DNA of 64,000 nt, from assembly GCF_017348915.1 (NCBI RefSeq), contig NZ_CP071383.1, positions 3,286,001 through 3,350,000 of the forward strand, read 5' to 3'. This document shows, one piece after another, positions 1 to 64,000 of the stretch; position 1 is the first letter of the stretch; each line of letters begins with the position of its first letter. The translations under genes were made by a program, and so were the position numbers. This DNA is from Leclercia pneumoniae. Its GTDB lineage: Bacteria > Pseudomonadota > Gammaproteobacteria > Enterobacterales > Enterobacteriaceae. Below the pieces are notes generated by a model that worked only from the letters and a program-made list of their open reading frames with translations, was not told the DNA's origin and searched no databases.

Positions 1-168
1 GTCGAAGAAGGAGGCGGTATCCGCTTCGGCGCATAACGCCGACGCCAGATTGCCGCCCGTACAGGACTCTGCCGTGGTGAGATACCAGCCCAGGTCAGGT
101 AAAACAGTCGCAACCTGCCGAGTGAGCTCCTTAAGTGTTTTCGCTTCGTTCCAGATATTTTCTGTCAT
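1..168 (-). CDS. CinA C-terminal/PncC-like amidase, cut by window edge
   Basis: Only the first 56 codons are inside the window. They read as the start of a CinA C-terminal domain protein. The diagnostic stretch TTAESCTGG appears near residues 32-40, as in PncC and YdeJ; in active PncC the serine of this motif deamidates nicotinamide mononucleotide. The ATG overlaps the TGA of the DUF421 gene upstream (ATGA), so the two are translationally coupled and probably share an operon. A complete paralogue, pncC, lies at 53113-53610, so this copy is additional. Its catalytic competence cannot be judged from the fragment. Confidence 0.8.
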   Translation of the reverse strand, partial: MTENIWNEAKTLKELTRQVATVLPDLGWYLTTAESCTGGNLASALCAEADTASFFD

Positions 169-617
169 GACGCACTCTCTTCAGGAATAATAGAAATATG
201 ACCATTACGTTCAAGGATGGCATATTTAATCTCTTTCAGTTCAGTAATTCCGTGGTTTTGGCGGGCGGAGACCAAAATATCGTCGCAGGAGACATCGACT
301 TTCTTCAATTTGTCATTTTGCAATTCCCCGTGCGACACCAAAATAATTGGCGAGCCATCCAGCACCGATTCCGCGCCATGAATATATTTTTTCAGCACGC
401 CAAAAAGCATATCGATCACCACCAGCGTAACAATGGTTAACATTGCTCCCGTGACGGAGAAATCATTCCCCAGCAGCGCCTGCTGGGTGGCTTCGCTGAT
501 AATTAACAGCAAGATGAGATCGAAGCTGGTCATTTGTAGCAGGGCGCGCCGCCCGGCAATTTTAAAGACCACCAGCAAGATCAAATAGATCGCCACCGCC
601 CTCAGAATCATCTCCAT
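165..617 (-). CDS. DUF421 (YetF/YcaP-like) membrane protein
   Basis: This 150-residue protein has two to three hydrophobic helices in its first 75 residues, then a small cytoplasmic domain with the DUF421 pattern (DGSPIILVSHGELQ near residues 87-100). YcaP of E. coli is longer, about 230 residues, so this is a short member of the family. The family has no firmly established biochemical role. The gene lies 9 nt after the unknown membrane protein and overlaps the CinA-like gene by 4 nt, which makes a compact three-gene minus-strand operon. Confidence 0.82.
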   Translation of the reverse strand: MEMILRAVAIYLILLVVFKIAGRRALLQMTSFDLILLLIISEATQQALLGNDFSVTGAMLTIVTLVVIDMLFGVLKKYIHGAESVLDGSPIILVSHGELQNDKLKKVDVSCDDILVSARQNHGITELKEIKYAILERNGHISIIPEESAS

Positions 618-626
618 TTCGGCCCC

Positions 627-1139
627 CTACGGATAGATAAACTGCCAGAAGCGAATGCCTGGCTCGTTATTAACGCTGACGGTGGTAACGGCTTTTCCTG
701 GCTGGTCTGGCGTGGTGTAGAGCCAGACGGTAAAGGGCTGCTGGGGGGTGACTTCGTTATAGACCAGAACGATATCTGTCCCGTCACTACGCATTTCGTC
801 AGGCTGCGGCCAGATATTTTCGGTTTCAAAATGGGTCATATAATCCTGCCCCAGCCGGAGGGTCAGGCGCTGGCTATTTTGCAGTTGCAGGGAAATTTTC
901 ACCTGTACCGGGGTTTGCAATCGACCAAAACGTTCGTAGTGCACCTGCAATATATTATTCGGGGATTTTTGTATCGTTTCGCTAAAATAGCCGTTGGAAA
1001 AAAAACCGGCCAGTGCGGCGACAACGATAATTAACAAAAAAATTAAACCGAAGCGGTGACACAGTGACTCAAACTGGAGCGCAAAGCGGTCCTCATCAAC
1101 CCCGGGGAGGGGGGATGAAGTTTCTTTTACTTTCGTCAT
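627..1139 (-). CDS. Unknown single-pass membrane protein
   Basis: I do not recognise this 170-residue protein. After about 30 charged residues there is one strong hydrophobic segment (about residues 31-51, rich in Leu, Ile, Val and Ala). The remaining 120 residues are soluble and probably periplasmic, with alternating polar and hydrophobic residues that suggest a beta-rich fold. It is the first gene of the minus-strand operon with the DUF421 and CinA-like genes. The 142 bp upstream separates it from the divergent OB-fold gene and must carry both promoters. Confidence 0.6.
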   Translation of the reverse strand: MTKVKETSSPLPGVDEDRFALQFESLCHRFGLIFLLIIVVAALAGFFSNGYFSETIQKSPNNILQVHYERFGRLQTPVQVKISLQLQNSQRLTLRLGQDYMTHFETENIWPQPDEMRSDGTDIVLVYNEVTPQQPFTVWLYTTPDQPGKAVTTVSVNNEPGIRFWQFIYP

Positions 1140-1281
1140 TTATCACCTCACCGTCTCGTTTATTAAAATTATGCAGCCAGATGATTTTTATAGATAATTT
1201 GGATTAAGACTGTTCTTGTTTGCAAAATAAAAAATAGCAACCAGGCTTAATAAGTCAAGCAAGGTAAACCAAGGAGGCAGT

Positions 1282-1674
1282 ATGAAATTATCCGTCGCAC
1301 CCTTATTATGTTGTTTTTTAATCCCGGCGGCCTGGGCCGATGATAATGGTGGACTGAAGAAAGATGCTGCTCCCCCGGCGCCCCACTCGCTGGATGAAGG
1401 CTATCGTGGCACAGAGGATGCCCGCATCATGACCGTCACGCAGGCCAAAGAGATGCACGATGGTGCCACTATCTCGCTGCGCGGGAATTTGATTGATGGC
1501 TCAGGCGGCGATAAATTTAAATTCCGCGATAAAACGGGCACCATTGATACCATTATTCCGCAAGCCGTATTTGATGGACGTACGGTAAAACCCGATCACA
1601 TGATCAGTATTAACGGCAGTCTGGATAAGAAAATGAACCCGCCAGTGGTGCGTGTGGACCATATCCAGAAATAA
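1282..1674 (+). CDS. YgiW/YdeI-family periplasmic OB-fold (BOF) protein
   Basis: This 130-residue protein has a Sec signal peptide of about 19 residues ending AWA. The mature part matches the bacterial OB-fold family of YgiW, YdeI and Vis[20 protein letters not shown], then a [10 protein letters not shown] strand pair. Members are small periplasmic proteins linked to tolerance of peroxide, cationic peptides or other envelope stress; the ligand here is unknown. A good ribosome site (AAGGAGG) precedes the ATG. It stands alone between the minus-strand DUF421 operon and the two-partner-secretion operon. Confidence 0.88.
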
Positions 1675-1893
1675 GCCAAATTTCACTTAAGTCTTGCGCG
1701 GGTATTTCTCCCATACCCGCTAATTACTGTTGAATATATTCTTGCCGCCCTTTACCTACCAGATTTAAGGAGATTAAAACTCGGAATATTCCGGGCTTTA
1801 GGATTAATCCCTCTTTCATTCAACGCCCTTTCCTTAAACAATTTTACACAAATTCACATTGCATCCTTTTTTCTTACACGGCACGGATTTCCC

Positions 1894-3573
1894 ATGATAG
1901 CCCGACACAGTCTCGCGTTGATAATAACGACAGCCACTGGCCTGTCTTTAATGCTCCCTGCCCATGCGGCAGACCCCGAAAACCAATTCATTATTCAGCA
2001 GCAACGTCAGAGAGCATTAGAACAACAATTAACGCCGCCGGTACCGGATGTTCGCCTGTCTGAGCCGTCGTCGGGCTTTGGCCGCATCGACTTTCCCATC
2101 GAAACGCCCTGCTTTGAGATTAAACGCGTAGCGCTAAGCGGCCAGGAGGCTCTGCCGCACTGGTTACCGCTGCAGCGCATCGCCAGTCAGGCGCAAGGTC
2201 GCTGTATTGGCGGCAAAGGGATAAACCTGCTGATGAGTACCCTGCAAAACCGCATTGTCGACCACGGCTGGATAACGACCCGCGTGCTCGCCCCTTCGCA
2301 GGATCTGAAAAGCGGCACCTTAAAACTTACGATCGTGCCGGGCTATGTGCGACACGTGAAACTCACTGACGAGAGCGACGACTACATCCAGCTTTACAGC
2401 GCCTTCCCGGCTCACGAAGGCAATCTGCTGGATCTGCGTGACATTGAGCAGGGGCTGGAAAATTTACAGCGCTTGCCGACGGTGGAAGCCAATATGGAGC
2501 TGCTGCCCGGGGAGAAGCCCGGCGAGAGCGATATTGTGATTACCCGTAAGCAGCGCAAAATGTGGCGTCTGGGCCTGTCGCTGGACGATGCCGGTACCGA
2601 AACCACCGGCCGCTACCAGGGCGGCGTGACCCTGTCGCTGGACAACCCCTTCTCCCTTAGCGACCTGCTCTATTTTTCTGCCAGTCACGATCTCAATGAC
2701 AAGAGCGGCAAAGGCAGTAAAAACTACACCGCCCACTACTCGGTGCCTTTTGGCTACTGGATGCTGGGCGTAACCGGTAGCGACTATGACTACCACCAGA
2801 CCGTGGCCGGGTTGAATGGCGATTACCGCTACAGCGGCAAAAGTAAAAATCTCAACGTGCAGCTCAGCCGCGTGCTGCACCGCAGCGGCTCACAAAAAAC
2901 CACTTTCACATACGATGTGATGACCCGTGAAACCCGCAACTTTTTCGACGATACCGAAGTCGGCGTCCAGCGCCGCCAGACGGCGGCATGGCGCGTAGGG
3001 CTGGATCATCGCCATTACATCGGCCAGGCGACGCTGGATGCAGGCATCAGCTATCAACGCGGTACCCGCTGGTTTGGTGCCCAGCCAGCGCCGGAAGAGT
3101 TTTGGGGCGAGGCGACCGCCCTCAGCAAAATCACGCAGCTCAACGCTCAGCTCGATCTGCCCTTTGAGATAGGAACGCAAAACTTCCGCTACAACGTGCA
3201 GTATCTGCGCCAGATGAGCAACACCCCGCTGACGCCGCAGGATCAGTTCTCCATCGGTAACCGCTGGACCGTGCGCGGCTTCGACGGTGAGCGCACCCTG
3301 AGCGCCAGCCACGGCTGGTACGTGCGTAACGATCTGGCCTGGCGCACGCCGCTGCCGAATCAGGAACTCTATCTTGGCGCCGACTACGGCGAAGTGGGCG
3401 GTTACAGCGCAGATATTCCGGTTGGCCGCCATCTGGCGGGCGGCGTGGTCGGCCTGCGCGGGAGCGCGTTTAACACCGGTTACGATTTCTTCGCCGGTAC
3501 GCCGTTCTCGAAGCCGGACGGCTTTGAAACCAGCGATCTCACGCTCGGCTTTAACCTCAACTGGAGTTGGTGA
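1894..3573 (+). CDS. cdiB: CdiB/TpsB outer-membrane two-partner secretion transporter
   Basis: This 559-residue protein has a Sec signal peptide ending AHA near residue 25. Next comes a Gln-rich N-terminal helix segment ([11 protein letters not shown]) typical of TpsB plug helices. Two POTRA-like domains span about residues 65-220, and a 16-strand barrel domain follows. The family signature VRGF appears at about residues 459-462, and the protein ends in aromatic alternation (NLNWSW). Such proteins move one large partner exoprotein across the outer membrane. The partner is the 2588-residue protein encoded two genes downstream. The stop codon overlaps the start of the acyltransferase gene (TGATG). 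The 219 bp upstream is AT-rich and probably contains the operon promoter. Confidence 0.93.
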
Positions 3574-4121
3574 TGCGCATCGGAAACCTGGAGATCAAAG
3601 CGCCGCTGATCCTCGGCGGGGAAGAGAGTGAAGCCGAAGTGCTGGGGGCCACCGTCTGGCTGTGGATGCACTCCCCGATGCACCGGGATGCCCCGCTGCA
3701 TGCCCTGCCGACGTTGCTCTTACCCATTATCAAGCGCCGTCAGTATGTGCTGATCGCCGAAGGGGATCGGCCGGTTTTCTTCCTCAGTTGGGCGTGGCTG
3801 AACGAGGAGTCAGAGGCGCGCTATCTGACGCGCGCTTCCATTGAGATGCCGGAGGAGGACTGGGATAGCGGCGACCGAATCTGGTTTTGCGACTGGATCG
3901 CCCCCTTTGGGCACACCGCCGCGATGTCAGCCCTGATCCGCCGCGATATTTTCCCCGATCACGTCTTGCGCGCGCTTTATCACCGGGGCGCCGAGCGCGG
4001 CAAGCGCGTGATGACGTTCCACGGCGATCGCGTCAGCCGGGAACAAGCAAGAGTCTGGCAACAGCAACACCCGCTCGCCGTCAACCTGCCGGAAGCGTTT
4101 AAAGGAACGAACCATGAATAA
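3573..4121 (+). CDS. cdiC: HlyC-type toxin-activating lysine acyltransferase (CdiC-like)
   Basis: This 182-residue protein belongs to the RTX-toxin acyltransferase family of HlyC, which transfers a fatty acyl group from acyl carrier protein to internal lysines of a toxin. Both catalytic landmarks are present: a His in SPMHRD (His37, equivalent to HlyC His23) and an Asp in WFCDWIAPFG (Asp107, equivalent to Asp92). The ATG at 3573 shares its A with the cdiB stop, and the 3' end overlaps the start of cdiA by 8 nt, so all three genes are coupled. A B-C-A order with an acyltransferase is known from a subset of CDI loci. The obvious substrate is the downstream exoprotein, but the modified lysines cannot be identified by eye. 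Confidence 0.9.
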   Translation: MRIGNLEIKAPLILGGEESEAEVLGATVWLWMHSPMHRDAPLHALPTLLLPIIKRRQYVLIAEGDRPVFFLSWAWLNEESEARYLTRASIEMPEEDWDSGDRIWFCDWIAPFGHTAAMSALIRRDIFPDHVLRALYHRGAERGKRVMTFHGDRVSREQARVWQQQHPLAVNLPEAFKGTNHE

Positions 4122-7100
4122 GAACCTCTACCGAATTGTCTTTAACAAAGCGCGCGGCATGCTGATGGTGGTGGCGGATATCGCCCGCTCTGGCCGCGCC
4201 GGTTCGTCCCGCGCTTCCGGTATTGGTCATACCCATAGCCGACTGATTGGCAAAGTCAGTGCCATCAGCTTTGGGCTCTGGCTGGCGATGGGGGCGATTC
4301 AGCCTGCGCAGGCCAACATCGTGGCCAATACCGGCGCGCCAAAAAATCAACAGCCGACGGTGATTAACAGCGCCAACGGCACACCGCAGGTGAATATCCA
4401 GACGCCATCGAAAGCAGGCGTTTCACGCAACAGTTACACCCAGTTTGATGTGGATAAAAAAGGGGCCATCCTCAATAACTCCCACAAAAACGTGCAGACC
4501 AATCTGGGCGGCATGGTGGCGGGCAACCCATGGCTGGCGCGCGGCGAAGCCAAAGTGATCCTGAACGAGGTCAGCGCCCGCGATCCGAGCAAGCTGAACG
4601 GCATGATTGAGGTCGCCGGGCAAAAAGCGCAGGTGGTGATTGCCAACCCGGCGGGCATTACCTGTAGTGGCTGCGGCTTTATCAACGCCAACCGCGCTAC
4701 CCTGACCACCGGTCAGGCGCAGATGAAAGATGGCAACCTCACCGGTTTCAAAGTGGATCGCGGTGAAGTGGTGGTCGAAGGGGCCGGGATGGACACCTCC
4801 GGCGCCGATTACACCGACATTATCGCCCGCTCGGTCAAGGTAAACGCCGGGCTGTGGGCCAGGGATCTGAAAGTGACTACCGGGCGTAACACGGTCAGCG
4901 CCGCGCATGACAAGATCGAAAAAGGGAGCGATGACCCCGCCACGCGCCCACAGCTGGCCGTGGATGTCGCCAGTCTGGGCGGCATGTACGCAGGCAAAAT
5001 CCGCATGGTCGGCACCGAGCGCGGCGTGGGCGTGCGTAACGCCGGAGCGATAGGCGCGCAGGCAGGCAGCGTCACCCTCACTGCTGATGGTCGCATCGAG
5101 AACAGCGGCACCGTCCGTGCCAGCGACAACGTCAGCGTACAGACCGCTGGCGCGTTTACCAACACCGGCGTGCTGACGGCGGCGAACAACGTACAGGCGA
5201 AAGCCGGAAGCCTCACCAGCAGCAAAGAGAGCGTGCTGGCGGCCGGGGTGAAAAATAACGGCCAACTCGCGGATGCCGGAAACCTGACGCTTACGACCAG
5301 CGGACAGTTGACAGCCGCAGGGCAGACGCTGGCGGGCGGTGACCTGAGCGCCAGCGGCCAGGGGGTGGACATGCGCGGCAGCCAGACCCAGGGCAAGCGC
5401 GTCACCCTGAACGGCGGCGCAGGCGATGTGAAAACCGCCAGCGCGAAAGTGAGCGCCCGCGAGCTGAACGTGCGCACCAGCAAGTTGCTCGATAACCGTG
5501 ACGGTACGCTCAGCGCCGACACCCTCAGGATCAGCGCGCATGATATCGCCAACCAGCGGGGGAAACTGATTCAGAGCGGTAGCGGCACCCTGGCGGTGGC
5601 GCTACCCGGCAGCATTGATAATCAGCAGGGGCAGATTGGTGCGGCGTCCGGCGTCAACCTGAAGGCAAGCAGCCTCAATAACACCGCAGGCCAGATTGTC
5701 GCGGCCGCCGGGAAAAACCGGCTTGAGGCTGGCGAGTTGAATAACCAGCAAGGCCTGATTTCTGCCACCACCGGCGACGGCGAGATCGTTAGCCAGCAGG
5801 CCATTAACAACCGTCAGGGGCGTATTGAGGCGGCGAAAACTCAGCGCATCGAGGCGACAGGGATAAATAACCAGCAGGGAGTGATGGTCGCCGACGACGC
5901 CTCCCTGGCCCTGAATGGCGGCACGCTGGATAACCAGGCGGGCTCCCTGCTCGCATTAGGGTCGCTGACCCTGTCGAGCGGTGCGCTGAATAACCAGGGC
6001 GGCTTCCTGGCCAGCGATGGCGACTTCACCCTGACGAGCGGTAATATCACCAACACGGAGGGCCAGATTGGGGCGAATCAACGCCTCAACGCGACCTTCA
6101 CCACCCTGAGTAACGCCGGCGGCTCGGTCAAATCGGCGGGCGATATGAGCCTGAACGGTGGCCTGCTGGATAACAGCAGCGGGACCACCCTCTCCGGCGC
6201 CAGCCTCACCTTTACGGGCGACGCGCTTGATAACCGCAATGGCGGGCGTCTGATTGGCATGGCGGATAGCGAACTGCATACCGCGAGCCTCCAGAACGGA
6301 GGTGGACAGATCCAGAGCGTGGGCGATTTGCTGATCGATGGCGCACAGGGCATGGTGGATAACGCCTCTGGCCTGATCCGGGGCGGCAAAGCGGTCACGC
6401 TTAACGCCCTGAACTTCGTCAACCAGAACACGCTGGGTGACAACCAGGGGCTGGAGGGGCAGAACGTCACCCTCAATACCGGGGATCTCGACAACCAGAG
6501 CGGCATCATTCTGGCCAGCAATGACCTGCTGATTCGCAATAACGGCGTGTTGAATAACAGCGCCGGGGCCCTCTCCTCCTCCAACAGTCTGGAGGTGAGC
6601 GGCGCGGCGCTGAACCTGATGAATGGCGGCGGCACCCTGAAAGCTGGCAAAAACCTTAACGTCCAGGCGCAGTCGCTCGATGCCAGCGGCCAACTGTTGT
6701 CGCTGGGGGATATGACGCTTAGCAGCGCCAACGGCGTTAATAACAGCGGCGAGACGATTGCCAACGGCAACCTCACCTTTGCGACACCAGGCGATTTTAT
6801 CAACAGCGGCAAGCTGATGGCGGGCAGCGCCCTGAACGTACAGAGCGCCGGGCTCACCAACCTTGCCAGCGGCGAAATCAACGCCGGCAGCAACACCCTC
6901 ACCGCTACCGGTAGCGTAATCAACTACGGCCTGATTGACGGGATCCACACCCGCATTAACGCCGACACGCTGAACAATATCGGCACCGGGCGTATCTACG
7001 GCGATGCGGTAGACGTCAATGCCATCACCTTTAACAACCTGGCTGAAAATGGCACGGCGGCGACGCTGGCCGGGCGTGAGCGGGTGGATCTCGGCGTGCA

Positions 7101-10100
7101 GACGCTGAACAACGTTGCACATAGCCTGATTTACAGCGCGGGCTCGCTGCTGATTGGCGGTTCGCTGGATGCCAACGGCGCCGCCACCGGGCGCGCGGGC
7201 ACCATTAACAACCACAGCGCAACCATTGAGTCTGCGGGCGATATGGCTATTGCGGCCTCGCAAATCAACAATATTAACGATCACTTCAGCACCGAAGTGG
7301 TACGGGTGTCGCAAGAAGATCGCACCGAGTATCAACACCGCGGCTCAACCACCCGCTGGGAGGCGGGCCAGGAGGGGGTTGAGGTGAATGATAGATCTGC
7401 CGATGGTCTGCGTAACCTCAGCACGCCAGACAAGCCCGGCGGCGGTCACGACAACTTTAATCAGTACAACTACACCCGCACCATCGACGAAACGCGCATT
7501 AAAGAGAGCGATCCGGCGAAGATCCTCGCCGGTGGTAATCTACAGCTCACCGGCGACAAGCTCTTTAACGACAAGAGCCAGGTCATTGCCGGCGGAACGC
7601 TGCTGATCGACCAGTTGGGCACCGTACAGAATGACGATGTAACGGGCGAACGCCACATCACCGATAACGGCACCGTTACCCACTACTATCGTATTCGTCA
7701 TAAAGGTGACGATGAGCAAGGTCGTAGCAAGACCGCTTACACACCGCCGACCGAGATTCAAAGCATTGCCCTGAAGCCAGGCCAGCTGGTGAGCAACGGC
7801 AGCGTTGAGGGAAGCCAGCTTAGCATCACGCCGCTGGTGTTAACGGGCACGGATGTGGCCATCGGTCGGGCGAACGCCATCACCGTTTCACCGGGGCAAC
7901 CCGTCACCCCACCGGCCGGGCAGCAGTTTGAAGTGACGCCCGCGGACGGCATTATCCGCATCATCGGGCCGAATACGACTCTGCCCGATAACAGCCTCTT
8001 TAACGTTAACCCTTCGGCGGACGTGCCGTATCTGGTCGAAACCGACCCGCGCTTCACCAACGAGCGCGAGTGGCTGGGCAGCGACTATATGCAGCGCGCC
8101 TTTACGCAGGATGGCGACACCACGCTGAAACGGCTGGGCGATGGTTATTACGAGCAGCGGCTGGTACGCGAGCAAGTGGTTGGCATTACCGGGCAGCGTT
8201 ATCTGGACGGCTACAGCAACGATGAAGAGCAGTTCAAATCGCTGATGGACAAAGGCATCACCTTCGGCAAACAGTACGACCTGAAAATCGGCGTGGCGCT
8301 GACGCCGGAACAGATGGCGCTGCTCACCGGGGATATCGTCTGGCTGGTGAATACCCGCGTGAAGATGCCGGACGGGTCAATGGAGAACGTGCTGGTACCG
8401 CAGGTTTACGCCAAAGTGAAACCGGGCGATATCGACGGCTCCGGGGCGCTGATTGCCGGGAACAACGTGTCGATGAAGCTGAATGGCGACCTGTTTAACA
8501 GCGGAACCATTGCCGGGCGTAAAGTCCTGCAGCTGGATGCGAACAACATTACCAACCAGTCCGGCACCCTTCTGGGGAACGACGTTAGCCTGACGGCCCG
8601 CACCGATATCATCAACACCGGTGGCGCGATCGTGGGCGGAAACAGCGTGCTGGCGAGCGCCGGGCGTGACATCACCCTCACCTCGACCACGACCAGCGCC
8701 CAGAGCGAGAACGGCGAAAACAGCTTTGCCCGTACCAACATCAAGAGCGTTTCGGGTATTTATGTCCAGGGTGACGACGGCAAGCTTGCGCTGCAATCTG
8801 GCCGTGATATCACTCTGACCGGCGCGCAGGTCATTGCCAGCGGTGAGAATGGCAAAGCGCAGCTGGTTGCCGGACGTGATGTGAACCTGAATACGGTCAC
8901 CACCGCCCGCAGCGACAACCTGATCTGGGATGCGGACAACAGTCTGAAACAGCGCAGCCAGGAGCAGACCGGGAGCATCGTCAACGGTACCGGGGGCGTC
9001 ATCGTCTCGGCGGGTAATGACATCAACGCACGGGGCGCCAGCATGCGTTCTGACGGTGCGCTGACGCTGGCGGCGCAGCGCAATATCACGCTCGAAGGCG
9101 TGCTTAACGAAGATCAGCTCGACGAACGCCATAAAGTGGTGGGCGGCAATGGCTGGCTGTCGAAAACCACCACCAAAACCCGTGATACCGTAGATAACCA
9201 GAGCGTACAGGGCAGCGAACTGAGCGCCGGTTCAGTGAACATTGCCGCCGGTAACAACCTCACCGTGGCGGGCAGCGCCGTGGTAGGCACTGACGATGTG
9301 GCGCTGCGTGCTGGTAATGATCTGACGCTCACCAGCATGGGCGGGCGCCAGAACGAAACGCATCTTAAAGAAGAGAAAAAATCGGGGCTGATGTCCTCCG
9401 GCGGCATCGGCTTTACGGTGGGGTCGCGTAAAGAGACCGTTGATCAGGCCAGCCAGGCGCTGGCAGGCCAGGGGACGACGGTGGGTAGCCTGCAGGGTGA
9501 TACGGTACTGATTGCCGGTAATGATTACCGCCAGACCGGAAGCACCGTCTCTTCGCCGAACGGCAACGTAGGGATTCAGGGCAAAAACGTCACCATCGAA
9601 GCGGCAGAAAATACTTATGCCTCCCAGTATAAACGCACGGTTGAACAGAAAGGCCTTACCCTCGCTGTTAACGTGCCGGTGGTGTCAGCCCTGCAGAGCG
9701 TGCTGAACGCCACGAAGACCGTTGGCCAAAGCAACGACGACCGTATCAATATGCTCGCCGCCGCGAATGCGGCCTGGGATAGCGCCCGCGCGGCCAGCAC
9801 CATGATGAACGCAGCCCAGGGCGTGATGACAGACGGTGCGCAGGCGGTGGCGCAAAACGTCAGCGTCTCCTTAACCTATGGTCAGAGCAAGCAGACCAAC
9901 ACCGAAACCACGGACAGCACCTCCGCGCTGGCGAGTAAGGTCAATGCCGGCAATAAGGCGGTGGTCGTGGCCACCGGCGGCGAGCAGTCGGATATCAATA
10001 TCATCGGTTCCGACGTTAGCGGTAAGCAGGGCACGACCCTGTTCGCCGACAACGACATCAATATCCTCGCCGCTGAGCAGCAACGACATAACCGTTCGGA

Positions 10101-11880
10101 TAACACCTCCAGCGGCTGGAATGCCGGTATCGCGGTGAGCTACGGCCAGGGGGGCGCCTCCTTTGGTGTCACCGCGGGGGCCAACAAAGGGAAAGGTTAT
10201 GGCAACGGCGATGAGGTCAGCTGGCGTAACAGCCACGTAGGGGATATGGACAGCCAGACCACCCTTATCAGCGGCGGCGATACCACCCTGCGCGGCGGAC
10301 AGCTGCTGGGCAAAGGGGTGGATATCACGGCGCAAAACCTGAACATCGAAAGTCTGCAGGACACCATGACCTGGCGCGGCGAACAGAAAAACATGGGCGG
10401 CCAGGTGACCGTGGGCTATGGCTTCTCCGCCAGCGGCAACTATAGCCAGTCGAAAGTGAATGCCGATTACGCCTCGGTGCAGGAGCAGTCCGGTGTCTTT
10501 GCCGGCAGTGATGGCTACAACATCAACGTGAAAGATCATACCGACCTGGTCGGTGGGCTGATCACCTCCAGCGACAGTGCCGAACAGGCGGGTAAAAACC
10601 AGTTCAGCACCGGCACGCTAAGCTGGCGCGATATCAACAATCATTCAGATTATGAGGGCAACGGCTTTGGGATTGGCGGCTCAGTGAGCATGAATACCGA
10701 TCTGGGGCTGGGGGATAACGCCGCGCCTCAAAGCGATAAAACCGTGACTGACAAAAACGGCAACACCCACCTGGCGGACGGTTACGCCTCGCTGGATAAG
10801 AACATCAGCTTCGGTCTGGGACATGACAGCGGCAGCGACAGCTCCGTCACCCGCAGCGGGATCAACACCAGCAATATCACTATCACCCGTCCGGATGAGC
10901 AGCAGCAGGCGGTTGAAGGGGTGAAAACCGATATCACCACCGAAACCGCGGCGGCGAATTCCGGCCGCCTGGAGAATAATTTCGATAAAGACGACGTCTT
11001 TAAAGAGCTGAATCTTCAGGTGAAAGTGACGAGTGAATTCCGCGACAATGCAAATCAGCAGATTAGCCGCTACATAGATGGTAAACAGGCCGCCGCACGG
11101 GCCGCGCTGAAGCAGGCAAAAGACTCCGGCGACGTTGAGAAACGGGAAGCCGCGTTGGCCGAAGTCTACAAACTGCAATATCAACGCCGCTTCCTGCAGA
11201 CCCTGGTGGGTATTGTGGCCGGCTCGCCGGATGTTGCTATCACTCAGGGGACGCTGGCTCTGGCGGCCACCAAAATGCGCGAGGAGACCATCAACAACTC
11301 GTTCTTGTCGCCCCCTATTGAAGATAAAACCGGCGAGGTGCTGAGTAACGTTTCCGGCGACAGTAATGGGTTGTACGACGGGATCAAGGCCGGCGGCGTG
11401 CGCGTGAGTCTGGATATCTTCTGTAAGGATAACAATACCCGCTGTGCCGTTAATCCGGACGGTTCGCTTGCACTTAACGATAAGGGGCACTATTACTTCG
11501 CCGGTGACAACAAGTATCACAACTTTGAAGAGTTGCTCAATACTGAAAAGAACGAAGAGGCAAAAGGCTTGTACGGCCCGACGGGCGGATTCCAGGGGAC
11601 GGGCGGCCTGATGGGACCTTTAACCTACAAACCGGGCACCTTCTTTGGCGATATGCTCGATTCGCTGGTTGAAGGCTATGCGGGGACGCACGATTATGTG
11701 GGAGGACAGTTGCCGGGCTTCTATGACAGCCAGGGGAATACCGGGCGCCATCGGCAGCCATTAACCAACCTGGCGGCAGACACCTGGACGATAGTGGCGA
11801 TTCCGGTGGCGACGCCGTTTGCGATGAGCGAACTGGTTTCACCCGAGCTGCTTGATTTCATCTTTACGACGGCGCAATAG
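4114..11880 (+). CDS. cdiA: CdiA/TpsA filamentous haemagglutinin-like exoprotein
   Basis: This is a 2588-residue two-partner-secretion substrate. It starts with an extended signal peptide (MNKNLYRIVFNKARG, then a hydrophobic core ending AQA near residue 69). The TPS domain contains NPAGITCSGCGFIN near residues 179-192. A long FHA-1 beta-helix follows with many copies of an NxxGxI/LDNQ pattern, to about residue 1080. A middle region to about 1440 resembles the CdiA receptor-binding/YP region, with LPDNSLF then YLVETDPRFTNE near 1290-1310. An FHA-2 repeat region extends to about 2270. The last 300 residues are different: a helical stretch (about 2285-2380), then a Cys-containing domain ending in GTHDYVGG and PFAMSELVSPE. 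I see no VENN motif. The tail is the likely effector, but its activity is not recognisable. Confidence 0.9.
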   Translation: MNKNLYRIVFNKARGMLMVVADIARSGRAGSSRASGIGHTHSRLIGKVSAISFGLWLAMGAIQPAQANIVANTGAPKNQQPTVINSANGTPQVNIQTPSKAGVSRNSYTQFDVDKKGAILNNSHKNVQTNLGGMVAGNPWLARGEAKVILNEVSARDPSKLNGMIEVAGQKAQVVIANPAGITCSGCGFINANRATLTTGQAQMKDGNLTGFKVDRGEVVVEGAGMDTSGADYTDIIARSVKVNAGLWARDLKVTTGRNTVSAAHDKIEKGSDDPATRPQLAVDVASLGGMYAGKIRMVGTERGVGVRNAGAIGAQAGSVTLTADGRIENSGTVRASDNVSVQTAGAFTNTGVLTAANNVQAKAGSLTSSKESVLAAGVKNNGQLADAGNLTLTTSGQLTAAGQTLAGGDLSASGQGVDMRGSQTQGKRVTLNGGAGDVKTASAKVSARELNVRTSKLLDNRDGTLSADTLRISAHDIANQRGKLIQSGSGTLAVALPGSIDNQQGQIGAASGVNLKASSLNNTAGQIVAAAGKNRLEAGELNNQQGLISATTGDGEIVSQQAINNRQGRIEAAKTQRIEATGINNQQGVMVADDASLALNGGTLDNQAGSLLALGSLTLSSGALNNQGGFLASDGDFTLTSGNITNTEGQIGANQRLNATFTTLSNAGGSVKSAGDMSLNGGLLDNSSGTTLSGASLTFTGDALDNRNGGRLIGMADSELHTASLQNGGGQIQSVGDLLIDGAQGMVDNASGLIRGGKAVTLNALNFVNQNTLGDNQGLEGQNVTLNTGDLDNQSGIILASNDLLIRNNGVLNNSAGALSSSNSLEVSGAALNLMNGGGTLKAGKNLNVQAQSLDASGQLLSLGDMTLSSANGVNNSGETIANGNLTFATPGDFINSGKLMAGSALNVQSAGLTNLASGEINAGSNTLTATGSVINYGLIDGIHTRINADTLNNIGTGRIYGDAVDVNAITFNNLAENGTAATLAGRERVDLGVQTLNNVAHSLIYSAGSLLIGGSLDANGAATGRAGTINNHSATIESAGDMAIAASQINNINDHFSTEVVRVSQEDRTEYQHRGSTTRWEAGQEGVEVNDRSADGLRNLSTPDKPGGGHDNFNQYNYTRTIDETRIKESDPAKILAGGNLQLTGDKLFNDKSQVIAGGTLLIDQLGTVQNDDVTGERHITDNGTVTHYYRIRHKGDDEQGRSKTAYTPPTEIQSIALKPGQLVSNGSVEGSQLSITPLVLTGTDVAIGRANAITVSPGQPVTPPAGQQFEVTPADGIIRIIGPNTTLPDNSLFNVNPSADVPYLVETDPRFTNEREWLGSDYMQRAFTQDGDTTLKRLGDGYYEQRLVREQVVGITGQRYLDGYSNDEEQFKSLMDKGITFGKQYDLKIGVALTPEQMALLTGDIVWLVNTRVKMPDGSMENVLVPQVYAKVKPGDIDGSGALIAGNNVSMKLNGDLFNSGTIAGRKVLQLDANNITNQSGTLLGNDVSLTARTDIINTGGAIVGGNSVLASAGRDITLTSTTTSAQSENGENSFARTNIKSVSGIYVQGDDGKLALQSGRDITLTGAQVIASGENGKAQLVAGRDVNLNTVTTARSDNLIWDADNSLKQRSQEQTGSIVNGTGGVIVSAGNDINARGASMRSDGALTLAAQRNITLEGVLNEDQLDERHKVVGGNGWLSKTTTKTRDTVDNQSVQGSELSAGSVNIAAGNNLTVAGSAVVGTDDVALRAGNDLTLTSMGGRQNETHLKEEKKSGLMSSGGIGFTVGSRKETVDQASQALAGQGTTVGSLQGDTVLIAGNDYRQTGSTVSSPNGNVGIQGKNVTIEAAENTYASQYKRTVEQKGLTLAVNVPVVSALQSVLNATKTVGQSNDDRINMLAAANAAWDSARAASTMMNAAQGVMTDGAQAVAQNVSVSLTYGQSKQTNTETTDSTSALASKVNAGNKAVVVATGGEQSDINIIGSDVSGKQGTTLFADNDINILAAEQQRHNRSDNTSSGWNAGIAVSYGQGGASFGVTAGANKGKGYGNGDEVSWRNSHVGDMDSQTTLISGGDTTLRGGQLLGKGVDITAQNLNIESLQDTMTWRGEQKNMGGQVTVGYGFSASGNYSQSKVNADYASVQEQSGVFAGSDGYNINVKDHTDLVGGLITSSDSAEQAGKNQFSTGTLSWRDINNHSDYEGNGFGIGGSVSMNTDLGLGDNAAPQSDKTVTDKNGNTHLADGYASLDKNISFGLGHDSGSDSSVTRSGINTSNITITRPDEQQQAVEGVKTDITTETAAANSGRLENNFDKDDVFKELNLQVKVTSEFRDNANQQISRYIDGKQAAARAALKQAKDSGDVEKREAALAEVYKLQYQRRFLQTLVGIVAGSPDVAITQGTLALAATKMREETINNSFLSPPIEDKTGEVLSNVSGDSNGLYDGIKAGGVRVSLDIFCKDNNTRCAVNPDGSLALNDKGHYYFAGDNKYHNFEELLNTEKNEEAKGLYGPTGGFQGTGGLMGPLTYKPGTFFGDMLDSLVEGYAGTHDYVGGQLPGFYDSQGNTGRHRQPLTNLAADTWTIVAIPVATPFAMSELVSPELLDFIFTTAQ

Positions 11881-11892
11881 CGTGAGGCTTAT

Positions 11893-12249
11893 ATGTTGAA
11901 ACATCTTACACCTGGTCTCGTGCTGTTACTGACGGGCTGCGTCGTGGCGGATATGGACTCGACGAACCATACCGCCGTCCCCTATGCCCAGACGTTCCAG
12001 AAACCGGCCACGCTGGGCCACACGGATCGGGTGCAGCGCAGAGCCGATCTCTATGCCTGCGGGGTAAAGAAAAGCGTGGATGTGGATAGCAAAACCTGGC
12101 TCAGAGCAGAGGTCTACCCGGGTGAAACTATTGATCAAATGGTAGCCCGGGTAGAAAAGGTCGAAAGCTGCATGAAAGGGAAAGGTTATGTAGTACTGGG
12201 CTTCGATGCGTGTGGCCCTTTAAAAGCGCCCACCGGGAAATGTAATTAA
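11893..12249 (+). CDS. Small Cys-rich lipoprotein downstream of cdiA
   Basis: This 118-residue protein has a lipoprotein signal with the lipobox LTGC, so Cys16 would be acylated after cleavage. The mature part carries four further cysteines (YACGV, ESCMKG, FDACGP, GKCN), enough for two disulfides, as expected in the periplasm. It begins 12 nt after the cdiA stop and is almost certainly co-transcribed. CdiA-type toxins are normally followed by their immunity gene. This position makes the lipoprotein a candidate immunity or accessory protein, but no immunity family is recognised and a secretion or assembly role is equally possible. Confidence 0.75.
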   Translation: MLKHLTPGLVLLLTGCVVADMDSTNHTAVPYAQTFQKPATLGHTDRVQRRADLYACGVKKSVDVDSKTWLRAEVYPGETIDQMVARVEKVESCMKGKGYVVLGFDACGPLKAPTGKCN

Positions 12250-12492
12250 CCGAACCCAAGGGCGCCCGGTTATTACGGGCCTTAAGGCAAATTACCTGAA
12301 AATAGGGACTCCCCTACTAATTAAGGGGGGCCCTATACCAGGAATAATCTGGTCTTTAAGATTATTCCCCATTTCATCCATTGCAAAAAAAACCAACAAT
12401 TTTAGCCGCTTCAGTTGGCCTGAAATATCCCTGCTATTTTTAGCTGGATATATCCGGCATCACTAAAAAAATAGCAATAAGGATTACGGAAA

Positions 12493-13053
12493 ATGAAAAA
12501 AATATCGCTGGCGGTATTCGTGGCGACGACTCTGGCAAGTGGCGCGGCTCTGGCAGATAACCAAACCGTTTCTGTCGGTTATGCGCAGAGTAAAGTCGAA
12601 GACTTTAAAAATATCCGCGGCGTAAACGTTCAGTATCGCTATGAGTGGGACTCTCCGGTCAGCCTGATGGGCTCATTCACCTATATGAGCGGCGACGAAG
12701 ATGAACATTATTATCTGTTCTCTGACTCCGTAAAAAACCATATTGAAGCGAAATATTACTCTCTGCTGGTAGGCCCGGCTTACCGTATTAACGACTACGT
12801 ATCTCTGTATGCGCTGGGCGGCGTGGCGCGTGTGAAAGCCGACGGTCATACCACCTGGGTTAACGGCGGTGATAATTACACCCAGCGCGATAGCATCTCT
12901 GAAAAATCGACCTCCTTCGCTTACGGCGCGGGCGTGCAGTTTAACCCAACGCCGGAGCTGGCGATTGGCGTGGGCTACGAAGGCACCAATGCAGACCTGG
13001 GCGACGACTACGGCATCAACGGCTGGAACCTGACCGTAGGTTACCGCTTCTAA
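12493..13053 (+). CDS. Ail/OmpX-family outer-membrane barrel
   Basis: This 186-residue protein has a signal peptide ending ALA near residue 21. Eight amphipathic strands follow, and it ends in the canonical barrel terminus GWNLTVGYRF with a C-terminal Phe. The segments VGYAQSKVEDFKNIRGVNVQY and VGPAYRINDYVSLYALGGVARVK are typical of the Ail/Lom/PagC/OmpX group. Members act in adhesion, serum resistance or envelope integrity; which applies here is not visible. The 243 bp upstream separates it from the CDI-like operon, so it probably has its own promoter. Its stop overlaps the convergent LysR gene by 4 nt. Confidence 0.9.
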   Translation: MKKISLAVFVATTLASGAALADNQTVSVGYAQSKVEDFKNIRGVNVQYRYEWDSPVSLMGSFTYMSGDEDEHYYLFSDSVKNHIEAKYYSLLVGPAYRINDYVSLYALGGVARVKADGHTTWVNGGDNYTQRDSISEKSTSFAYGAGVQFNPTPELAIGVGYEGTNADLGDDYGINGWNLTVGYRF

Positions 13054-13940
13054 TTCGGTTCCCCCGCCTGGGCGGTGAGATGGGCAATAAATTGCGTCAG
13101 CTTCGGCAGCGGGCGTAAATCTTGCCGCCACAGCAGGTGAACCGGCCTGGGTGCCGGAGTAAACGACTCCAGCACCCTGATCAACTTACCGTTTTTAAGT
13201 TCCTCTTCCACCAGCACCTCTGGCTGTAGCAGTAGCCCGGCTCCGGCACACGCGGCCATCCGTAATCCATATCCGTCGTTACAGCGCAAAATGGCGTCAC
13301 GCTTCCAGCGCACCTCCCCTTCCACACCCGGTAAGCGCCACTCGTTGCGGGCAGTCCAGACCGTGTGCGACAGGCAGAGATGATCCACCAGATCGGCCGG
13401 GGTTTGCGGTGTGCCATGACGCGCCAGATAGTCCGGCGCGGCGCAGATCACCATCCGGTAGGCGCAGAGGTATCGCGCCACCAGATCCTGCTGATGGATC
13501 TCGCCGATGCGGATCGCCAGGTCAATCCCCTCCTCCACCAGATCGACCAGCCGGTTGGTCAGATCCAGCTCTACCCGTACCTCTGGCCAGCTTTGCAGAA
13601 AAGTGGCCGCCAGCGGGGCAATAACGCAACCGCCAAACGAGGTGGGCGCACTGACCCGCAGCGTGCCCGCCGGCGCGGTGCGCAGGCGCTCGACGGCGCT
13701 CTCGGCGATGCCGAGTTGTTCAATGACGCGTTTCGCCTCGTCGTAATAAACCCGTCCGGCGTCGGTGAGACTCTGGCGGCGTGTGTTTCGCTCCAGCAGA
13801 CGTGTACCGAGACGCGCTTCTAGCTGGGCAATGTATTTGCCCACCATTACCGCCGACATCTCCAGACGCGTTGCAGCGCCAATAAAACTGCCGCTCTCCA
13901 CCACCGCGATAAAGGTCTCCATGCCGCGAAGCTTATCCAT
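13050..13940 (-). CDS. LysR-family transcriptional regulator
   Basis: This 296-residue protein has the standard LysR layout: an N-terminal winged helix-turn-helix (METFIAVVESGSFIGAATRL... LEARLGTRLLERNTRR) and a periplasmic-binding-like effector domain from about residue 90. It resembles the large YafC/AaeR-type subgroup. It is divergent from the short-chain dehydrogenase gene with 97 bp between the starts. LysR proteins commonly control the divergent neighbour, so that gene is its likely target. The inducer is unknown. Confidence 0.9.
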   Translation of the reverse strand: MDKLRGMETFIAVVESGSFIGAATRLEMSAVMVGKYIAQLEARLGTRLLERNTRRQSLTDAGRVYYDEAKRVIEQLGIAESAVERLRTAPAGTLRVSAPTSFGGCVIAPLAATFLQSWPEVRVELDLTNRLVDLVEEGIDLAIRIGEIHQQDLVARYLCAYRMVICAAPDYLARHGTPQTPADLVDHLCLSHTVWTARNEWRLPGVEGEVRWKRDAILRCNDGYGLRMAACAGAGLLLQPEVLVEEELKNGKLIRVLESFTPAPRPVHLLWRQDLRPLPKLTQFIAHLTAQAGEPN

Positions 13941-14037
13941 ATTGCAAACCTCTGGTTAGTAATCATCTAACTTTAACCCAGTTTATCCGACTTTTTATTT
14001 ATTAAAGAATGGAGACACACAACAAGAGGAGTCGGCT

Positions 14038-14640
14038 ATGAAAATCGTGATTATTGGTGCCAGCGGTACGGTGGGTCGTGCGGTAACAGAGGCGTTAAGC
14101 GATCGCCATGAGGTGATTCGCGTGGGGCGCACGCAGGGGGATTATCAGGTGGATATCACTTCGCAGGAGAGCGTCCAGGCGCTGTTCGACACTATTGGTA
14201 AGGTGGATGCGATTGTCTCCGCCAGCGGTGGCGTGCACTTTGGTCCGCTCACCACCATGAAAGCGAGCGATTTCAATCAAGGCTTACAGGATAAGCTTCT
14301 CGGTCAGGTGCGCCTGGCGCTGACCGGCCAGCACTATCTGAATCAAGGGGGCTCCATTACGTTGATTAGCGGCATTATCGCCCACGAGCCTATTGCGCAG
14401 GGGGTGAATGCCACCACGGTTAATGCGGCGCTGGAGGGCTTTGTCCGCGCCGCCGCCTGCGAACTGCCGCACGGTATTCGTATTAACCTGATTAGCCCCA
14501 CGGTGCTCACCGAATCCGCAGAGGCCTATGATGGCTTCTTCCCGGGGTTTGAAAGCGTGCCCGCCGCGAAGGTGGCGCAAGCCTATCGCCGCAGCGTAGA
14601 GGGGGTGCAAAGCGGACGGATCTATCAGGTGGGGTATTAA
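14038..14640 (+). CDS. Atypical short-chain dehydrogenase/reductase-like protein
   Basis: This 200-residue protein begins with a Rossmann dinucleotide-binding motif (GASGTVGRAV at residues 8-17) and has a family-like Ser in LISGI. In the stretch where classical members have YxxxK, it reads NATTVNAALEGFVRA, so both the catalytic Tyr and Lys appear to be replaced. It therefore belongs to a short atypical subgroup, and an ordinary oxidoreductase mechanism is doubtful. The gene follows a clear GAGGAG-type ribosome site and is divergent from the LysR regulator. Its 3' end runs directly into the palindromic repeats at 14649. Confidence 0.83.
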   Translation: MKIVIIGASGTVGRAVTEALSDRHEVIRVGRTQGDYQVDITSQESVQALFDTIGKVDAIVSASGGVHFGPLTTMKASDFNQGLQDKLLGQVRLALTGQHYLNQGGSITLISGIIAHEPIAQGVNATTVNAALEGFVRAAACELPHGIRINLISPTVLTESAEAYDGFFPGFESVPAAKVAQAYRRSVEGVQSGRIYQVGY

Positions 14641-14648
14641 TGAAGTCA

Positions 14649-14850
14649 GTGCGGCCGGTTGCCCTCACCCCGGCCCTCTCCCACAGGGAGAGGGGGACAG
14701 ACGGTGCGGCCTGTTGCCCTCACCCCGGCCCTCTCCCACAGGGAGAGGGAGACAGACGGTGCGGCGTGTTGCCCTCACCCCAGCCCTCTCCCACAGGGAG
14801 AGGGGGACAGGCTGCCCCCTAACCCTCTCCCATAGGGAGAGATGCACTTC
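14649..14850. repeat. Tandem 55-bp palindromic repeats
   Basis: Three near-identical 55-bp units begin at 14649, 14704 and 14759, followed by a degenerate fourth to about 14843. Each unit contains the hairpin CCCTCTCCC-ACA-GGGAGAGGG preceded by GCCCTCACCCC. They lie between the stops of two convergent genes (the dehydrogenase and yahJ) and could act as bidirectional terminators or mRNA-stabilising REP-like elements. Related palindromes occur at 17227-17307 and 34428-34450. Confidence 0.9.
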
Positions 14851-16228
14851 AGCCCACGGTGCCCCAGACGAGGTTGCCCTTGTGGAAGGTGGCGGTACGC
14901 GGCGAAATGCGCGCCACCGCTTCGGCGGAGCAGGAGGCATCCACCAGCACAAAGCTGGCCTCGTCCTGTGCTTTCGGCCATACCCGCTCGCCTTTATCAT
15001 TCAGCGGCAGCACATTGCCAGTGGCGATAGCCAGTGCCCGGGAGAGCGTCTGCTCGTTGGGACGGATATAGAGCTGCGCGTAGAGGTTGGCTTTTTCCAG
15101 CATGTCCCCCAGGCCATACGGCGACCAGTGGTCAATCACGCTGTCGGTACCGGTCATAACAAACACGCCTTTATCCTGCAGCTGTTTCAGCGGCATATGC
15201 AGGGTACCGATGGGCACGGTAGAGGCAATGGTTATCTGCTGCGCTGCCATGCGCGTAGCAATAGCATCCACCTGTTTTTCATCCATCATCGCCAGCGCAA
15301 AGGCGTGGCTGATGGTCAGTTTGCCCTTCAGTTCCGGCGTTTTCTCCACGGTTTCTACCATGTAGTTCACCGCTGCAATGCCCGCAGGGCTGGTTTCATG
15401 CAGGTGAATATCCACCCCTTTGTCGTAATCGAGGGCTATCTGGAACATCAGATCGAGAGATTTTTCCATAGCGCCGTCCACGTTGGTGGGATCCAGCCCG
15501 CCCACGTAGTGCGCCCCGGCCTGCATCGCCTCTCGCATTAATGATTCCGATTTTGAAAACAATAAACCGTGCTGTGGGAAGGCCACGATCTCGCAATCAA
15601 ACCCGGCACGTCGGCGCGCCAGGACCGCCTGCAGGTTTTCCAGATTCTTCAGGCCGGAGGTCGGTTCAATATTGCAATGGCTGCGGGCGACGGTGGAGCC
15701 TTTTGACTGGAGCAGATCGATGAGCTTTTCCGCACGTTCTTGCGTGTAAGGCTGCAGTTCTGGCAACATTTTTTGTTCCAGTCGGATCATGTCCTGGATG
15801 GTGGTCCCCGCCGGGCGATTCAGCGAACGCCACGGGCCGCCATAGAAGGTCTTGTCCAGATGAATGTGCATGTCGCGCATCGCGGGCAGCAACAATTTTC
15901 CGCCCGCATCGTAGTGCGGCAGGGCTGCATCCGCATGGCTTTTGTTATCGCGCAGTGCGGCTATGTTGCCGTCTTTGATCTCCAGCGTTTTTAGCTCGGT
16001 ACGGGTACTGACAGCCACGTTATTGTCAAACTGGAAGCCCGCTTCCAGAAGGACGTTATCCAGATAGTAGTGGCTGGCGGTGATGTTCATGGGTTTGCCC
16101 GTCTCACAGGCGGGCGCGGCGGTATCAGCAGCATACGCGACGGAGCCGGTAGCCCCGAACAGGGCGCAGGCGGTGACCATTTTGCCGCTCTGGCTAATAA
16201 ACTCACGGCGGCTTTTATTCTCATTCAT
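14849..16228 (-). CDS. yahJ: Tat-exported amidohydrolase/deaminase YahJ
   Basis: This 459-residue metallo-dependent hydrolase of the cytosine-deaminase type closely matches E. coli YahJ in length and sequence. The N-terminus SRREFISQSGK is a twin-arginine signal followed by a moderately hydrophobic segment ending near residue 33, so the folded enzyme should be periplasmic. Metal and catalytic landmarks are HIHLDKT (about residue 122), DIHLHET, SHAF and the C-terminal GTDSVIDHWSP. Members deaminate or hydrolyse ring or amide nitrogen; the substrate is unknown. It is the last gene of the yah operon, 17 nt after yahI, and ends at the palindromic repeats. Confidence 0.93.
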   Translation of the reverse strand: MNENKSRREFISQSGKMVTACALFGATGSVAYAADTAAPACETGKPMNITASHYYLDNVLLEAGFQFDNNVAVSTRTELKTLEIKDGNIAALRDNKSHADAALPHYDAGGKLLLPAMRDMHIHLDKTFYGGPWRSLNRPAGTTIQDMIRLEQKMLPELQPYTQERAEKLIDLLQSKGSTVARSHCNIEPTSGLKNLENLQAVLARRRAGFDCEIVAFPQHGLLFSKSESLMREAMQAGAHYVGGLDPTNVDGAMEKSLDLMFQIALDYDKGVDIHLHETSPAGIAAVNYMVETVEKTPELKGKLTISHAFALAMMDEKQVDAIATRMAAQQITIASTVPIGTLHMPLKQLQDKGVFVMTGTDSVIDHWSPYGLGDMLEKANLYAQLYIRPNEQTLSRALAIATGNVLPLNDKGERVWPKAQDEASFVLVDASCSAEAVARISPRTATFHKGNLVWGTVG

Positions 16229-16245
16229 TGTCTTTTTCCTTTTAC

Positions 16246-17196
16246 TTACGCTTTCACGATGTGGGTACCGGTTTCGCCGCGCAGCGCCGCAGGCAGAGAA
16301 TCCGGCGAGGTGATTACCACCCGTTTGCCACCCTGCTGCAGGAACGCCAGGCTGGCGACAATTTTGGGGAGCATACTGCCGGCCGGGAAATGGCCCTCTT
16401 CCATATAGCGCATCATCTGCGCCACGTTAACTCTCTCCAGCGCTTGCTGGTTGGGCTTGCCGAAATGTATGCAGACTTTCTCGACGCCGGTGGTAATCAC
16501 CAGGACGTCGGCGTGGATCTCACGGGCCAGCAGCGCGGTGGAGAGATCTTTGTCGATCACCGCATCCACGCTCTGGTAATCCCCCTCCTCGGTGCGGATC
16601 ACCGGGATACCGCCGCCGCCCGCGCCGATTACAACAAAGCCTTTTTGCGTCAGCGCCTTGATGGCATCGGCTTCCACAATACGCACCGGCTGGGGAGACG
16701 CCACCACCCGGCGATAGCCGCGGCCAGCATCCTCGACAAAATGCCAGTCGGGGTGCGCCTGCTGCAGTTCATCACGCTGGGATTCACTGAAGAACGCGCC
16801 AATCGGTTTAGTCGGATGCGTAAAGCCAGGATCGTTTTTATCCACTTCCACCTGCGTAACGACGGTGACCGCTTTTTGCTCGCCGCGCGCCGCCAGGCGG
16901 TTGTTCAGCGCCTGCTGGATGAGGTAGCCGATACCGCCCTGGGTGTCTGCCACGCAGTTGGCCAGCGGGGTGAGCGGCAGCCCTTCCCGCTCGTGGGCAA
17001 TTTCAGCGCGCCGGAGATCCAGCCCCACCTGCGGGCCGTTACCGTGGGTGAGGACGATGTCATAGTCGGAGGCCAGCATCTCCAGCACCGACTCCGCCAC
17101 CGCTTTTACCGCCTGGGCCTGATGTTCAATCGACTGGCTGGCGTTATCTTTGATAATGCTGTTGCCGCCGATGGCGACGACCATGAGTTGTTTCAT
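16246..17196 (-). CDS. yahI: Carbamate kinase-like protein YahI
   Basis: This 316-residue protein has the amino-acid-kinase fold and carbamate kinase motifs: VAIGGNSI at the N-terminus, THGNGPQVG near residue 50, and GAGGGGIPV in the second half. Carbamate kinase converts carbamoyl phosphate and ADP to ATP, carbon dioxide and ammonia. E. coli YahI is the same length. In this operon it would use carbamoyl phosphate made by the YahF/YahG proteins. It follows the permease gene after a 118-bp gap filled by an inverted repeat, which may lower or stabilise the downstream message. Confidence 0.93.
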   Translation of the reverse strand: MKQLMVVAIGGNSIIKDNASQSIEHQAQAVKAVAESVLEMLASDYDIVLTHGNGPQVGLDLRRAEIAHEREGLPLTPLANCVADTQGGIGYLIQQALNNRLAARGEQKAVTVVTQVEVDKNDPGFTHPTKPIGAFFSESQRDELQQAHPDWHFVEDAGRGYRRVVASPQPVRIVEADAIKALTQKGFVVIGAGGGGIPVIRTEEGDYQSVDAVIDKDLSTALLAREIHADVLVITTGVEKVCIHFGKPNQQALERVNVAQMMRYMEEGHFPAGSMLPKIVASLAFLQQGGKRVVITSPDSLPAALRGETGTHIVKA

Positions 17197-17226
17197 TTGT
17201 TTTCCTTCGCAACGGTGCGGTATTTT

Positions 17227-17307
17227 CCCCTCACCCCTACCCTCTCCCCAAGGGGGCGAGGGAGTTCATGTCCCCTCTCCCCTTTGGGAGAGGGTTAGGG
17301 TGAGGGG
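17227..17307. repeat. Long inverted repeat between permease and yahI
   Basis: Two 22-nt arms (17227-17248 and 17286-17307) are reverse complements except for one or two positions, with a nested GGGAGAGGG-type hairpin between them. The arms share the CCCTCACCC...CCCTCTCCC pattern of the 14649 array. Lying inside an operon, it is more likely an attenuating or RNA-stabilising element than a full terminator. Confidence 0.85.
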
Positions 17308-17314
17308 TAATGTT

Positions 17315-18859
17315 TTAGGACTCAGAAACCGGTGCCGCCGCGCTTGCCGCTTCCCGGCTATCCAGCACATGCTTCACCACGAACATACCGCCCATCATCA
17401 GGTAGGCCGTAACGAACAGCAGCGAACTGCCTTCGGCGAAGCCGACCACCGGCGCGTGGATCACCCCGAATAGTGCCAGTAGCGCCCCACCCGCTGCCGC
17501 AACGGCGCCGCGCAAAGGTTTGTTGATGATGGCGAAGATAGCGATACAGCCCCAGAGCATACTGGCGAGCGGCGCGCCGCTGCCCAGATGGACTAAACCT
17601 TCGTAATAGATCCCTTTGCTGTGCAGCACGTCGGTGCCAATTTTCGCCGCGTTCGTCCCCGCCGCCCCCATCACGCTGTTCATCATGGTCAGCGCCCAGT
17701 TGGCGATCCACGGGAACAGGCAGATGAAGATCACGGGCACCTCCACTTTCGGCGTCTCCCTCACCACCTGGTTAGCGGTGACCACGCCAATAAAGACCAG
17801 AATCGGCACGATGGCGGTCATCGGAATGATAGCGAGCATAAAGGCCCCCAGCCCGAACAGCGGCACGATGAACATGGTCACGCCGGAGGCCAGGGTGTAG
17901 CCGATGCTGGCCCCCATCGCCTTCCAGCCCGCGTGGCCGACGTAGACCGTCACCGGGAAAGGGTTACCCATCAGACAGCCGAGCATCGACGCCAGGCCGT
18001 TGGCCAGCATCACTTTACGCGTCGGGTATTCATCTCCCGCCGCATGGGCGCTCTCGATGTTCTCCAGGTCAAAGATGTAGTTCGCCAGCCCCAGCGGCAC
18101 GGCGGAGGCCAGATACGGCAGCACGTGCGGCAGGCCCTGCATAAAGCCGTCGATATGGACGGACGGCGGGTTAAAGCCGAACGACGACATCGAGGCCCTG
18201 ATCGCCTCCGGGCTTTGCAGGCCGGAGATCCACGCCAGCACCGTACCGGCGATCAACAGCAGCAGGCCGGTCGGAATACGGGCAAAGATCGGCTTTTTGC
18301 CAAACCAGTTAATGAAGATCAGCAGTAGCACAATGAATGACACGGTCGGCGCTTCGAAGGCCTGCAGCATCGGGTTCATTGCCAGCAGCAGCAGACCCAG
18401 ACCGGACAAGCACGACAGCAGCACGGTGCGCGGGATCATCCTGCGGATGGTCTCCCCGAGGAAGGAACCGCCCGCGAGGATCAGCGCCTCAACGAAGCAC
18501 CACACCAGGCCAATCTGGATGGCGAAATCCGCGTCGCCGGTCTGCTGATAGACCGGCATCAGCACCAGAAAGGTCACGGTGAAGATCGACGGTGCGCTCG
18601 GGCCAGACGGTAGCGCGGTGACGTCGTTACGTCCGGTCTGGCGCGCCATCTGCAGGCCAAACCAGGTGTAGCAGACGCTCGCTACCAGTACCGCCAGCCC
18701 GAAGGCTGGCGCAATGCGTCCATAAACAATCTCCTTCGGGATGCCGACGACAAAAATGAGCAGCCCCATCATGGTCAGCAGATTGGTCAGGTTGTTGGTC
18801 ATCAACCCGAAATATGCCGCCCAGTCACCTCTTTTCCACTCCAGTTTCATGCTTTTCAT
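17315..18859 (-). CDS. NCS2-superfamily (xanthine/uracil or AzgA-like) permease
   Basis: This 514-residue membrane protein has about 12-14 hydrophobic segments. NCS2/AzgA-like features include NDVTALPSGPSAPSIF near residues 78-93 and a conserved NPFPVTVYVGHAGWKAMGA loop. The superfamily transports nucleobases and related ring compounds by proton symport. It lies 11 nt after yahG and is in the same operon, so it probably imports the pathway substrate or the product of the periplasmic YahJ reaction. The specific ligand cannot be read from the sequence. Confidence 0.87.
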   Translation of the reverse strand: MKSMKLEWKRGDWAAYFGLMTNNLTNLLTMMGLLIFVVGIPKEIVYGRIAPAFGLAVLVASVCYTWFGLQMARQTGRNDVTALPSGPSAPSIFTVTFLVLMPVYQQTGDADFAIQIGLVWCFVEALILAGGSFLGETIRRMIPRTVLLSCLSGLGLLLLAMNPMLQAFEAPTVSFIVLLLIFINWFGKKPIFARIPTGLLLLIAGTVLAWISGLQSPEAIRASMSSFGFNPPSVHIDGFMQGLPHVLPYLASAVPLGLANYIFDLENIESAHAAGDEYPTRKVMLANGLASMLGCLMGNPFPVTVYVGHAGWKAMGASIGYTLASGVTMFIVPLFGLGAFMLAIIPMTAIVPILVFIGVVTANQVVRETPKVEVPVIFICLFPWIANWALTMMNSVMGAAGTNAAKIGTDVLHSKGIYYEGLVHLGSGAPLASMLWGCIAIFAIINKPLRGAVAAAGGALLALFGVIHAPVVGFAEGSSLLFVTAYLMMGGMFVVKHVLDSREAASAAAPVSES

Positions 18860-18870
18860 GGATGCTTACC

Positions 18871-20286
18871 TTATAGGATGTAGCGATCGCGGAAGGTCAA
18901 CAGCGCCTTTTCAAAACAGCTAAACGGCGGGTGAACGATGCCCGCCCCAATCATGCCGATACCGGCGTCTTTGTGGGCAATGGCGGTATTGATCACCGGC
19001 AGAATGCCACTCCCCGCCACTTTGGTAATGTCGATGGCGGTCGGAATCCCCATAAACGACAGCAGCGGAATAGTGACGTTGGGGTTTTCCCCGAGGGTGA
19101 TTTCGCGCATCTGGCGGGAGAAGTCGATCGCCTCCTCCACCGTGCCGCCCACCAGCGCCACAATCGCCGGCGCCGTGGCCATGGCGAAGCCGCCGATGCC
19201 GTAGGTTTCGGTGATGGCACTGTCGCCAATATCCAGTCCGGAATCTTCCGGCTTGTACCCGGCGAACATGGGGCCAATTACCTGCTGTGCCGGGCCAGTA
19301 AACCACTGCCCCGGCAGGCCAGAGATGCGCAGCCCGAACTCGTAGCCGTTACGCGCCATGGTGGTGACCACGGTGCTGTATTCAATACCGTGGGCGGCAT
19401 CCATGGCGGCTTTACACATCGCCATCCACGTCGGGCCGGAGAAGTAGTCGCTGCTGGCGACAAACTCGAACACCTGCCGCTGCTGCTCAACCGGATAACC
19501 TGCCTGAATCAGCCCCGGCGTCAGGGCCTGAATCAGCAGCGTGGTGCCTGCGTTGTTGCGGTTGTGGCACTCGTCGCCCATATGCAGCGCCTGCGCCAGC
19601 ATTAAGCGCAGGTCGATCTCACCGATAATGTTCATGGCATCGCGCAGCATCGGGCCGAGCACGTCGCGCATCCAGTTCAGGCGGTCGATCACGCTCTGGT
19701 CATTGGCCCCCATGCGCAGGATCTTCGCCATCTGCTCGCTGAGGTTGGTAAAGGCACGGTTGCCGTAGGTTTTGTTTTCCACAATGTGCATAAACATTGA
19801 GGCAGAGGTGACGCCCGCCATGGAGCCGACACAGTCGTGCTCATGGCACGGCGAGAAGGTGATCTCGCCGGAAGCCGCGACGCGCGCCGCGTCCTCAATA
19901 TCTTTCGCCAGCCCCTCGAAGACCAGCGCCCCGGTCACCGCCCCCTTCATCGCACCGCACATGTTTTCCCAGGTCACAGGCGGGCCCGCATGAAGAATGG
20001 TGGTGCGGGTCATCCCCGGCACTACATTGATGGCCTGGTCGTAGCCCACCAGCACCGGATGAGATTGAATGATGCGCTCAAGGGCCACTTTATTGGCGGC
20101 AGCGATCTTCTCGGCCAACGGTTTATCCGCCAGTTGATCGAGCGCCTCCACCACCTGCATATTGCCCTGCCCCGGCGGCGTCCAGTCGAGCTGGGTCACG
20201 GGGATGTGCTGTTTTTTTAGATCGTCGCTAAACATCGCAATGCCAACGTTGATCACGTTCAGCGGCTGGTTGAATAAGGTGGTCAT
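18871..20286 (-). CDS. yahG: DUF1116 protein YahG (YlbE/AllG paralogue)
   Basis: This 471-residue DUF1116 protein matches E. coli YahG in length. The paralogue YlbE works with FdrA and YlbF as the oxamate carbamoyltransferase of allantoin breakdown, which releases carbamoyl phosphate for carbamate kinase. The start overlaps the yahF stop (TAATG), consistent with a tight complex between the two products. Conserved-looking stretches include CHEHDCVGSMAGVTSASMF (about residues 142-160) and GDECHNRNNAGT. A related carbamoyl transfer is inferred; the substrate may differ. Confidence 0.92.
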   Translation of the reverse strand: MTTLFNQPLNVINVGIAMFSDDLKKQHIPVTQLDWTPPGQGNMQVVEALDQLADKPLAEKIAAANKVALERIIQSHPVLVGYDQAINVVPGMTRTTILHAGPPVTWENMCGAMKGAVTGALVFEGLAKDIEDAARVAASGEITFSPCHEHDCVGSMAGVTSASMFMHIVENKTYGNRAFTNLSEQMAKILRMGANDQSVIDRLNWMRDVLGPMLRDAMNIIGEIDLRLMLAQALHMGDECHNRNNAGTTLLIQALTPGLIQAGYPVEQQRQVFEFVASSDYFSGPTWMAMCKAAMDAAHGIEYSTVVTTMARNGYEFGLRISGLPGQWFTGPAQQVIGPMFAGYKPEDSGLDIGDSAITETYGIGGFAMATAPAIVALVGGTVEEAIDFSRQMREITLGENPNVTIPLLSFMGIPTAIDITKVAGSGILPVINTAIAHKDAGIGMIGAGIVHPPFSCFEKALLTFRDRYIL

Positions 20287-21827
20287 TATGCGTTCTCCCC
20301 TTTGCAGACAAATTCACGCGCCAGTAATCCGGTGTTGGTACTGCTGCTGGCCCAGATCACGCCCGCGTCCGTGAGTAACTGGCACTGCTGCGCCAGGTAC
20401 TGCGGATCCTGATCGGTGCCCAGTACATAGCCCAGGATCGCCAGTGGGCGATGGTCGGCTTTGGCGATCGCCTGCGCCTCTTTGATGGCGTCGAGCATCA
20501 CGCCGACCGGATCCTCATGCGCCCCAAAGCCGAGGACGAAGTCCATCACGATCACCCCTACCTCCGGATCGCGCGCTTCCTGCAGCAGGCGACTAATACG
20601 GTTGGTGGGATCGATCATCGGGTGGGGTTTGCCGTTGGTGAAGTCGTCGTCACCAAAGTCGAGGAAGGTGTGTGCCTGGCTGACATTAATGTCGCGCAGG
20701 CGTTTTGTCGTATCCGGCTGAATGTTGCTGTAGACGTCGTCAAATTTCTCCAGCGCGGCGAACATCGCTTCATCACACAGGGTGCCGCCGCAGAACAGGC
20801 CGCGAATGTATTTTTGCTGCGGCGTCAGGCGGGTGCGTACCTCTTCAATCAGCGGCCAGTTGAGCGGATGCAGATCCAGAGACTCTTTTTTAATACCCGT
20901 AAGCAGTACCGCTTTTAATGCCGCCTCTTTCGTGCCGCGGGCAAACTGCAGCCCATCTTCATCGGCCGGGGGATCGTTGCGCCCGAGGAAACAGACCACC
21001 ACCGGCTTGCGGCAGGCGCGTGCGCGAGCCAGCACTTTTTCCGCCACCGCCGGGGCGGGCGGCTTGGAGATCAGCGCGATCGTCTGGGTACCCTCATCCG
21101 CCTCCAGCATGTCGATGGCATCGAGCATCATCAGGCCGCCAATTTTTTCGCTCAGATCGCGCCCGCCGGTGCCAATCAGCTGCGAGACGCCGCCGCCAAA
21201 TTCGTGGATGCGCACGCTCAGCTCCTGGCTGCCGGTGCCGGAGGCGCCCACAATACCGATTGGCCCACGGCGTACCGCGTTGGCGAAGCAGAGCCCCGCG
21301 CCGTTGATGATGGCGGTGCCGCAGTCCGGCCCCATCATCAGCAGCCCTTTCTGGTGCGCCAGCTGCTTCAGCGCCAGCTCGTCGTCGAGCGACACATTGT
21401 CGGAAAAGAGCATTACGTTCAGGTCGTTTTCCAGGGCCTGCCGCGCTTCGCGGGCGGCAAAGGTGCCATTTACCGAGATCACGGCAAGGTTTGCTTCCGG
21501 ACGGTGTTTTTTGGCGCTGGTTAGCGTCGCATAGCGCGCTTCGTGAGCGCCCGCGCTCTCTTTACGGACGAAGAGGGCTTCGATGGCGGCCAGGGTGTCG
21601 TCGTTGGCGGCATCGCCTTTAATGACAATCATCAGATCGCCGTTTTTGGCCGCCTCTAATTCCGGGGTCAGTAAGCCGAGATTGCGTAATACCCCTTTAT
21701 TCATTTCAGTCGCCATGGCGACAAAGGCCTGCTCTACGCCCGGTAATTTATTGGCTTTTGTTGAAACCGACATTAACGAGACAGAGTCGAAATAACTGTT
21801 CTTTTTCACAACGATTTTGGTTGGCAT
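20286..21827 (-). CDS. yahF: FdrA-like acyl-CoA synthetase-fold protein YahF
   Basis: This 513-residue protein has a succinyl-CoA synthetase alpha-like fold. The N-terminal half has a nucleotide-binding domain with GIVGASGTGSQELSVRI near residue 193 and GTGGRDLSEKIGG after it. The region MGPDCGTAI resembles the family active-site loop. It is equivalent in length to E. coli YahF and paralogous to FdrA (AllF), a subunit of oxamate carbamoyltransferase. It is followed without a gap by yahG. The third subunit gene, of the DUF2877 family (YahE or YlbF), is not found beside it. Confidence 0.92.
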   Translation of the reverse strand: MPTKIVVKKNSYFDSVSLMSVSTKANKLPGVEQAFVAMATEMNKGVLRNLGLLTPELEAAKNGDLMIVIKGDAANDDTLAAIEALFVRKESAGAHEARYATLTSAKKHRPEANLAVISVNGTFAAREARQALENDLNVMLFSDNVSLDDELALKQLAHQKGLLMMGPDCGTAIINGAGLCFANAVRRGPIGIVGASGTGSQELSVRIHEFGGGVSQLIGTGGRDLSEKIGGLMMLDAIDMLEADEGTQTIALISKPPAPAVAEKVLARARACRKPVVVCFLGRNDPPADEDGLQFARGTKEAALKAVLLTGIKKESLDLHPLNWPLIEEVRTRLTPQQKYIRGLFCGGTLCDEAMFAALEKFDDVYSNIQPDTTKRLRDINVSQAHTFLDFGDDDFTNGKPHPMIDPTNRISRLLQEARDPEVGVIVMDFVLGFGAHEDPVGVMLDAIKEAQAIAKADHRPLAILGYVLGTDQDPQYLAQQCQLLTDAGVIWASSSTNTGLLAREFVCKGENA

Positions 21828-21935
21828 GATTTCCTCCCGAATTCGGGCAAAAGGGTGGCCGCCATCCTGCCATTTGGCATGATGGTAAAAAGGGTTCTGT
21901 TATTTCAGGCCAGCCGGACAGCTGGCCGCGCTGAA

Positions 21936-22541
21936 TTACGCGCCTGCGGCGATCAGCAGTTCGGCGATTTCGTTAAAGCCTTTTTCGCGCGCCAGTTCGA
22001 GCGGAGACTTACCGTATTTATCGGTCATGTGAGGGTTCGCGCCATGATCAAGCAGGAGTTTGACGATCTCTTGCTGTTTCGCCCCGCCATCGTTAAGCAC
22101 GATGGCTTCCAGCAACGGCGTCCAGCCCACGAAATTAGTATGGTTAACGTTGATATCCGTTTTCGCCAGCAGCTCGCGCACAATCTCTACATGCCCTTTT
22201 TCGCTGGCCGGCGTAATGCCCACGCCGCCAAAGCGGGTGAGGCGATCCAGATCCGGGTTTGCGGGCAGTACGATTCGCAGCAGGGTTAAATCGTTAGTCA
22301 GGCAGCTAATTAAAAAGGGGTTGAAGCAGGTGTGATCCTGCTGGTCGATATTCGCACCGGCAGCAATTAAGAGTTCAACGCAGGGATAATGCTTATTCAG
22401 ACTGGCAATGATAATGGCGGTGCGTTTTTGACGGTTAGTGGCATTGATATCTACCCCTTTCGCCAGACAGGCTTTAAGCCCCTCGGTATCACCTTGTTCA
22501 GCGGCAACGAGAAATTCCGTGACGAGTTCATTCGCAGACAT
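21936..22541 (-). CDS. yahD: Ankyrin-repeat protein YahD
   Basis: This 201-residue protein consists of about five to six ankyrin repeats, for example AAEQGDTEGLKACLAKGVDIN and EIVKLLLDHGANPHMTDKYG. The ATG at 22541 is preferred over the GTG two codons upstream because it has AGGAG at a normal 7-nt spacing and gives the same length as E. coli YahD. Ankyrin proteins bind other proteins; it has no signal peptide, so its partner is cytoplasmic, possibly YahF/YahG. It is the promoter-proximal gene of the yah operon, 108 nt before yahF. Confidence 0.9.
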   Translation of the reverse strand: MSANELVTEFLVAAEQGDTEGLKACLAKGVDINATNRQKRTAIIIASLNKHYPCVELLIAAGANIDQQDHTCFNPFLISCLTNDLTLLRIVLPANPDLDRLTRFGGVGITPASEKGHVEIVRELLAKTDINVNHTNFVGWTPLLEAIVLNDGGAKQQEIVKLLLDHGANPHMTDKYGKSPLELAREKGFNEIAELLIAAGA

Positions 22542-22900
22542 ATTCACACTCCTGGTTTTCCTTTCTGATGCGTTGAGAATAGCAACAGCGATCCCGGAAA
22601 AGAATCCGCTTAAAAAGCATTCATCGTAAGGAGAGTGATTATTAAATAGCGTTCAACAATCCGGTGATAATGTGCGTCTGTGCAATCTTTTTCTTATGTT
22701 TCCTGCCCTTTTCTGCCTTAAAACAGCATTCTGCTTATATCTCGTCAGCCCTTGCACTGCGGGGCTCGCAACAAATTCGCAGAAGTGTGATTTGCTTCAA
22801 ATGAGTTGTAAGCGCAGTGTTAAATATTGTTCAAAACTGGTTGCCGCTAACGCGGTTTATAAATAGATTCAACCGATGCAAAAAGCCCGAAAGGTGAGAG
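22542..22900. promoter_or_regulatory. Divergent yahD-yahB intergenic region
   Basis: This 359-bp stretch separates the starts of yahD (minus) and yahB (plus). It is AT-rich and shows no convincing ORF or RNA gene. It must carry the promoters of both transcripts and, by analogy with other LysR systems, the YahB operator. I could not fix a single operator or -10/-35 pair with confidence. Confidence 0.6.
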
Positions 22901-23830
22901 ATGAATTCTATTTTTACCGAAGAGAACTTACTGGCATTTACTACTGCCGCCCGTTTTAGCAGCTTCAGTAAGGCGGCAGATGAGCTGGGGGTGACGACAT
23001 CTGCCATTAGCTACACCATCAAGCGAATGGAGACCGGGCTGGACGTAGTGCTGTTTGTGCGCAACACCCGCAGTATTGAACTGACGGAATCGGGCTTCTA
23101 TTTCTACCGCAAAGCTACCGATCTGCTAAATGACTTTCACGCCATCAAGCGCAGTATCGACACTATCTCGCAGGGCATTGAAGCCCGGGTGCGGATCTGC
23201 ATTAATCAGCTGCTGTATACCCCACGGCACACGGCTCGCCTTCTCCAGGTCTTGAAAAAGCAATTCCCCACGACGCAGATTACGGTCACGACTGAAGTCT
23301 ACAACGGCGTCTGGGATTCGATTATTAATAATCAGGCCAATATCGCCATCGGCGCGCCGGACACCCTGCTCGACGGCGGTGGCATTGATTACACCGAAAT
23401 CGGCGCGATTCGCTGGGTCTTTGCCATCGCCCCCACGCATCCGCTGGCCTTTGCCCCCGAGCCGCTTGCCGAAAGTCAGCTACGGCTCTATCCCAACATC
23501 ATGGTGGAAGACACCGCCCATACCATCAACAAAAAAGTCGGCTGGCTGCTGCACGGACAGGAAGCCATTCTGGTTCCCGATTTCAATACCAAATGCCAGT
23601 GTCAGATTTTGGGTGAAGGGATTGGGTTTTTACCGGAATACATGGCGCGCGAAGCGGTAGGAGATGGCCTGTTGGTGACGCGGAAGATTAATAATCCGCG
23701 CCAGGACTCACGCATGCTGCTGGCCACGCAACATGCGGCCACCGGCCAGGTGACCCGCTGGATTAAAGAGCAGTTTAAGCCCCAGGGGGTGCTGACCGGG
23801 ATTTATAACGATTTACTGTGGCGGGACTAG
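22901..23830 (+). CDS. yahB: LysR-family regulator YahB
   Basis: This 309-residue LysR protein begins with a typical helix-turn-helix (LAFTTAARFSSFSKAADELGVTTSAISYTIKRME). Its effector domain runs from about residue 92. It matches E. coli YahB in length and in being next to yahD. It is divergently transcribed from the yah operon, which makes that operon its likely target. The last 4 nt overlap the convergent yqaE gene. This is the right edge of the accessory block; backbone genes start immediately after it. Confidence 0.9.
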   Translation: MNSIFTEENLLAFTTAARFSSFSKAADELGVTTSAISYTIKRMETGLDVVLFVRNTRSIELTESGFYFYRKATDLLNDFHAIKRSIDTISQGIEARVRICINQLLYTPRHTARLLQVLKKQFPTTQITVTTEVYNGVWDSIINNQANIAIGAPDTLLDGGGIDYTEIGAIRWVFAIAPTHPLAFAPEPLAESQLRLYPNIMVEDTAHTINKKVGWLLHGQEAILVPDFNTKCQCQILGEGIGFLPEYMAREAVGDGLLVTRKINNPRQDSRMLLATQHAATGQVTRWIKEQFKPQGVLTGIYNDLLWRD

Positions 23831-23985
23831 CTGCGGCTCTGCACCCAGAAGGCGTGAATCAGGCCCGGGATGTAACCCAGCAGCGTCAGCACGATGTTGA
23901 TGATAAATGCCCAGCCGAAACCTTTGCCAAGCAACACGCCCAGCGGCGGTAACAGAATGGTGATAACAATACGCCAGAAACCCAT
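23827..23985 (-). CDS. yqaE: Pmp3/YqaE small membrane protein
   Basis: This 52-residue protein is below the usual ORF cut-off. It starts MGFWRIVITILLPPLGVLLG and has a second hydrophobic helix (WAFIINIVLTLLGYIPGLIHAFW), the two-helix hairpin of the Pmp3 (UPF0057) family. It is a plasma-membrane proteolipid-like protein, linked in yeast to membrane potential and salt tolerance; the bacterial role is unclear. It overlaps the 3' end of yahB on the other strand. In K-12, yqaE is followed by ygaV-ygaP before stpA; both are absent here. Confidence 0.95.
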   Translation of the reverse strand: MGFWRIVITILLPPLGVLLGKGFGWAFIINIVLTLLGYIPGLIHAFWVQSRS

Positions 23986-24206
23986 AATTTCTCCATGCAA
24001 GCAATCAGGTCATTGTAAAAAAAGAGATTTATCTCTAAGCGTAGCGAGTTTACTGCGCATCGCCATTTTTGACGCCCGCTTTTACCCTCCTTTACCCTCT
24101 TTACACTGACTGAGGCTGGCCATTTAAAGCCAGATCAAAGGTTAGACTGTACCCCTGACGGCGGCTGGGCTAATGTTAGGGTCACGATAACAATGAGGAG
24201 GTAAGT

Positions 24207-24386
24207 ATGTTTTCTGTCGGCGATCTTGTGCAACCGCGTATGGGCGGTCCAAAACTGAAAGTCTTAGAAGTGAATGAAGATCAGGTGGTTGTGGTGCAAG
24301 CCAGTAACGAAGCGGGCGAGCGCTTTACCGTAAAAGCGGCAGACCTGACGCCGTATCAGGAAGAAGGGGATTTCGGCGTCTGCTAA
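24207..24386 (+). CDS. DUF2158 (YodC-like) small protein
   Basis: This 59-residue ORF starts with MFSVGDLVQPRMGGP and contains the short SH3-like beta pattern of DUF2158/YodC proteins (GDxVxxKxGGPxMxV). A strong ribosome site (GAGGAGG) lies 6 nt before the ATG. The function of this family is unknown. It occupies the place held by ygaV-ygaP in K-12. A strong GC hairpin follows the stop and probably ends transcription from both this gene and the convergent stpA. Confidence 0.88.
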   Translation: MFSVGDLVQPRMGGPKLKVLEVNEDQVVVVQASNEAGERFTVKAADLTPYQEEGDFGVC

Positions 24387-24395
24387 GCAGACGCT

Positions 24396-24419
24396 ACCGG
24401 GCGGTGAGTGCCGCCCGGT
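24396..24419. terminator. Bidirectional terminator-like hairpin
   Basis: A perfect 9-bp stem ACCGGGCGG/CCGCCCGGT encloses a 6-nt loop between the convergent DUF2158 and stpA genes. There is no long T-run on either side, so strong intrinsic termination is uncertain. Confidence 0.65.
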
Positions 24420-24428
24420 GCGCACGAA

Positions 24429-24833
24429 TTAGATCAGAAAATCATCCAGCGATTTACCGTTCGCCAGTGCGACGGAAATAGGCTTAGGCGTACGTCCCTG
24501 GCCGGTCCAGGTTTTTTCCTGACCATCGGCATCAGTAAAACGGTATTTTGGCGCACGAACTTTACGTTTTTTCGGCTGTGCTGCGCCAATAGCGGCTTCA
24601 GAGCCCAGCAGATCTTCGGCGGAAATACCGTCTGCTTTCATACGCTCCAGCAAAGCAGCTATTTTTTGCTGCTGTTCAGCACGCTGCTGCTCAGCTTCAA
24701 GCTGCTCAACACGCTTCTCTTCGATAACAATACGCAGCTTTTCCTGCATGTCTTCCAGTACCTCGAGAGAGAAATCACGAGCCATCGCGCGCAGCGTACG
24801 GATATTATTCAAATTCTGTAACAACGAAGTCAT
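24429..24833 (-). CDS. stpA: H-NS paralogue StpA
   Basis: This 134-residue nucleoid protein has an N-terminal coiled-coil oligomerisation domain (LNNIRTLRAMARDFSLEVLEDMQEK), a basic linker (PKKRKVRAPKY) and the C-terminal DNA-binding domain ending TWTGQGRTPKPI..GKSLDDFLI. It silences AT-rich DNA and has RNA-chaperone activity in E. coli. Its context, beside alaE and yqaE, identifies it as StpA rather than H-NS. The DNA upstream is markedly AT-rich, which is typical of H-NS-family target regions and of autoregulated stpA promoters. Confidence 0.94.
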   Translation of the reverse strand: MTSLLQNLNNIRTLRAMARDFSLEVLEDMQEKLRIVIEEKRVEQLEAEQQRAEQQQKIAALLERMKADGISAEDLLGSEAAIGAAQPKKRKVRAPKYRFTDADGQEKTWTGQGRTPKPISVALANGKSLDDFLI

Positions 24834-24935
24834 ATAATATGAAGACCTTTTCTAATCGTTTAAATATCATTTACCGTCCGATAGTAATCTATTTGCTTTT
24901 GAACATCCAGATTATAGCGCACGAAATTATAATTA

Positions 24936-25277
24936 ATGCCGCCTACCCTGCCGATAATAAAATATAGGCAGGGTATTTCGCCACCATTAGTCCTTTATTT
25001 GTCGACCTGGTTTATATCTTATTTATTAATGTTAAATATAGTAAACAGCACGACATGGAATATCTATTCAGATTATCTGCATAAAATACATTTCTTAAAG
25101 GCAGCATATCCTACTTATTATTCCACTTATCAGAAACAATCCACGCAGACGCCCCCTCCTGCATACCAGAAAAGCGTATCCCGTTTAATGGGGTCTACGC
25201 CAATTGTCAGCCCACAGCAAGCTAAAGATTATCTTATTGTTTTAAAAGAACAAAATAAGCAGCAGGAGACAAAATAA
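24936..25277 (+). CDS. Hypothetical AT-rich ORF between stpA and alaE
   Basis: An open frame of 113 codons lies in the AT-rich gap between stpA and alaE, where K-12 has no gene. The predicted product has one hydrophobic segment (LVLYLSTWFISYLLMLNIV, about residues 18-36) and a polar tail rich in Gln, Lys and Thr. No good ribosome site precedes the first ATG; translation could start at the internal Met at 25026. I do not recognise it. It may be a small membrane protein of foreign origin or a chance ORF. Confidence 0.4.
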   Translation: MPPTLPIIKYRQGISPPLVLYLSTWFISYLLMLNIVNSTTWNIYSDYLHKIHFLKAAYPTYYSTYQKQSTQTPPPAYQKSVSRLMGSTPIVSPQQAKDYLIVLKEQNKQQETK

Positions 25278-25462
25278 CGACCAGGTTCAAAAATCGCCAA
25301 TTTTAGAGAATTTTGTTGCCAAAAGCGTAACAAATAAAAATTAATCACTAATTGTGAGTTAACAGGCAGAGATATAATCTATACGCGAAAAATAATGCAA
25401 CTTAAAGCACCGTGCAACATTGCTTTGACGTCTTCTTAGCCCTCTTTCCAAGGAGTTCTGAC

Positions 25463-25930
25463 ATGTTCTCTCGACAGTCTCGCCTGCGCCATGCGGTAGC
25501 AGACACCTTTGCGATGGTTGTCTACTGTTCGGTTGTGAACATGCTGATCGAGATCTTTCTCTCCGGGATGAGCTTTGAACAGTCGCTTTCTTCCAGGCTG
25601 GTGGCGGTGCCGGTCAATATACTTATTGCATGGCCTTACGGTTTTTACCGCGATGCCATTATGCGCTATGCGCGCCGCGTAAGCCCAACGGGCTGGATGA
25701 AAAATCTGGCAGATGTACTGGCCTATGTGACCTTTCAGTCGCCGGTGTATGTCGCTATTTTGCTCACGGTGGGCGCTGACTGGCACCAGATTGCTGCCGC
25801 TGTCAGTTCAAATATTGTGGTTTCAATGCTGATGGGTGCGGCTTACGGTTATTTTCTCGATTATTGCCGCCGCCTGTTCCGGGTCAGCCCGTATAGCCCG
25901 GTAAAAGCGCAGGATGCAGCGACTGGCTGA
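25463..25930 (+). CDS. alaE: L-alanine exporter AlaE
   Basis: This 155-residue inner-membrane protein begins [22 protein letters not shown] and has four hydrophobic helices, matching E. coli AlaE (YgaW). AlaE exports L-alanine and prevents toxic accumulation. A longer frame exists upstream, but the start at 25463 is chosen because AAGGAG sits 7 nt before it and the protein then aligns with the E. coli N-terminus. The last residues differ from E. coli and extend the tail slightly. It is convergent with ygaC. Confidence 0.93.
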
Positions 25931-25944
25931 TGCCAGTCGCGTTT

Positions 25945-26289
25945 TTATTGCGGTTCGCCGAACAGACCTGTCAGAAAACGTTCCAGCGCCATCCGGGAGC
26001 TGAACCCGTGCGGAATACCATAATGTTCATGCCTTTCCCCGCCTAGATAGAGGGGAAATTGCTGATACTGATCGCAGGTTTTTATCTCTGAGGCAGGTTC
26101 CGCATAAGACAAACTTTTGTCTTTAAGCGTTGGATGGATGATCAGCGCCGTGCGTCCCATACGCGCTTCCCGGTTTACATAGACATAATTTTCACCACGG
26201 CGATAGCCGTACGCTTTTTGCGTTACCGCATCCATAGTAAATCCGGCTTTTTCAAGAACGCGCGCAACCTCATCAGGTCGTAAATACAT
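25945..26289 (-). CDS. ygaC: DUF2002 protein YgaC
   Basis: This 114-residue cytoplasmic protein starts [17 protein letters not shown] and contains [23 protein letters not shown], almost the same as E. coli YgaC. The structure of the family is known but its function is not; in E. coli it is reported as Fur-repressed. It is convergent with alaE and divergent from ygaM. Confidence 0.93.
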
Positions 26290-26450
26290 ATTTAATCCTC
26301 ATTATCTTTTCCTGCCCAGCAACCTTACCGTAATCAGCAATAGCAGTGCTTTCAGAAAATTCCATAAACGGCCAATTATGCCGTGACAGACTTCAGATAT
26401 TAAAAAGCTGGACTAAACTCTTTAATACCGCAAATTCAAGGGAGGAATGT

Positions 26451-26777
26451 ATGTTTAACAGATCAAACCGAAATGATGTGGATGACGGCGTTCAGGATAT
26501 TCATAACGATGTCAGCAAATTAGCCGACACGCTGGAAGATGTTCTGAAGTCCTGGGGATCAGATGCGAAAGATGACGCAGATGTCGCCAGACGCAAAGCG
26601 AAAGCGTTACTGCGTGAAACCCGCGCCCGTATGCAGGGTCGCTCCCGGACCCAGCAAGCAGCGTGTGATGCGATGGGGTGTGCAACCACCTTTATCCGCG
26701 AAAAACCGCTATGTGCCGTCGGTACCGTGGCCGCTGTCGGGATCTTCGTCGGTGCGCTGCTGAGCCTGCGTAAATAG
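26451..26777 (+). CDS. ygaM: DUF883/ElaB-YqjD-family membrane protein YgaM
   Basis: This 108-residue protein is a helical, charged chain (about residues 10-80) followed by one C-terminal membrane helix in AVGTVAAVGIFVGALLSLRK. That is the layout of the tail-anchored YqjD/ElaB/YgaM group, which tether ribosomes at the inner membrane in stationary phase. The start at 26451 is preferred to the longer upstream frame because GGGAGGA precedes it and the N-terminus then matches E. coli YgaM. A strong terminator follows. Confidence 0.92.
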   Translation: MFNRSNRNDVDDGVQDIHNDVSKLADTLEDVLKSWGSDAKDDADVARRKAKALLRETRARMQGRSRTQQAACDAMGCATTFIREKPLCAVGTVAAVGIFVGALLSLRK

Positions 26778-26801
26778 TCACGGATCCGGGCTATTACTCT
26801 G

Positions 26802-26839
26802 CCCCTGCTAACCTCCGTTAGCGGGGGTTTTCTTTTTTT
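26802..26839 (+). terminator. Intrinsic terminator after ygaM
   Basis: An 11-bp stem (CCCCTGCTAAC pairing with GTTAGCGGGGG, one T-G wobble) encloses a 4-nt loop and is followed by a T-rich tract. It isolates ygaM from the nrd operon. Confidence 0.92.
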
Positions 26840-26906
26840 GGCTGAAAAGCCGCTATACCACCCCCTCCCCCGCTGTGCTCATCAACAGAGGCCCATCAAT
26901 CTAATT

Positions 26907-26953
26907 TTCCCATATCTTGTATGGTTGAAACTTTAGATAACTACATCTAGTAT
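26907..26953 (+). promoter_or_regulatory. Paired NrdR boxes upstream of nrdHIEF
   Basis: Two copies of the NrdR box pattern (acaCwAtATaTwGtgt) are centred in 26907-26922 (core CCATATCTTGT) and 26938-26953 (core CTACATCTAGT). Equivalent positions are 31 bp apart, three helical turns, which is the known arrangement for cooperative NrdR repression. They lie 75-120 bp before the nrdH start. Confidence 0.85.
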
Positions 26954-27028
26954 TCCTTTAAGCAACACAGACACTACTGCTCGCGATTTTTTCGCGGCGC
27001 CCTGTTATTCTAAATGGAAATACGAATC

Positions 27029-27268
27029 ATGAGCATTACTATTTACACTCGTAACAACTGTGTGCAGTGCCTCGCAACGAAACGTGCGATGGAAAACCGC
27101 GGCGTGTCCTTCGAGATGGTGAATGTTGATCAGGTTCCGGATGCCGCCGAGACACTCCGCGCGCGCGGTTTTCGCCAGCTACCTGTGGTGATCGCCGGCG
27201 AGACCAGCTGGTCTGGCTTCCGCCCGGACATGATTAACCGTCTTCAGGCGCAGGCCGCCAGCGCATGA
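27029..27268 (+). CDS. nrdH: Glutaredoxin-like protein NrdH
   Basis: This 79-residue redoxin has the active site CVQC at residues 11-14 and the family ending [10 protein letters not shown]. NrdH is reduced by thioredoxin reductase and supplies electrons to the NrdEF ribonucleotide reductase. The start at 27029 is chosen over an in-frame ATG 15 nt upstream because [11 protein letters not shown] matches the family. Its stop overlaps nrdI by 4 nt. Confidence 0.95.
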
Positions 27269-27675
27269 GCCTGCTTGTCTACTTCTCCAGCAGCTCGGAA
27301 AACACGCACCGCTTTATCACGCGTGTCGGGCTGCCGGCAATCCGTATCCCCCTCAACGAGCAGGAGCGCATTCAGGTAGACGAACCCTACATTCTGGTGG
27401 TGCCGAGCTATGGCGGCGGCGGCACCGCGGGGGCTGTACCCCGTCAGGCGATCCGCTTTCTTAACGATCCGCATAACCGGGCGCTGATCCGCGGGGTTAT
27501 CGCGGCGGGCAATCGCAATTTTGGCGAGGCCTACTGTCGCGCCGCGGATGTTATCTCTCAAAAATGCGGCGTGCCGTATCTCTATCGCTTTGAACTGATG
27601 GGGACACAGCAGGACGTAGAGAATGTGCGTAAAGGAGTAAACGAATTTTGGCAACGACAACCGCAGAACGCGTAA
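27265..27675 (+). CDS. nrdI: Flavodoxin-like NrdI
   Basis: This 136-residue flavoprotein opens with the FMN-phosphate loop [12 protein letters not shown] and contains [13 protein letters not shown]. NrdI provides the oxidant that assembles the dimanganese-tyrosyl cofactor of NrdF. It overlaps nrdH by 4 nt and nrdE by 28 nt, so all three are translationally coupled. Confidence 0.95.
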
Positions 27676-29792
27676 ACCAGGGAACGACCGACTACCACGC
27701 CCTGAATGCGATGCTTAACCTCTACGATCGTGAGGGGCGTATTCAGTTTGAGAAAGACCACCAGGCGGTGGACGCCTTTTTCACGCACCATGTGATCCCT
27801 AATAGCATGACCTTCGCCAGCGTAACGGCCCGACTCGACTACCTGGTGAGTGAAGGCTATTACGAAGAGCGCGTGCTGGCCCGCTACGATCCCCGCTTTC
27901 TGGTTTCGCTTTTCGAGCACGCTCACGCCAGCGGTTTTCGTTTCAAGACGTTCCTTGGCGCCTGGAAGTTTTACACCAGTTACACCCTGAAGACCTTCGA
28001 TGGGAAACGCTATCTTGAGCGCTTTGAAGATCGGGTCGTGATGGTGGCGTTAACCCTTGCACAGGGGAATGAGACGCTGGCGCAACAACTCACAGAAGAG
28101 ATGTTGTCCGGCCGCTTTCAACCGGCGACGCCCACGTTCCTGAACTGCGGAAAAGCGCAGCGTGGTGAGCTGGTCTCCTGCTTCCTGCTGCGTATTGAAG
28201 ACAATATGGAGTCGATTGGCCGGGCCGTGAACTCCGCGTTACAGCTCTCTAAGCGCGGCGGCGGGGTCGCGTTTCTCCTCTCAAATCTGCGGGAATCGGG
28301 CGCACCTATCAAGCGCATTGAGAATCAGTCGTCCGGCGTTATTCCGGTCATGAAAATGCTGGAGGATGCGTTCTCTTATGCCAACCAACTGGGCGCCCGC
28401 CAGGGAGCGGGGGCGGTCTACCTGCATGCGCACCATCCGGATATTTTGCGCTTCCTGGATACCAAACGTGAAAATGCCGATGAAAAGATCCGTATCAAAA
28501 CCCTCTCGCTGGGTGTGGTGATCCCGGATATCACCTTTAAACTTGCGAAAGAGAACGCGGAGATGGCCCTCTTTTCGCCTTACGATATCGAGCGCTTGTA
28601 TGGCAAACCCTTTGGCGACGTGGCGATAAGCGAACTGTATGACGAGCTGATTGCTGACGATCGCATTCGCAAAAAATACATTAATGCCCGTGATTTCTTC
28701 CAGACGCTGGCCGAGATTCAGTTTGAGTCCGGTTATCCGTACATCATGTATGAAGACACGGTAAACCGCGCTAGCCCCATCGCCGGCCGCATTAATATGA
28801 GCAACCTGTGCTCCGAGATTTTGCAGGTTAACAGCGCCTCGACCTACGATGAAAATCTTGATTACGCCGATATCGGCAAGGATATCTCCTGTAATCTCGG
28901 GTCGCTGAACATCGCCCATACCATGGACTCCCCCAATTTTGGTCGCACGGTTGAGACTGCCGTGCGCGGCCTGACGGCGGTATCGGACATGAGCCATATC
29001 CGCAGCGTGCCGTCCATTGAGGCAGGCAATGCCGCCTCGCATGCCATTGGGCTTGGGCAGATGAATTTGCACGGCTATCTGGCGCGCGAAGGTATCGCCT
29101 ACGGCAGCCCGGAGGGGCTGGATTTTACTAACCTCTATTTCTACACCATCACCTGGCATGCGCTGAACACCTCAATGATGCTGGCGCGCGAACGGGGTCA
29201 ACGCTTTGCCGGGTTTGAGCAGTCACGCTACGCCAGCGGGGAATATTTCAGCCAGTATCTGGAAGGTGACTGGCAGCCGAAGACCGCCAAAGTGCGCGAC
29301 CTGTTTGCTCGCGCCGGGATTGTGTTGCCGACCCGCGCAATGTGGCAGCAGCTGCGTAATGACGTGATGGAGTATGGGATCTATAACCAGAACCTGCAGG
29401 CCGTGCCGCCTACCGGCTCGATCTCCTATATCAACCACGCGACCTCCAGCATCCATCCGATTGTGTCGAAGGTGGAGATTCGCAAAGAGGGCAAAACCGG
29501 CCGCGTTTACTACCCTGCCCCCTTTATGACCAATGACAACCTGGCGCTGTATCAGGACGCGTATGAAATCGGCCCGGAAAAGATTATCGATACTTACGCC
29601 GAGGCGACCAGGCATGTGGATCAGGGGCTCTCGTTAACGCTCTTTTTCCCGGATAGCGCCACCACGCGCGATATTAATAGAGCGCAAATCTATGCCTGGA
29701 AGAAAGGGATCAAGACGCTGTACTACATTCGCCTGCGCCAGCTTGCGCTGGAAGGTACCGAAATTGAAGGTTGCGTGTCCTGCGCGCTGTAA
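27648..29792 (+). CDS. nrdE: Class Ib ribonucleotide reductase large subunit NrdE
   Basis: This 714-residue catalytic subunit reduces ribonucleoside diphosphates. Landmarks are [15 protein letters not shown] (active-site Cys), [13 protein letters not shown], the NLCSEI loop, and the C-terminal redox pair EGCVSCAL. The frame begins at a TTG codon inside nrdI, with AAAGGAG upstream; the protein then starts [11 protein letters not shown] exactly like E. coli NrdE, so the weak start is accepted. It lies in the Mn/iron-limitation operon nrdHIEF. Confidence 0.97.
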
Positions 29793-30761
<969 letters not shown>

Positions 30762-31093
30762 TCTGCGAATTAACGTTTATTAATTTAATATAAATCGCAT
30801 TCTTTTCCCGCAAATATTTCCACACCTTCTACACTGTAATTTCTATGCCCTATTCACCTGAATCACTCTGATTCAGGTGAAATTCCGCTGGCAGCCGCAA
30901 AAAAATCAGAGAAATTCAACTCACGCTCAGCCCTTTATTCATGGGAAATAGCGCCGTTTCGCTGACCGCAAAATTCATACCACAAGCGAACCCAGGGTTG
31001 TCTCAGATTCTGAGTATGTTAGGGTAATGCCAGTTAACTATTTACCATGGTAATCATATCGACATAAGCAAATAACAGGACACTCTCTATTGC
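30762..31093 (+). promoter_or_regulatory. proU control region with main promoter
   Basis: The 332 bp between nrdF and proV has no gene. A promoter with -35 TTGTCT (30998-31003), 16-bp spacer and -10 TAGGGT (31020-31025) corresponds to the osmotically induced proU P2 promoter of E. coli; the spacer is nearly identical. The region is AT-rich and, with the start of proV, would be the H-NS/StpA-responsive element. A hairpin at about 30854-30882 built on the inverted GAATCA/TGATTC words may end the nrd transcript. Confidence 0.82.
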
Positions 31094-32296
31094 ATGGCAA
31101 TTAAATTAGAAGTGAAGAATCTTTATAAAGTATTTGGCGAGCATCCACAGCGTGCGTTCAAATATATCGAAAAAGGACTTTCGAAAGAGCAAATTCTGGA
31201 AAAAACAGGGCTATCGCTTGGCGTTAAAGACGCCAGTCTGGCCATTGAAGAAGGCGAGATTTTTGTCATCATGGGATTATCCGGTTCGGGTAAATCCACT
31301 ATGGTTCGCCTTCTCAATCGCCTGATTGAACCCACCCGCGGACAGGTGCTGATTGATGGTGAAGATATTGCCAAAATATCTGATGCCGAGCTCCGCGAGG
31401 TGCGCAGAAAAAAGATTGCAATGGTCTTTCAGTCATTCGCCCTCATGCCGCATATGACGGTGCTGGATAATACCGCGTTTGGCATGGAATTAGCGGGCGT
31501 ACCCGCACAAGAGCGCCAGGAAAAAGCGCTGGATGCGTTGCGTCAGGTTGGGCTGGAAAATTATTCGCATGCTTACCCGGATGAACTTTCCGGCGGGATG
31601 CGACAGCGTGTCGGATTAGCCCGTGCATTAGCCATTAATCCCGATATTTTATTAATGGACGAAGCCTTCTCAGCACTCGATCCCTTAATTCGTACCGAGA
31701 TGCAGGATGAACTGGTAAAACTGCAGGCGAAACATCAGCGCACCATCGTGTTTATTTCCCACGATCTGGACGAAGCGATGCGTATTGGCGATCGTATTGC
31801 CATTATGCAGAACGGTGAAGTGGTACAGGTCGGCACCCCGGATGAAATACTGAATAATCCGGCCAATGATTATGTGCGCACCTTCTTCCGTGGCGTGGAC
31901 ATTAGCCAGGTCTTTAGCGCAAAAGATATTGCCCGTCGTACTCCAAACGGCATTATTCGCCGCACGCCAGGTTTTGGCCCGCGCTCGGCGTTGAAACTGC
32001 TGCAGGACGAAGATCGTGAATTCGGCTACGTCATTGAACGTGGTAATAAATTTGTAGGCGTTGTCTCCATCGACTCTTTGAAAACCGCCCTGGGCGACAA
32101 TCAGGGAATCGATGCGGCGTTAATCGACTCTCCGCTCGCCGTGGATGCCGAAACGCCGCTCAGCGAGTTGCTCTCTCACGTTGGCCAGGCACCCTGCGCG
32201 GTACCGGTCATCGGTGAAGAACAACAGTACGTCGGCATCATCTCAAAACGCATGTTGCTGCAGGCTTTAGATCGCGAGGGGGCAAACAATGGCTGA
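31094..32296 (+). CDS. proV: Glycine betaine/proline ABC transporter ATPase ProV
   Basis: This 400-residue ATPase has Walker [10 protein letters not shown] near residue 61, the signature [10 protein letters not shown], Walker [12 protein letters not shown], and two C-terminal CBS domains (about residues 280-395) that sense ionic strength in this family. It drives uptake of glycine betaine and proline betaine under osmotic stress. It overlaps proW by 8 nt. The 5' coding part is AT-rich, consistent with the downstream silencer known in E. coli. Confidence 0.97.
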
Positions 32297-33350
32297 ACAA
32301 AACCCGTGGGGCACCACTGAAGCGGCGGATAGCGCTGCACAATCTGCGGACGCGTGGGGTTCATCCACACCCGCACCCACCGATGGCGGCGCGGCAGACT
32401 GGCTGAATAGCGCGCCAGCGCCGGCACCGGAACACTTTAATATTATGGATCCCTTCCATAAAACCCTGATCCCACTGGATAGCTGGGTGACCGAGGGGAT
32501 CGACTGGGTAGTGACCCACTTCCGCCCCGTATTCCAGGGGATCCGCGTCCCGGTGGATTATATTCTGAATGGTTTCCAGCAGATGTTGCTGGGTATGCCC
32601 GCGCCGGTAGCTATCGTGCTGTTCTCGCTCATCGCCTGGCAGTTTGGCAGCGCGGGAATGGGGATTGCCACGCTGATATCCCTGATTGCCATTGGTGCCA
32701 TCGGCGCCTGGTCGCAGGCGATGATCACCCTGGCGCTGGTGCTGACCGCCCTGCTCTTCTGCGTAGTGATTGGTTTGCCGATGGGGATTTGGCTGGCACG
32801 AAGTCCGCGAGCGGCAAAAATCATTCGCCCGCTGCTGGATGCCATGCAGACCACGCCAGCTTTCGTCTACCTGGTGCCCATCGTCATGCTGTTTGGTATC
32901 GGCAACGTGCCGGGTGTAGTGGTGACAATTATCTTCGCCCTGCCGCCAATTATCCGCCTGACCATACTGGGCATTAACCAGGTGCCAGCGGACCTGATCG
33001 AGGCCTCACGCTCCTTTGGCGCCAGCCCGCGTCAGATGCTGTTCAAGGTGCAGTTACCACTGGCGATGCCGACCATTATGGCCGGGGTTAACCAGACGCT
33101 GATGCTGGCGTTGTCGATGGTGGTTATCGCCTCGATGATTGCCGTTGGCGGCCTGGGCCAGATGGTACTCCGCGGCATTGGCCGTCTTGATATGGGACTG
33201 GCTACCGTGGGTGGCGTGGGCATTGTGATCCTCGCCATCATCCTTGATCGCCTGACTCAGGCAGTCGGCCGCGATTCACGCAGTCGCGGAAACCGTCGCT
33301 GGTACACCACCGGCCCGGTGGGTCTGCTGACTCGTCCATTCACGAAGTAA
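32289..33350 (+). CDS. proW: Glycine betaine/proline ABC permease ProW
   Basis: This 353-residue permease has the unusually long N-terminal tail of ProW (about 100 residues rich in Ala, Pro and Asp) before seven hydrophobic helices. The EAA loop for ATPase docking is near residues 237-260 ([20 protein letters not shown]). It is coupled to proV by overlap and followed by a 68-nt gap with a stable hairpin before proX. Confidence 0.97.
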
Positions 33351-33360
33351 TCCTGTTGTT

Positions 33361-33385
33361 GCCCGGCGGCATCTCTCTGCCGGGC
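33361..33385 (+). promoter_or_regulatory. Intercistronic hairpin proW-proX
   Basis: A 7-bp GCCCGGC/GCCGGGC stem with an 11-nt loop sits between proW and proX. There is no T-run, so it is probably a processing or message-stability element that favours high ProX expression rather than a terminator. Confidence 0.6.
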
Positions 33386-33418
33386 CAGCAGCACCCCTCC
33401 AAAAACGAAGGAACAACG

Positions 33419-34414
33419 ATGCGACATAACATTTTATTTGCCACAGCGTTTGCCACCCTTGTCTCTACCAGCGCATACGCCGCTGACCTGCCAGGCAAAG
33501 GCATTACCGTTCAACCGGTTCAGAGCACCATTTCGGAAGAGAGCTTCCAGACCCTTATCGTCAGCCGCGCGCTGGAAAAACTCGGCTACACCGTTAATAA
33601 GCCGAGCGAAGTGGATTACAACGTGGGCTACACCTCGATCGCCTCCGGTGATGCAACCTTTACCGCTGTAAACTGGCAGCCGCTGCATGATGATATGTAT
33701 GCTGCTGCGGGCGGCGAGAAAAAATTCTACCGTGAAGGGACGTTTGTCACCGGTGCAGCGCAAGGTTACCTGATCGACAAAAAAACGGCGGATAAGTACC
33801 ACATCACCAATATTGAACAGCTGAAAGATCCGAAGATCGCCAAACTGTTTGATACCAACGGTGATGGCAAAGCGGACATGATGGGCTGCTCACCGGGCTG
33901 GGGCTGCGAAGCGGTTATTAACCACCAGAACAAAGCCTTCGACCTGGAGAAAACCGTTGAGGTAAGCCACGGTAACTACTCTGCGATGATGGCCGATACC
34001 ATCGCCCGCTTCAAAGAGGGCAAGCCTATCATCTATTACACCTGGACCCCGTACTGGGTCAGCGATGTGATGAAACCGGGTAAAGAGGTGGTGTGGCTGC
34101 AGGTACCGTTCTCCTCCCTGCCCGGCGAGCAGAAAGATATCGACACTAAACTGCCAAACGGTATGAACTATGGTTTCCCGGTGAATACCATGCACATCGT
34201 GGCTAACAAGGCCTGGGCTGAAAAGAACCCGGCTGCGGCGAAGCTGTTCTCGGTCATGAAGTTGCCGCTGGCAGACATCAATGCTCAGAATGCGATGATG
34301 CACGCAGGAAAATCCTCAGAAGCCGACGTTCAGGGCCATGTTGATGGCTGGATTAAAGCCCACCAGCAGCAGTTTGACGGCTGGGTGAAAGAGGCGCTGG
34401 CCGCGCAGAAGTAA
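33419..34414 (+). CDS. proX: Glycine betaine-binding periplasmic protein ProX
   Basis: This 331-residue protein has a signal peptide of 21 residues ending AYA. The mature part carries the aromatic-cage tryptophans in [18 protein letters not shown] and [11 protein letters not shown], which bind the quaternary ammonium of glycine betaine. CSPGWGC holds the conserved disulfide. The start at 33419 is chosen because the upstream frame lacks a signal peptide and AAGGAA precedes this ATG. A terminator-like palindrome follows. Confidence 0.97.
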
Positions 34415-34427
34415 CTCCCCTCCCCCC

Positions 34428-34450
34428 ACCCTCTCCCTCCGGGAGAGGGT
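34428..34450. terminator. GGGAGAGGG palindrome after proX
   Basis: A perfect 10-bp stem ACCCTCTCCC/GGGAGAGGGT with a 3-nt loop lies 13 nt after the proX stop. It belongs to the same palindrome family as 14649-14850 and 17227-17307, and probably ends the proU transcript. A second inverted repeat follows at about 34455-34485. Confidence 0.8.
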
Positions 34451-34587
34451 ATTTGAATTCCCTCACCCTCCTGGTCAGGGAAATTCAAAGCGCACAATCC
34501 ATCACGTAACAATTCCCCAACATTCACATTCATCCGTTATTATGGTTTCCGAATCGATAATCACTTAACTAATGATTTCAGACCATA

Positions 34588-35772
34588 ATGACCAAAACTT
34601 CTCAAGGACTTAGCCCGGCACTGATCTTACTGATGTCAGTCGCAACGGGTCTGGCTGTCGCCAGCAACTACTACGCGCAACCTCTGCTCGATACCATCGC
34701 CCGCGCCTTTAACCTTTCGGCGAGCTCTGCGGGTTTTATCGTGACCGCCGCCCAGCTCGGCTATGCCGCCGGCCTGCTGCTGCTGGTTCCACTTGGGGAT
34801 ATGTTTGAACGCCGCTCCCTGATCGTTTTCATGACCCTGCTCGCCGCAGGCGGAATGCTGATCACCGCCAGCAGCCAGTCGCTGAGCATGATGATCCTCG
34901 GCACCGCCCTGACCGGGTTATTCTCGGTCGTGGCGCAGATCCTCGTCCCGCTGGCCGCTACCCTCGCAGCCCCGGAAAAACGCGGCAAAGTGGTGGGTAC
35001 CATCATGAGTGGCCTGCTGCTGGGCATTTTGCTGGCGCGTACCGTGGCGGGATTACTGGCCAGTCTCGGTGGCTGGCGCACGGTGTACTGGGTGGCAAGC
35101 GTATTAATGGTGATCATGGCCATCGCCCTCTGGCGCGGCTTGCCAAAAGTGAAGCAGGAAAACCATCTTAACTACTTCCAGCTTCTCGGCTCCGTATTCA
35201 GTCTGTTCACGCAGGATAAACTGCTGCGTACCCGCGCCCTGCTGGGCTGCTTCACCTTTGCAAATTTCAGTATTCTCTGGACCTCCATGGCCTTCCTGCT
35301 GGCCTCTCCCCCGTTCAACTATTCCGAAGGGGTAATTGGCCTGTTTGGTCTGGCAGGCGCGGCGGGAGCGCTGGGCGCGCGGCCTGCAGGTGGACTGGCA
35401 GACAAGGGCAAATCACACCTCACCACATCAGCCAGTTTGGTTCTGCTGCTGCTCTCCTGGTCAGCCATCTGGTATGGGCATCTCTCGGTACTGTCGCTGA
35501 TTGTTGGCATTCTGGTGCTGGATCTCACCGTGCAGGGCGTGCACATCACCAACCAGACGGTCATCTATCGCGTGAAGCCGGATGCCCGTAACCGTCTGAC
35601 CGCCGGATACATGACCAGCTACTTCATTGGCGGCGCGGCGGGGTCGCTGATCTCTGCCTCGGCGTGGCAACATGCGGGCTGGGCTGGGGTGTGCCTGGTG
35701 GGTAGCGTGATGGCACTTCTGAACCTGCTTGTCTGGTGGCGCGGTTATCATCGCCAGGAGGCAATTACTTAA
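34588..35772 (+). CDS. ygaY: Major facilitator transporter YgaY
   Basis: This 394-residue MFS protein has 12 hydrophobic segments and the loop-2 motif GDMFERRSLIV. It resembles YgaY, which is broken into a pseudogene in E. coli K-12 but is intact here. Homologues are proton-driven drug or metabolite exporters; the substrate is unknown. In K-12 the valine exporter genes ygaZH follow. Here they are missing and emrR comes next. Confidence 0.87.
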   Translation: MTKTSQGLSPALILLMSVATGLAVASNYYAQPLLDTIARAFNLSASSAGFIVTAAQLGYAAGLLLLVPLGDMFERRSLIVFMTLLAAGGMLITASSQSLSMMILGTALTGLFSVVAQILVPLAATLAAPEKRGKVVGTIMSGLLLGILLARTVAGLLASLGGWRTVYWVASVLMVIMAIALWRGLPKVKQENHLNYFQLLGSVFSLFTQDKLLRTRALLGCFTFANFSILWTSMAFLLASPPFNYSEGVIGLFGLAGAAGALGARPAGGLADKGKSHLTTSASLVLLLLSWSAIWYGHLSVLSLIVGILVLDLTVQGVHITNQTVIYRVKPDARNRLTAGYMTSYFIGGAAGSLISASAWQHAGWAGVCLVGSVMALLNLLVWWRGYHRQEAIT

Positions 35773-36116
35773 GCTTTACATTGCTTTGGGGCTTCTCTGG
35801 GTGCAAGAAGCCCCGCAGTCTGTTAAGGTGGCGGAAACATTTATCCCTGAAATTTTAATGTGGGTGATATATTTACGAACCGCATGAATAACCAGCCCAT
35901 CGCACCTTCTTCGACATTTCACGCTGTTTCAGATCACCCAATCCTCTTTTCTCTGGGCACCCGCCCGACCGTCTCTTTAAACACCGGGACACGGATTCAC
36001 CCGGCACTTTATGGCAGTGACATAAGCTTTGCGGATTTTAACCGCACAAATAATTCATTTACATTATTTGTCACTGTCGTTACTATATCGGCTGTAATTA
36101 ATGAGGTTATGCCCAA
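35773..36116 (+). promoter_or_regulatory. ygaY terminator and emrR promoter region
   Basis: This 344-bp gap holds a 9-bp terminator-like stem GGGGCTTCT/AGAAGCCCC (35788-35814) just after ygaY. A sigma-70 promoter for emrR lies at its other end: -35 TTTACA (36058-36063), 17-bp spacer, -10 TACTAT (36081-36086). That promoter segment, including the downstream leader, is nearly the same as in E. coli and is where EmrR binds its own operator. The middle shows no convincing gene. Confidence 0.78.
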
Positions 36117-36647
36117 ATGGATAGTTCGTTTACGCCCATTGAACAAATGCTTAAATTTCGCGCCAGTCGTCATGAGGATTTCCCGTATCAGGAGATTCTG
36201 CTGACCCGTCTCTGCATGCACATGCAGGGCAAATTGCTGGATAACCGCAATAAGATGCTGAAAGCTCAAGGGATTAACGAGACGTTATTTATGGCGTTGA
36301 TTACGCTGGAGTCTCAGGAAAATCACAGTATTCAGCCTTCCGAACTGAGTTGCGCGCTGGGTTCATCCCGCACCAATGCAACCCGTATCGCTGATGAGCT
36401 GGAAAAACGCGGCTGGATCGAACGCCGTGAAAGCGACAACGATCGTCGTTGCCTGCATTTGCAATTGACCGACAAAGGTCACGCATTCCTGCGTGAGGTA
36501 TTACCGCCTCAGCACAATTGTCTGCACCAACTCTGGTCTGCTCTTAGCGCCTCCGAGCGCGACCAGCTTGAGCACATCACTCGCAAGCTCCTCACCCGTC
36601 TGGATCAGATGGATGAAGACGGTGTCATTCTTGAGGCACTGCGCTAA
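36117..36647 (+). CDS. emrR: MarR-family repressor EmrR (MprA)
   Basis: This 176-residue winged-helix repressor begins [14 protein letters not shown] and is nearly identical to E. coli MprA/EmrR. The recognition region is [32 protein letters not shown] with the wing [12 protein letters not shown]. It represses emrRAB and is released by uncouplers, salicylate and other hydrophobic drugs. The gene precedes emrA by 126 bp. Confidence 0.97.
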
Positions 36648-36773
36648 CGCGACGACTCGCTCGACAATCCAGATTTATAAGAAAACCGACAGGCCAGCAC
36701 GTCATACTGCTGGCCTTTCTGATAACAGGTCGGCACAGCCGATGTGAAAATAAAAAGATCGTGGAGAACAACA

Positions 36774-37946
36774 ATGAGCGCAAATGCGGAGAATACCCCC
36801 CCGCAGCAACCAGCCAGTAAGAAAGGCAAGCGTAAAAGTGCCCTTCTTCTGCTGACCTTGCTCTTTATTATTATTGCCGTGGCATATGGGATCTATTGGT
36901 TTTTAGTACTGCGTCATTTTGAGGAGACGGATGATGCGTACGTGGCAGGGAACCAGGTACAAATTATGGCGCAGGTGTCAGGCAGCGTGACGAAAGTCTG
37001 GGCTGACAACACCGACTTTGTGCAGAAAGGCGACGTGCTGGTCACGCTCGACCCGACCGATGCACAGCAGGCATTTGAAAAAGCGCAGACCGAGCTTGCC
37101 TCAAGCGTGCGTCAAACGCGCCAGCAGATGATTAACAGTAAGCAACTTCTGGCCAGCATTGAGGTGCAGAAAACTGCCCTGGCGCAGGCGCAGAGTGACT
37201 TCAAGCGTCGTGTTCCGCTTGGCACCGCCAACCTGATTGGCCGTGAAGAACTGCAGCACGCCCGTGATGCAGTGGCCAGCGCCCAGGCGCAGCTTGACGT
37301 CTCTATTCAGCAGTACAACGCCAATCAGGCGATGATACTGAATACCACGCTGGATCAACAGCCGGCGGTTAAACAGGCCGCCACGGAAGTGCGTAACGCC
37401 TGGCTGGCGCTTGAGCGTACCAAAATCGTCAGCCCAATGACCGGCTACGTTTCTCGTCGTTCCGTTCAACCCGGCGCGCAGATCAGCACCACAACACCGC
37501 TGATGGCCGTGGTTCCGGCGACGCACCTGTGGGTCGATGCCAACTTTAAAGAGACTCAGCTGGCGCATATGCGTATTGGCCAGACCGCGACCGTGGTGAG
37601 CGATATCTACGGCGACGAGGTGAAGTACACCGGTAAGGTGGTGGGTCTGGATATGGGGACCGGCAGTGCGTTCTCCTTGCTGCCTGCGCAGAATGCGACG
37701 GGCAACTGGATCAAAGTGGTTCAGCGTCTGCCGGTACGTATCGAGCTGGATGAGAAACAGCTGGCGGATCATCCCCTGCGTATTGGACTTTCGACCCTCG
37801 TGACCGTTGATACGACCGATCGTGACGGACATATGCTGGCAAACCAGGTACGCACTAACCCGGCGTATGAAAGTAATGCCCGTGAAATCAGCCTTGAGCC
37901 TGTGAACAAGCTGATTAATGACATCGTGAAGGCGAACGCCGGTTAA
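36774..37946 (+). CDS. emrA: EmrA periplasmic adaptor (membrane fusion protein)
   Basis: This 390-residue protein has one N-terminal membrane helix (SALLLLTLLFIIIAVAYGIYWF), a biotinyl-lipoyl-like half motif (FEETDDAYVAGNQVQIMAQVSG), a long helical hairpin (about residues 100-210) and a beta-barrel region. It links EmrB to TolC for export of uncouplers and hydrophobic antibiotics. The start with MSANAENT gives exactly the E. coli length. It lies 16 nt before emrB. Confidence 0.96.
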   Translation: MSANAENTPPQQPASKKGKRKSALLLLTLLFIIIAVAYGIYWFLVLRHFEETDDAYVAGNQVQIMAQVSGSVTKVWADNTDFVQKGDVLVTLDPTDAQQAFEKAQTELASSVRQTRQQMINSKQLLASIEVQKTALAQAQSDFKRRVPLGTANLIGREELQHARDAVASAQAQLDVSIQQYNANQAMILNTTLDQQPAVKQAATEVRNAWLALERTKIVSPMTGYVSRRSVQPGAQISTTTPLMAVVPATHLWVDANFKETQLAHMRIGQTATVVSDIYGDEVKYTGKVVGLDMGTGSAFSLLPAQNATGNWIKVVQRLPVRIELDEKQLADHPLRIGLSTLVTVDTTDRDGHMLANQVRTNPAYESNAREISLEPVNKLINDIVKANAG

Positions 37947-37962
37947 TCCGAAGGTGAGCGTT

Positions 37963-39510
37963 ATGCAGCAGCAAAAACCGCAAAAACCACTGGAGGGGGC
38001 GCAACTGGTCATTATGACCATTGCGCTGTCGCTGGCGACGTTCATGCAGGTGCTGGACTCCACCATTGCAAACGTGGCGATCCCCACCATCGCCGGCAAC
38101 CTGGGCTCGTCGCTGAGCCAGGGAACCTGGGTCATCACCTCGTTCGGGGTAGCGAACGCTATCTCGATCCCCATTACTGGCTGGCTGGCAAAGCGCGTCG
38201 GTGAAGTGAAGCTGTTCCTCTGGTCCACCATCGCATTTGTGATTGCCTCCTGGGCCTGTGGGGTATCAAGCAGCCTGAATATGCTGATCTTCTTCCGCGT
38301 ATTACAAGGGATTGTTGCCGGGCCGTTGATTCCGCTGTCGCAAAGTTTGCTCCTGAGCAACTATCCGCCAGCGAAGCGATCTGTTGCTCTGGCGCTGTGG
38401 TCAATGACGGTGATCGTTGCGCCGATTTGCGGCCCTATCCTCGGCGGCTTTATCAGTGATAACTACCACTGGGGCTGGATCTTCTTCATCAACGTCCCGA
38501 TCGGCGCCATTGTGGTGCTGTTAACGTTACAGTCACTGCGCGGTCGGGAAACCCGTACTGAACAGCGGCGTATTGATGGCGTGGGGCTGGCGTTACTGGT
38601 ACTGGGTATTGGTAGTCTGCAAATCATGCTCGACCGCGGTAAAGAGCTGGACTGGTTTGCCTCTCAGGAGATCATCGTCCTGACCGTGGTGGCGGTGGTG
38701 GCGTTAAGCTTCCTGATTGTCTGGGAGTTGACCGATGAAAACCCGATAGTCGACTTATCGCTATTCAAATCGCGAAACTTTACCATCGGCTGCTTATGTA
38801 TCAGCCTGGCCTATATGCTCTACTTCGGCGCGATCGTTCTGTTGCCGCAGCTACTACAGGAAGTGTACGGCTACACGGCCACCTGGGCAGGCCTGGCCTC
38901 GGCGCCCGTTGGGGTCATTCCGGTGCTGTTATCGCCAATTATTGGTCGCTTTGCCCATAAGCTGGATATGCGTCGGCTTGTGACGTTCAGCTTTATTATG
39001 TACGCGGTCTGTTTCTACTGGCGTGCGTATACCTTCGAACCAGGAATGGACTTTGGTGCCTCTGCGTGGCCACAGTTTATTCAGGGCTTCGCGGTTGCGT
39101 GCTTCTTCATGCCACTGACTACCATTACGCTCTCCGGCTTGCCGCCCGAGCGCCTGGCTGCGGCATCAAGCTTGTCGAACTTCACCCGTACGCTGGCTGG
39201 CTCCATTGGTACGTCGATTACGACCACTCTATGGACTAACCGGGAATCGATGCACCATGCGCAGCTTACCGAATCGGTGAACCCGTATAACCCGAACGCG
39301 CAAGAGATGTATAGTCAGCTGCAGGGTATGGGGATGACCGATCAGCAGGCCTCCGGCTGGATTGCCCAGCAAATTACCAACCAGGGACTGATTATTTCGG
39401 CTAACGAGATTTTCTGGATGTCTGCGGGGGTATTTATTGTCTTGCTGGGGCTGGTATGGTTTGCGAAGCCGCCGTTTGGTGCAGGCGGTGGTGGCGGAGG
39501 CGCCCACTAA
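37963..39510 (+). CDS. emrB: EmrB multidrug exporter (MFS, DHA2)
   Basis: This 515-residue transporter has 14 membrane helices and the motif LDSTIANVAIPTIAG in helix 1, typical of DHA2 drug/proton antiporters. It ends in a Gly-rich tail GAGGGGGGAH, as in E. coli. The ATG at 37963 (MQQQKPQKP) is preferred to the upstream GTG because it matches the E. coli N-terminus and has GAAGGTGAG before it. It works with EmrA and TolC. Confidence 0.97.
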   Translation: MQQQKPQKPLEGAQLVIMTIALSLATFMQVLDSTIANVAIPTIAGNLGSSLSQGTWVITSFGVANAISIPITGWLAKRVGEVKLFLWSTIAFVIASWACGVSSSLNMLIFFRVLQGIVAGPLIPLSQSLLLSNYPPAKRSVALALWSMTVIVAPICGPILGGFISDNYHWGWIFFINVPIGAIVVLLTLQSLRGRETRTEQRRIDGVGLALLVLGIGSLQIMLDRGKELDWFASQEIIVLTVVAVVALSFLIVWELTDENPIVDLSLFKSRNFTIGCLCISLAYMLYFGAIVLLPQLLQEVYGYTATWAGLASAPVGVIPVLLSPIIGRFAHKLDMRRLVTFSFIMYAVCFYWRAYTFEPGMDFGASAWPQFIQGFAVACFFMPLTTITLSGLPPERLAAASSLSNFTRTLAGSIGTSITTTLWTNRESMHHAQLTESVNPYNPNAQEMYSQLQGMGMTDQQASGWIAQQITNQGLIISANEIFWMSAGVFIVLLGLVWFAKPPFGAGGGGGGAH

Positions 39511-39525
39511 GCGCGTCATCAAAAC

Positions 39526-39557
39526 AAAAACGGATCTGCATGCAGATCCGTTTTTTT
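39526..39557 (+). terminator. Intrinsic terminator after emrB
   Basis: A perfect palindrome AAAACGGATCTGCA/TGCAGATCCGTTTT is followed by a run of seven T. Because it is symmetrical with flanking A and T runs, it can serve both emrB and the convergent FKBP gene. Confidence 0.93.
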
Positions 39558-39561
39558 ATGC

Positions 39562-42500
39562 CTATTTAATGCCGATGATCTTCACCGTAATGATGGAGAC
39601 CGTGCCCGGCGGTACAAGCCCTGGCACGCCCTGTTCACCGTAAGCCTGCTTAGCGGGGATTATGATTTTGGCTTCACCGCCGAGACCAAGTCTGGTGGCC
39701 ACCAACCGGAACAGCGGTGGCAGGTCTTGCACGCGGCTGGCGCGCACCTCTTTACTAGACATCACTTTACCCGTGCCCAGTACTTCATCAAGCTCGGTAA
39801 TAATATTGCTCTGCCCATTAACCAGTGGTGCTTCACCCTGCTTGATGACACGGTAAATCGAACCATCTGCCGTTTTTACAGCGCCTTTTTCTTTTGCCGC
39901 CTTGCTGAGGATCGCTTTACTCTGTTTTTCGTTTTCAGAGAGCGTAGACGCCAGCTGTTTCTGCTGCTGTTTATCCAGCGTGGTCAGTTCTTTCGTGATC
40001 TTCGCCACCGGGAGTTGCAGCTGGTTGTTTACCTTATCGTTGAATCCCTGGGTGAATGCTTTCAGATCGAACTTCTTGCCCAGATCGGTCATTTTTATTT
40101 TTTCACGATCGGCGGCCTGACCATACCAACTGCCAATGGCATAGCTGGTTTGGGTATCTTTTGCTGCACTGGTATCAACTTTAACGCGCGGCTGTCCGCT
40201 AACAGGCTTCGTCTCTTTCGCTGCCTTTTCGCTGGCTGCCTGTTCCGTCTTCAGCTTCTCATTAAGGTTCGTCAGTTCGGTAAGAGAAGCGGCCTGCGCT
40301 TTCAATTTCTCATTCAGCGCAGCATTTTCTTTGTTAACAGACTCCAGCTTCTTACTCAGTTCGGCAGCCGCCTTGTCGTTGCCGACCACATTTTTTTGTA
40401 CGGATATCAGCGACTCCTGAGAAGCGATGACCCGCTTCGCATCTTCCAGCTGGCTGAGCGTGATGTCAGATTTCAGCTGCATGTTTTTCAATGCGGTCTC
40501 CTGCTCCGCCAGCTTCGCGGCAACAGTTTGCTTCTGCGTGGTGAGGCCGGAAAGCTGTTGTTCACCCGCCTGTAGCTTCGCTTTTAGCTCTTCAACCTGT
40601 CTGGAAAGATGGGCTGAGAGCGTATTCGCGCTCGCCAGCTTTTGAGCCAGCTCGCTGCTTTTTTGATCCGCAGTGAGACGGGTGGCTTTAAGCGCGGCCA
40701 GCTCATCTTCCAGCGTTTTTTTCTGCGCTTTAAGATCGTTCAGTGTTTTATTAAGCGCTTCGCCCTGAGTGGTAAAGGTCGTTTCAGTCGTCTGCTTTTG
40801 CGCTTTCAGGTCGGCAAGCTGCTTTTCCAGCAGCTGCGATTTTGCTTTTAACGCTTTTGCCTCTTCATCCATTTGCGTGGCGCGCGCCGTCGCACTGGCT
40901 AACTGCTGTGTCAGCTGCAAGCTCTGCTGCTCTTTGCTGCCAGTGGTATTTTTCAGTGCAGCAAGCTGCTCATCGAGCGTTTTTTTCTGCAGCTTAAGCT
41001 CGGCGAGCTCTTTGAGCATGGAGGCACTTCTGGCTGCCATCTCGCTTTCAGCACTTTGCTTCTGGGTTTTGAGCGTAGAAAGTTCCTTTTCCATCTGCTG
41101 AGACCGGGCTTTCAGCCCTTCTGACTCTTTAGCCAACTGCGTCGTTTTTGCTGTCGCGCTGGCTAGCTGTTCCACTAGCTGAACATTTTTTTGCTGCGAA
41201 CCGCTGCTGCTGTTTTTCAGGGCGGTGAGCTGATCGTCCAGCGATTTTTTCTGCGCTTTGAGGTCACTGAGCTGTCCCTCAAGCGTCGTAATTTGTGACT
41301 TGAGTTCAGCAAGTTCTTTAGTCTGAGCCCTGTCTTTGGTGGTCAGCGCAGTTTCTGCACTCTGCTTCTGCGCCTTCAGTTCGGTCAGCTGCTTTTCCAG
41401 CATCTGCACTTTTGACTTCAGGGTGGCAGACTCCTCCATGGTACGCGCAACGCGCGCTTTTTCTGCAGCAAACTGTTCTGCCAGTTGCGCACTTTTCTGG
41501 TCCTTATTGCCACTGGCGCTGACCAGCGCGGCGAGTTGATCGTCTACATTTTTTTTCTGGAGCTTGAGATCGGCAAGATCTTTGATCAACGTCGTGGTCC
41601 GGGTCGCCAGCTCATTATCCGCGGCCTGTTTCGCTATTTTGAGCTCAGAAAGTTGCTTTTCCAGAAGCGTCACTTTTGATTTCAGGGCTGCGGACTCTTC
41701 AGTCGTCTTTGCAGCACGCGTTTTTTCTGCGGCTAACTGCTCTGCCAGCTCTGTGTTTTTTTTCTGCGAACCAGTACTGGCCGTATTCAGAGCGATAAGG
41801 CGTGCATCCAGCGCCTCTTTCTGAAGTTTGAGTTCGGCAAGCTCTTTGACAAGGGCCGTGCTTTTGGTCGCCAGTTCGCTATCCGCAGCCTGTTTGCCTT
41901 TTTTCAGTTCGGCGAGCTGTTTTTCCAGAAGCTGTACTTTTGACTTCAGGGCGTCAGACGCTTCGGCCATTTGGGTGGAACGCGCTTTCTCAGCGGCTAA
42001 CTGCTCTACCAACGCTGCGCTTTTTTTCTGTGCGCCACTGCTGTCAGTTTTCAGGGCCGCAAGTTGACCGTCCAGCGCTTCTTTCTGAAGCTTAAGGTCA
42101 CTGAGTTCTTTAATCAGGGCCGTGCTTTTGGTCGCCAGCTCGGTATCCGTAGCTTGCTTCTGTACTTTCAGTTCTGAAAGCTGCTGTTCCTGACGCTGCA
42201 ATTTTGCCTTCAGCGCGGCTGACTCTTCAGACGTGCGAGTCACGCGCGCTTTCTCAGCGGCAAGCTGTTCTGCCAGCTCTGCGCTCTTCTGCTGCGTGTT
42301 GCCACTGGCGGCTTTAAGAGAGGCGTACTGCTCTTCCAGAGTCTTGTTCTGGCTTTTCAGTTCGGTGAGTGCTTTGTTTAACGCAACGCTCTGGGCCAGA
42401 GCAGCTGCCAGCTGTTCTGATTGCTGGGTGTTCTTTTGCGCTGTTTCGCCGCTGCGCGTCTCCAGACCAGAGAGTTTTGCTTCCAGCGCCTGTTTCTGCT

Positions 42501-43089
42501 CACGAAGGGCGATTAGCTCTTTATTCAGCGCATCGCTTTTTGCGTTTGCCTGGTTAAGCTGTTCAGTAAGTTGCTGGTTCTTTTGTTTATCTCGTGAAGC
42601 GCTATTTGGAAGCGTGGCTGCAAGACTGTCCAGGGCTAACTGTTGTGCATTACCCGCCGGCTGCTGCTTCAGCTTTGTAAGTGACTGCTCATGCGCCTGC
42701 ACACGTTTTTTTTCATTAGCCAGCGCCTGTTCCAGAGTCAATTTTTCACGCTCAATCTCCTGGAGGGAGTGGCCTAATCCTGTGATGGTGGCGTTCGCTT
42801 TACGGAGTTCTTCGGTCAGCCCGGCCACTTTTTTACGCCAGGTTGAACTGTCTTGCGAAGCCACAGGCAACGGCTTTGCCTGTGGCTTCGCTGGACGAGG
42901 GGCGGTTTTTATCGGCGGGGATTCAGGAACTGCAGCCGAGCTCTCAGTAGAACTAAAAGGGCTCGTGGGATCGTTGCCGATGATTTTTTCGTTACTTAAC
43001 TGTTCGAGCAGGTCGGTATTAGCTGAATAACTACTCCCACTGGATAAAAGCAATCCACAATAAAGAGTAGCAGTCACGTATTTTTTCAT
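39562..43089 (-). CDS. Giant exported coiled-coil protein with C-terminal FKBP-like domain
   Basis: This 1175-residue protein has a Sec signal peptide ending YSA near residue 23. A low-complexity Pro/Ala/Ser linker follows (about 40-80). Residues 85-940 are almost pure coiled coil rich in Lys, Glu, Gln, Leu and Ala. Within this lie six full repeats of 88 residues (272-813; the fourth has a 14-residue insertion), with partial copies on both sides. Residues 980-1062 resemble the FKBP N-terminal dimerisation domain (IGSWYGQAADREKIK). Residues 1068-1175 resemble FKBP (IIIPAKQAYGEQGVPGLVPPGT), but the FDSS-type substrate strand reads KVMSSKE. It overlaps the lipoprotein gene upstream by 4 nt. K-12 has no gene here. 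Its role is unknown. Confidence 0.87.
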   Translation of the reverse strand: MKKYVTATLYCGLLLSSGSSYSANTDLLEQLSNEKIIGNDPTSPFSSTESSAAVPESPPIKTAPRPAKPQAKPLPVASQDSSTWRKKVAGLTEELRKANATITGLGHSLQEIEREKLTLEQALANEKKRVQAHEQSLTKLKQQPAGNAQQLALDSLAATLPNSASRDKQKNQQLTEQLNQANAKSDALNKELIALREQKQALEAKLSGLETRSGETAQKNTQQSEQLAAALAQSVALNKALTELKSQNKTLEEQYASLKAASGNTQQKSAELAEQLAAEKARVTRTSEESAALKAKLQRQEQQLSELKVQKQATDTELATKSTALIKELSDLKLQKEALDGQLAALKTDSSGAQKKSAALVEQLAAEKARSTQMAEASDALKSKVQLLEKQLAELKKGKQAADSELATKSTALVKELAELKLQKEALDARLIALNTASTGSQKKNTELAEQLAAEKTRAAKTTEESAALKSKVTLLEKQLSELKIAKQAADNELATRTTTLIKDLADLKLQKKNVDDQLAALVSASGNKDQKSAQLAEQFAAEKARVARTMEESATLKSKVQMLEKQLTELKAQKQSAETALTTKDRAQTKELAELKSQITTLEGQLSDLKAQKKSLDDQLTALKNSSSGSQQKNVQLVEQLASATAKTTQLAKESEGLKARSQQMEKELSTLKTQKQSAESEMAARSASMLKELAELKLQKKTLDEQLAALKNTTGSKEQQSLQLTQQLASATARATQMDEEAKALKAKSQLLEKQLADLKAQKQTTETTFTTQGEALNKTLNDLKAQKKTLEDELAALKATRLTADQKSSELAQKLASANTLSAHLSRQVEELKAKLQAGEQQLSGLTTQKQTVAAKLAEQETALKNMQLKSDITLSQLEDAKRVIASQESLISVQKNVVGNDKAAAELSKKLESVNKENAALNEKLKAQAASLTELTNLNEKLKTEQAASEKAAKETKPVSGQPRVKVDTSAAKDTQTSYAIGSWYGQAADREKIKMTDLGKKFDLKAFTQGFNDKVNNQLQLPVAKITKELTTLDKQQQKQLASTLSENEKQSKAILSKAAKEKGAVKTADGSIYRVIKQGEAPLVNGQSNIITELDEVLGTGKVMSSKEVRASRVQDLPPLFRLVATRLGLGGEAKIIIPAKQAYGEQGVPGLVPPGTVSIITVKIIGIK
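40651..42276 (-). repeat. Six tandem 264-bp coding repeats (88 residues)
   Basis: Residues 272-359, 360-447, 448-535, 536-637, 638-725 and 726-813 align as tandem units starting L(A/V)EQLA. All are exactly 88 residues except the fourth, which is 102 because of an extra 14 residues in its second half. 88 equals eight 11-residue turns, so the register of the coiled coil is kept. Recent DNA-level duplication is plausible, and copy number may vary between strains. Confidence 0.9.
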
Positions 43090-43451
43090 AGATTATTCAT
43101 TTCGTTCGCGCGTTTCATCATATTGGAATAAACGCTGTTTTTTATTCTGACGCAAACTAACGAGACCTTCTTATTAATTTCCGTCAGCATAACTTCTGAG
43201 GCATTGGCATCAACCAGAGATTTGTTTGTTTCATAAATTCTGTAGTTTTTGTTAGTGTTTTCGAACTGTTTACGGTAGCCTTCATAAGCCGCAGGATCCA
43301 GCTTCTGGAGCGCGGAGAACTCCTGGTAGCACTGCACCTCCTGCTTACGCGCTTCAGGCTCTTTCGCAATAGGGGTGGTATTAACGGTGCTGCATGCAGA
43401 TAAAATAAATGCGGAAATTAGCACTGCTGAGCCTGAAACATAACTTTTCAT
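43086..43451 (-). CDS. Small lipoprotein paired with the FKBP coiled-coil protein
   Basis: This 121-residue protein has a lipoprotein signal (MKSYVSGSAVLISAFILSACST) with lipobox LSAC, so Cys20 would be lipidated. The mature part is helical with two more cysteines (VQCYQE, LVCVRI) that could form a disulfide. Position +2 is Ser, which favours outer-membrane sorting. The start at 43451 is chosen over a longer frame because it gives the signal peptide. It overlaps the giant coiled-coil gene by 4 nt, so the two are made together and may form an envelope complex. I do not recognise the family. Confidence 0.82.
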   Translation of the reverse strand: MKSYVSGSAVLISAFILSACSTVNTTPIAKEPEARKQEVQCYQEFSALQKLDPAAYEGYRKQFENTNKNYRIYETNKSLVDANASEVMLTEINKKVSLVCVRIKNSVYSNMMKRANEMNNL

Positions 43452-43655
43452 AAATTCCTCTAAATAAACATTAATTTGCGACAATCGGGTCCGATATTAT
43501 TAATACAACAGATAGTTTAAGACAACTTAATGTTAGAATTTTATTGGTCAGCCGCAAACCGACCTCAATAGTAAAACACTACGGGCACAATTCACATTAC
43601 TGAAGAATTTTTTAGGATTTAATAAAGGGAATAATGACAGGATGTAATAATAAGA

Positions 43656-43682
43656 ACCGGCACCTCATGAAAAAGTGCCGGT
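43656..43682 (-). terminator. Terminator-like hairpin after luxS
   Basis: An 8-bp stem ACCGGCAC/GTGCCGGT with an 11-nt loop lies just downstream of the luxS stop. On the minus strand it is followed by a T-rich stretch (TTCTTATTATTA). Confidence 0.78.
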
Positions 43683-43689
43683 ATGATCG

Positions 43690-44205
43690 CTAGATATGCA
43701 GTTCTTGCAGTTTTTCTTTCGGCAGGGCAAGTTCATCGTTGCTGTTCACGCGTACGTCACGTTCGATGATGTGGCGTGCAATCTCTTGCGCCTCTTCCAG
43801 CGAGTGCATCTGATATGTTCCGCACTGGTAAACATTCAGTTCCGGAATCTGGTTCTGCTCTTTTACTTTCAACACGTCGGCCATTGCCGCTTTCCAGGCA
43901 TCCGCTACGCGGCTCTCTTCCGGTTGACCGATCAAGCTCATATAGAAACCGGTACGGCAACCCATCGGGGAGATATCGATAATCTCAACGCCGTTTCCGT
44001 TCAGGTGATCGCGCATAAAGCCTGCAAACAGGTGCTCCAGGGTATGAATACCGCGCTCCGGCATCACTTCTTTGTTTGGCACGCAGAAACGCAGGTCAAA
44101 TACGGTGATTGTGTCGCCGTGCGGGGTATTCATGGTCTTCGCAACACGTACAGCAGGGGCTTCCATACGGGTATGGTCGACAGTAAAGCTATCTAATAAC
44201 GGCAT
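43690..44205 (-). CDS. luxS: S-ribosylhomocysteine lyase LuxS
   Basis: This 171-residue metalloenzyme cleaves S-ribosylhomocysteine to homocysteine and DPD, the precursor of autoinducer-2. The metal site is visible in [11 protein letters not shown] (His54, His58) and [11 protein letters not shown] (Cys), and the catalytic Cys in GCRTGFY. Its promoter region faces the micA gene, as in E. coli, so the luxS leader and MicA are partly antisense. Confidence 0.98.
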
Positions 44206-44240
44206 ACGTCACCTCCGAAAGTGATTTTTTTAAAATTAAT

Positions 44241-44268
44241 TGAACTCTTCGTTTCAACGCGAGTCTGA
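44241..44268 (+). promoter_or_regulatory. Sigma-E type promoter of micA
   Basis: TGAACTC (44241-44247) and TCTGA (44264-44268) fit the -35 and -10 elements of a sigma-E promoter with about 16 bp between them. They lie 7 nt before the expected MicA start. MicA is sigma-E-controlled in E. coli. Confidence 0.75.
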
Positions 44269-44274
44269 GTATAT

Positions 44275-44348
44275 GAAAGACGCGCATTTGTTATCATCAT
44301 CCCTGTTCTTCAGAGATGTAAGTTTGGCCACAGCGATGTGGCCTTTTT
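44275..44348 (+). ncRNA. micA: MicA small RNA
   Basis: The sequence begins GAAAGACGCGCATTTG, the conserved MicA 5' end that pairs with the ompA message. It keeps the first stem (CATCCCTG...CAGAGATG) and the terminator stem GGCCAC/GTGGCC followed by a T-run. The loop of stem 1 and the terminator loop differ from E. coli, but pairing is preserved. It sits between luxS and gshA, as in E. coli. MicA is an Hfq-dependent repressor of outer-membrane protein synthesis during envelope stress. Confidence 0.95.
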
Positions 44349-44356
44349 CTTTTCTG

Positions 44357-45901
44357 TCAGCTGTTCTTCGCCAGAAACGCTGCAAATGGCTCAGTATCTG
44401 CCGCTTCAATCTCTTTCTGACGCAGTTGCGATGCTTCACGCTCCGCGATAAAGTCGGCTTCGCTTATCACTTCCAGCGGTTCGCTTTTCAACATCTCACG
44501 ATACTGCGCAGATAGCGATCGGCCTGTGCCACCAATGCCTTCATCAATCATAGAACGCAAAATACGGGCTGAAAACGTCAGTTCAGGATTGTCGAAGCTC
44601 TCTACAAGCTCATCGCAAACCTGTTGATAGGCTTCTCCGCCGTAGACGCTGTCCAGCGTCTGCGCGACGCGTTTCAGATCGCGGAACAGATCTTTCCCGA
44701 CTTTTTGTAACGGGAACTGCGCCGTTTCACAGCCCATGCCTAGCGTCAGGCCCGGTTTACGCCCTTCCAGGATCACGCGATTCCAGTTAGTGCGGGTACA
44801 TAACAGTTCATCAGCGCTCATCTCTGGCGCATCCGCCAGCACGCACCAGACCATGAAGAGATCGAGGAAACGGACTTGCTGCTCATCTACGCCAATTGGC
44901 GAGAAGGGATTAATATCCAGCGAACGAACTTCAATATATTCAATACCGCCACGCTGCAGCGCGTCAGAAGGTGTTTCACCACTGCGCGTTACGCGTTTAG
45001 GACGAATTGGCGCGTAGAGTTCGTTCTCAATCTGAAGAACATTGCTATTAATCTGTAGACGCTTACCGTCGCGTTCCAGCCCAATGGCTTCGTACTCTTC
45101 AGACGGGGTTTTAATCGCCCGCTTCAATCCTGCCACATACTCGGTCAGATCGTTAAACGTAATTCCGAGATTGCTTTGCGATTTATTGGTATAACCCAGG
45201 TCGCTGAGACGCAACGAGGTAGCATAAGGCAGGTAATACATACCACAATCGGTTTTTTCGAACGGCAGTGTGGTCGGTTTACCTTGCAGGAATGACGAGC
45301 AGATCGCCGGCGATGCGCCGAACAGGTAGGGGATGACCCAGCCAAAGCGATAGTAGTTACGGATAAGACGTAAATAGCCCGCAGAGATCGCCTCTTTATC
45401 TGTTTCACCACACTTCGCCTGCCAGAATGCCATCGGCAATGAGAAGTTGTAATGGACCCCAGAAATGGTCTGCATCAATGCGCCATAGCGATTTTTCAGC
45501 CCTTCACGATAGAGCGTCTTCAGGCGGCCGATATTGGAGGTGCCATATTGCGCCAGTTCAATATCCTGCCCCTGCTCAATGTAGCAAGGCATACTAAGAG
45601 GCCACATCCGCTCATCACCCAGTTGACGGGCGGTGTAACGATGAATGTCGCGCATAATCGTTAGCATATGGTCAATATCGCCATCTACTGGCGTTATGAA
45701 CTCAAGCAGCGCTTCGGCGAAATCCGTGGTGATCCATTTATGGGTCAGCGCAGAGCCCAGCACTTCAGGATGGCCCGTTGTTGCAAGTGAACCATCTTCG
45801 TTTACGCGCAGCGTTTCGCGTTCAAGACCACGCTGAATACCCTTCAGAGCCTGAGGGTGGTTTTCCAGCCAGGCCAACGCCTGTGATACGTCCGGGATCA
45901 A
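44357..45901 (-). CDS. gshA: Glutamate-cysteine ligase GshA
   Basis: This 514-residue enzyme makes gamma-glutamylcysteine, the first step in glutathione synthesis. It aligns with E. coli GshA from the first residue ([13 protein letters not shown]), including [13 protein letters not shown] and [11 protein letters not shown]. The start codon is TTG, as in E. coli, so the weak start is conserved and probably limits expression. It is 4 residues shorter than the E. coli enzyme because of small loop differences. Confidence 0.97.
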
Positions 45902-45972
45902 TTCGACCTCCCGCCTGTCAAAATCATTTTATTTAGCATAATTGTAATGGTTTAGGGTCACAAACAGTCCAA

Positions 45973-46401
45973 TTAGTGCCACCACGACATGCCCTGTAAG
46001 GTTGCTACCGCCACAAGGACATAGCGTAACGCTTTACCAAGCGTTAAAAAAAAGAGCACCGGCCCCCAGGAGATGCGCATCCATCCCGCCAGCAGGCACA
46101 GCAAATCGCCTATTACAGGCATCCAGCTTAATAACAGCGTGGCAGCGCCATAGCGTTTTAGCCAGTTAACTGCCTTTTCCTGCCAGCGCGACGTTTTGCG
46201 AAGAGGAAAGAAACGCCCAAGAATAACGTTAGTCAGCCCTCCAAGGCTATTACCCATTGTTGCTATTAAGACCAGCAACCAGGGCTGACTCACGCCTGAC
46301 AACAACATCGCGATCAGCACAACTTCGGAATTACCGGGCAGAAGGGTAGCGCTTAAAAAACTGCTGGCGAATAACGAAGCGAGTGACAGCAGTTCACTCA
46401 C
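45973..46401 (-). CDS. yqaA: YqaA inner-membrane protein (VTT/DedA-like)
   Basis: This 142-residue membrane protein has three to four hydrophobic segments and the DedA-like pattern LPGNSEVVL and MGNSLGGLTNVILGR. The same length is found in E. coli. The VTT/DedA family includes lipid flippases, but YqaA has no established role. Its start overlaps the yqaB stop by 4 nt. Confidence 0.93.
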   Translation of the reverse strand: MSELLSLASLFASSFLSATLLPGNSEVVLIAMLLSGVSQPWLLVLIATMGNSLGGLTNVILGRFFPLRKTSRWQEKAVNWLKRYGAATLLLSWMPVIGDLLCLLAGWMRISWGPVLFFLTLGKALRYVLVAVATLQGMSWWH

Positions 46402-46964
46402 AGTCTGCGAACGTCCACTGCCGCCATGCCAGCCGCGTGCGCCGCCTGAAGACCAAAATCAGCATCTTCGAAGACAACGCATTTTTCAGGTGATACACCC
46501 ATCCGTTCTGCGCAAAGCAGGAAGGTATCCGGAGCGGGTTTGTGATTCTGGACATGATCGGCAGCAACAACCGCCGTGAAATAGCGACGCAGGTCAAGAT
46601 GTGCTAGTAAGGCTTCTGCCATCGCGCTTTCGCTCCCGGTGCCAATAGACATCGGGCGACGGCCATACCACTCTTTAACCACGTCAATTAACGGAAGGGG
46701 ACGCACGGTATCCAGCAGCATCGCTTTTACCGCGTCACTCTTTTCTCGGGCAAGTAGATACGGATCGAGATCCGCCTGATTTAATTCGATAACCGCCTGT
46801 GCGATACGCCAGGTTGGCGAACCGTTAAGCGCCACCATCGCCTGTAGATCGAAACGCATCCCGTAGCGGCCAAGAACATCATCCCAGGCTTTACGGTGAG
46901 TGGGTTCGGTATCCAGGATGGTGCCATCCATATCGAAGATCAGACCGTCATACTGTGCGTACAT
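46398..46964 (-). CDS. yqaB: HAD-family sugar phosphatase YqaB
   Basis: This 188-residue HAD hydrolase has motif I FDMDGTILDTEP (nucleophile Asp), motif II in GTGS, and motif IV VVFEDADFGLQAA. In E. coli it dephosphorylates fructose-1-phosphate and 6-phosphogluconate. It is co-transcribed with yqaA. Confidence 0.95.
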   Translation of the reverse strand: MYAQYDGLIFDMDGTILDTEPTHRKAWDDVLGRYGMRFDLQAMVALNGSPTWRIAQAVIELNQADLDPYLLAREKSDAVKAMLLDTVRPLPLIDVVKEWYGRRPMSIGTGSESAMAEALLAHLDLRRYFTAVVAADHVQNHKPAPDTFLLCAERMGVSPEKCVVFEDADFGLQAAHAAGMAAVDVRRL

Positions 46965-47137
46965 CGAGCTTCCGCCAAACGATTAACAAAACATTACTTT
47001 AACGTAAACAGCTGTTTTTGTCGCTGATAGTCAAAGCGTTCGCTGACGAAATGGTGAAGGAATAAACGAATGAAGGGGGATGTTCTGGGGAAACTTAGAA
47101 TTAGGAAACAACAGTGTTACTGCTATCGCAGAGAAGA

Positions 47138-47214
47138 TGGTGCATCCGGGAGGATTCGAACCTCCGACCGCTCGGTTCGTAGCCGAGTACTCTATCCAGC
47201 TGAGCTACGGATGC
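47138..47214 (-). tRNA. argQ: tRNA-Arg(ACG), distal copy
   Basis: A 77-nt gene, GCATCCGTAGCTCAGC... to encoded CCA, with anticodon ACG (CTACGAA loop). It is identical to the three other Arg copies in this cluster. The argQ name is given by order relative to E. coli. It is the last gene of the ser-arg tRNA operon. Confidence 0.97.
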
Positions 47215-47279
47215 ATCGGGATTGACTGCTGTACTGCTTGATACTACATACCGCTTTGAAAACGACATGAAGTAATAGA

Positions 47280-47356
47280 TGGTGCATCCGGGAGGATTCG
47301 AACCTCCGACCGCTCGGTTCGTAGCCGAGTACTCTATCCAGCTGAGCTACGGATGC
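47280..47356 (-). tRNA. argZ: tRNA-Arg(ACG)
   Basis: A 77-nt copy identical to the neighbouring tRNA-Arg genes, with encoded CCA. The spacer to the next copy is about 65 bp and itself repeated. The name is assigned by order. Confidence 0.97.
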
Positions 47357-47420
47357 ATCGGGATTAACTGCTGTACTGCCTGGTACCACATACCGTTTTG
47401 AAACGACATGAAGTAAAAGA

Positions 47421-47497
47421 TGGTGCATCCGGGAGGATTCGAACCTCCGACCGCTCGGTTCGTAGCCGAGTACTCTATCCAGCTGAGCTACGGATGC
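47421..47497 (-). tRNA. argY: tRNA-Arg(ACG)
   Basis: A 77-nt copy identical to the others, with encoded CCA. Upstream of it in the transcript lies a truncated tRNA fragment at 47563-47580. The name is assigned by order. Confidence 0.97.
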
Positions 47498-47562
47498 ATC
47501 GGGATTTACTGCTGTACTGCCTGGTACCACACACCGTTTCGAAAACGACGTGAAGTAAAAGA

Positions 47563-47580
47563 TGGTGCATCCGGGAGGAT
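47563..47580 (-). pseudogene. Truncated tRNA-Arg 3' end
   Basis: Eighteen bases (ATCCTCCCGGATGCACCA on the minus strand) are the exact 3' end of tRNA-Arg, including CCA, without the rest of the gene. They are joined to an unrelated GC-rich segment (47581-47660) with an inverted repeat around CGGGCCG. A 3' tRNA remnant with attached spacer is a known pattern in enterobacterial tRNA operons (compare the rtT repeats of tyrT). Confidence 0.88.
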
Positions 47581-47694
47581 TACTCGGCTGCGCCTCACCC
47601 TTCGGGCCGTTGCTGAAGCAACGTTATCCTCTCTGGAGCCTGCAATTTTTTCGCAGACCATGAAACAACAGTATTGCTGCTATCTCAGAGAAGA

Positions 47695-47771
47695 TGGTGC
47701 ATCCGGGAGGATTCGAACCTCCGACCGCTCGGTTCGTAGCCGAGTACTCTATCCAGCTGAGCTACGGATGC
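47695..47771 (-). tRNA. argV: tRNA-Arg(ACG), proximal copy
   Basis: A 77-nt copy identical to the other three, with encoded CCA. It lies only 4 nt after the tRNA-Ser gene in the transcript, matching the serV-argV spacing type in E. coli. Confidence 0.97.
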
Positions 47772-47775
47772 AAAA

Positions 47776-47868
47776 TGGCGGTGAGGCGGGGATTCGAACC
47801 CCGGATGCAGCTTTTGACCGCATACTCCCTTAGCAGGGGAGCGCCTTCAGCCTCTCGGCCACCTCACC
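47776..47868 (-). tRNA. serV: tRNA-Ser(GCT)
   Basis: A 93-nt class II tRNA, GGTGAGGTGGCCGAGAGG... to encoded CCA, with a long variable arm and anticodon GCT (CTGCTAA loop). It reads AGU/AGC serine codons. It is the first gene of the operon. Confidence 0.97.
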
Positions 47869-48210
47869 ACACAACGCCTCTTTCGAGTGCTTCGAGTAAC
47901 TCGTTAAGAGCTTCTCGTCGCTGCGTGGCGCATATATTACTTTCTGAGACTTATAAGTCAAACAATTTTCCATGCACTTTTTCTGTTTGCACAAATCGCA
48001 GGCAATTCGCATGTAAAAGAGGCAAAGAGGGTGTTTTATAAACGGATTTTGCGGGCATTTACGCAACGAAGTGCCATCAACCAGGCGAATAAAGATGAAG
48101 ATAAGCAAAGAGAGACGGTGAAAAACAGCGAAATTGAAATAGAAAGGTAACTTTAAGCAGGAAGAATGGCAGGAGGGTTGCGTCTCGCCTGAAAGCGAGA
48201 CGCGATAATA
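47869..48210 (-). promoter_or_regulatory. tRNA operon promoter and csrA 3' flank
   Basis: This 342-bp gap between serV and csrA has no gene. On the minus strand a promoter is clear: -35 TTGACT (47956-47961), 16-bp spacer, -10 TAATAT (47934-47939). A GC-rich discriminator (GCGCCAC) follows, typical of stringently controlled stable-RNA promoters. Just after csrA, TCTCGCCT..AGGCGAGACG-type inverted DNA around 48181-48202 can form a terminator-like stem. The remainder is AT-rich and shows nothing I recognise. Confidence 0.78.
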
Positions 48211-48396
48211 TCAGTAACTGGACTGCTGGGATTTTTCAGCCTGGATACGCTGGTAGATCTCTTCACGGTGTACAGAGACCTCTTTAGGGGCGTTCACACC
48301 AATACGAACCTGGTTACCCTTTACCCCTAAAACTGTCACGGTGACCTCATCCCCAATCATGAGGGTCTCACCAACTCGACGAGTCAGAATCAGCAT
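48211..48396 (-). CDS. csrA: Carbon storage regulator CsrA
   Basis: This 61-residue RNA-binding protein starts [18 protein letters not shown] and is the same as E. coli CsrA over almost its whole length. As a homodimer it binds GGA motifs in message leaders and controls glycolysis, glycogen, biofilm and motility. The RNA-binding residues Leu4/Arg6 and Arg44 (VHREE) are present. It lies between alaS and the tRNA cluster, as in E. coli. Confidence 0.98.
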
Positions 48397-48637
48397 TCTT
48401 TGCTCCTTGAAAGATTAAAAGAGTCGGGTCTCTTGTATCCCGGCATTATCCATCATATAACGCCAAAAAGTAAGCGATGACAAACACGTAAAGTGTAAGC
48501 AGTCACGGCATCACATTCTGTTAAACGTAAGTTTAGCCGATATACACAAACTCAACCTGACTTTATCATTATCGATAGCGTAGAGCGAAGTACGCCATAA
48601 CACATAGGTTATGGCGTCTGTTTACGCTTTTTAGTTA

Positions 48638-51265
48638 TTACAGTTTGGAACTCACCCAGCTTTCAACGCTGGTTAACGCTGCAGGAAGTGCCGCCGCATC
48701 CGTACCACCGGCTTGCGCCATGTCTGGACGACCGCCCCCTTTACCGCCCACTTGCTGAGCGACCATACCAATCAGTTCCCCTGCTTTAACACGGTCGGTC
48801 ACGTCCTTAGACACGCCAGCAATCAGAGAAACCTTACCTTCAGCAACGGTCGCCAGCACAATGACTGCCGAACCGAGTTGGTTCTTCAGGTCATCGACCA
48901 TGGTACGCAGCATCTTAGGCTCAACACCAGCCAGTTCACTGACCAGCAGTTTAATACCTTTAATTTCAACCGCTTTGCTGGAGAGATTTGCACTCTCCTG
49001 TACTGCCGCCTGCTCTTTCAGCTGCTGCAGCTCTTTTTCCAGCTGGCGAGTACGTTCGATAACGCTACGCACCTTCTCGCCCAGATTCTGGCTATCGCCT
49101 TTCAGCAGCTGTGCGATATCGTGCAGTTGATCGCTCTCAGCGTGCAGGTAAGCCAGCGCGCCTTCACCGGTGACCGCTTCGATACGACGAACGCCCGCCG
49201 CCGTTCCGGATTCGGACAGAATACGGAACAGGCCAATATCGCCCGTGCGAGAAGCATGCGTACCGCCACACAGTTCAGTAGAGAAGTCGCCCATGCTCAG
49301 CACACGAACACGCTCGTCATACTTCTCACCAAACAGTGCCATCGCCCCTTTTTGCTTCGCCGCATCGAGATCCATGATCTGAGTTTCGATTGGCAGATTG
49401 CGACGGATTTGGGCGTTCACCAGATCTTCCACCGCGCGGATTTCAGACGGTTTCATCGCTTCAAAGTGAGAGAAGTCGAAACGCAGCACTTTATCGTTAA
49501 CCAGCGAGCCTTTCTGCGCAACGTGCGTCCCTAATACTTCACGCAGGGCTGCGTGCATCAGGTGAGTTGCGGAGTGATTCAGACGAATACGCGCACGACG
49601 CGCTTCATCAACGACAGCTTGTACGCCCTCGCCCACTTTCAGTGAGCCGGAGGTCAGCGAACCTACATGACCAATCGCCTGGCCATATTTTTGCGTGTCG
49701 TTTACGGTGAAGCTAAAGCCGTTACCTTTCAGCACGCCCTTATCGCCCACCTGACCGCCGGACTCGGCATAAAATGCGGTTTTATCGAGTACAACAACGG
49801 CATCCTGACCCGCGGTAATGCTCTCTACCGCTTTGCCGTCAACAAACAGCGCCGTCACTTTGCCGTTCAGTTCCAGATGGTCATAACCCTGGAATTCAGA
49901 CGCGCCATCCACACGGATCATCGCGTTGTAGTCAGCACCGAAACCGCTGGATTCACGCGCACGACGGCGCTGCTCTTCCATTGCGGCTTCAAAGCCCGCT
50001 TCGTCTACCTTAATGTTACGCTCACGGCAAACGTCAGCCGTCAGGTCAACCGGGAAGCCGTAGGTGTCATACAGACGGAAGGCCGTTTCGCCATCCAGCG
50101 TGTCGCCTTTGAGTTTCGCCAGTTCATCATCCAGCAGCGCCAGCCCACGCTCCAGCGTACGGGCAAACTGCTCTTCTTCGGTTTTCAGAACCTGCTCTAC
50201 CTGCGCCTGCTGGCGTTTCAGCTCATCGCCTGCTGAGCCCATCACGCTAACCAACGGCCCAACCAGCTTGTAGAAGAAGGTATCTTTCGCGCCCAGCATG
50301 TTGCCATGACGAATGGCGCGACGAATGATGCGACGCAACACATAACCACGGTTTTCGTTCGACGGAATGACGCCGTCCGCAATCAGGAACGCACAAGAAC
50401 GAATATGGTCAGCAATGACGCGCAGAGATTTGTTGCTCAGGTCGGTCGCACCAGTGACCTCTGCAACAGACTTAATCAGCGTGCTGAAGAGGTCAATATC
50501 GTAGTTGGAGTTAACGTGCTGCAGAACCGCGGCAATACGCTCCAGACCCATCCCCGTATCGACGGACGGTTTCGGCAGCGGCTCCATGGTACCGTCAGCC
50601 TGACGGTTGAACTGCATGAAGACGATATTCCAGATCTCAATGTAGCGATCGCCATCTTCTTCCGGGCTGCCCGGAGGGCCACCCCAGATATGGTCGCCGT
50701 GATCGTAGAAGATCTCGGTGCACGGACCGCAAGGGCCGGTATCGCCCATCTGCCAGAAGTTGTCAGACGCATAAGGTGCGCCTTTGTTATCACCGATGCG
50801 AATGATACGTTCGCGCGGGATACCGACCTTTTTTTCCCAGATTTCGTATGCTTCGTCGTCGGTCTCGTAAACAGTAACCCACAGACGCTCTTTCGGCAGG
50901 TTGAACCAGTTTTCACCGGTCAGCAGTTCCCATGCGTACTGAATTGCATCGTGTTTGAAGTAGTCGCCGAAGCTGAAGTTGCCCAGCATTTCAAAGAAGG
51001 TGTGGTGACGTGCAGTGTAACCGACGTTTTCCAGGTCGTTGTGTTTACCGCCCGCACGCACGCAGCGCTGCGAGGTGGTTGCGCGGGAATAATTACGCTT
51101 GTCGAGACCAAGGAAAACATCCTTGAACTGGTTCATCCCGGCGTTGGTAAACAGTAATGTTGGATCGTTGTTTGGTACCAGGGAGCTGCTGGCAACAACC
51201 TGGTGTCCCTTACTATGGAAAAAATCGAGAAACGCCTGACGGATCTCAGCGGTGCTCTTGCTCAT
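48638..51265 (-). CDS. alaS: Alanyl-tRNA synthetase AlaS
   Basis: This 875-residue class II synthetase has the N-terminal catalytic domain ([19 protein letters not shown] is motif 2), the tRNA-recognition domain, the editing domain with [11 protein letters not shown] and [13 protein letters not shown] zinc-site motifs, a coiled coil (about 710-760) and the C-terminal C-Ala domain. It charges tRNA-Ala and hydrolyses mischarged Ser and Gly. Full length compared with E. coli (876). Confidence 0.98.
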
Positions 51266-51396
51266 AATTATCCTGAAATCAAGCTAACGAAATGTCATAA
51301 CCAGCCTGGACACACACTGTGTTGGACAGACCAGCTACTGGAAAAAGTGGGAATAAGATAAGTTTTCTTTTAAGGGAAGTAAAATCCCGCATGCGC

Positions 51397-51897
51397 TCAA
51401 TCGGCAAAATTACGCCATATATCCTGAATATCTTCCATCAGGTAGCCGCGATAGAGCAAGAAGCGCTGGATTTTTACTTTTTCTGAAAACTCTTTTGGCA
51501 ACGGCTCACCGTACTTACGTACGGCCTGCTCTCGCGCCTGTTCACACCAGTCTATTTCGCACTCGCGCATTGCCCGTTCCGTGGCTTCACGGTTAATCCC
51601 TTTTTGATTCAGCTCCTGGCGTATACGCTGAGGGCCGTAACCTTTGCGGCTGCGGCTGGCAATAAAGCGGGCGATAAAGCGGTTGTCGTCCAGATAGTTG
51701 TGTTCATAGCACCAGGCAATGACGCGATCGTAATCTTCTGCGCTGGCATCGATCTCTTCCGGCCCCTTTTTGCCCATCACGGGTGCCATTAATTTGCGGC
51801 GCAACTCCTGCTCGCTGTGGTCGCGCACGCCGAGTATGCGTACCGCGCGATCCAGCAAGCGGTTGTAGGCCGGTCGTCGTGGGGTTGATTCGCTCAT
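51397..51897 (-). CDS. recX: RecA regulator RecX
   Basis: This 166-residue all-helical protein starts [22 protein letters not shown] and matches E. coli RecX. It caps and destabilises RecA filaments. The start at 51897 is preferred to a longer frame because it aligns with E. coli. It lies 67 nt after recA with a leaky hairpin between, so most transcription stops before it. Confidence 0.96.
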
Positions 51898-51927
51898 AGA
51901 GAACCTGCTGAATAACAAATACAAAAA

Positions 51928-51950
51928 AGGGCCGCAATCGCAGCCCTTTT
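51928..51950 (-). terminator. recA terminator with read-through to recX
   Basis: On the minus strand AGGGCTGC pairs with GCGGCCCT (one U-G wobble) around a 4-nt loop, with A and T runs on either side. This is the known attenuating terminator position between recA and recX. Confidence 0.9.
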
Positions 51951-51964
51951 TTTACACGAAGTGA

Positions 51965-53059
<1,095 letters not shown>

Positions 53060-53088
53060 TCACCGTGGATTTCTGTTTCGTTGCCGCA

Positions 53089-53116
53089 ATTATACTGTAT
53101 GGTCATACAGTATCAA
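53089..53116 (-). promoter_or_regulatory. recA promoter with LexA (SOS) box
   Basis: A consensus promoter reads -35 TTGATA (53111-53116), 16-bp spacer, -10 TATAAT (53089-53094). The spacer is itself the LexA operator: 53093-53112 contains CTGT-N8-ACAG as CTGTATGACCATACAG in the gene direction. Only the central bases differ from the E. coli recA box. Confidence 0.97.
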
Positions 53117-53610
53117 GTCTTTTGTAGAAATTGTTGCCAGAGTGTTTTTAACGCATATTCGGTGGCCTGACGGCGCACATTTTCCCGGTCGCCGGTGAAG
53201 CATTCGCGTCGGGTAATCCCCTCGCCCTGCGCCGTCGCAAAGCCAAACCATACGGTGCCGACCGGCTTAAGATCGCTGCCGCCATCCGGCCCGGCAATGC
53301 CGCTAATGGAGATTGCGTAATCGGCGCGGGCGGCACGCAATGCACCTATTGCCATCTCTATAACCACCGGTTCGCTCACTGCGCCATGCTCTTCCAGCGT
53401 CGGCTCCCGAACGCCAATCATTTGCGCTTTTGCTTCATTACTATAGGTAACAAATCCGCGTTCAAACCAGGCGGAGCTACCGGCGATATCGGTAATCACC
53501 TTCGCCACCCAGCCGCCAGTACAAGATTCTGCTGTGGTGAGCGTTGCGCCGCGCTGTTTCAGCGCTCGCCCTACTTCTTCGCTGAGCTGCATGAGTTCAT
53601 GGTCAGTCAT
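53113..53610 (-). CDS. pncC: Nicotinamide-nucleotide amidase PncC
   Basis: This 165-residue CinA C-terminal domain enzyme deamidates nicotinamide mononucleotide in NAD recycling. It has TTAESCTGGWVAK with the catalytic Ser and the GIAGPDGGS loop. The second of two adjacent ATG codons gives the E. coli length. It lies directly upstream of recA as in E. coli; its 3' end reaches the recA promoter. Confidence 0.96.
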   Translation of the reverse strand: MTDHELMQLSEEVGRALKQRGATLTTAESCTGGWVAKVITDIAGSSAWFERGFVTYSNEAKAQMIGVREPTLEEHGAVSEPVVIEMAIGALRAARADYAISISGIAGPDGGSDLKPVGTVWFGFATAQGEGITRRECFTGDRENVRRQATEYALKTLWQQFLQKT

Positions 53611-53738
53611 CATCGTTTAGGCTCCAGATAATCGTGCAGCACAAGATAGCACTTTCAGCAGAGATATGGGGACGAGGGGAAGTTTTTACGAGGGGGCTTC
53701 AGAAAATGCCGATGCAGAGGCATCGGCAGAATAGCGAA

Positions 53739-54617
53739 TCACTTCATGCTGTTGACGAGAGTATCCACGTTGTGGCGAAACGCTTTAACGTAGGTGTCTG
53801 CCACGCCCCCTTTTGCAGAGAGCGCTTCGGGATAGAGCTCGCCGCCAGGCTGTGCGCCGGTCGCCGATGCAATCTGTTTCACGAGCCGCGGATCCAGCTG
53901 ATTCTCCATAAACCAGGTCTTTACGCCGTCGGCTTTAATTTGCGTGATGATAGCGGCAACCTGGGCAGCGCTGGCTTCACTCTCCGATGATAGTCCCTGC
54001 GGAGCGATAAACGTGACCCCATAGGCGCGGCCAAAATAGCCGAAAGCGTCATGGCTGGTCAGCACTTTTCGCTTCGCCGTTGGGATGGGCTGAAAGCGTG
54101 CTTTTGCCCAGCTATCGAGCTCTGTTAACTGCGTAATATAGGATTTCCCCGCCGCCTCCAGCGCGATCTTTTCTTCGGGATCCGCCTTTATCAGCCCATT
54201 CAATACATTCCGGGCATACAACGCACCGTTGGCGGCGCTATTCCAGGCATGCGGATCGGTAATGGTCTCTCCGTCCTCAACCAGCGTGTGCGTTGGAACA
54301 CCCGCCGACGCCACCACCAGCGTGCCTTTAAAACCAGACGCCTTCACCAGCCGATCGAGCCAGCCCTCCAGCCCGAGTCCATTCACAACCACCACGTCGG
54401 CTTTACTCAGCGCTGCGCTGTCTTTCGGTGACGGTTCGAAAGTATGAGGATCGCCATCCGGCCCCACCAGCGTCGTTACCTTGACGTGGTCGCCCCCGAC
54501 CTGTTGGGTGATATCCCCCAGAATTGAAAAACTGGCAACGACGTTCAGCGTCTTCGCCTGCACCCCCTGAGCCAGCAGGCTCAGTGCGAGCGCCATCATA
54601 ACCCCTGTACGTTTCAT
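53739..54617 (-). CDS. Zinc/manganese ABC transporter substrate-binding protein
   Basis: This 292-residue cluster 9 (ZnuA/SitA-type) protein has a signal peptide ending VQA near residue 21. Metal-ligand histidines are visible in DPHTFEPSP, TDPHAWN and TSHDAFGYF. It lacks the His-rich loop typical of ZnuA. The start at 54617 is chosen because the preceding frame runs into the permease gene and AGGAG lies 5 nt before it. It is the last gene of a transporter operon behind a Zur-like box, so zinc is the favoured metal. Confidence 0.9.
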   Translation of the reverse strand: MKRTGVMMALALSLLAQGVQAKTLNVVASFSILGDITQQVGGDHVKVTTLVGPDGDPHTFEPSPKDSAALSKADVVVVNGLGLEGWLDRLVKASGFKGTLVVASAGVPTHTLVEDGETITDPHAWNSAANGALYARNVLNGLIKADPEEKIALEAAGKSYITQLTELDSWAKARFQPIPTAKRKVLTSHDAFGYFGRAYGVTFIAPQGLSSESEASAAQVAAIITQIKADGVKTWFMENQLDPRLVKQIASATGAQPGGELYPEALSAKGGVADTYVKAFRHNVDTLVNSMK

Positions 54618-54631
54618 CATTTCTCCTTGCA

Positions 54632-55492
54632 TTAAAAAAGCGCTCGCAGGCTGTGAGCCAGCCTGCTGCGCGTGCCACATAAAATCGAAAAGAAAAAGAG
54701 ACCACTGGCAGTAAGTACAATCGCCGGCCCCGCCGGTAGGCTGATCGCCCACGAGAGGCTAAGCCCCAGCCAGGCACAGAAAATGCCGCTTACCCCGGCA
54801 AAAAGGAGCAATCCGGGCAGCGTCCTCGCCCAGCAGCGGGCCGCCACCGCGGGCAGCATCATCAACCCCACCGCCATCAGCGTACCCAGCACCTGAAAAC
54901 CGGCGACCAGATTGAGCACTAACAGCGCCAGAAAGAGACCGTGCAGTAGCGCAGGCAGCCAGCGGGCGTTCACCTGCAGCCAGGCCGTATCGAATGCCTC
55001 GCTAACCAGCCCGCGATAGAACAGCGCCAGCGTTAATAAGGTGAAGATGCAGACCCCCGCCACGAACAGCGCCGCATCACGGTCTACCGCCAGGATGGAA
55101 CCAAATAGCAAGTGCAGGAGATCCACATTTGAACCGCGCAGCGACACCAGCGTCACCCCCAGCGCCAGGGAGCCAAGATAAAACCCGGCGAAACTGGCAT
55201 CCTCTTTTAACGGCGTGCGTCGGCTCACCAGCCCCGCCACCAGCGCCACGGTTATCCCGGCGATAAACCCGCCGACGCTCATTGCCAGTAACGACATTCC
55301 GCTTAGCAGATAGCCCACCGCCACGCCCGGCAGAATGGCGTGCGAGAGCGCATCCCCCATCAGGCTCAGGCGGCGTAGCAGTAAAAAGACCCCCAGCGCC
55401 GTGGTACTGACCGACAACGCAAGGCAGACGACCAGCGCCCGGCGCATAAAGCCATACTCAACAAAGGGCTGAAAAAGGAGATGCCACATCAT
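54632..55492 (-). CDS. Metal ABC transporter permease (ZnuB-like)
   Basis: This 286-residue permease has eight hydrophobic helices and the ABC-3 family pattern MGDALSHAILPGVAVGY near residues 45-61. It transports zinc or manganese across the inner membrane with the ATPase encoded upstream (4-nt overlap). It lies 14 nt before the binding-protein gene. K-12 has no gene at this place. Confidence 0.92.
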   Translation of the reverse strand: MMWHLLFQPFVEYGFMRRALVVCLALSVSTTALGVFLLLRRLSLMGDALSHAILPGVAVGYLLSGMSLLAMSVGGFIAGITVALVAGLVSRRTPLKEDASFAGFYLGSLALGVTLVSLRGSNVDLLHLLFGSILAVDRDAALFVAGVCIFTLLTLALFYRGLVSEAFDTAWLQVNARWLPALLHGLFLALLVLNLVAGFQVLGTLMAVGLMMLPAVAARCWARTLPGLLLFAGVSGIFCAWLGLSLSWAISLPAGPAIVLTASGLFFFSILCGTRSRLAHSLRALF

Positions 55493-56142
55493 GCCACCCT
55501 CATCCCAACGCCGGTCTCTAAAGACGGGGCGGCATCCAGGCGCAGGACCTGCGAAAAGTGGCGCGTGACGCGCTCGCTGTCATGAAGCACCGCCAGCACG
55601 GTTCGCCCCTGCTGCGCCATCTCAAGTATCAGCTCCATCAATATGTGACTGGTCGCTTCATCCACGCCGGTGAAGGGTTCATCCAGCATGACCAGCGGCG
55701 CATGCTGTACCATGACCCGCGCAAAGAGCATGCGTTGAAATTGCCCCCCGGAGAGTTCGTCAATCACCGTGCTTGCCAGCGCCGCCAGCCCTACCCGCTC
55801 CAGCGCATGATCGATACGCGCACGCGCCTGTTGTCCGGTTCCGGCAAACAGCGAGAGGGTTGGCCAGCATCCCATGCTTACGACATCCTTCACCGTCAGG
55901 GGGAATTGCGCCTCCAGTTCGTGTCGCTGGGCAAGCCAACCGATAACAGGCCGCTTTTCCTGCCAGCGGAACGTCCCGCTGACCGGAGGGAGGAATCCTG
56001 CCAGCGTTTTCAGGAGCGTCGATTTGCCGCAGCCGTTAGCGCCGGTGATGGCGGTCATACTGCCGCGCAGGATCACCTCATCCAGCGGACGCGTGATGGG
56101 CTGGCGGTGGTAGCCCACCACGAGGCGTTGTAGTTCGATCAT
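55489..56142 (-). CDS. Metal ABC transporter ATPase (ZnuC-like)
   Basis: This 217-residue ATPase has Walker A GANGCGKST, the signature LSGGQFQRMLFARV and Walker B LVMLDEPFTGVD. The start at 56142 (MIELQRLVVGY) is chosen because it overlaps the stop of the upstream small ORF (ATGA) and aligns with the family; the longer frame reads through that peptide region. Gene order ATPase-permease-binding protein forms one operon. Confidence 0.92.
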   Translation of the reverse strand: MIELQRLVVGYHRQPITRPLDEVILRGSMTAITGANGCGKSTLLKTLAGFLPPVSGTFRWQEKRPVIGWLAQRHELEAQFPLTVKDVVSMGCWPTLSLFAGTGQQARARIDHALERVGLAALASTVIDELSGGQFQRMLFARVMVQHAPLVMLDEPFTGVDEATSHILMELILEMAQQGRTVLAVLHDSERVTRHFSQVLRLDAAPSLETGVGMRVA

Positions 56143-56246
56143 GGGAGTGCTACCGCCCAGCGCACCGCGAAGACGATGGCTAAAACCAGCGTCAGCGCAT
56201 ACAACACGCGCGTTAACGAAGAGAGAGAGAAGAGAGAGTGCGTCAT
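56139..56246 (-). CDS. Untracked 35-residue membrane peptide leading the metal transporter operon
   Basis: A 36-codon frame starts at 56246 with MTHSLFSLSSLTRVLY and has one hydrophobic helix (ALTLVLAIVFAVRWAVAL) before its stop. Its TGA overlaps the ATPase ATG as ATGA, which implies translational coupling. A GGGTGG-type ribosome site precedes the start, and the Zur-like box lies 20 bp upstream. It may be a small regulatory or structural subunit of the transporter, or a coupling leader. No family is recognised. Confidence 0.6.
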   Translation of the reverse strand: MTHSLFSLSSLTRVLYALTLVLAIVFAVRWAVALP

Positions 56247-56265
56247 CAGCCACCCGATAAAATTA

Positions 56266-56280
56266 TGTTATAACATAACA
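56266..56280 (-). promoter_or_regulatory. Zur box
   Basis: TGTTATAACATAACA matches the enterobacterial Zur core TGTTATANTATAACA at all fixed positions but one, and sits in a perfect 16-bp palindrome (56264-56279). It is 20 bp before the first ORF of the metal transporter operon. This indicates repression when zinc is sufficient. Confidence 0.8.
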
Positions 56281-56344
56281 ATAAAGAGGTGTGCTGTGAT
56301 TGTAAATACCGGGCGGCTAACGGGAGTGTGGATAAATGTTACAG

Positions 56345-56369
56345 CCCCCTCTCCTGCCGGGGAGGGGGC
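56345..56369. terminator. GC palindrome after mltB
   Basis: CCCCCTC and a GGAGGGGG arm form a 7-8 bp stem just downstream of mltB. It resembles the other dispersed palindromes of the window but is shorter and has no T-run. Confidence 0.55.
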
Positions 56370-56375
56370 GAAAGA

Positions 56376-57476
56376 TTACTGACTGAACGGCGACGCCGCA
56401 GGCACGCGCGCCAGCGCAACGGCCTGGCCCAGTTGCCACACGGCCATTGCGTAGTGGGTGCTGTGGTTATAGCGGGTAATGGTGTAGAAGTTTGGCAGAC
56501 CATACCAGTATTGATAACCGGTACCGATATCCAGACGCAGCAAGCTCGCCTGCTGGTGGTCACCCAGCGACTGCATAGGCATTAAACCGGCGGCGGCCAG
56601 CTGGGATACGCTGTACTTGGTTTTAAACCCATTTTCCAGCCCCGGGGCCTGCCCGTTAGCCTGAACGGCGACCGGATCGCCCTTCACCCAACCGTGTTCT
56701 TTAAAGTAGTTCGCCACGCTGCCGATGGCATCTTCCGGATCCCACAGATTGATATGGCCGTCTCCGTTGAAATCTACCGCGTACTGCTTATACGAAGAGG
56801 GCATAAACTGGCCATAGCCCATCGCCCCTGCGAAAGAGCCTTTCAGATCCAGCGGATCGTCCTGCTCGTCGCGGGCCATCAGCAGGAAGGTTTCCAGTTC
56901 AGAAGAGAAATACTCGGCGCGACGCGGATAGTTGAAGGAGAGCGTTGCCAGCGCATCAAGAATGCGCGTTTTCCCCATCACACGGCCCCAACGGGTCTCC
57001 ACGCCAATAATGCCGACGATAATTTCCGGCGGCACGCCATACACCTGCCAGGCGCGGTTAAGGGTCTCTTCATGTTGATTCCAGAAGGCAACGCCATTTT
57101 GCACATTATCTGGGGTGATAAACTGCTTGCGATAACGCAGCCATGCCCCGTTTGGTCCGGTCGGCACCTGAGCTGTCGGTGCCTGTCGGTCCATCAGGCG
57201 CAGCACGTAATCCAGACGTTTCGCCTGCGACAGGATCTCCTGCAACTGCTGTTTATTAAAGCCGTGTTTGCTCACCATTTTATCGATGAACTGTTGAGCC
57301 GCCGGGTTGTTGGCGAAGTCGCCACCCATTTGCATCACATTGTGTTGCGGCTCAAGTAAGAAGCCACCGGAAGGGGCACCAGCCGTCTGCTGAACTTCCT
57401 CTGTTTTTGGTTTGCTGCTGCAGGCAGCCAGCATAATCAGCGCAGGTAACAGCGCTGCATAACGACGCTTAAACAT
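56376..57476 (-). CDS. mltB: Membrane-bound lytic transglycosylase MltB
   Basis: This 366-residue lipoprotein has the lipobox LAAC (start at 57476, MFKRRYAALLPAL). The catalytic region reads IVGIIGVETRWGRVMGKTRI, with the Glu acid-base residue, followed by the family 3 pattern GAMGYGQFMPSSY. It cleaves peptidoglycan glycan strands at the outer membrane. The frame upstream of the chosen start lacks a signal peptide. A GC-rich palindrome at 56345-56369 follows the stop. Confidence 0.96.
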   Translation of the reverse strand: MFKRRYAALLPALIMLAACSSKPKTEEVQQTAGAPSGGFLLEPQHNVMQMGGDFANNPAAQQFIDKMVSKHGFNKQQLQEILSQAKRLDYVLRLMDRQAPTAQVPTGPNGAWLRYRKQFITPDNVQNGVAFWNQHEETLNRAWQVYGVPPEIIVGIIGVETRWGRVMGKTRILDALATLSFNYPRRAEYFSSELETFLLMARDEQDDPLDLKGSFAGAMGYGQFMPSSYKQYAVDFNGDGHINLWDPEDAIGSVANYFKEHGWVKGDPVAVQANGQAPGLENGFKTKYSVSQLAAAGLMPMQSLGDHQQASLLRLDIGTGYQYWYGLPNFYTITRYNHSTHYAMAVWQLGQAVALARVPAASPFSQ

Positions 57477-57668
57477 GGCACATCCATTGAACGAATTCGA
57501 TAAGTGGCAAGTATGGTAAAGCATCCCCGACACCACAAGGAAGCGGTTCTGTGGTCGCCAGCAAAATCTTTCATTTTTATCCATGAATGCCCCAGGGTGA
57601 ATGCTTTATGATAGGCCGCCCCTTCTGCTGTGGCAGGGGCGCGGGAAGGATCGTAAACGGAGAGAAAC

Positions 57669-58634
57669 ATGAGTGATTTTCTGTTAAATGCAGGCCGTCA
57701 AACCCTGATGCTGGAGCTACAGGAGGCCAGTCGCCTGCCTGAAAGGCTGGGGGAGGAGTTTGTCTGTGCGGCAAATACGCTTATCCACTGCGAAGGCAAA
57801 GTGATTGTCTCGGGTATTGGTAAATCAGGCCATATCGGCAAGAAGATTGCGGCCACCCTCGCCAGCACCGGCACGCCAGCCTTTTTCGTCCACGCAGCAG
57901 AGGCGCTGCACGGAGATTTGGGCATGATTGAAAGCCGTGACGTGCTGCTGTTCATCTCTTACTCTGGCTCGGCCAAAGAGCTGGATCTGATCATCCCACG
58001 CCTGCAGGAAAAATCGGTCGACCTGCTGGCGATGACCGGCAAAACCCGTTCCCCGCTAGCGCTGGCCGCCAAAGCGGTGCTGGATATCTCAGTCGAGCGC
58101 GAAGCCTGCCCAATGCACCTGGCCCCCACCTCCAGCACCGTGAATACGCTGATGATGGGCGATGCGCTGGCCATGGCAGTGATGCAGGCACGTGGCTTTA
58201 ATGAGGAAGACTTTGCGCGCTCCCATCCGGCGGGTGCCCTGGGTGCGCGTCTGCTTAATAAAGTGCACCATCTGATGCGCACCGGCGATGCCATCCCGCA
58301 GGTGAAACTCACCACCAGCGTGATGGATGCAATGCTTGAACTGAGCCGTACCGGGCTGGGTCTGGTTGCGGTATGTGATGAGCGCGAGCAGGTGAAAGGC
58401 GTCTTTACCGACGGCGATCTGCGCCGCTGGCTGGTAGGCGGCGGCACGCTGCAGGCCATCGTCAGCGAGGCAATGACGCCCGGCGGCCAGACGTTGAACG
58501 CCGACAGCCGGGCCATTGAGGCCAAAGAGGTACTACTGAAGCGTAAGATCGCCGCCGCCCCGGTGGTGGATGAGCACGGCAAGCTCTGCGGTGCCATCAA
58601 CCTTCAGGACTTCTATCAGGCCGGAATTATCTAG
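57669..58634 (+). CDS. gutQ: Arabinose 5-phosphate isomerase GutQ
   Basis: This 321-residue enzyme has an N-terminal SIS domain ([32 protein letters not shown]) and two C-terminal CBS domains. It interconverts ribulose 5-phosphate and arabinose 5-phosphate, the Kdo precursor, duplicating KdsD. In K-12 gutQ is the last gene of the glucitol operon srlAEBD-gutM-srlR. Here that operon is absent and gutQ directly follows mltB, so it must have its own promoter in the 192-bp gap. It is convergent with norR (4-nt overlap). Confidence 0.95.
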
Positions 58635-60145
58635 CCCTTCAGCCCCAGACGTTTTGCCAGCCGGTGCAGGTTGGCCACGTCGGTTTCCAGCGCCCGCGCG
58701 CTTGCCGCCCAACTGCGGTTGTTCTGTTCCAGCGCGCGGGTAATCATCTGCCGTTGAAAATCTTCTGTCGCTTCACGAAGGTTTTCTTTCCCCGGTGCCG
58801 GGGCATCCGCTGTCACCGCCAGGGGGGTGTCATCCTGCAGGGCAAAATGGCCGGGCTGAATCACCACCTCATCGCCATGGCGCGCAGCCCGCGCCAGTAC
58901 TACCGCCCGGTGAATAGCATGTTCCAGTTCGCGCACGTTGCCGGGCCAACCGTAACTCAACAGATGTGAACGGGCGGCAGGGCTTAGCACGACGCGAGCA
59001 AGACCCATTTTCAGACGACACTGCTCGCAGAAAAAGCCCGCCAGCAGCGCCACATCTTCGCCACGCTCACGTAACGGCGGCACGGAGAGTGGAAATACGC
59101 TCAGGCGATGGAAAAGATCGGCGCGGAAATTACCGGCCAGCACCTCCTCGCGCAGATCGCGGTTGGTAGCCGCCAAAACGCGCACATTGACGCGCAGGCT
59201 GCGGTCATCCCCCACCCGCTGGATATCGCCATACTGCAACACGCGCAGCAGCTTGGCCTGCAACGATAACGATAGCTCACCAATTTCATCAAGAAACAGC
59301 GTGCCGTTGTCGGCCATTTCAAACTTACCGCTACGGTTGCTGATAGCCCCGGTAAATGCCCCTTTCACATGCCCAAAGAGTTCACTCTCCGCCACGCTTT
59401 CTGGCAGTGCGGCGCAATTGAGATAGACCAGCGGGTTGACCGCGCGCGGCGAAGCCTCGTGGATCCCCTTCGCGACCAGCTCTTTGCCAGTACCGGTCTC
59501 GCCAAAGATCAATACGTTCAGGTCAGATGCCGCCACGATGTCGATCTCTTTTTTGAGCTGTATCATCCCCGGCGAGAGGCCAATCATCTCGGTATGCGCC
59601 ACGGGCTCAAATGCCGCCGGGCTACCGGGCAACATATTCTGGCTCTCCAGCTGTTCAATCAGCAGCGCATTGTTCAGCGCCCCGGCGGCCAGCGCGGCAA
59701 TCAACCGCAACTCCTCATCACTGAAGGTATCGAACTGGTCAGGCGACATACCGTCGAGGGTGAGCGCCCCTATCAGATTTTGCCCGGCAAACAGCGGCAG
59801 GCCGATGCAGGCATGCACCTTCAGGCTCTCCTGCCCCGGGATGAGGCCATCGTAGGGATCGGGCAGATCGCTGTCTGCGGGAAAGCGCACCACATCCCCG
59901 GCACGGGCGATGGTTTCAAGCCGCGGGTGGCCTTCAAGCGAGAAGCGCCGCCCCAAAACATCCTGCGCCAGTCCATCGATAGCCAACGGTATAAACTGCC
60001 GCCCTTCATAGCGCAGCAGCGCCGAGGCATCACAGGCCAGTACGTGACGCAGGGTCGAAATTAAGCGTTGAAAACGGTCCTGATGACCGATACCGGTTTG
60101 CAACTCGATAGCGATTTTCGCCAGCACGTCTACGGAAAAGCTCAT
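58631..60145 (-). CDS. norR: Nitric-oxide-sensing regulator NorR
   Basis: This 504-residue sigma-54 activator has an N-terminal GAF domain (non-haem iron NO sensor, about 20-170), an AAA+ domain with Walker A GETGTGKE and the sigma-54-contact loop GAFTGA, and a C-terminal Fis-type helix-turn-helix. The start at 60145 gives exactly the E. coli length. It activates the divergent norVW operon through three sites in the 190-bp gap. Confidence 0.97.
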
Positions 60146-60157
60146 ATCTGCCTCGTT

Positions 60158-60213
60158 GTCATTTTGACAATTCATAATGTCATATTGACAATATTTTAGA
60201 TAGTCATTATGAC
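60158..60213 (+). promoter_or_regulatory. Three NorR binding sites
   Basis: GTCA-N3-TGAC palindromes occur at 60158-60168 (GTCATTTTGAC), 60179-60189 (GTCATATTGAC) and 60203-60213 (GTCATTATGAC). Three such sites are the established NorR enhancer layout upstream of norV. Confidence 0.93.
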
Positions 60214-60267
60214 TACCCATTGTGGGTTATTATTTACTAAAACCATTAAAATCAATAAATTAAAAAA

Positions 60268-60284
60268 CTGGCACGCATCTTGAT
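60268..60284 (+). promoter_or_regulatory. Sigma-54 promoter of norVW
   Basis: CTGGCACGCATCTTGAT fits the -24 GG and -12 elements of sigma-54 promoters (YTGGCACG-N4-TTGC) with one mismatch at -12. It lies 52 bp before the norV start and downstream of the NorR sites. Confidence 0.9.
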
Positions 60285-60335
60285 ATAGGCAATACATCTT
60301 TTTTAAACATGCCGCATTTAATTATCGAGGTTGCT

Positions 60336-61781
60336 ATGTCTATTCTGGTTAAAAATAACATTCATTGGGTTGGTCAACGTGATTGGGAAGTGCGTGATTT
60401 TCACGGAACGGAATACAAAACGCTGCGCGGCAGCAGCTATAACAGCTATCTCATTCGTGAAGGCAAAAATGTCCTGATTGATACCGTCGATCATAAATTC
60501 AGCCGCGAGTTCGTGCAGAACCTGCGTAGCGAAATTGATTTGGAGACTATCGACTACATCATCATTAACCACGCGGAAGAGGACCACGCCGGGGCACTGA
60601 CCGAGCTGATGTCCCATATTCCGAACACGCCAATCTACTGCACCACCAACGCAATCGACTCGATTAACGGTCATCACCACCATCCGGAGTGGAATTTCCA
60701 CACCGTGAAAACCGGCGATACCCTGGATATCGGTAACGGCAAACAGCTGATCTTCGTGGAAACGCCAATGCTGCACTGGCCGGACAGCATGATGACTTAC
60801 ATGACCGGCGACGCGGTACTGTTCAGTAACGACGCCTTCGGCCAGCACTACTGCGATGAACGTCTGTTCAACGACGAAGTGGACCAGACCGAGCTGTTCG
60901 AACAGTGCCAGCGCTACTACGCCAACATTCTTACGCCATTCAGCCGTCTGGTGACGCCAAAAATTACCGAGATCCTCGGCTTTAACCTGCCGGTGGATAT
61001 GATTGCCACCTCCCACGGCGTGGTATGGCGTGAAAATCCCACCCAGATTGTCGAGCTGTACCTGAAATGGGCGGCGGATTACCAGGAAGACCGCATCACT
61101 ATCTTCTACGACACCATGTCCAACAACACCCGCATGATGGCAGACGCCATTGCCCAGGGGATCAACGAAGTGGATCCGAACGTGGCGGTGAAAATTTTCA
61201 ACGTGGCTCGCAGCGATAAAAACGAAATCCTGACCAATACCTTCCGCTCCAAAGGCGTGCTGGTGGGTACCTCCACCATGAACAACGTGATGATGCCAAA
61301 AATCGCGGGCCTCGTGGAGGAGATGACCGGCCTGCGTTTCCGTAATAAACGCGCCAGCGCCTTTGGCTCCCACGGCTGGAGCGGCGGCGCGGTTGACCGT
61401 CTCTCTACCCGCCTGCAGGATGCCGGTTTCGAAATGTCCATGAGCCTGAAAGCCAAATGGCGCCCGGACATCGACGCACTGGAAATCTGCCGCCAGCACG
61501 GTCGCGATATCGCCCGTCAGTGGGCGCTCGCTCCGCTGCCGGAAGCCACAGCAAAACCGGCCGAACCACAGCCTGCCAGCAGCTGTGCCGCCGCTTCTGC
61601 CGATCTCGGCCCGCGCATGCAGTGCAGCGTCTGCCAGTGGATTTATGACCCGGAACTGGGCGAGCCGCTGCAGGATGTTGCGCCGGGCACGCCGTGGAGT
61701 GACGTACCAGACAACTTCCTCTGCCCGGAATGTTCGCTGGGTAAAGACGTCTTTGACGAACTGGCATCGGAGGCAAAATGA
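60336..61781 (+). CDS. norV: Flavorubredoxin nitric oxide reductase NorV
   Basis: This 481-residue enzyme has a metallo-beta-lactamase-like diiron domain (NHAEEDHAG), a flavodoxin domain ([12 protein letters not shown]) and a C-terminal rubredoxin (CSVCQW... LCPECS). It reduces NO to nitrous oxide anaerobically. The start at 60336 ([11 protein letters not shown]) follows a GAGG ribosome site and matches E. coli. It overlaps norW by 4 nt. Confidence 0.98.
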
Positions 61782-62911
61782 ATAACGGAATCGTGATCAT
61801 CGGCTCGGGCTTTGCCGCCCGCCAGCTGGTGAAAAATATCCGCAAACAGGATCCCAGCGTTCCGCTGACGGTGATTGCTGCCGACAGCATGGACGAGTAC
61901 AACAAACCTGATTTAAGCCACGTCATTAGCCAGAATCAGCGTGCCGAAGATCTCACCCGCCAGACGGCGGGGGAGTTCGCGGAACAGTACAACCTGCGCC
62001 TGTTCCCCTATACCTGGGTCACCGATATCGACGCCGCTGCGCACGTCGTGAAAGCGAAAGATCATACCTGGCAGTACGACAAACTGGTGCTGGCCACGGG
62101 CGCCTCCGCTTTTGTGCCGCCGGTTGAAGGCCGCGAGCTGATGATTACGCTGAACAGCCAGCAGGAGTACCAGGCCAGCGAAACGTGGCTTCGCGACGCG
62201 CAGCGCGTAATGATTGTTGGCGGCGGCCTGATTGGCACCGAGCTGGCGATGGACTTTTGTCGGGCGGGTAAAGCCGTCACGCTGGTCGATCACGCGGCCA
62301 GCATTCTGTCGGCGCTGATACCCGCCGAAGTCAGCAGTCGCTTACAGCACCGTTTAACCGATATGGGCGTACACCTGCTGCTGAAATCTCAGCTGCAAAG
62401 CCTGACCCGTACCGAAACCGGCATTCGCGCCACCCTCGATCGCAACCGCAACGTAGATATTGATGTGGTGATTGCCGCCACAGGGTTGCGTCCGGAAACG
62501 GCGCTGGCGCACCGCGCGGGAGCGGAGGCAAACCGTGGCGTGAAGGTCGACAGTTACCTGCAAACCACGCAGCCCGACATCTATGCGCTGGGCGACTGCG
62601 CTGAGATCAACGGCCAGCTTCTGCCCTTCCTGCAGCCGATACAGCTTAGCGCGATGTATCTGGCGAAAAACCTGCTCGGGGGCAGCGCGCCCCTGAAATT
62701 ACCCGCGATGCTGGTGAAGGTGAAAACGCCTGAACTGCCCCTGCACCTTGCAGGCGAAACCCAGCGTCAGGATCTTAACTGGCAAATCACCATCGAACCA
62801 CAGGGCATGGTGGCTAAAGGCGCTGACAGCGAGGGACAGCTACGCGCCTTCGTGGTCAGCGAAGATCGCATGAAGGAGGCCTTTGCCCTGCTGAAATCTC
62901 TGCCCGCTTAA
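61778..62911 (+). CDS. norW: NADH:flavorubredoxin reductase NorW
   Basis: This 377-residue FAD enzyme has the N-terminal dinucleotide motif GSGFAARQ, a second NADH-binding motif [10 protein letters not shown] near residue 147, and the FAD motif [10 protein letters not shown]. It passes electrons from NADH to the NorV rubredoxin. A terminator follows at 62955. Confidence 0.97.
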
Positions 62912-62954
62912 CCCTCTCTGCCACTCTTACTTAACCTTTGGATCTTTTATCCGC

Positions 62955-62979
62955 AGCCCCGATGTCCCGGGGCTTTTTT
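62955..62979 (+). terminator. Intrinsic terminator after norVW
   Basis: A 7-bp stem AGCCCCG/CGGGGCT with a 6-nt loop is followed by six T. Confidence 0.92.
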
Positions 62980-63074
62980 CTGTCTAAATGCGGAACAACC
63001 GCAAAACCTCACCCTGTTTTATGCCGCCTATCCTGCTTAACCTGAAGCGGTATTCAACGGCGGGAGAGCGTGAC

Positions 63075-63233
63075 ATGACAAACCTCAAACAGGATCTGGC
63101 TTATCTGGAGCGGTGGTTCAGGAAGGTTCAGCCCGCCGAACCCGTGCTGTGGCGCTGGCTCTATCTTACCCCGTCGCAGCGCATGGAACGGCTACGCGAG
63201 CTTATGCTGCCGCTCGGCGAGAAAAAATCCTGA
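63075..63233 (+). CDS. Small hypothetical protein after norW
   Basis: This 52-residue frame starts MTNLKQDLAYLERWFR after GGGAGA, 7 nt before the ATG. It is a charged, Trp-rich helical peptide without signal or membrane segment. I do not recognise it. A short ACCCG/CGGGT hairpin follows the stop. The longer in-frame ORF from 62988 starts within the terminator flank and is less likely. Confidence 0.55.
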   Translation: MTNLKQDLAYLERWFRKVQPAEPVLWRWLYLTPSQRMERLRELMLPLGEKKS

Positions 63234-63362
63234 CCCGAACCGGGTTGTGACGCTTTCAAAGGCTTTATTGCAAAAAGCGGAACAGGTTGATCAACTCCAC
63301 CCTATTTCTTCCTGAAAAGCCCTTACACTCTCAACACACCTCATTAGATGCCGATCAAAGCC

Positions 63363-64000
63363 ATGCGCCTGTTACAAAAAATTCGTCAGTATCAGCGGCT
63401 CTCTCTGCATTACGGCTCTTCGCCCAGGCAAACGACCCTTGCCGAAGTCGCGGAGGTGGCGGTTTGCAGTGAACGGCATGCGCGCACCCTGTTACGCCAG
63501 CTGGCGGAAAACGGCTGGCTACGCTGGGAGGCGCAGCCCGGACGCGGCCACCGCGCCACGCTGCACTGCCTGCGCACCACCAGCGAACTGAGCGCTCCGC
63601 TGATGCGCGCCAGCCTGGAAAAGGGTGACTACCAAAGCGCCCTGCAGTTGGCCGATGGCGATCCCGCCAGCCTGCATCACATCATTACCCCCTTTCTGGG
63701 CGGTAAATGGCTGAAGCACCAGCCGACGCTGCGTATTCCCTGGTACCGTCCCCTCACCTCCCTGCATCCGGCACTGCAACGCCGTCGCGCAGAACAACAT
63801 ATTATCTGTGCGGTACATGCAGGCTTAACCCGCAATGAACCCGGTCAACCGCACCCTATAGGCGATCTGGCACACCACTATGCTTCTCTTGATGGGGAAC
63901 GGCGCTGGCATTTCTATCTGCGTAGCGGCGCGCACTGGCACAACGGCCAGCCTATTACCGACGACGATATCCTGACGGCGATGCGGCAGCTGCTGGCCGA
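63363..64000 (+). CDS. SgrR-family transcriptional regulator, cut by window edge
   Basis: The first 212 residues are present. They show an N-terminal winged-helix region (TTLAEVAEVAVCSERHARTLLRQLAENGWLRWEAQPGRG) followed by the start of an ABC-type solute-binding domain (RRRAEQHIICAVHAGLTRNEPG, WHFYLRSGAHWHNGQPITDDDI). This is the SgrR/YbaE layout. SgrR itself activates sgrS in sugar-phosphate stress, but it resides elsewhere in enterics, so this is a paralogue with an unknown effector. The ribosome site is weak. Confidence 0.85.
   Translation, partial: MRLLQKIRQYQRLSLHYGSSPRQTTLAEVAEVAVCSERHARTLLRQLAENGWLRWEAQPGRGHRATLHCLRTTSELSAPLMRASLEKGDYQSALQLADGDPASLHHIITPFLGGKWLKHQPTLRIPWYRPLTSLHPALQRRRAEQHIICAVHAGLTRNEPGQPHPIGDLAHHYASLDGERRWHFYLRSGAHWHNGQPITDDDILTAMRQLLA

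Follow-up and report, generated by a model that had tools for sequence, protein, structure and literature searches.

The window analyzed here, a 64,000-nucleotide stretch of a Leclercia pneumoniae contig, carries between emrB and luxS two genes on the minus strand: the first (43086-43451) encodes a 121-residue lipoprotein and the second (39562-43089) a 1175-residue protein that combines a putative signal peptide, a hinged coiled coil, an FKBP_N domain and a divergent FKBP_C domain. As their junction sequence indicates, the two share an ATGA on that strand (43086-43089), i.e. an overlap of 4 nt, and the same -4 spacing is seen in 27 of the 38 lipoprotein/FKBP pairs recovered in our neighborhood survey. 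The lipoprotein starts at the ATG at 43451, with an AGAGGA ribosome-binding-like stretch 5' of it. A terminator-like hairpin of 11 pairs (43656-43682, minus strand) in the interval between luxS and the lipoprotein gene suggests that the pair forms a separate transcription unit; a second one of 13 pairs (39526-39555, minus strand) lies 3' of the FKBP gene and, being symmetric, could also serve emrB, with 14 such sites observed overall against 10.0 expected from shuffles. In E. coli K-12 the emrB-luxS gap measures 63 bp (in MG1655 emrB ends at 2814154 and luxS starts at 2814218), and the MG1655 annotation has no gene in this interval. Likewise, the lipoprotein gene had no DNA match by blastn in an E. 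coli collection of 20,395 records. Thus, the initial annotation was right about both reading frames, their overlap and their placement at a site that is empty in K-12.

The lipoprotein shows a lipobox, LSAC, read by eye. Its lipobox Cys20 and the two domain cysteines, Cys41 and Cys100, are invariant in two alignments (25/25 and 61/61 rows), and the spacing of the domain pair is kept in 77 of 78 lipoproteins, the sole miss being an ORF called without its N-terminus. Asp does not occur at position +2 in any of the 76 lipoboxes found by regular expression; hence, as read from its sequence, the lipoprotein of this module carries a lipobox without the inner-membrane retention Asp. The precomputed accession PF27278 is attached to all 29 homologues in one search and to all 120 matches listed, of 143, in a second, including homologues with identities as low as 15%.

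Architecture of the FKBP protein

The N-terminus of the longer protein (MKKYVTATLYCGLLLSSGSSYSA) was read by eye as a signal peptide; judged by sequence, the two proteins are predicted to form an envelope pair, as assigned earlier. The predicted mature N-terminus bears a conserved motif at residues 25-45 (42955-43017, minus strand; from the alignment), in which T25, L27, L28, L31, E34, K35, I36, I37, P44 and F45 are invariant in all 11 aligned close relatives.

A long coiled-coil spacer follows, with seven 88-residue repeat units across residues 255-867 (40489-42327, minus strand), the seventh of which is partial, and with 14 extra residues after the fourth; the DNA correspondingly shows a period of 264 bases over 41554-42296. 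Six of the seven units open with a Gly/Ser-rich hinge, and an AlphaFold model, albeit of low confidence, breaks the helix at these hinges. A hendecad coiled coil (88 = 8 x 11) was rejected on account of the core period of 3.52, which instead implies a heptad pattern interrupted by roughly one stutter in every 88 residues. What had been described as 850 residues of continuous helix is therefore largely a hinged array of segments of about 12 nm. This bears on the apparent paradox of a helix too long for the periplasm: if the protein is periplasmic it would indeed have to double back on itself or run lengthwise along the cell, but the difficulty is weaker than claimed, as the hinges in the array make folding back possible. 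Spacer length and repeat vary between species, whereas both ends of the protein are conserved: the longest proline-free stretch ranges from 42 to 1038 residues among FKBP partners, and the repeat unit of 88 residues compares with about 49 in the relative L136, as judged by the spacing of pattern matches. This variability of length and repeat unit led us to reject a periplasm-spanning ruler.

The C-terminal head begins with an FKBP_N domain, the FkpA/Mip-type dimerisation domain (residues 979-1081; 39847-40155, minus strand), detected by its Pfam profile (PF01346; 44.1 bits, E=3.8e-11, above the cut-off of 22). It is followed by a divergent FKBP_C stretch delineated by Pfam and alignment (residues 1082-1175; 39565-39846, minus strand), which scores 17.1 bits (E=0.007), under the curated cut-off of 21.1; both pilus-linked relatives tested pass that cut-off (L144, 38.5; L101, 30.8). 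The C-terminal 212 residues match FkpA (1q6h) over residues 4-212 (E=7e-15), and the head is 27% identical over 203 aligned residues to an FkpA-like protein of the same genome. In a single MAFFT alignment, with the frame-broken L036 and short fragments set aside, the catalytic Tyr26, Phe36, Asp37, Trp59 and Phe99 (FKBP12 numbering) are replaced in all 44 FKBP partners, while Y82 is kept in 43 of them and other FKBP head motifs are conserved. By these comparisons, the partner is a protein with a predicted signal peptide, a species-variable coiled-coil spacer and an FkpA-type dimerisation domain, whose head is without the catalytic residues of a PPIase yet conserved in other respects.

Distribution of the module and its neighborhoods

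The same pair occurs at emrB-luxS in seven further genomes of the genus and, with extra genes in between, in three genomes of two other genera (L037-L039), a recurrence at one site that goes beyond chance. Within the genus, 15 of 50 genomes encode any such lipoprotein and eight the close type. Among all 78 lipoprotein genes examined, 38 have an FKBP-type coiled-coil gene after them within 700 nt and another eight, as judged by eye, a coiled-coil gene that is related or truncated. In nine cases, without an FKBP gene, the lipoprotein gene precedes an inverse autotransporter, and in two a type IVb pilin gene; in the remaining 21 none of these three kinds of gene is found 3' of it. Related pilus-type FKBP proteins also occur on plasmids (62 records), and one E. 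coli plasmid locus (L147) shows the FKBP gene and no detected lipoprotein. On the strength of these homologies, the pair thus belongs to a two-gene module that recurs across many Enterobacterales, of which it is a single copy. The initial annotation had taken it for an undescribed, isolated pair: we too found no description or characterised counterpart in the literature searched, mostly outside subscription journals, but isolated it is not, with 46 of 78 lipoproteins having an FKBP/coiled-coil gene.

Away from emrB-luxS, many copies are located inside or close to chaperone-usher pilus operons, whose ushers belong to several clades. In 23 genomes hand-chosen among those carrying such lipoproteins, at least 15 of 34 lipoprotein loci have an usher gene no more than 10 kb away, where the overall density (227 ushers, about 108 Mb) would predict 1.4; the corresponding Poisson P of 4e-11 is overstated, since congeners contribute several of these 15 loci as syntenic copies. 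An usher is present in the fetched stretch for 13 of 46 loci of the FKBP/coiled-coil types and for none of the 32 others. On plasmids of E. marmotae, E. albertii, Salmonella Macclesfield and E. coli, the FKBP gene is placed between fimbrial subunit genes, and the E. marmotae operon additionally encodes PapJ (PF14855, E=1.5e-59). On a usher tree of 57 rows the linkage requires at least nine changes, as opposed to a mean of 17.2 in 500 shuffles, none of which was as low, pointing to repeated gain or loss of the linkage. An usher is nonetheless absent from the fetched stretch in 29 of the 38 lipoprotein/FKBP pairs, 11 of which are of the emrB-luxS type, namely the window copy and its 10 relatives at that site. 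The window genome has four usher genes, none near the pair, and one inverse autotransporter. Hence, the link of the window copy to adhesins is one of guilt by family.

The N-termini of the partners fall into at least two types, as a 21-column profile of the conserved motif also misses the pilus-linked partners. In the second type, which is mostly pilus-linked, 27 of 32 partners carry a P-x-[LIVM]-L motif, as against four of 118 signal-peptide-like controls, by a regular expression devised after inspecting the sequences. A docking motif common to the mature N-termini of the autotransporters next to the lipoprotein and those of the emrB-luxS-type FKBP partners (LLxxLxxEkII, NPF) was not supported: with the 21-column profile, none of nine autotransporters scored higher than the 95th percentile set by 118 signal-peptide-like ORFs (best L046, 5.9%). 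LysM was absent by Pfam from the first 500 residues of all six autotransporters examined for it, a count that had no control set and from which we conclude nothing about the lipoprotein replacing LysM.

Functional interpretation

Our preferred explanation, to which we give about an even chance, is that the pair represents a two-gene module for surface-adhesin assembly, here in free-standing form, combining an outer-membrane lipoprotein with a PPIase-dead holdase. Anchored in the outer membrane on its periplasmic side, the lipoprotein would dock the conserved N-terminal end of the FKBP partner, which is predicted to dimerise. The non-catalytic FkpA-like head might then hold unfolded or partly folded exported subunits, with the hinged tether keeping them near the outer-membrane assembly site; such holding could prevent their loss before they are handed over. 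With no adjoining adhesin operon, the window copy may act in trans on the organism's own pili or inverse autotransporter, or alternatively on an unrelated envelope protein.

Set against this is a structural role independent of adhesins, which we consider rather unlikely: a lipoprotein-anchored coiled-coil dimer would span or follow the periplasm, setting its spacing or linking the outer membrane, peptidoglycan and inner membrane, with the head as merely a binding or dimerisation end. The very long helices, with an 800-residue proline-free stretch, the loss of catalytic residues and the free-standing copies at emrB-luxS are all in keeping with this, but hinges about every 88 residues make a poor strut, the wide range of proline-free lengths is unlike a fixed spacer, and neither the patchy distribution in the genus nor the linkage to pili would be expected of a core envelope element. 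The resemblance of the whole head to FkpA would also suit a holdase acting generally in the periplasm on outer-membrane and secreted proteins, i.e. an FkpA/Skp-like stress chaperone on a stalk that was recruited by pilus operons. This we regard as improbable given that the same genome already has FkpA-like and FklB-like genes, that the family is patchy, and that its repeated association with adhesin loci points to a more restricted set of clients. That the window copy is a functionless passenger, retained by chance after an ancestral transfer, is least credible of all: most of the genus lacks the close type and in a Silvania relative (L036) the reading frame of the FKBP gene is broken close to its end, but the 1175-codon frame is intact, both ends are conserved in all 11 aligned close relatives and the site is the same in three genera.

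Returning to the adhesin-assembly module, a broader generalization, which we put forward as speculative and on balance unlikely, is that it represents a class of helpers common to three otherwise unrelated routes (chaperone-usher, inverse autotransporter and type IVb pilus). Here the outer-membrane lipoprotein would be the receptor, and the two-gene form would add a catalytically dead FKBP holdase on a hinged coiled coil of evolvable length that keeps exported subunits near their assembly site in the outer membrane. If the module acts as proposed, an accessory that recurs with bacterial pili and other adhesins has so far escaped notice because its parts are annotated separately, as 'hypothetical protein' and 'FKBP-type isomerase N-terminal domain', and an isomerase fold has been retained as a non-catalytic holdase mounted on a repeat-built spacer. 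It would also offer a two-gene target for asking how subunits arrive at the outer-membrane assembly site, with the emrB-luxS copy, being outside any pilus operon, as a clean deletion target.

Relationship to known systems

The closest known proteins are FkpA of E. coli (PDB 1q6h/1q6u) and the Mip-type FKBPs, which resemble the window protein in the succession of an FKBP_N dimerisation domain and an FKBP_C-like stretch, and, by eye, in a putative signal peptide. They differ in that the window protein has about 950 residues N-terminal to the head, the greater part of them hinged coiled coil, replaced catalytic residues in its FKBP_C stretch and a co-encoded lipoprotein, whereas the FkpA/Mip gene stands alone. 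The plasmid pilus-operon proteins annotated as 'FKBP-type peptidyl-prolyl cis-trans isomerase (N-terminal domain-containing)' (E. marmotae WP_241556876.1 and others) share its architecture and its loss of catalytic residues but are shorter (418-534 aa), have a different N-terminal motif and are encoded in or beside a chaperone-usher operon. For the lipoprotein, the nearest counterpart is the PF27278 family, whose accession its homologues carry. In terms of gene arrangement, a parallel is presented by the inverse-autotransporter clusters zirTSU and sinH-sinI, where a small exported accessory likewise adjoins the autotransporter: sinI is reported to lie directly downstream of sinH, and ZirT to translocate both ZirS and ZirU (PMC6714894). 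In the present family, by contrast with those clusters, the accessory is an upstream lipoprotein.

Organization and spread of the gene pair

A gene for a 121-residue lipoprotein (43451 to 43086, minus strand) and one for a 1175-residue coiled-coil protein with a C-terminal FKBP-type head (43089 to 39562, minus strand) are joined by an ATGA overlap and lie, as the initial annotation had placed them, between emrB and luxS; that K-12 has no genes at this site also holds, the emrB-luxS gap of MG1655 being 63 bp. Terminator-like hairpins lie downstream of luxS (43682-43656) and also of the long gene (39555-39526), which gives the pair the look of a separate transcription unit, as judged from the DNA; the counts of terminator-like sites (14 found against 10.0 in shuffles) and promoter-like sites (3 against 2.6) are not strong evidence. 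Also on the minus strand of the window, four tRNA-Arg(acg) genes are clustered with one tRNA-Ser(gct) gene (47138-47868), and opposite one of these ARAGORN calls a probably spurious tRNA-Arg(tcg).

The lipoprotein family is found in 15 of 50 genomes of the genus, that of the window included, and the named close relatives come from Leclercia and Silvania. Eight of these 15 lipoprotein-bearing congeners have the close type, in all eight with the pair between emrB and luxS; three genomes of two further genera (fetched stretches L037-L039) have it in the luxS-emrB interval too, along with additional genes. A single-sequence search (E <= 0.001) matched the lipoprotein in 35/198 genomes of the taxonomic family. 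Profile searches, in which few candidates scored at first look, recovered it in 16/394 genomes of the order (E <= 1e-5) and gave a match in 3/274 of the class, one being the window's own genome. The other two class-level matches, weak and tetratricopeptide-like by eye, were dropped as lipoproteins.

Features of the lipoprotein and its coiled-coil partner

The lipobox Cys20 and the domain cysteines Cys41 and Cys100 are invariant in both sets of aligned homologues (25/25 and 61/61), the listed lipoprotein homologues carry the precomputed Pfam accession PF27278, and AlphaFold models a three-helix domain, for which a fold search returned no informative match. Asp occupies the +2 position in none of the 76 lipoboxes located by a regular expression, which misplaced a few of them, among 78 lipoproteins; under the Lol rule the absence of +2 Asp directs a lipoprotein to the outer membrane, and this points to a putative outer-membrane location.

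In the partner, a signal-peptide-like stretch (residues 1-22, by eye) precedes ten positions within residues 25-45 that are invariant in 11/11 close relatives. Unlike the emrB-luxS type, the remaining, mostly pilus-linked partners carry P-x-[LIVM]-L near the N-terminus (GVPALLQFAEQYQ is an example), a pattern devised post hoc and present in 27/32 of them versus 4/118 signal-peptide-like controls. Seven related 88-residue units span residues 255-867 of the window protein and score between 145.6 and 30.0 bits against a profile made from the first three; units 4 and 5 are separated by 14 additional residues, and the final unit is partial. A 264-base DNA period covers part of the repeat-coding stretch, and the coiled-coil core period is 3.52. 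All units but the last open with Gly/Ser-rich segments, e.g. AASGNTQQK, TDSSGAQKK and NSSSGSQQK; the opening of the last is without Gly. A low-confidence AlphaFold model (mean pLDDT 60.0, pTM 0.30) places helices at 266-348, 353-435, 444-524, 529-626, 632-713, 720-801 and 810-900, interrupted at these openings. Given these breaks, the continuous helix of about 850 residues and over 100 nm originally envisaged gives way, and the protein is better described as a predicted jointed chain of helices of roughly 12 nm each. Partners differ widely in their longest proline-free run upstream of the head, from 42 to 1038 residues overall and, at the emrB-luxS site alone, from 142 (L038) to 805 (L136); the latter congener's 1167-aa protein (L136:5247-8750) has ~49-residue repeats versus the window's 88. 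Selection seems to keep both ends, leaving the spacer free to vary.

The C-terminus matches FKBP_N (E 3.8e-11) and FkpA (1q6h, E 7e-15, residues 4-212 of the last 212) and is a predicted FkpA-like unit. In FKBP12 numbering, the active-site residues Y26, F36, D37, W59 and F99 are kept in 0/44 proteins (the window's and its relatives) and Y82 in 43/44; the alignment references are the genome's own FkpA-like and FklB-like proteins, which have all ten scored residues, the former by construction. The head is, on this alignment, a CATALYTICALLY altered FKBP. Among the other partners, patterns composed after viewing the sequences recur as [VI][IV]xDM in 30/32, [YF]PP[LIV]F in 28/32 and PPxLAYG in 31/32; the emrB-luxS-like group, with 0/13, 0/13 and 3/13, has its own conserved version. 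Such conservation among the substituted residues suggests a repurposed head, not one in decay. The FKBP_C score exceeds the Pfam cut-off of 21.1 bits in both of the pilus-linked relatives examined, at 30.8 and 38.5 bits, and falls below it in the window protein, at 17.1 bits. A Silvania locus (L036:4225-6595) has its FKBP gene divided between two overlapping frames close to the head, through a frame break or an assembly error.

Genomic associations across the lipoprotein family

Stretches of mostly 18 kb around most lipoprotein matches yielded 78 lipoprotein genes, after removal of three duplicates and two weak matches. An FKBP-tagged gene follows within 700 nt in 38/78, with the same -4 overlap in 27 of these; another, gapped, frame-broken or contig-cut coiled-coil gene follows in 8/78 (by eye), an inverse autotransporter in 9/78 and a type IVb pilin gene in 2/78. 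The remaining 21/78 have none of these partners after them, five lying in stretches with an inverse autotransporter.

Ushers occur in the stretches of 13/46 FKBP/coiled-coil types versus 0/32 others (Fisher P 5e-4). An usher lies within 10 kb of at least 15/34 lipoprotein loci, some being syntenic copies, against 1.4 expected, in 23 genomes hand-picked among lipoprotein carriers, emrB-luxS-only and most autotransporter-only genomes being omitted. Mapped onto a phylogeny of 57 ushers, of which 21 are linked, 35 unlinked and 1 near, linkage requires nine or more changes; by this tree it is thus clustered, yet gained or lost many times. In plasmids from E. marmotae, E. albertii, Salmonella Macclesfield and E. 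coli, fimbrial subunit genes flank the FKBP gene in operons with PapB-, PapI- or FaeA-like regulators, PapJ being confirmed in that of E. marmotae, and a Serratia entomophila plasmid has the lipoprotein-FKBP pair between two usher operons; the lipoprotein profile matches in 4/5 of these plasmid loci.

Several further arrangements were observed. In L041:2375-11920 and L043:7980-17731, stretches with no FKBP gene tagged, the lipoprotein gene directly precedes genes for a type IVb prepilin and for other type IV pilus components. In L047, L048, L054 and L114 it precedes giant inverse autotransporters (1745-2552 aa), and the lipoproteins of these genomes resemble named Yersinia proteins; of six lipoprotein-adjacent autotransporters searched with Pfam, two of them from these four stretches, none has a LysM match within its first 500 residues. 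One inverse autotransporter gene is flanked by two lipoprotein genes (L046:7411-11370), L137 has three lipoprotein genes with no clear partner, and in a member of another taxonomic family the gene after the lipoprotein encodes a 554-aa coiled-coil-like protein that lacks any Pfam match (L121:6602-8830). LuxR-type-like ORFs (seeds named by eye) share L055, L093, L094, L096, L101, L047 and L048 with lipoprotein/FKBP or lipoprotein/autotransporter genes.

Proposed mechanism and relation to known families

We tentatively propose, at a little short of an even chance, that the lipoprotein would mark the outer membrane and dock the partner's N-terminal motif there, and that the partner, dimerised via FKBP_N and the coiled coil, would hold exported subunits, its presumed clients, with its presumably non-catalytic head; the role of the window's copy is likewise presumptive. 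The chaperone function of FkpA is reportedly separable from its PPIase activity, which fits a head without catalysis. That the pair is instead a structural tether is unlikely, a general holdase role is more doubtful still, and a mere passenger is highly improbable. A search of the accessible literature, PMC6714894 included, found no description of the pair, in keeping with the initial annotation's statement that no characterised counterpart was known. Nor did this search turn up the association at the level of the module; the parts of the pair belong to known families, namely FKBP_N/FKBP_C and PF27278.
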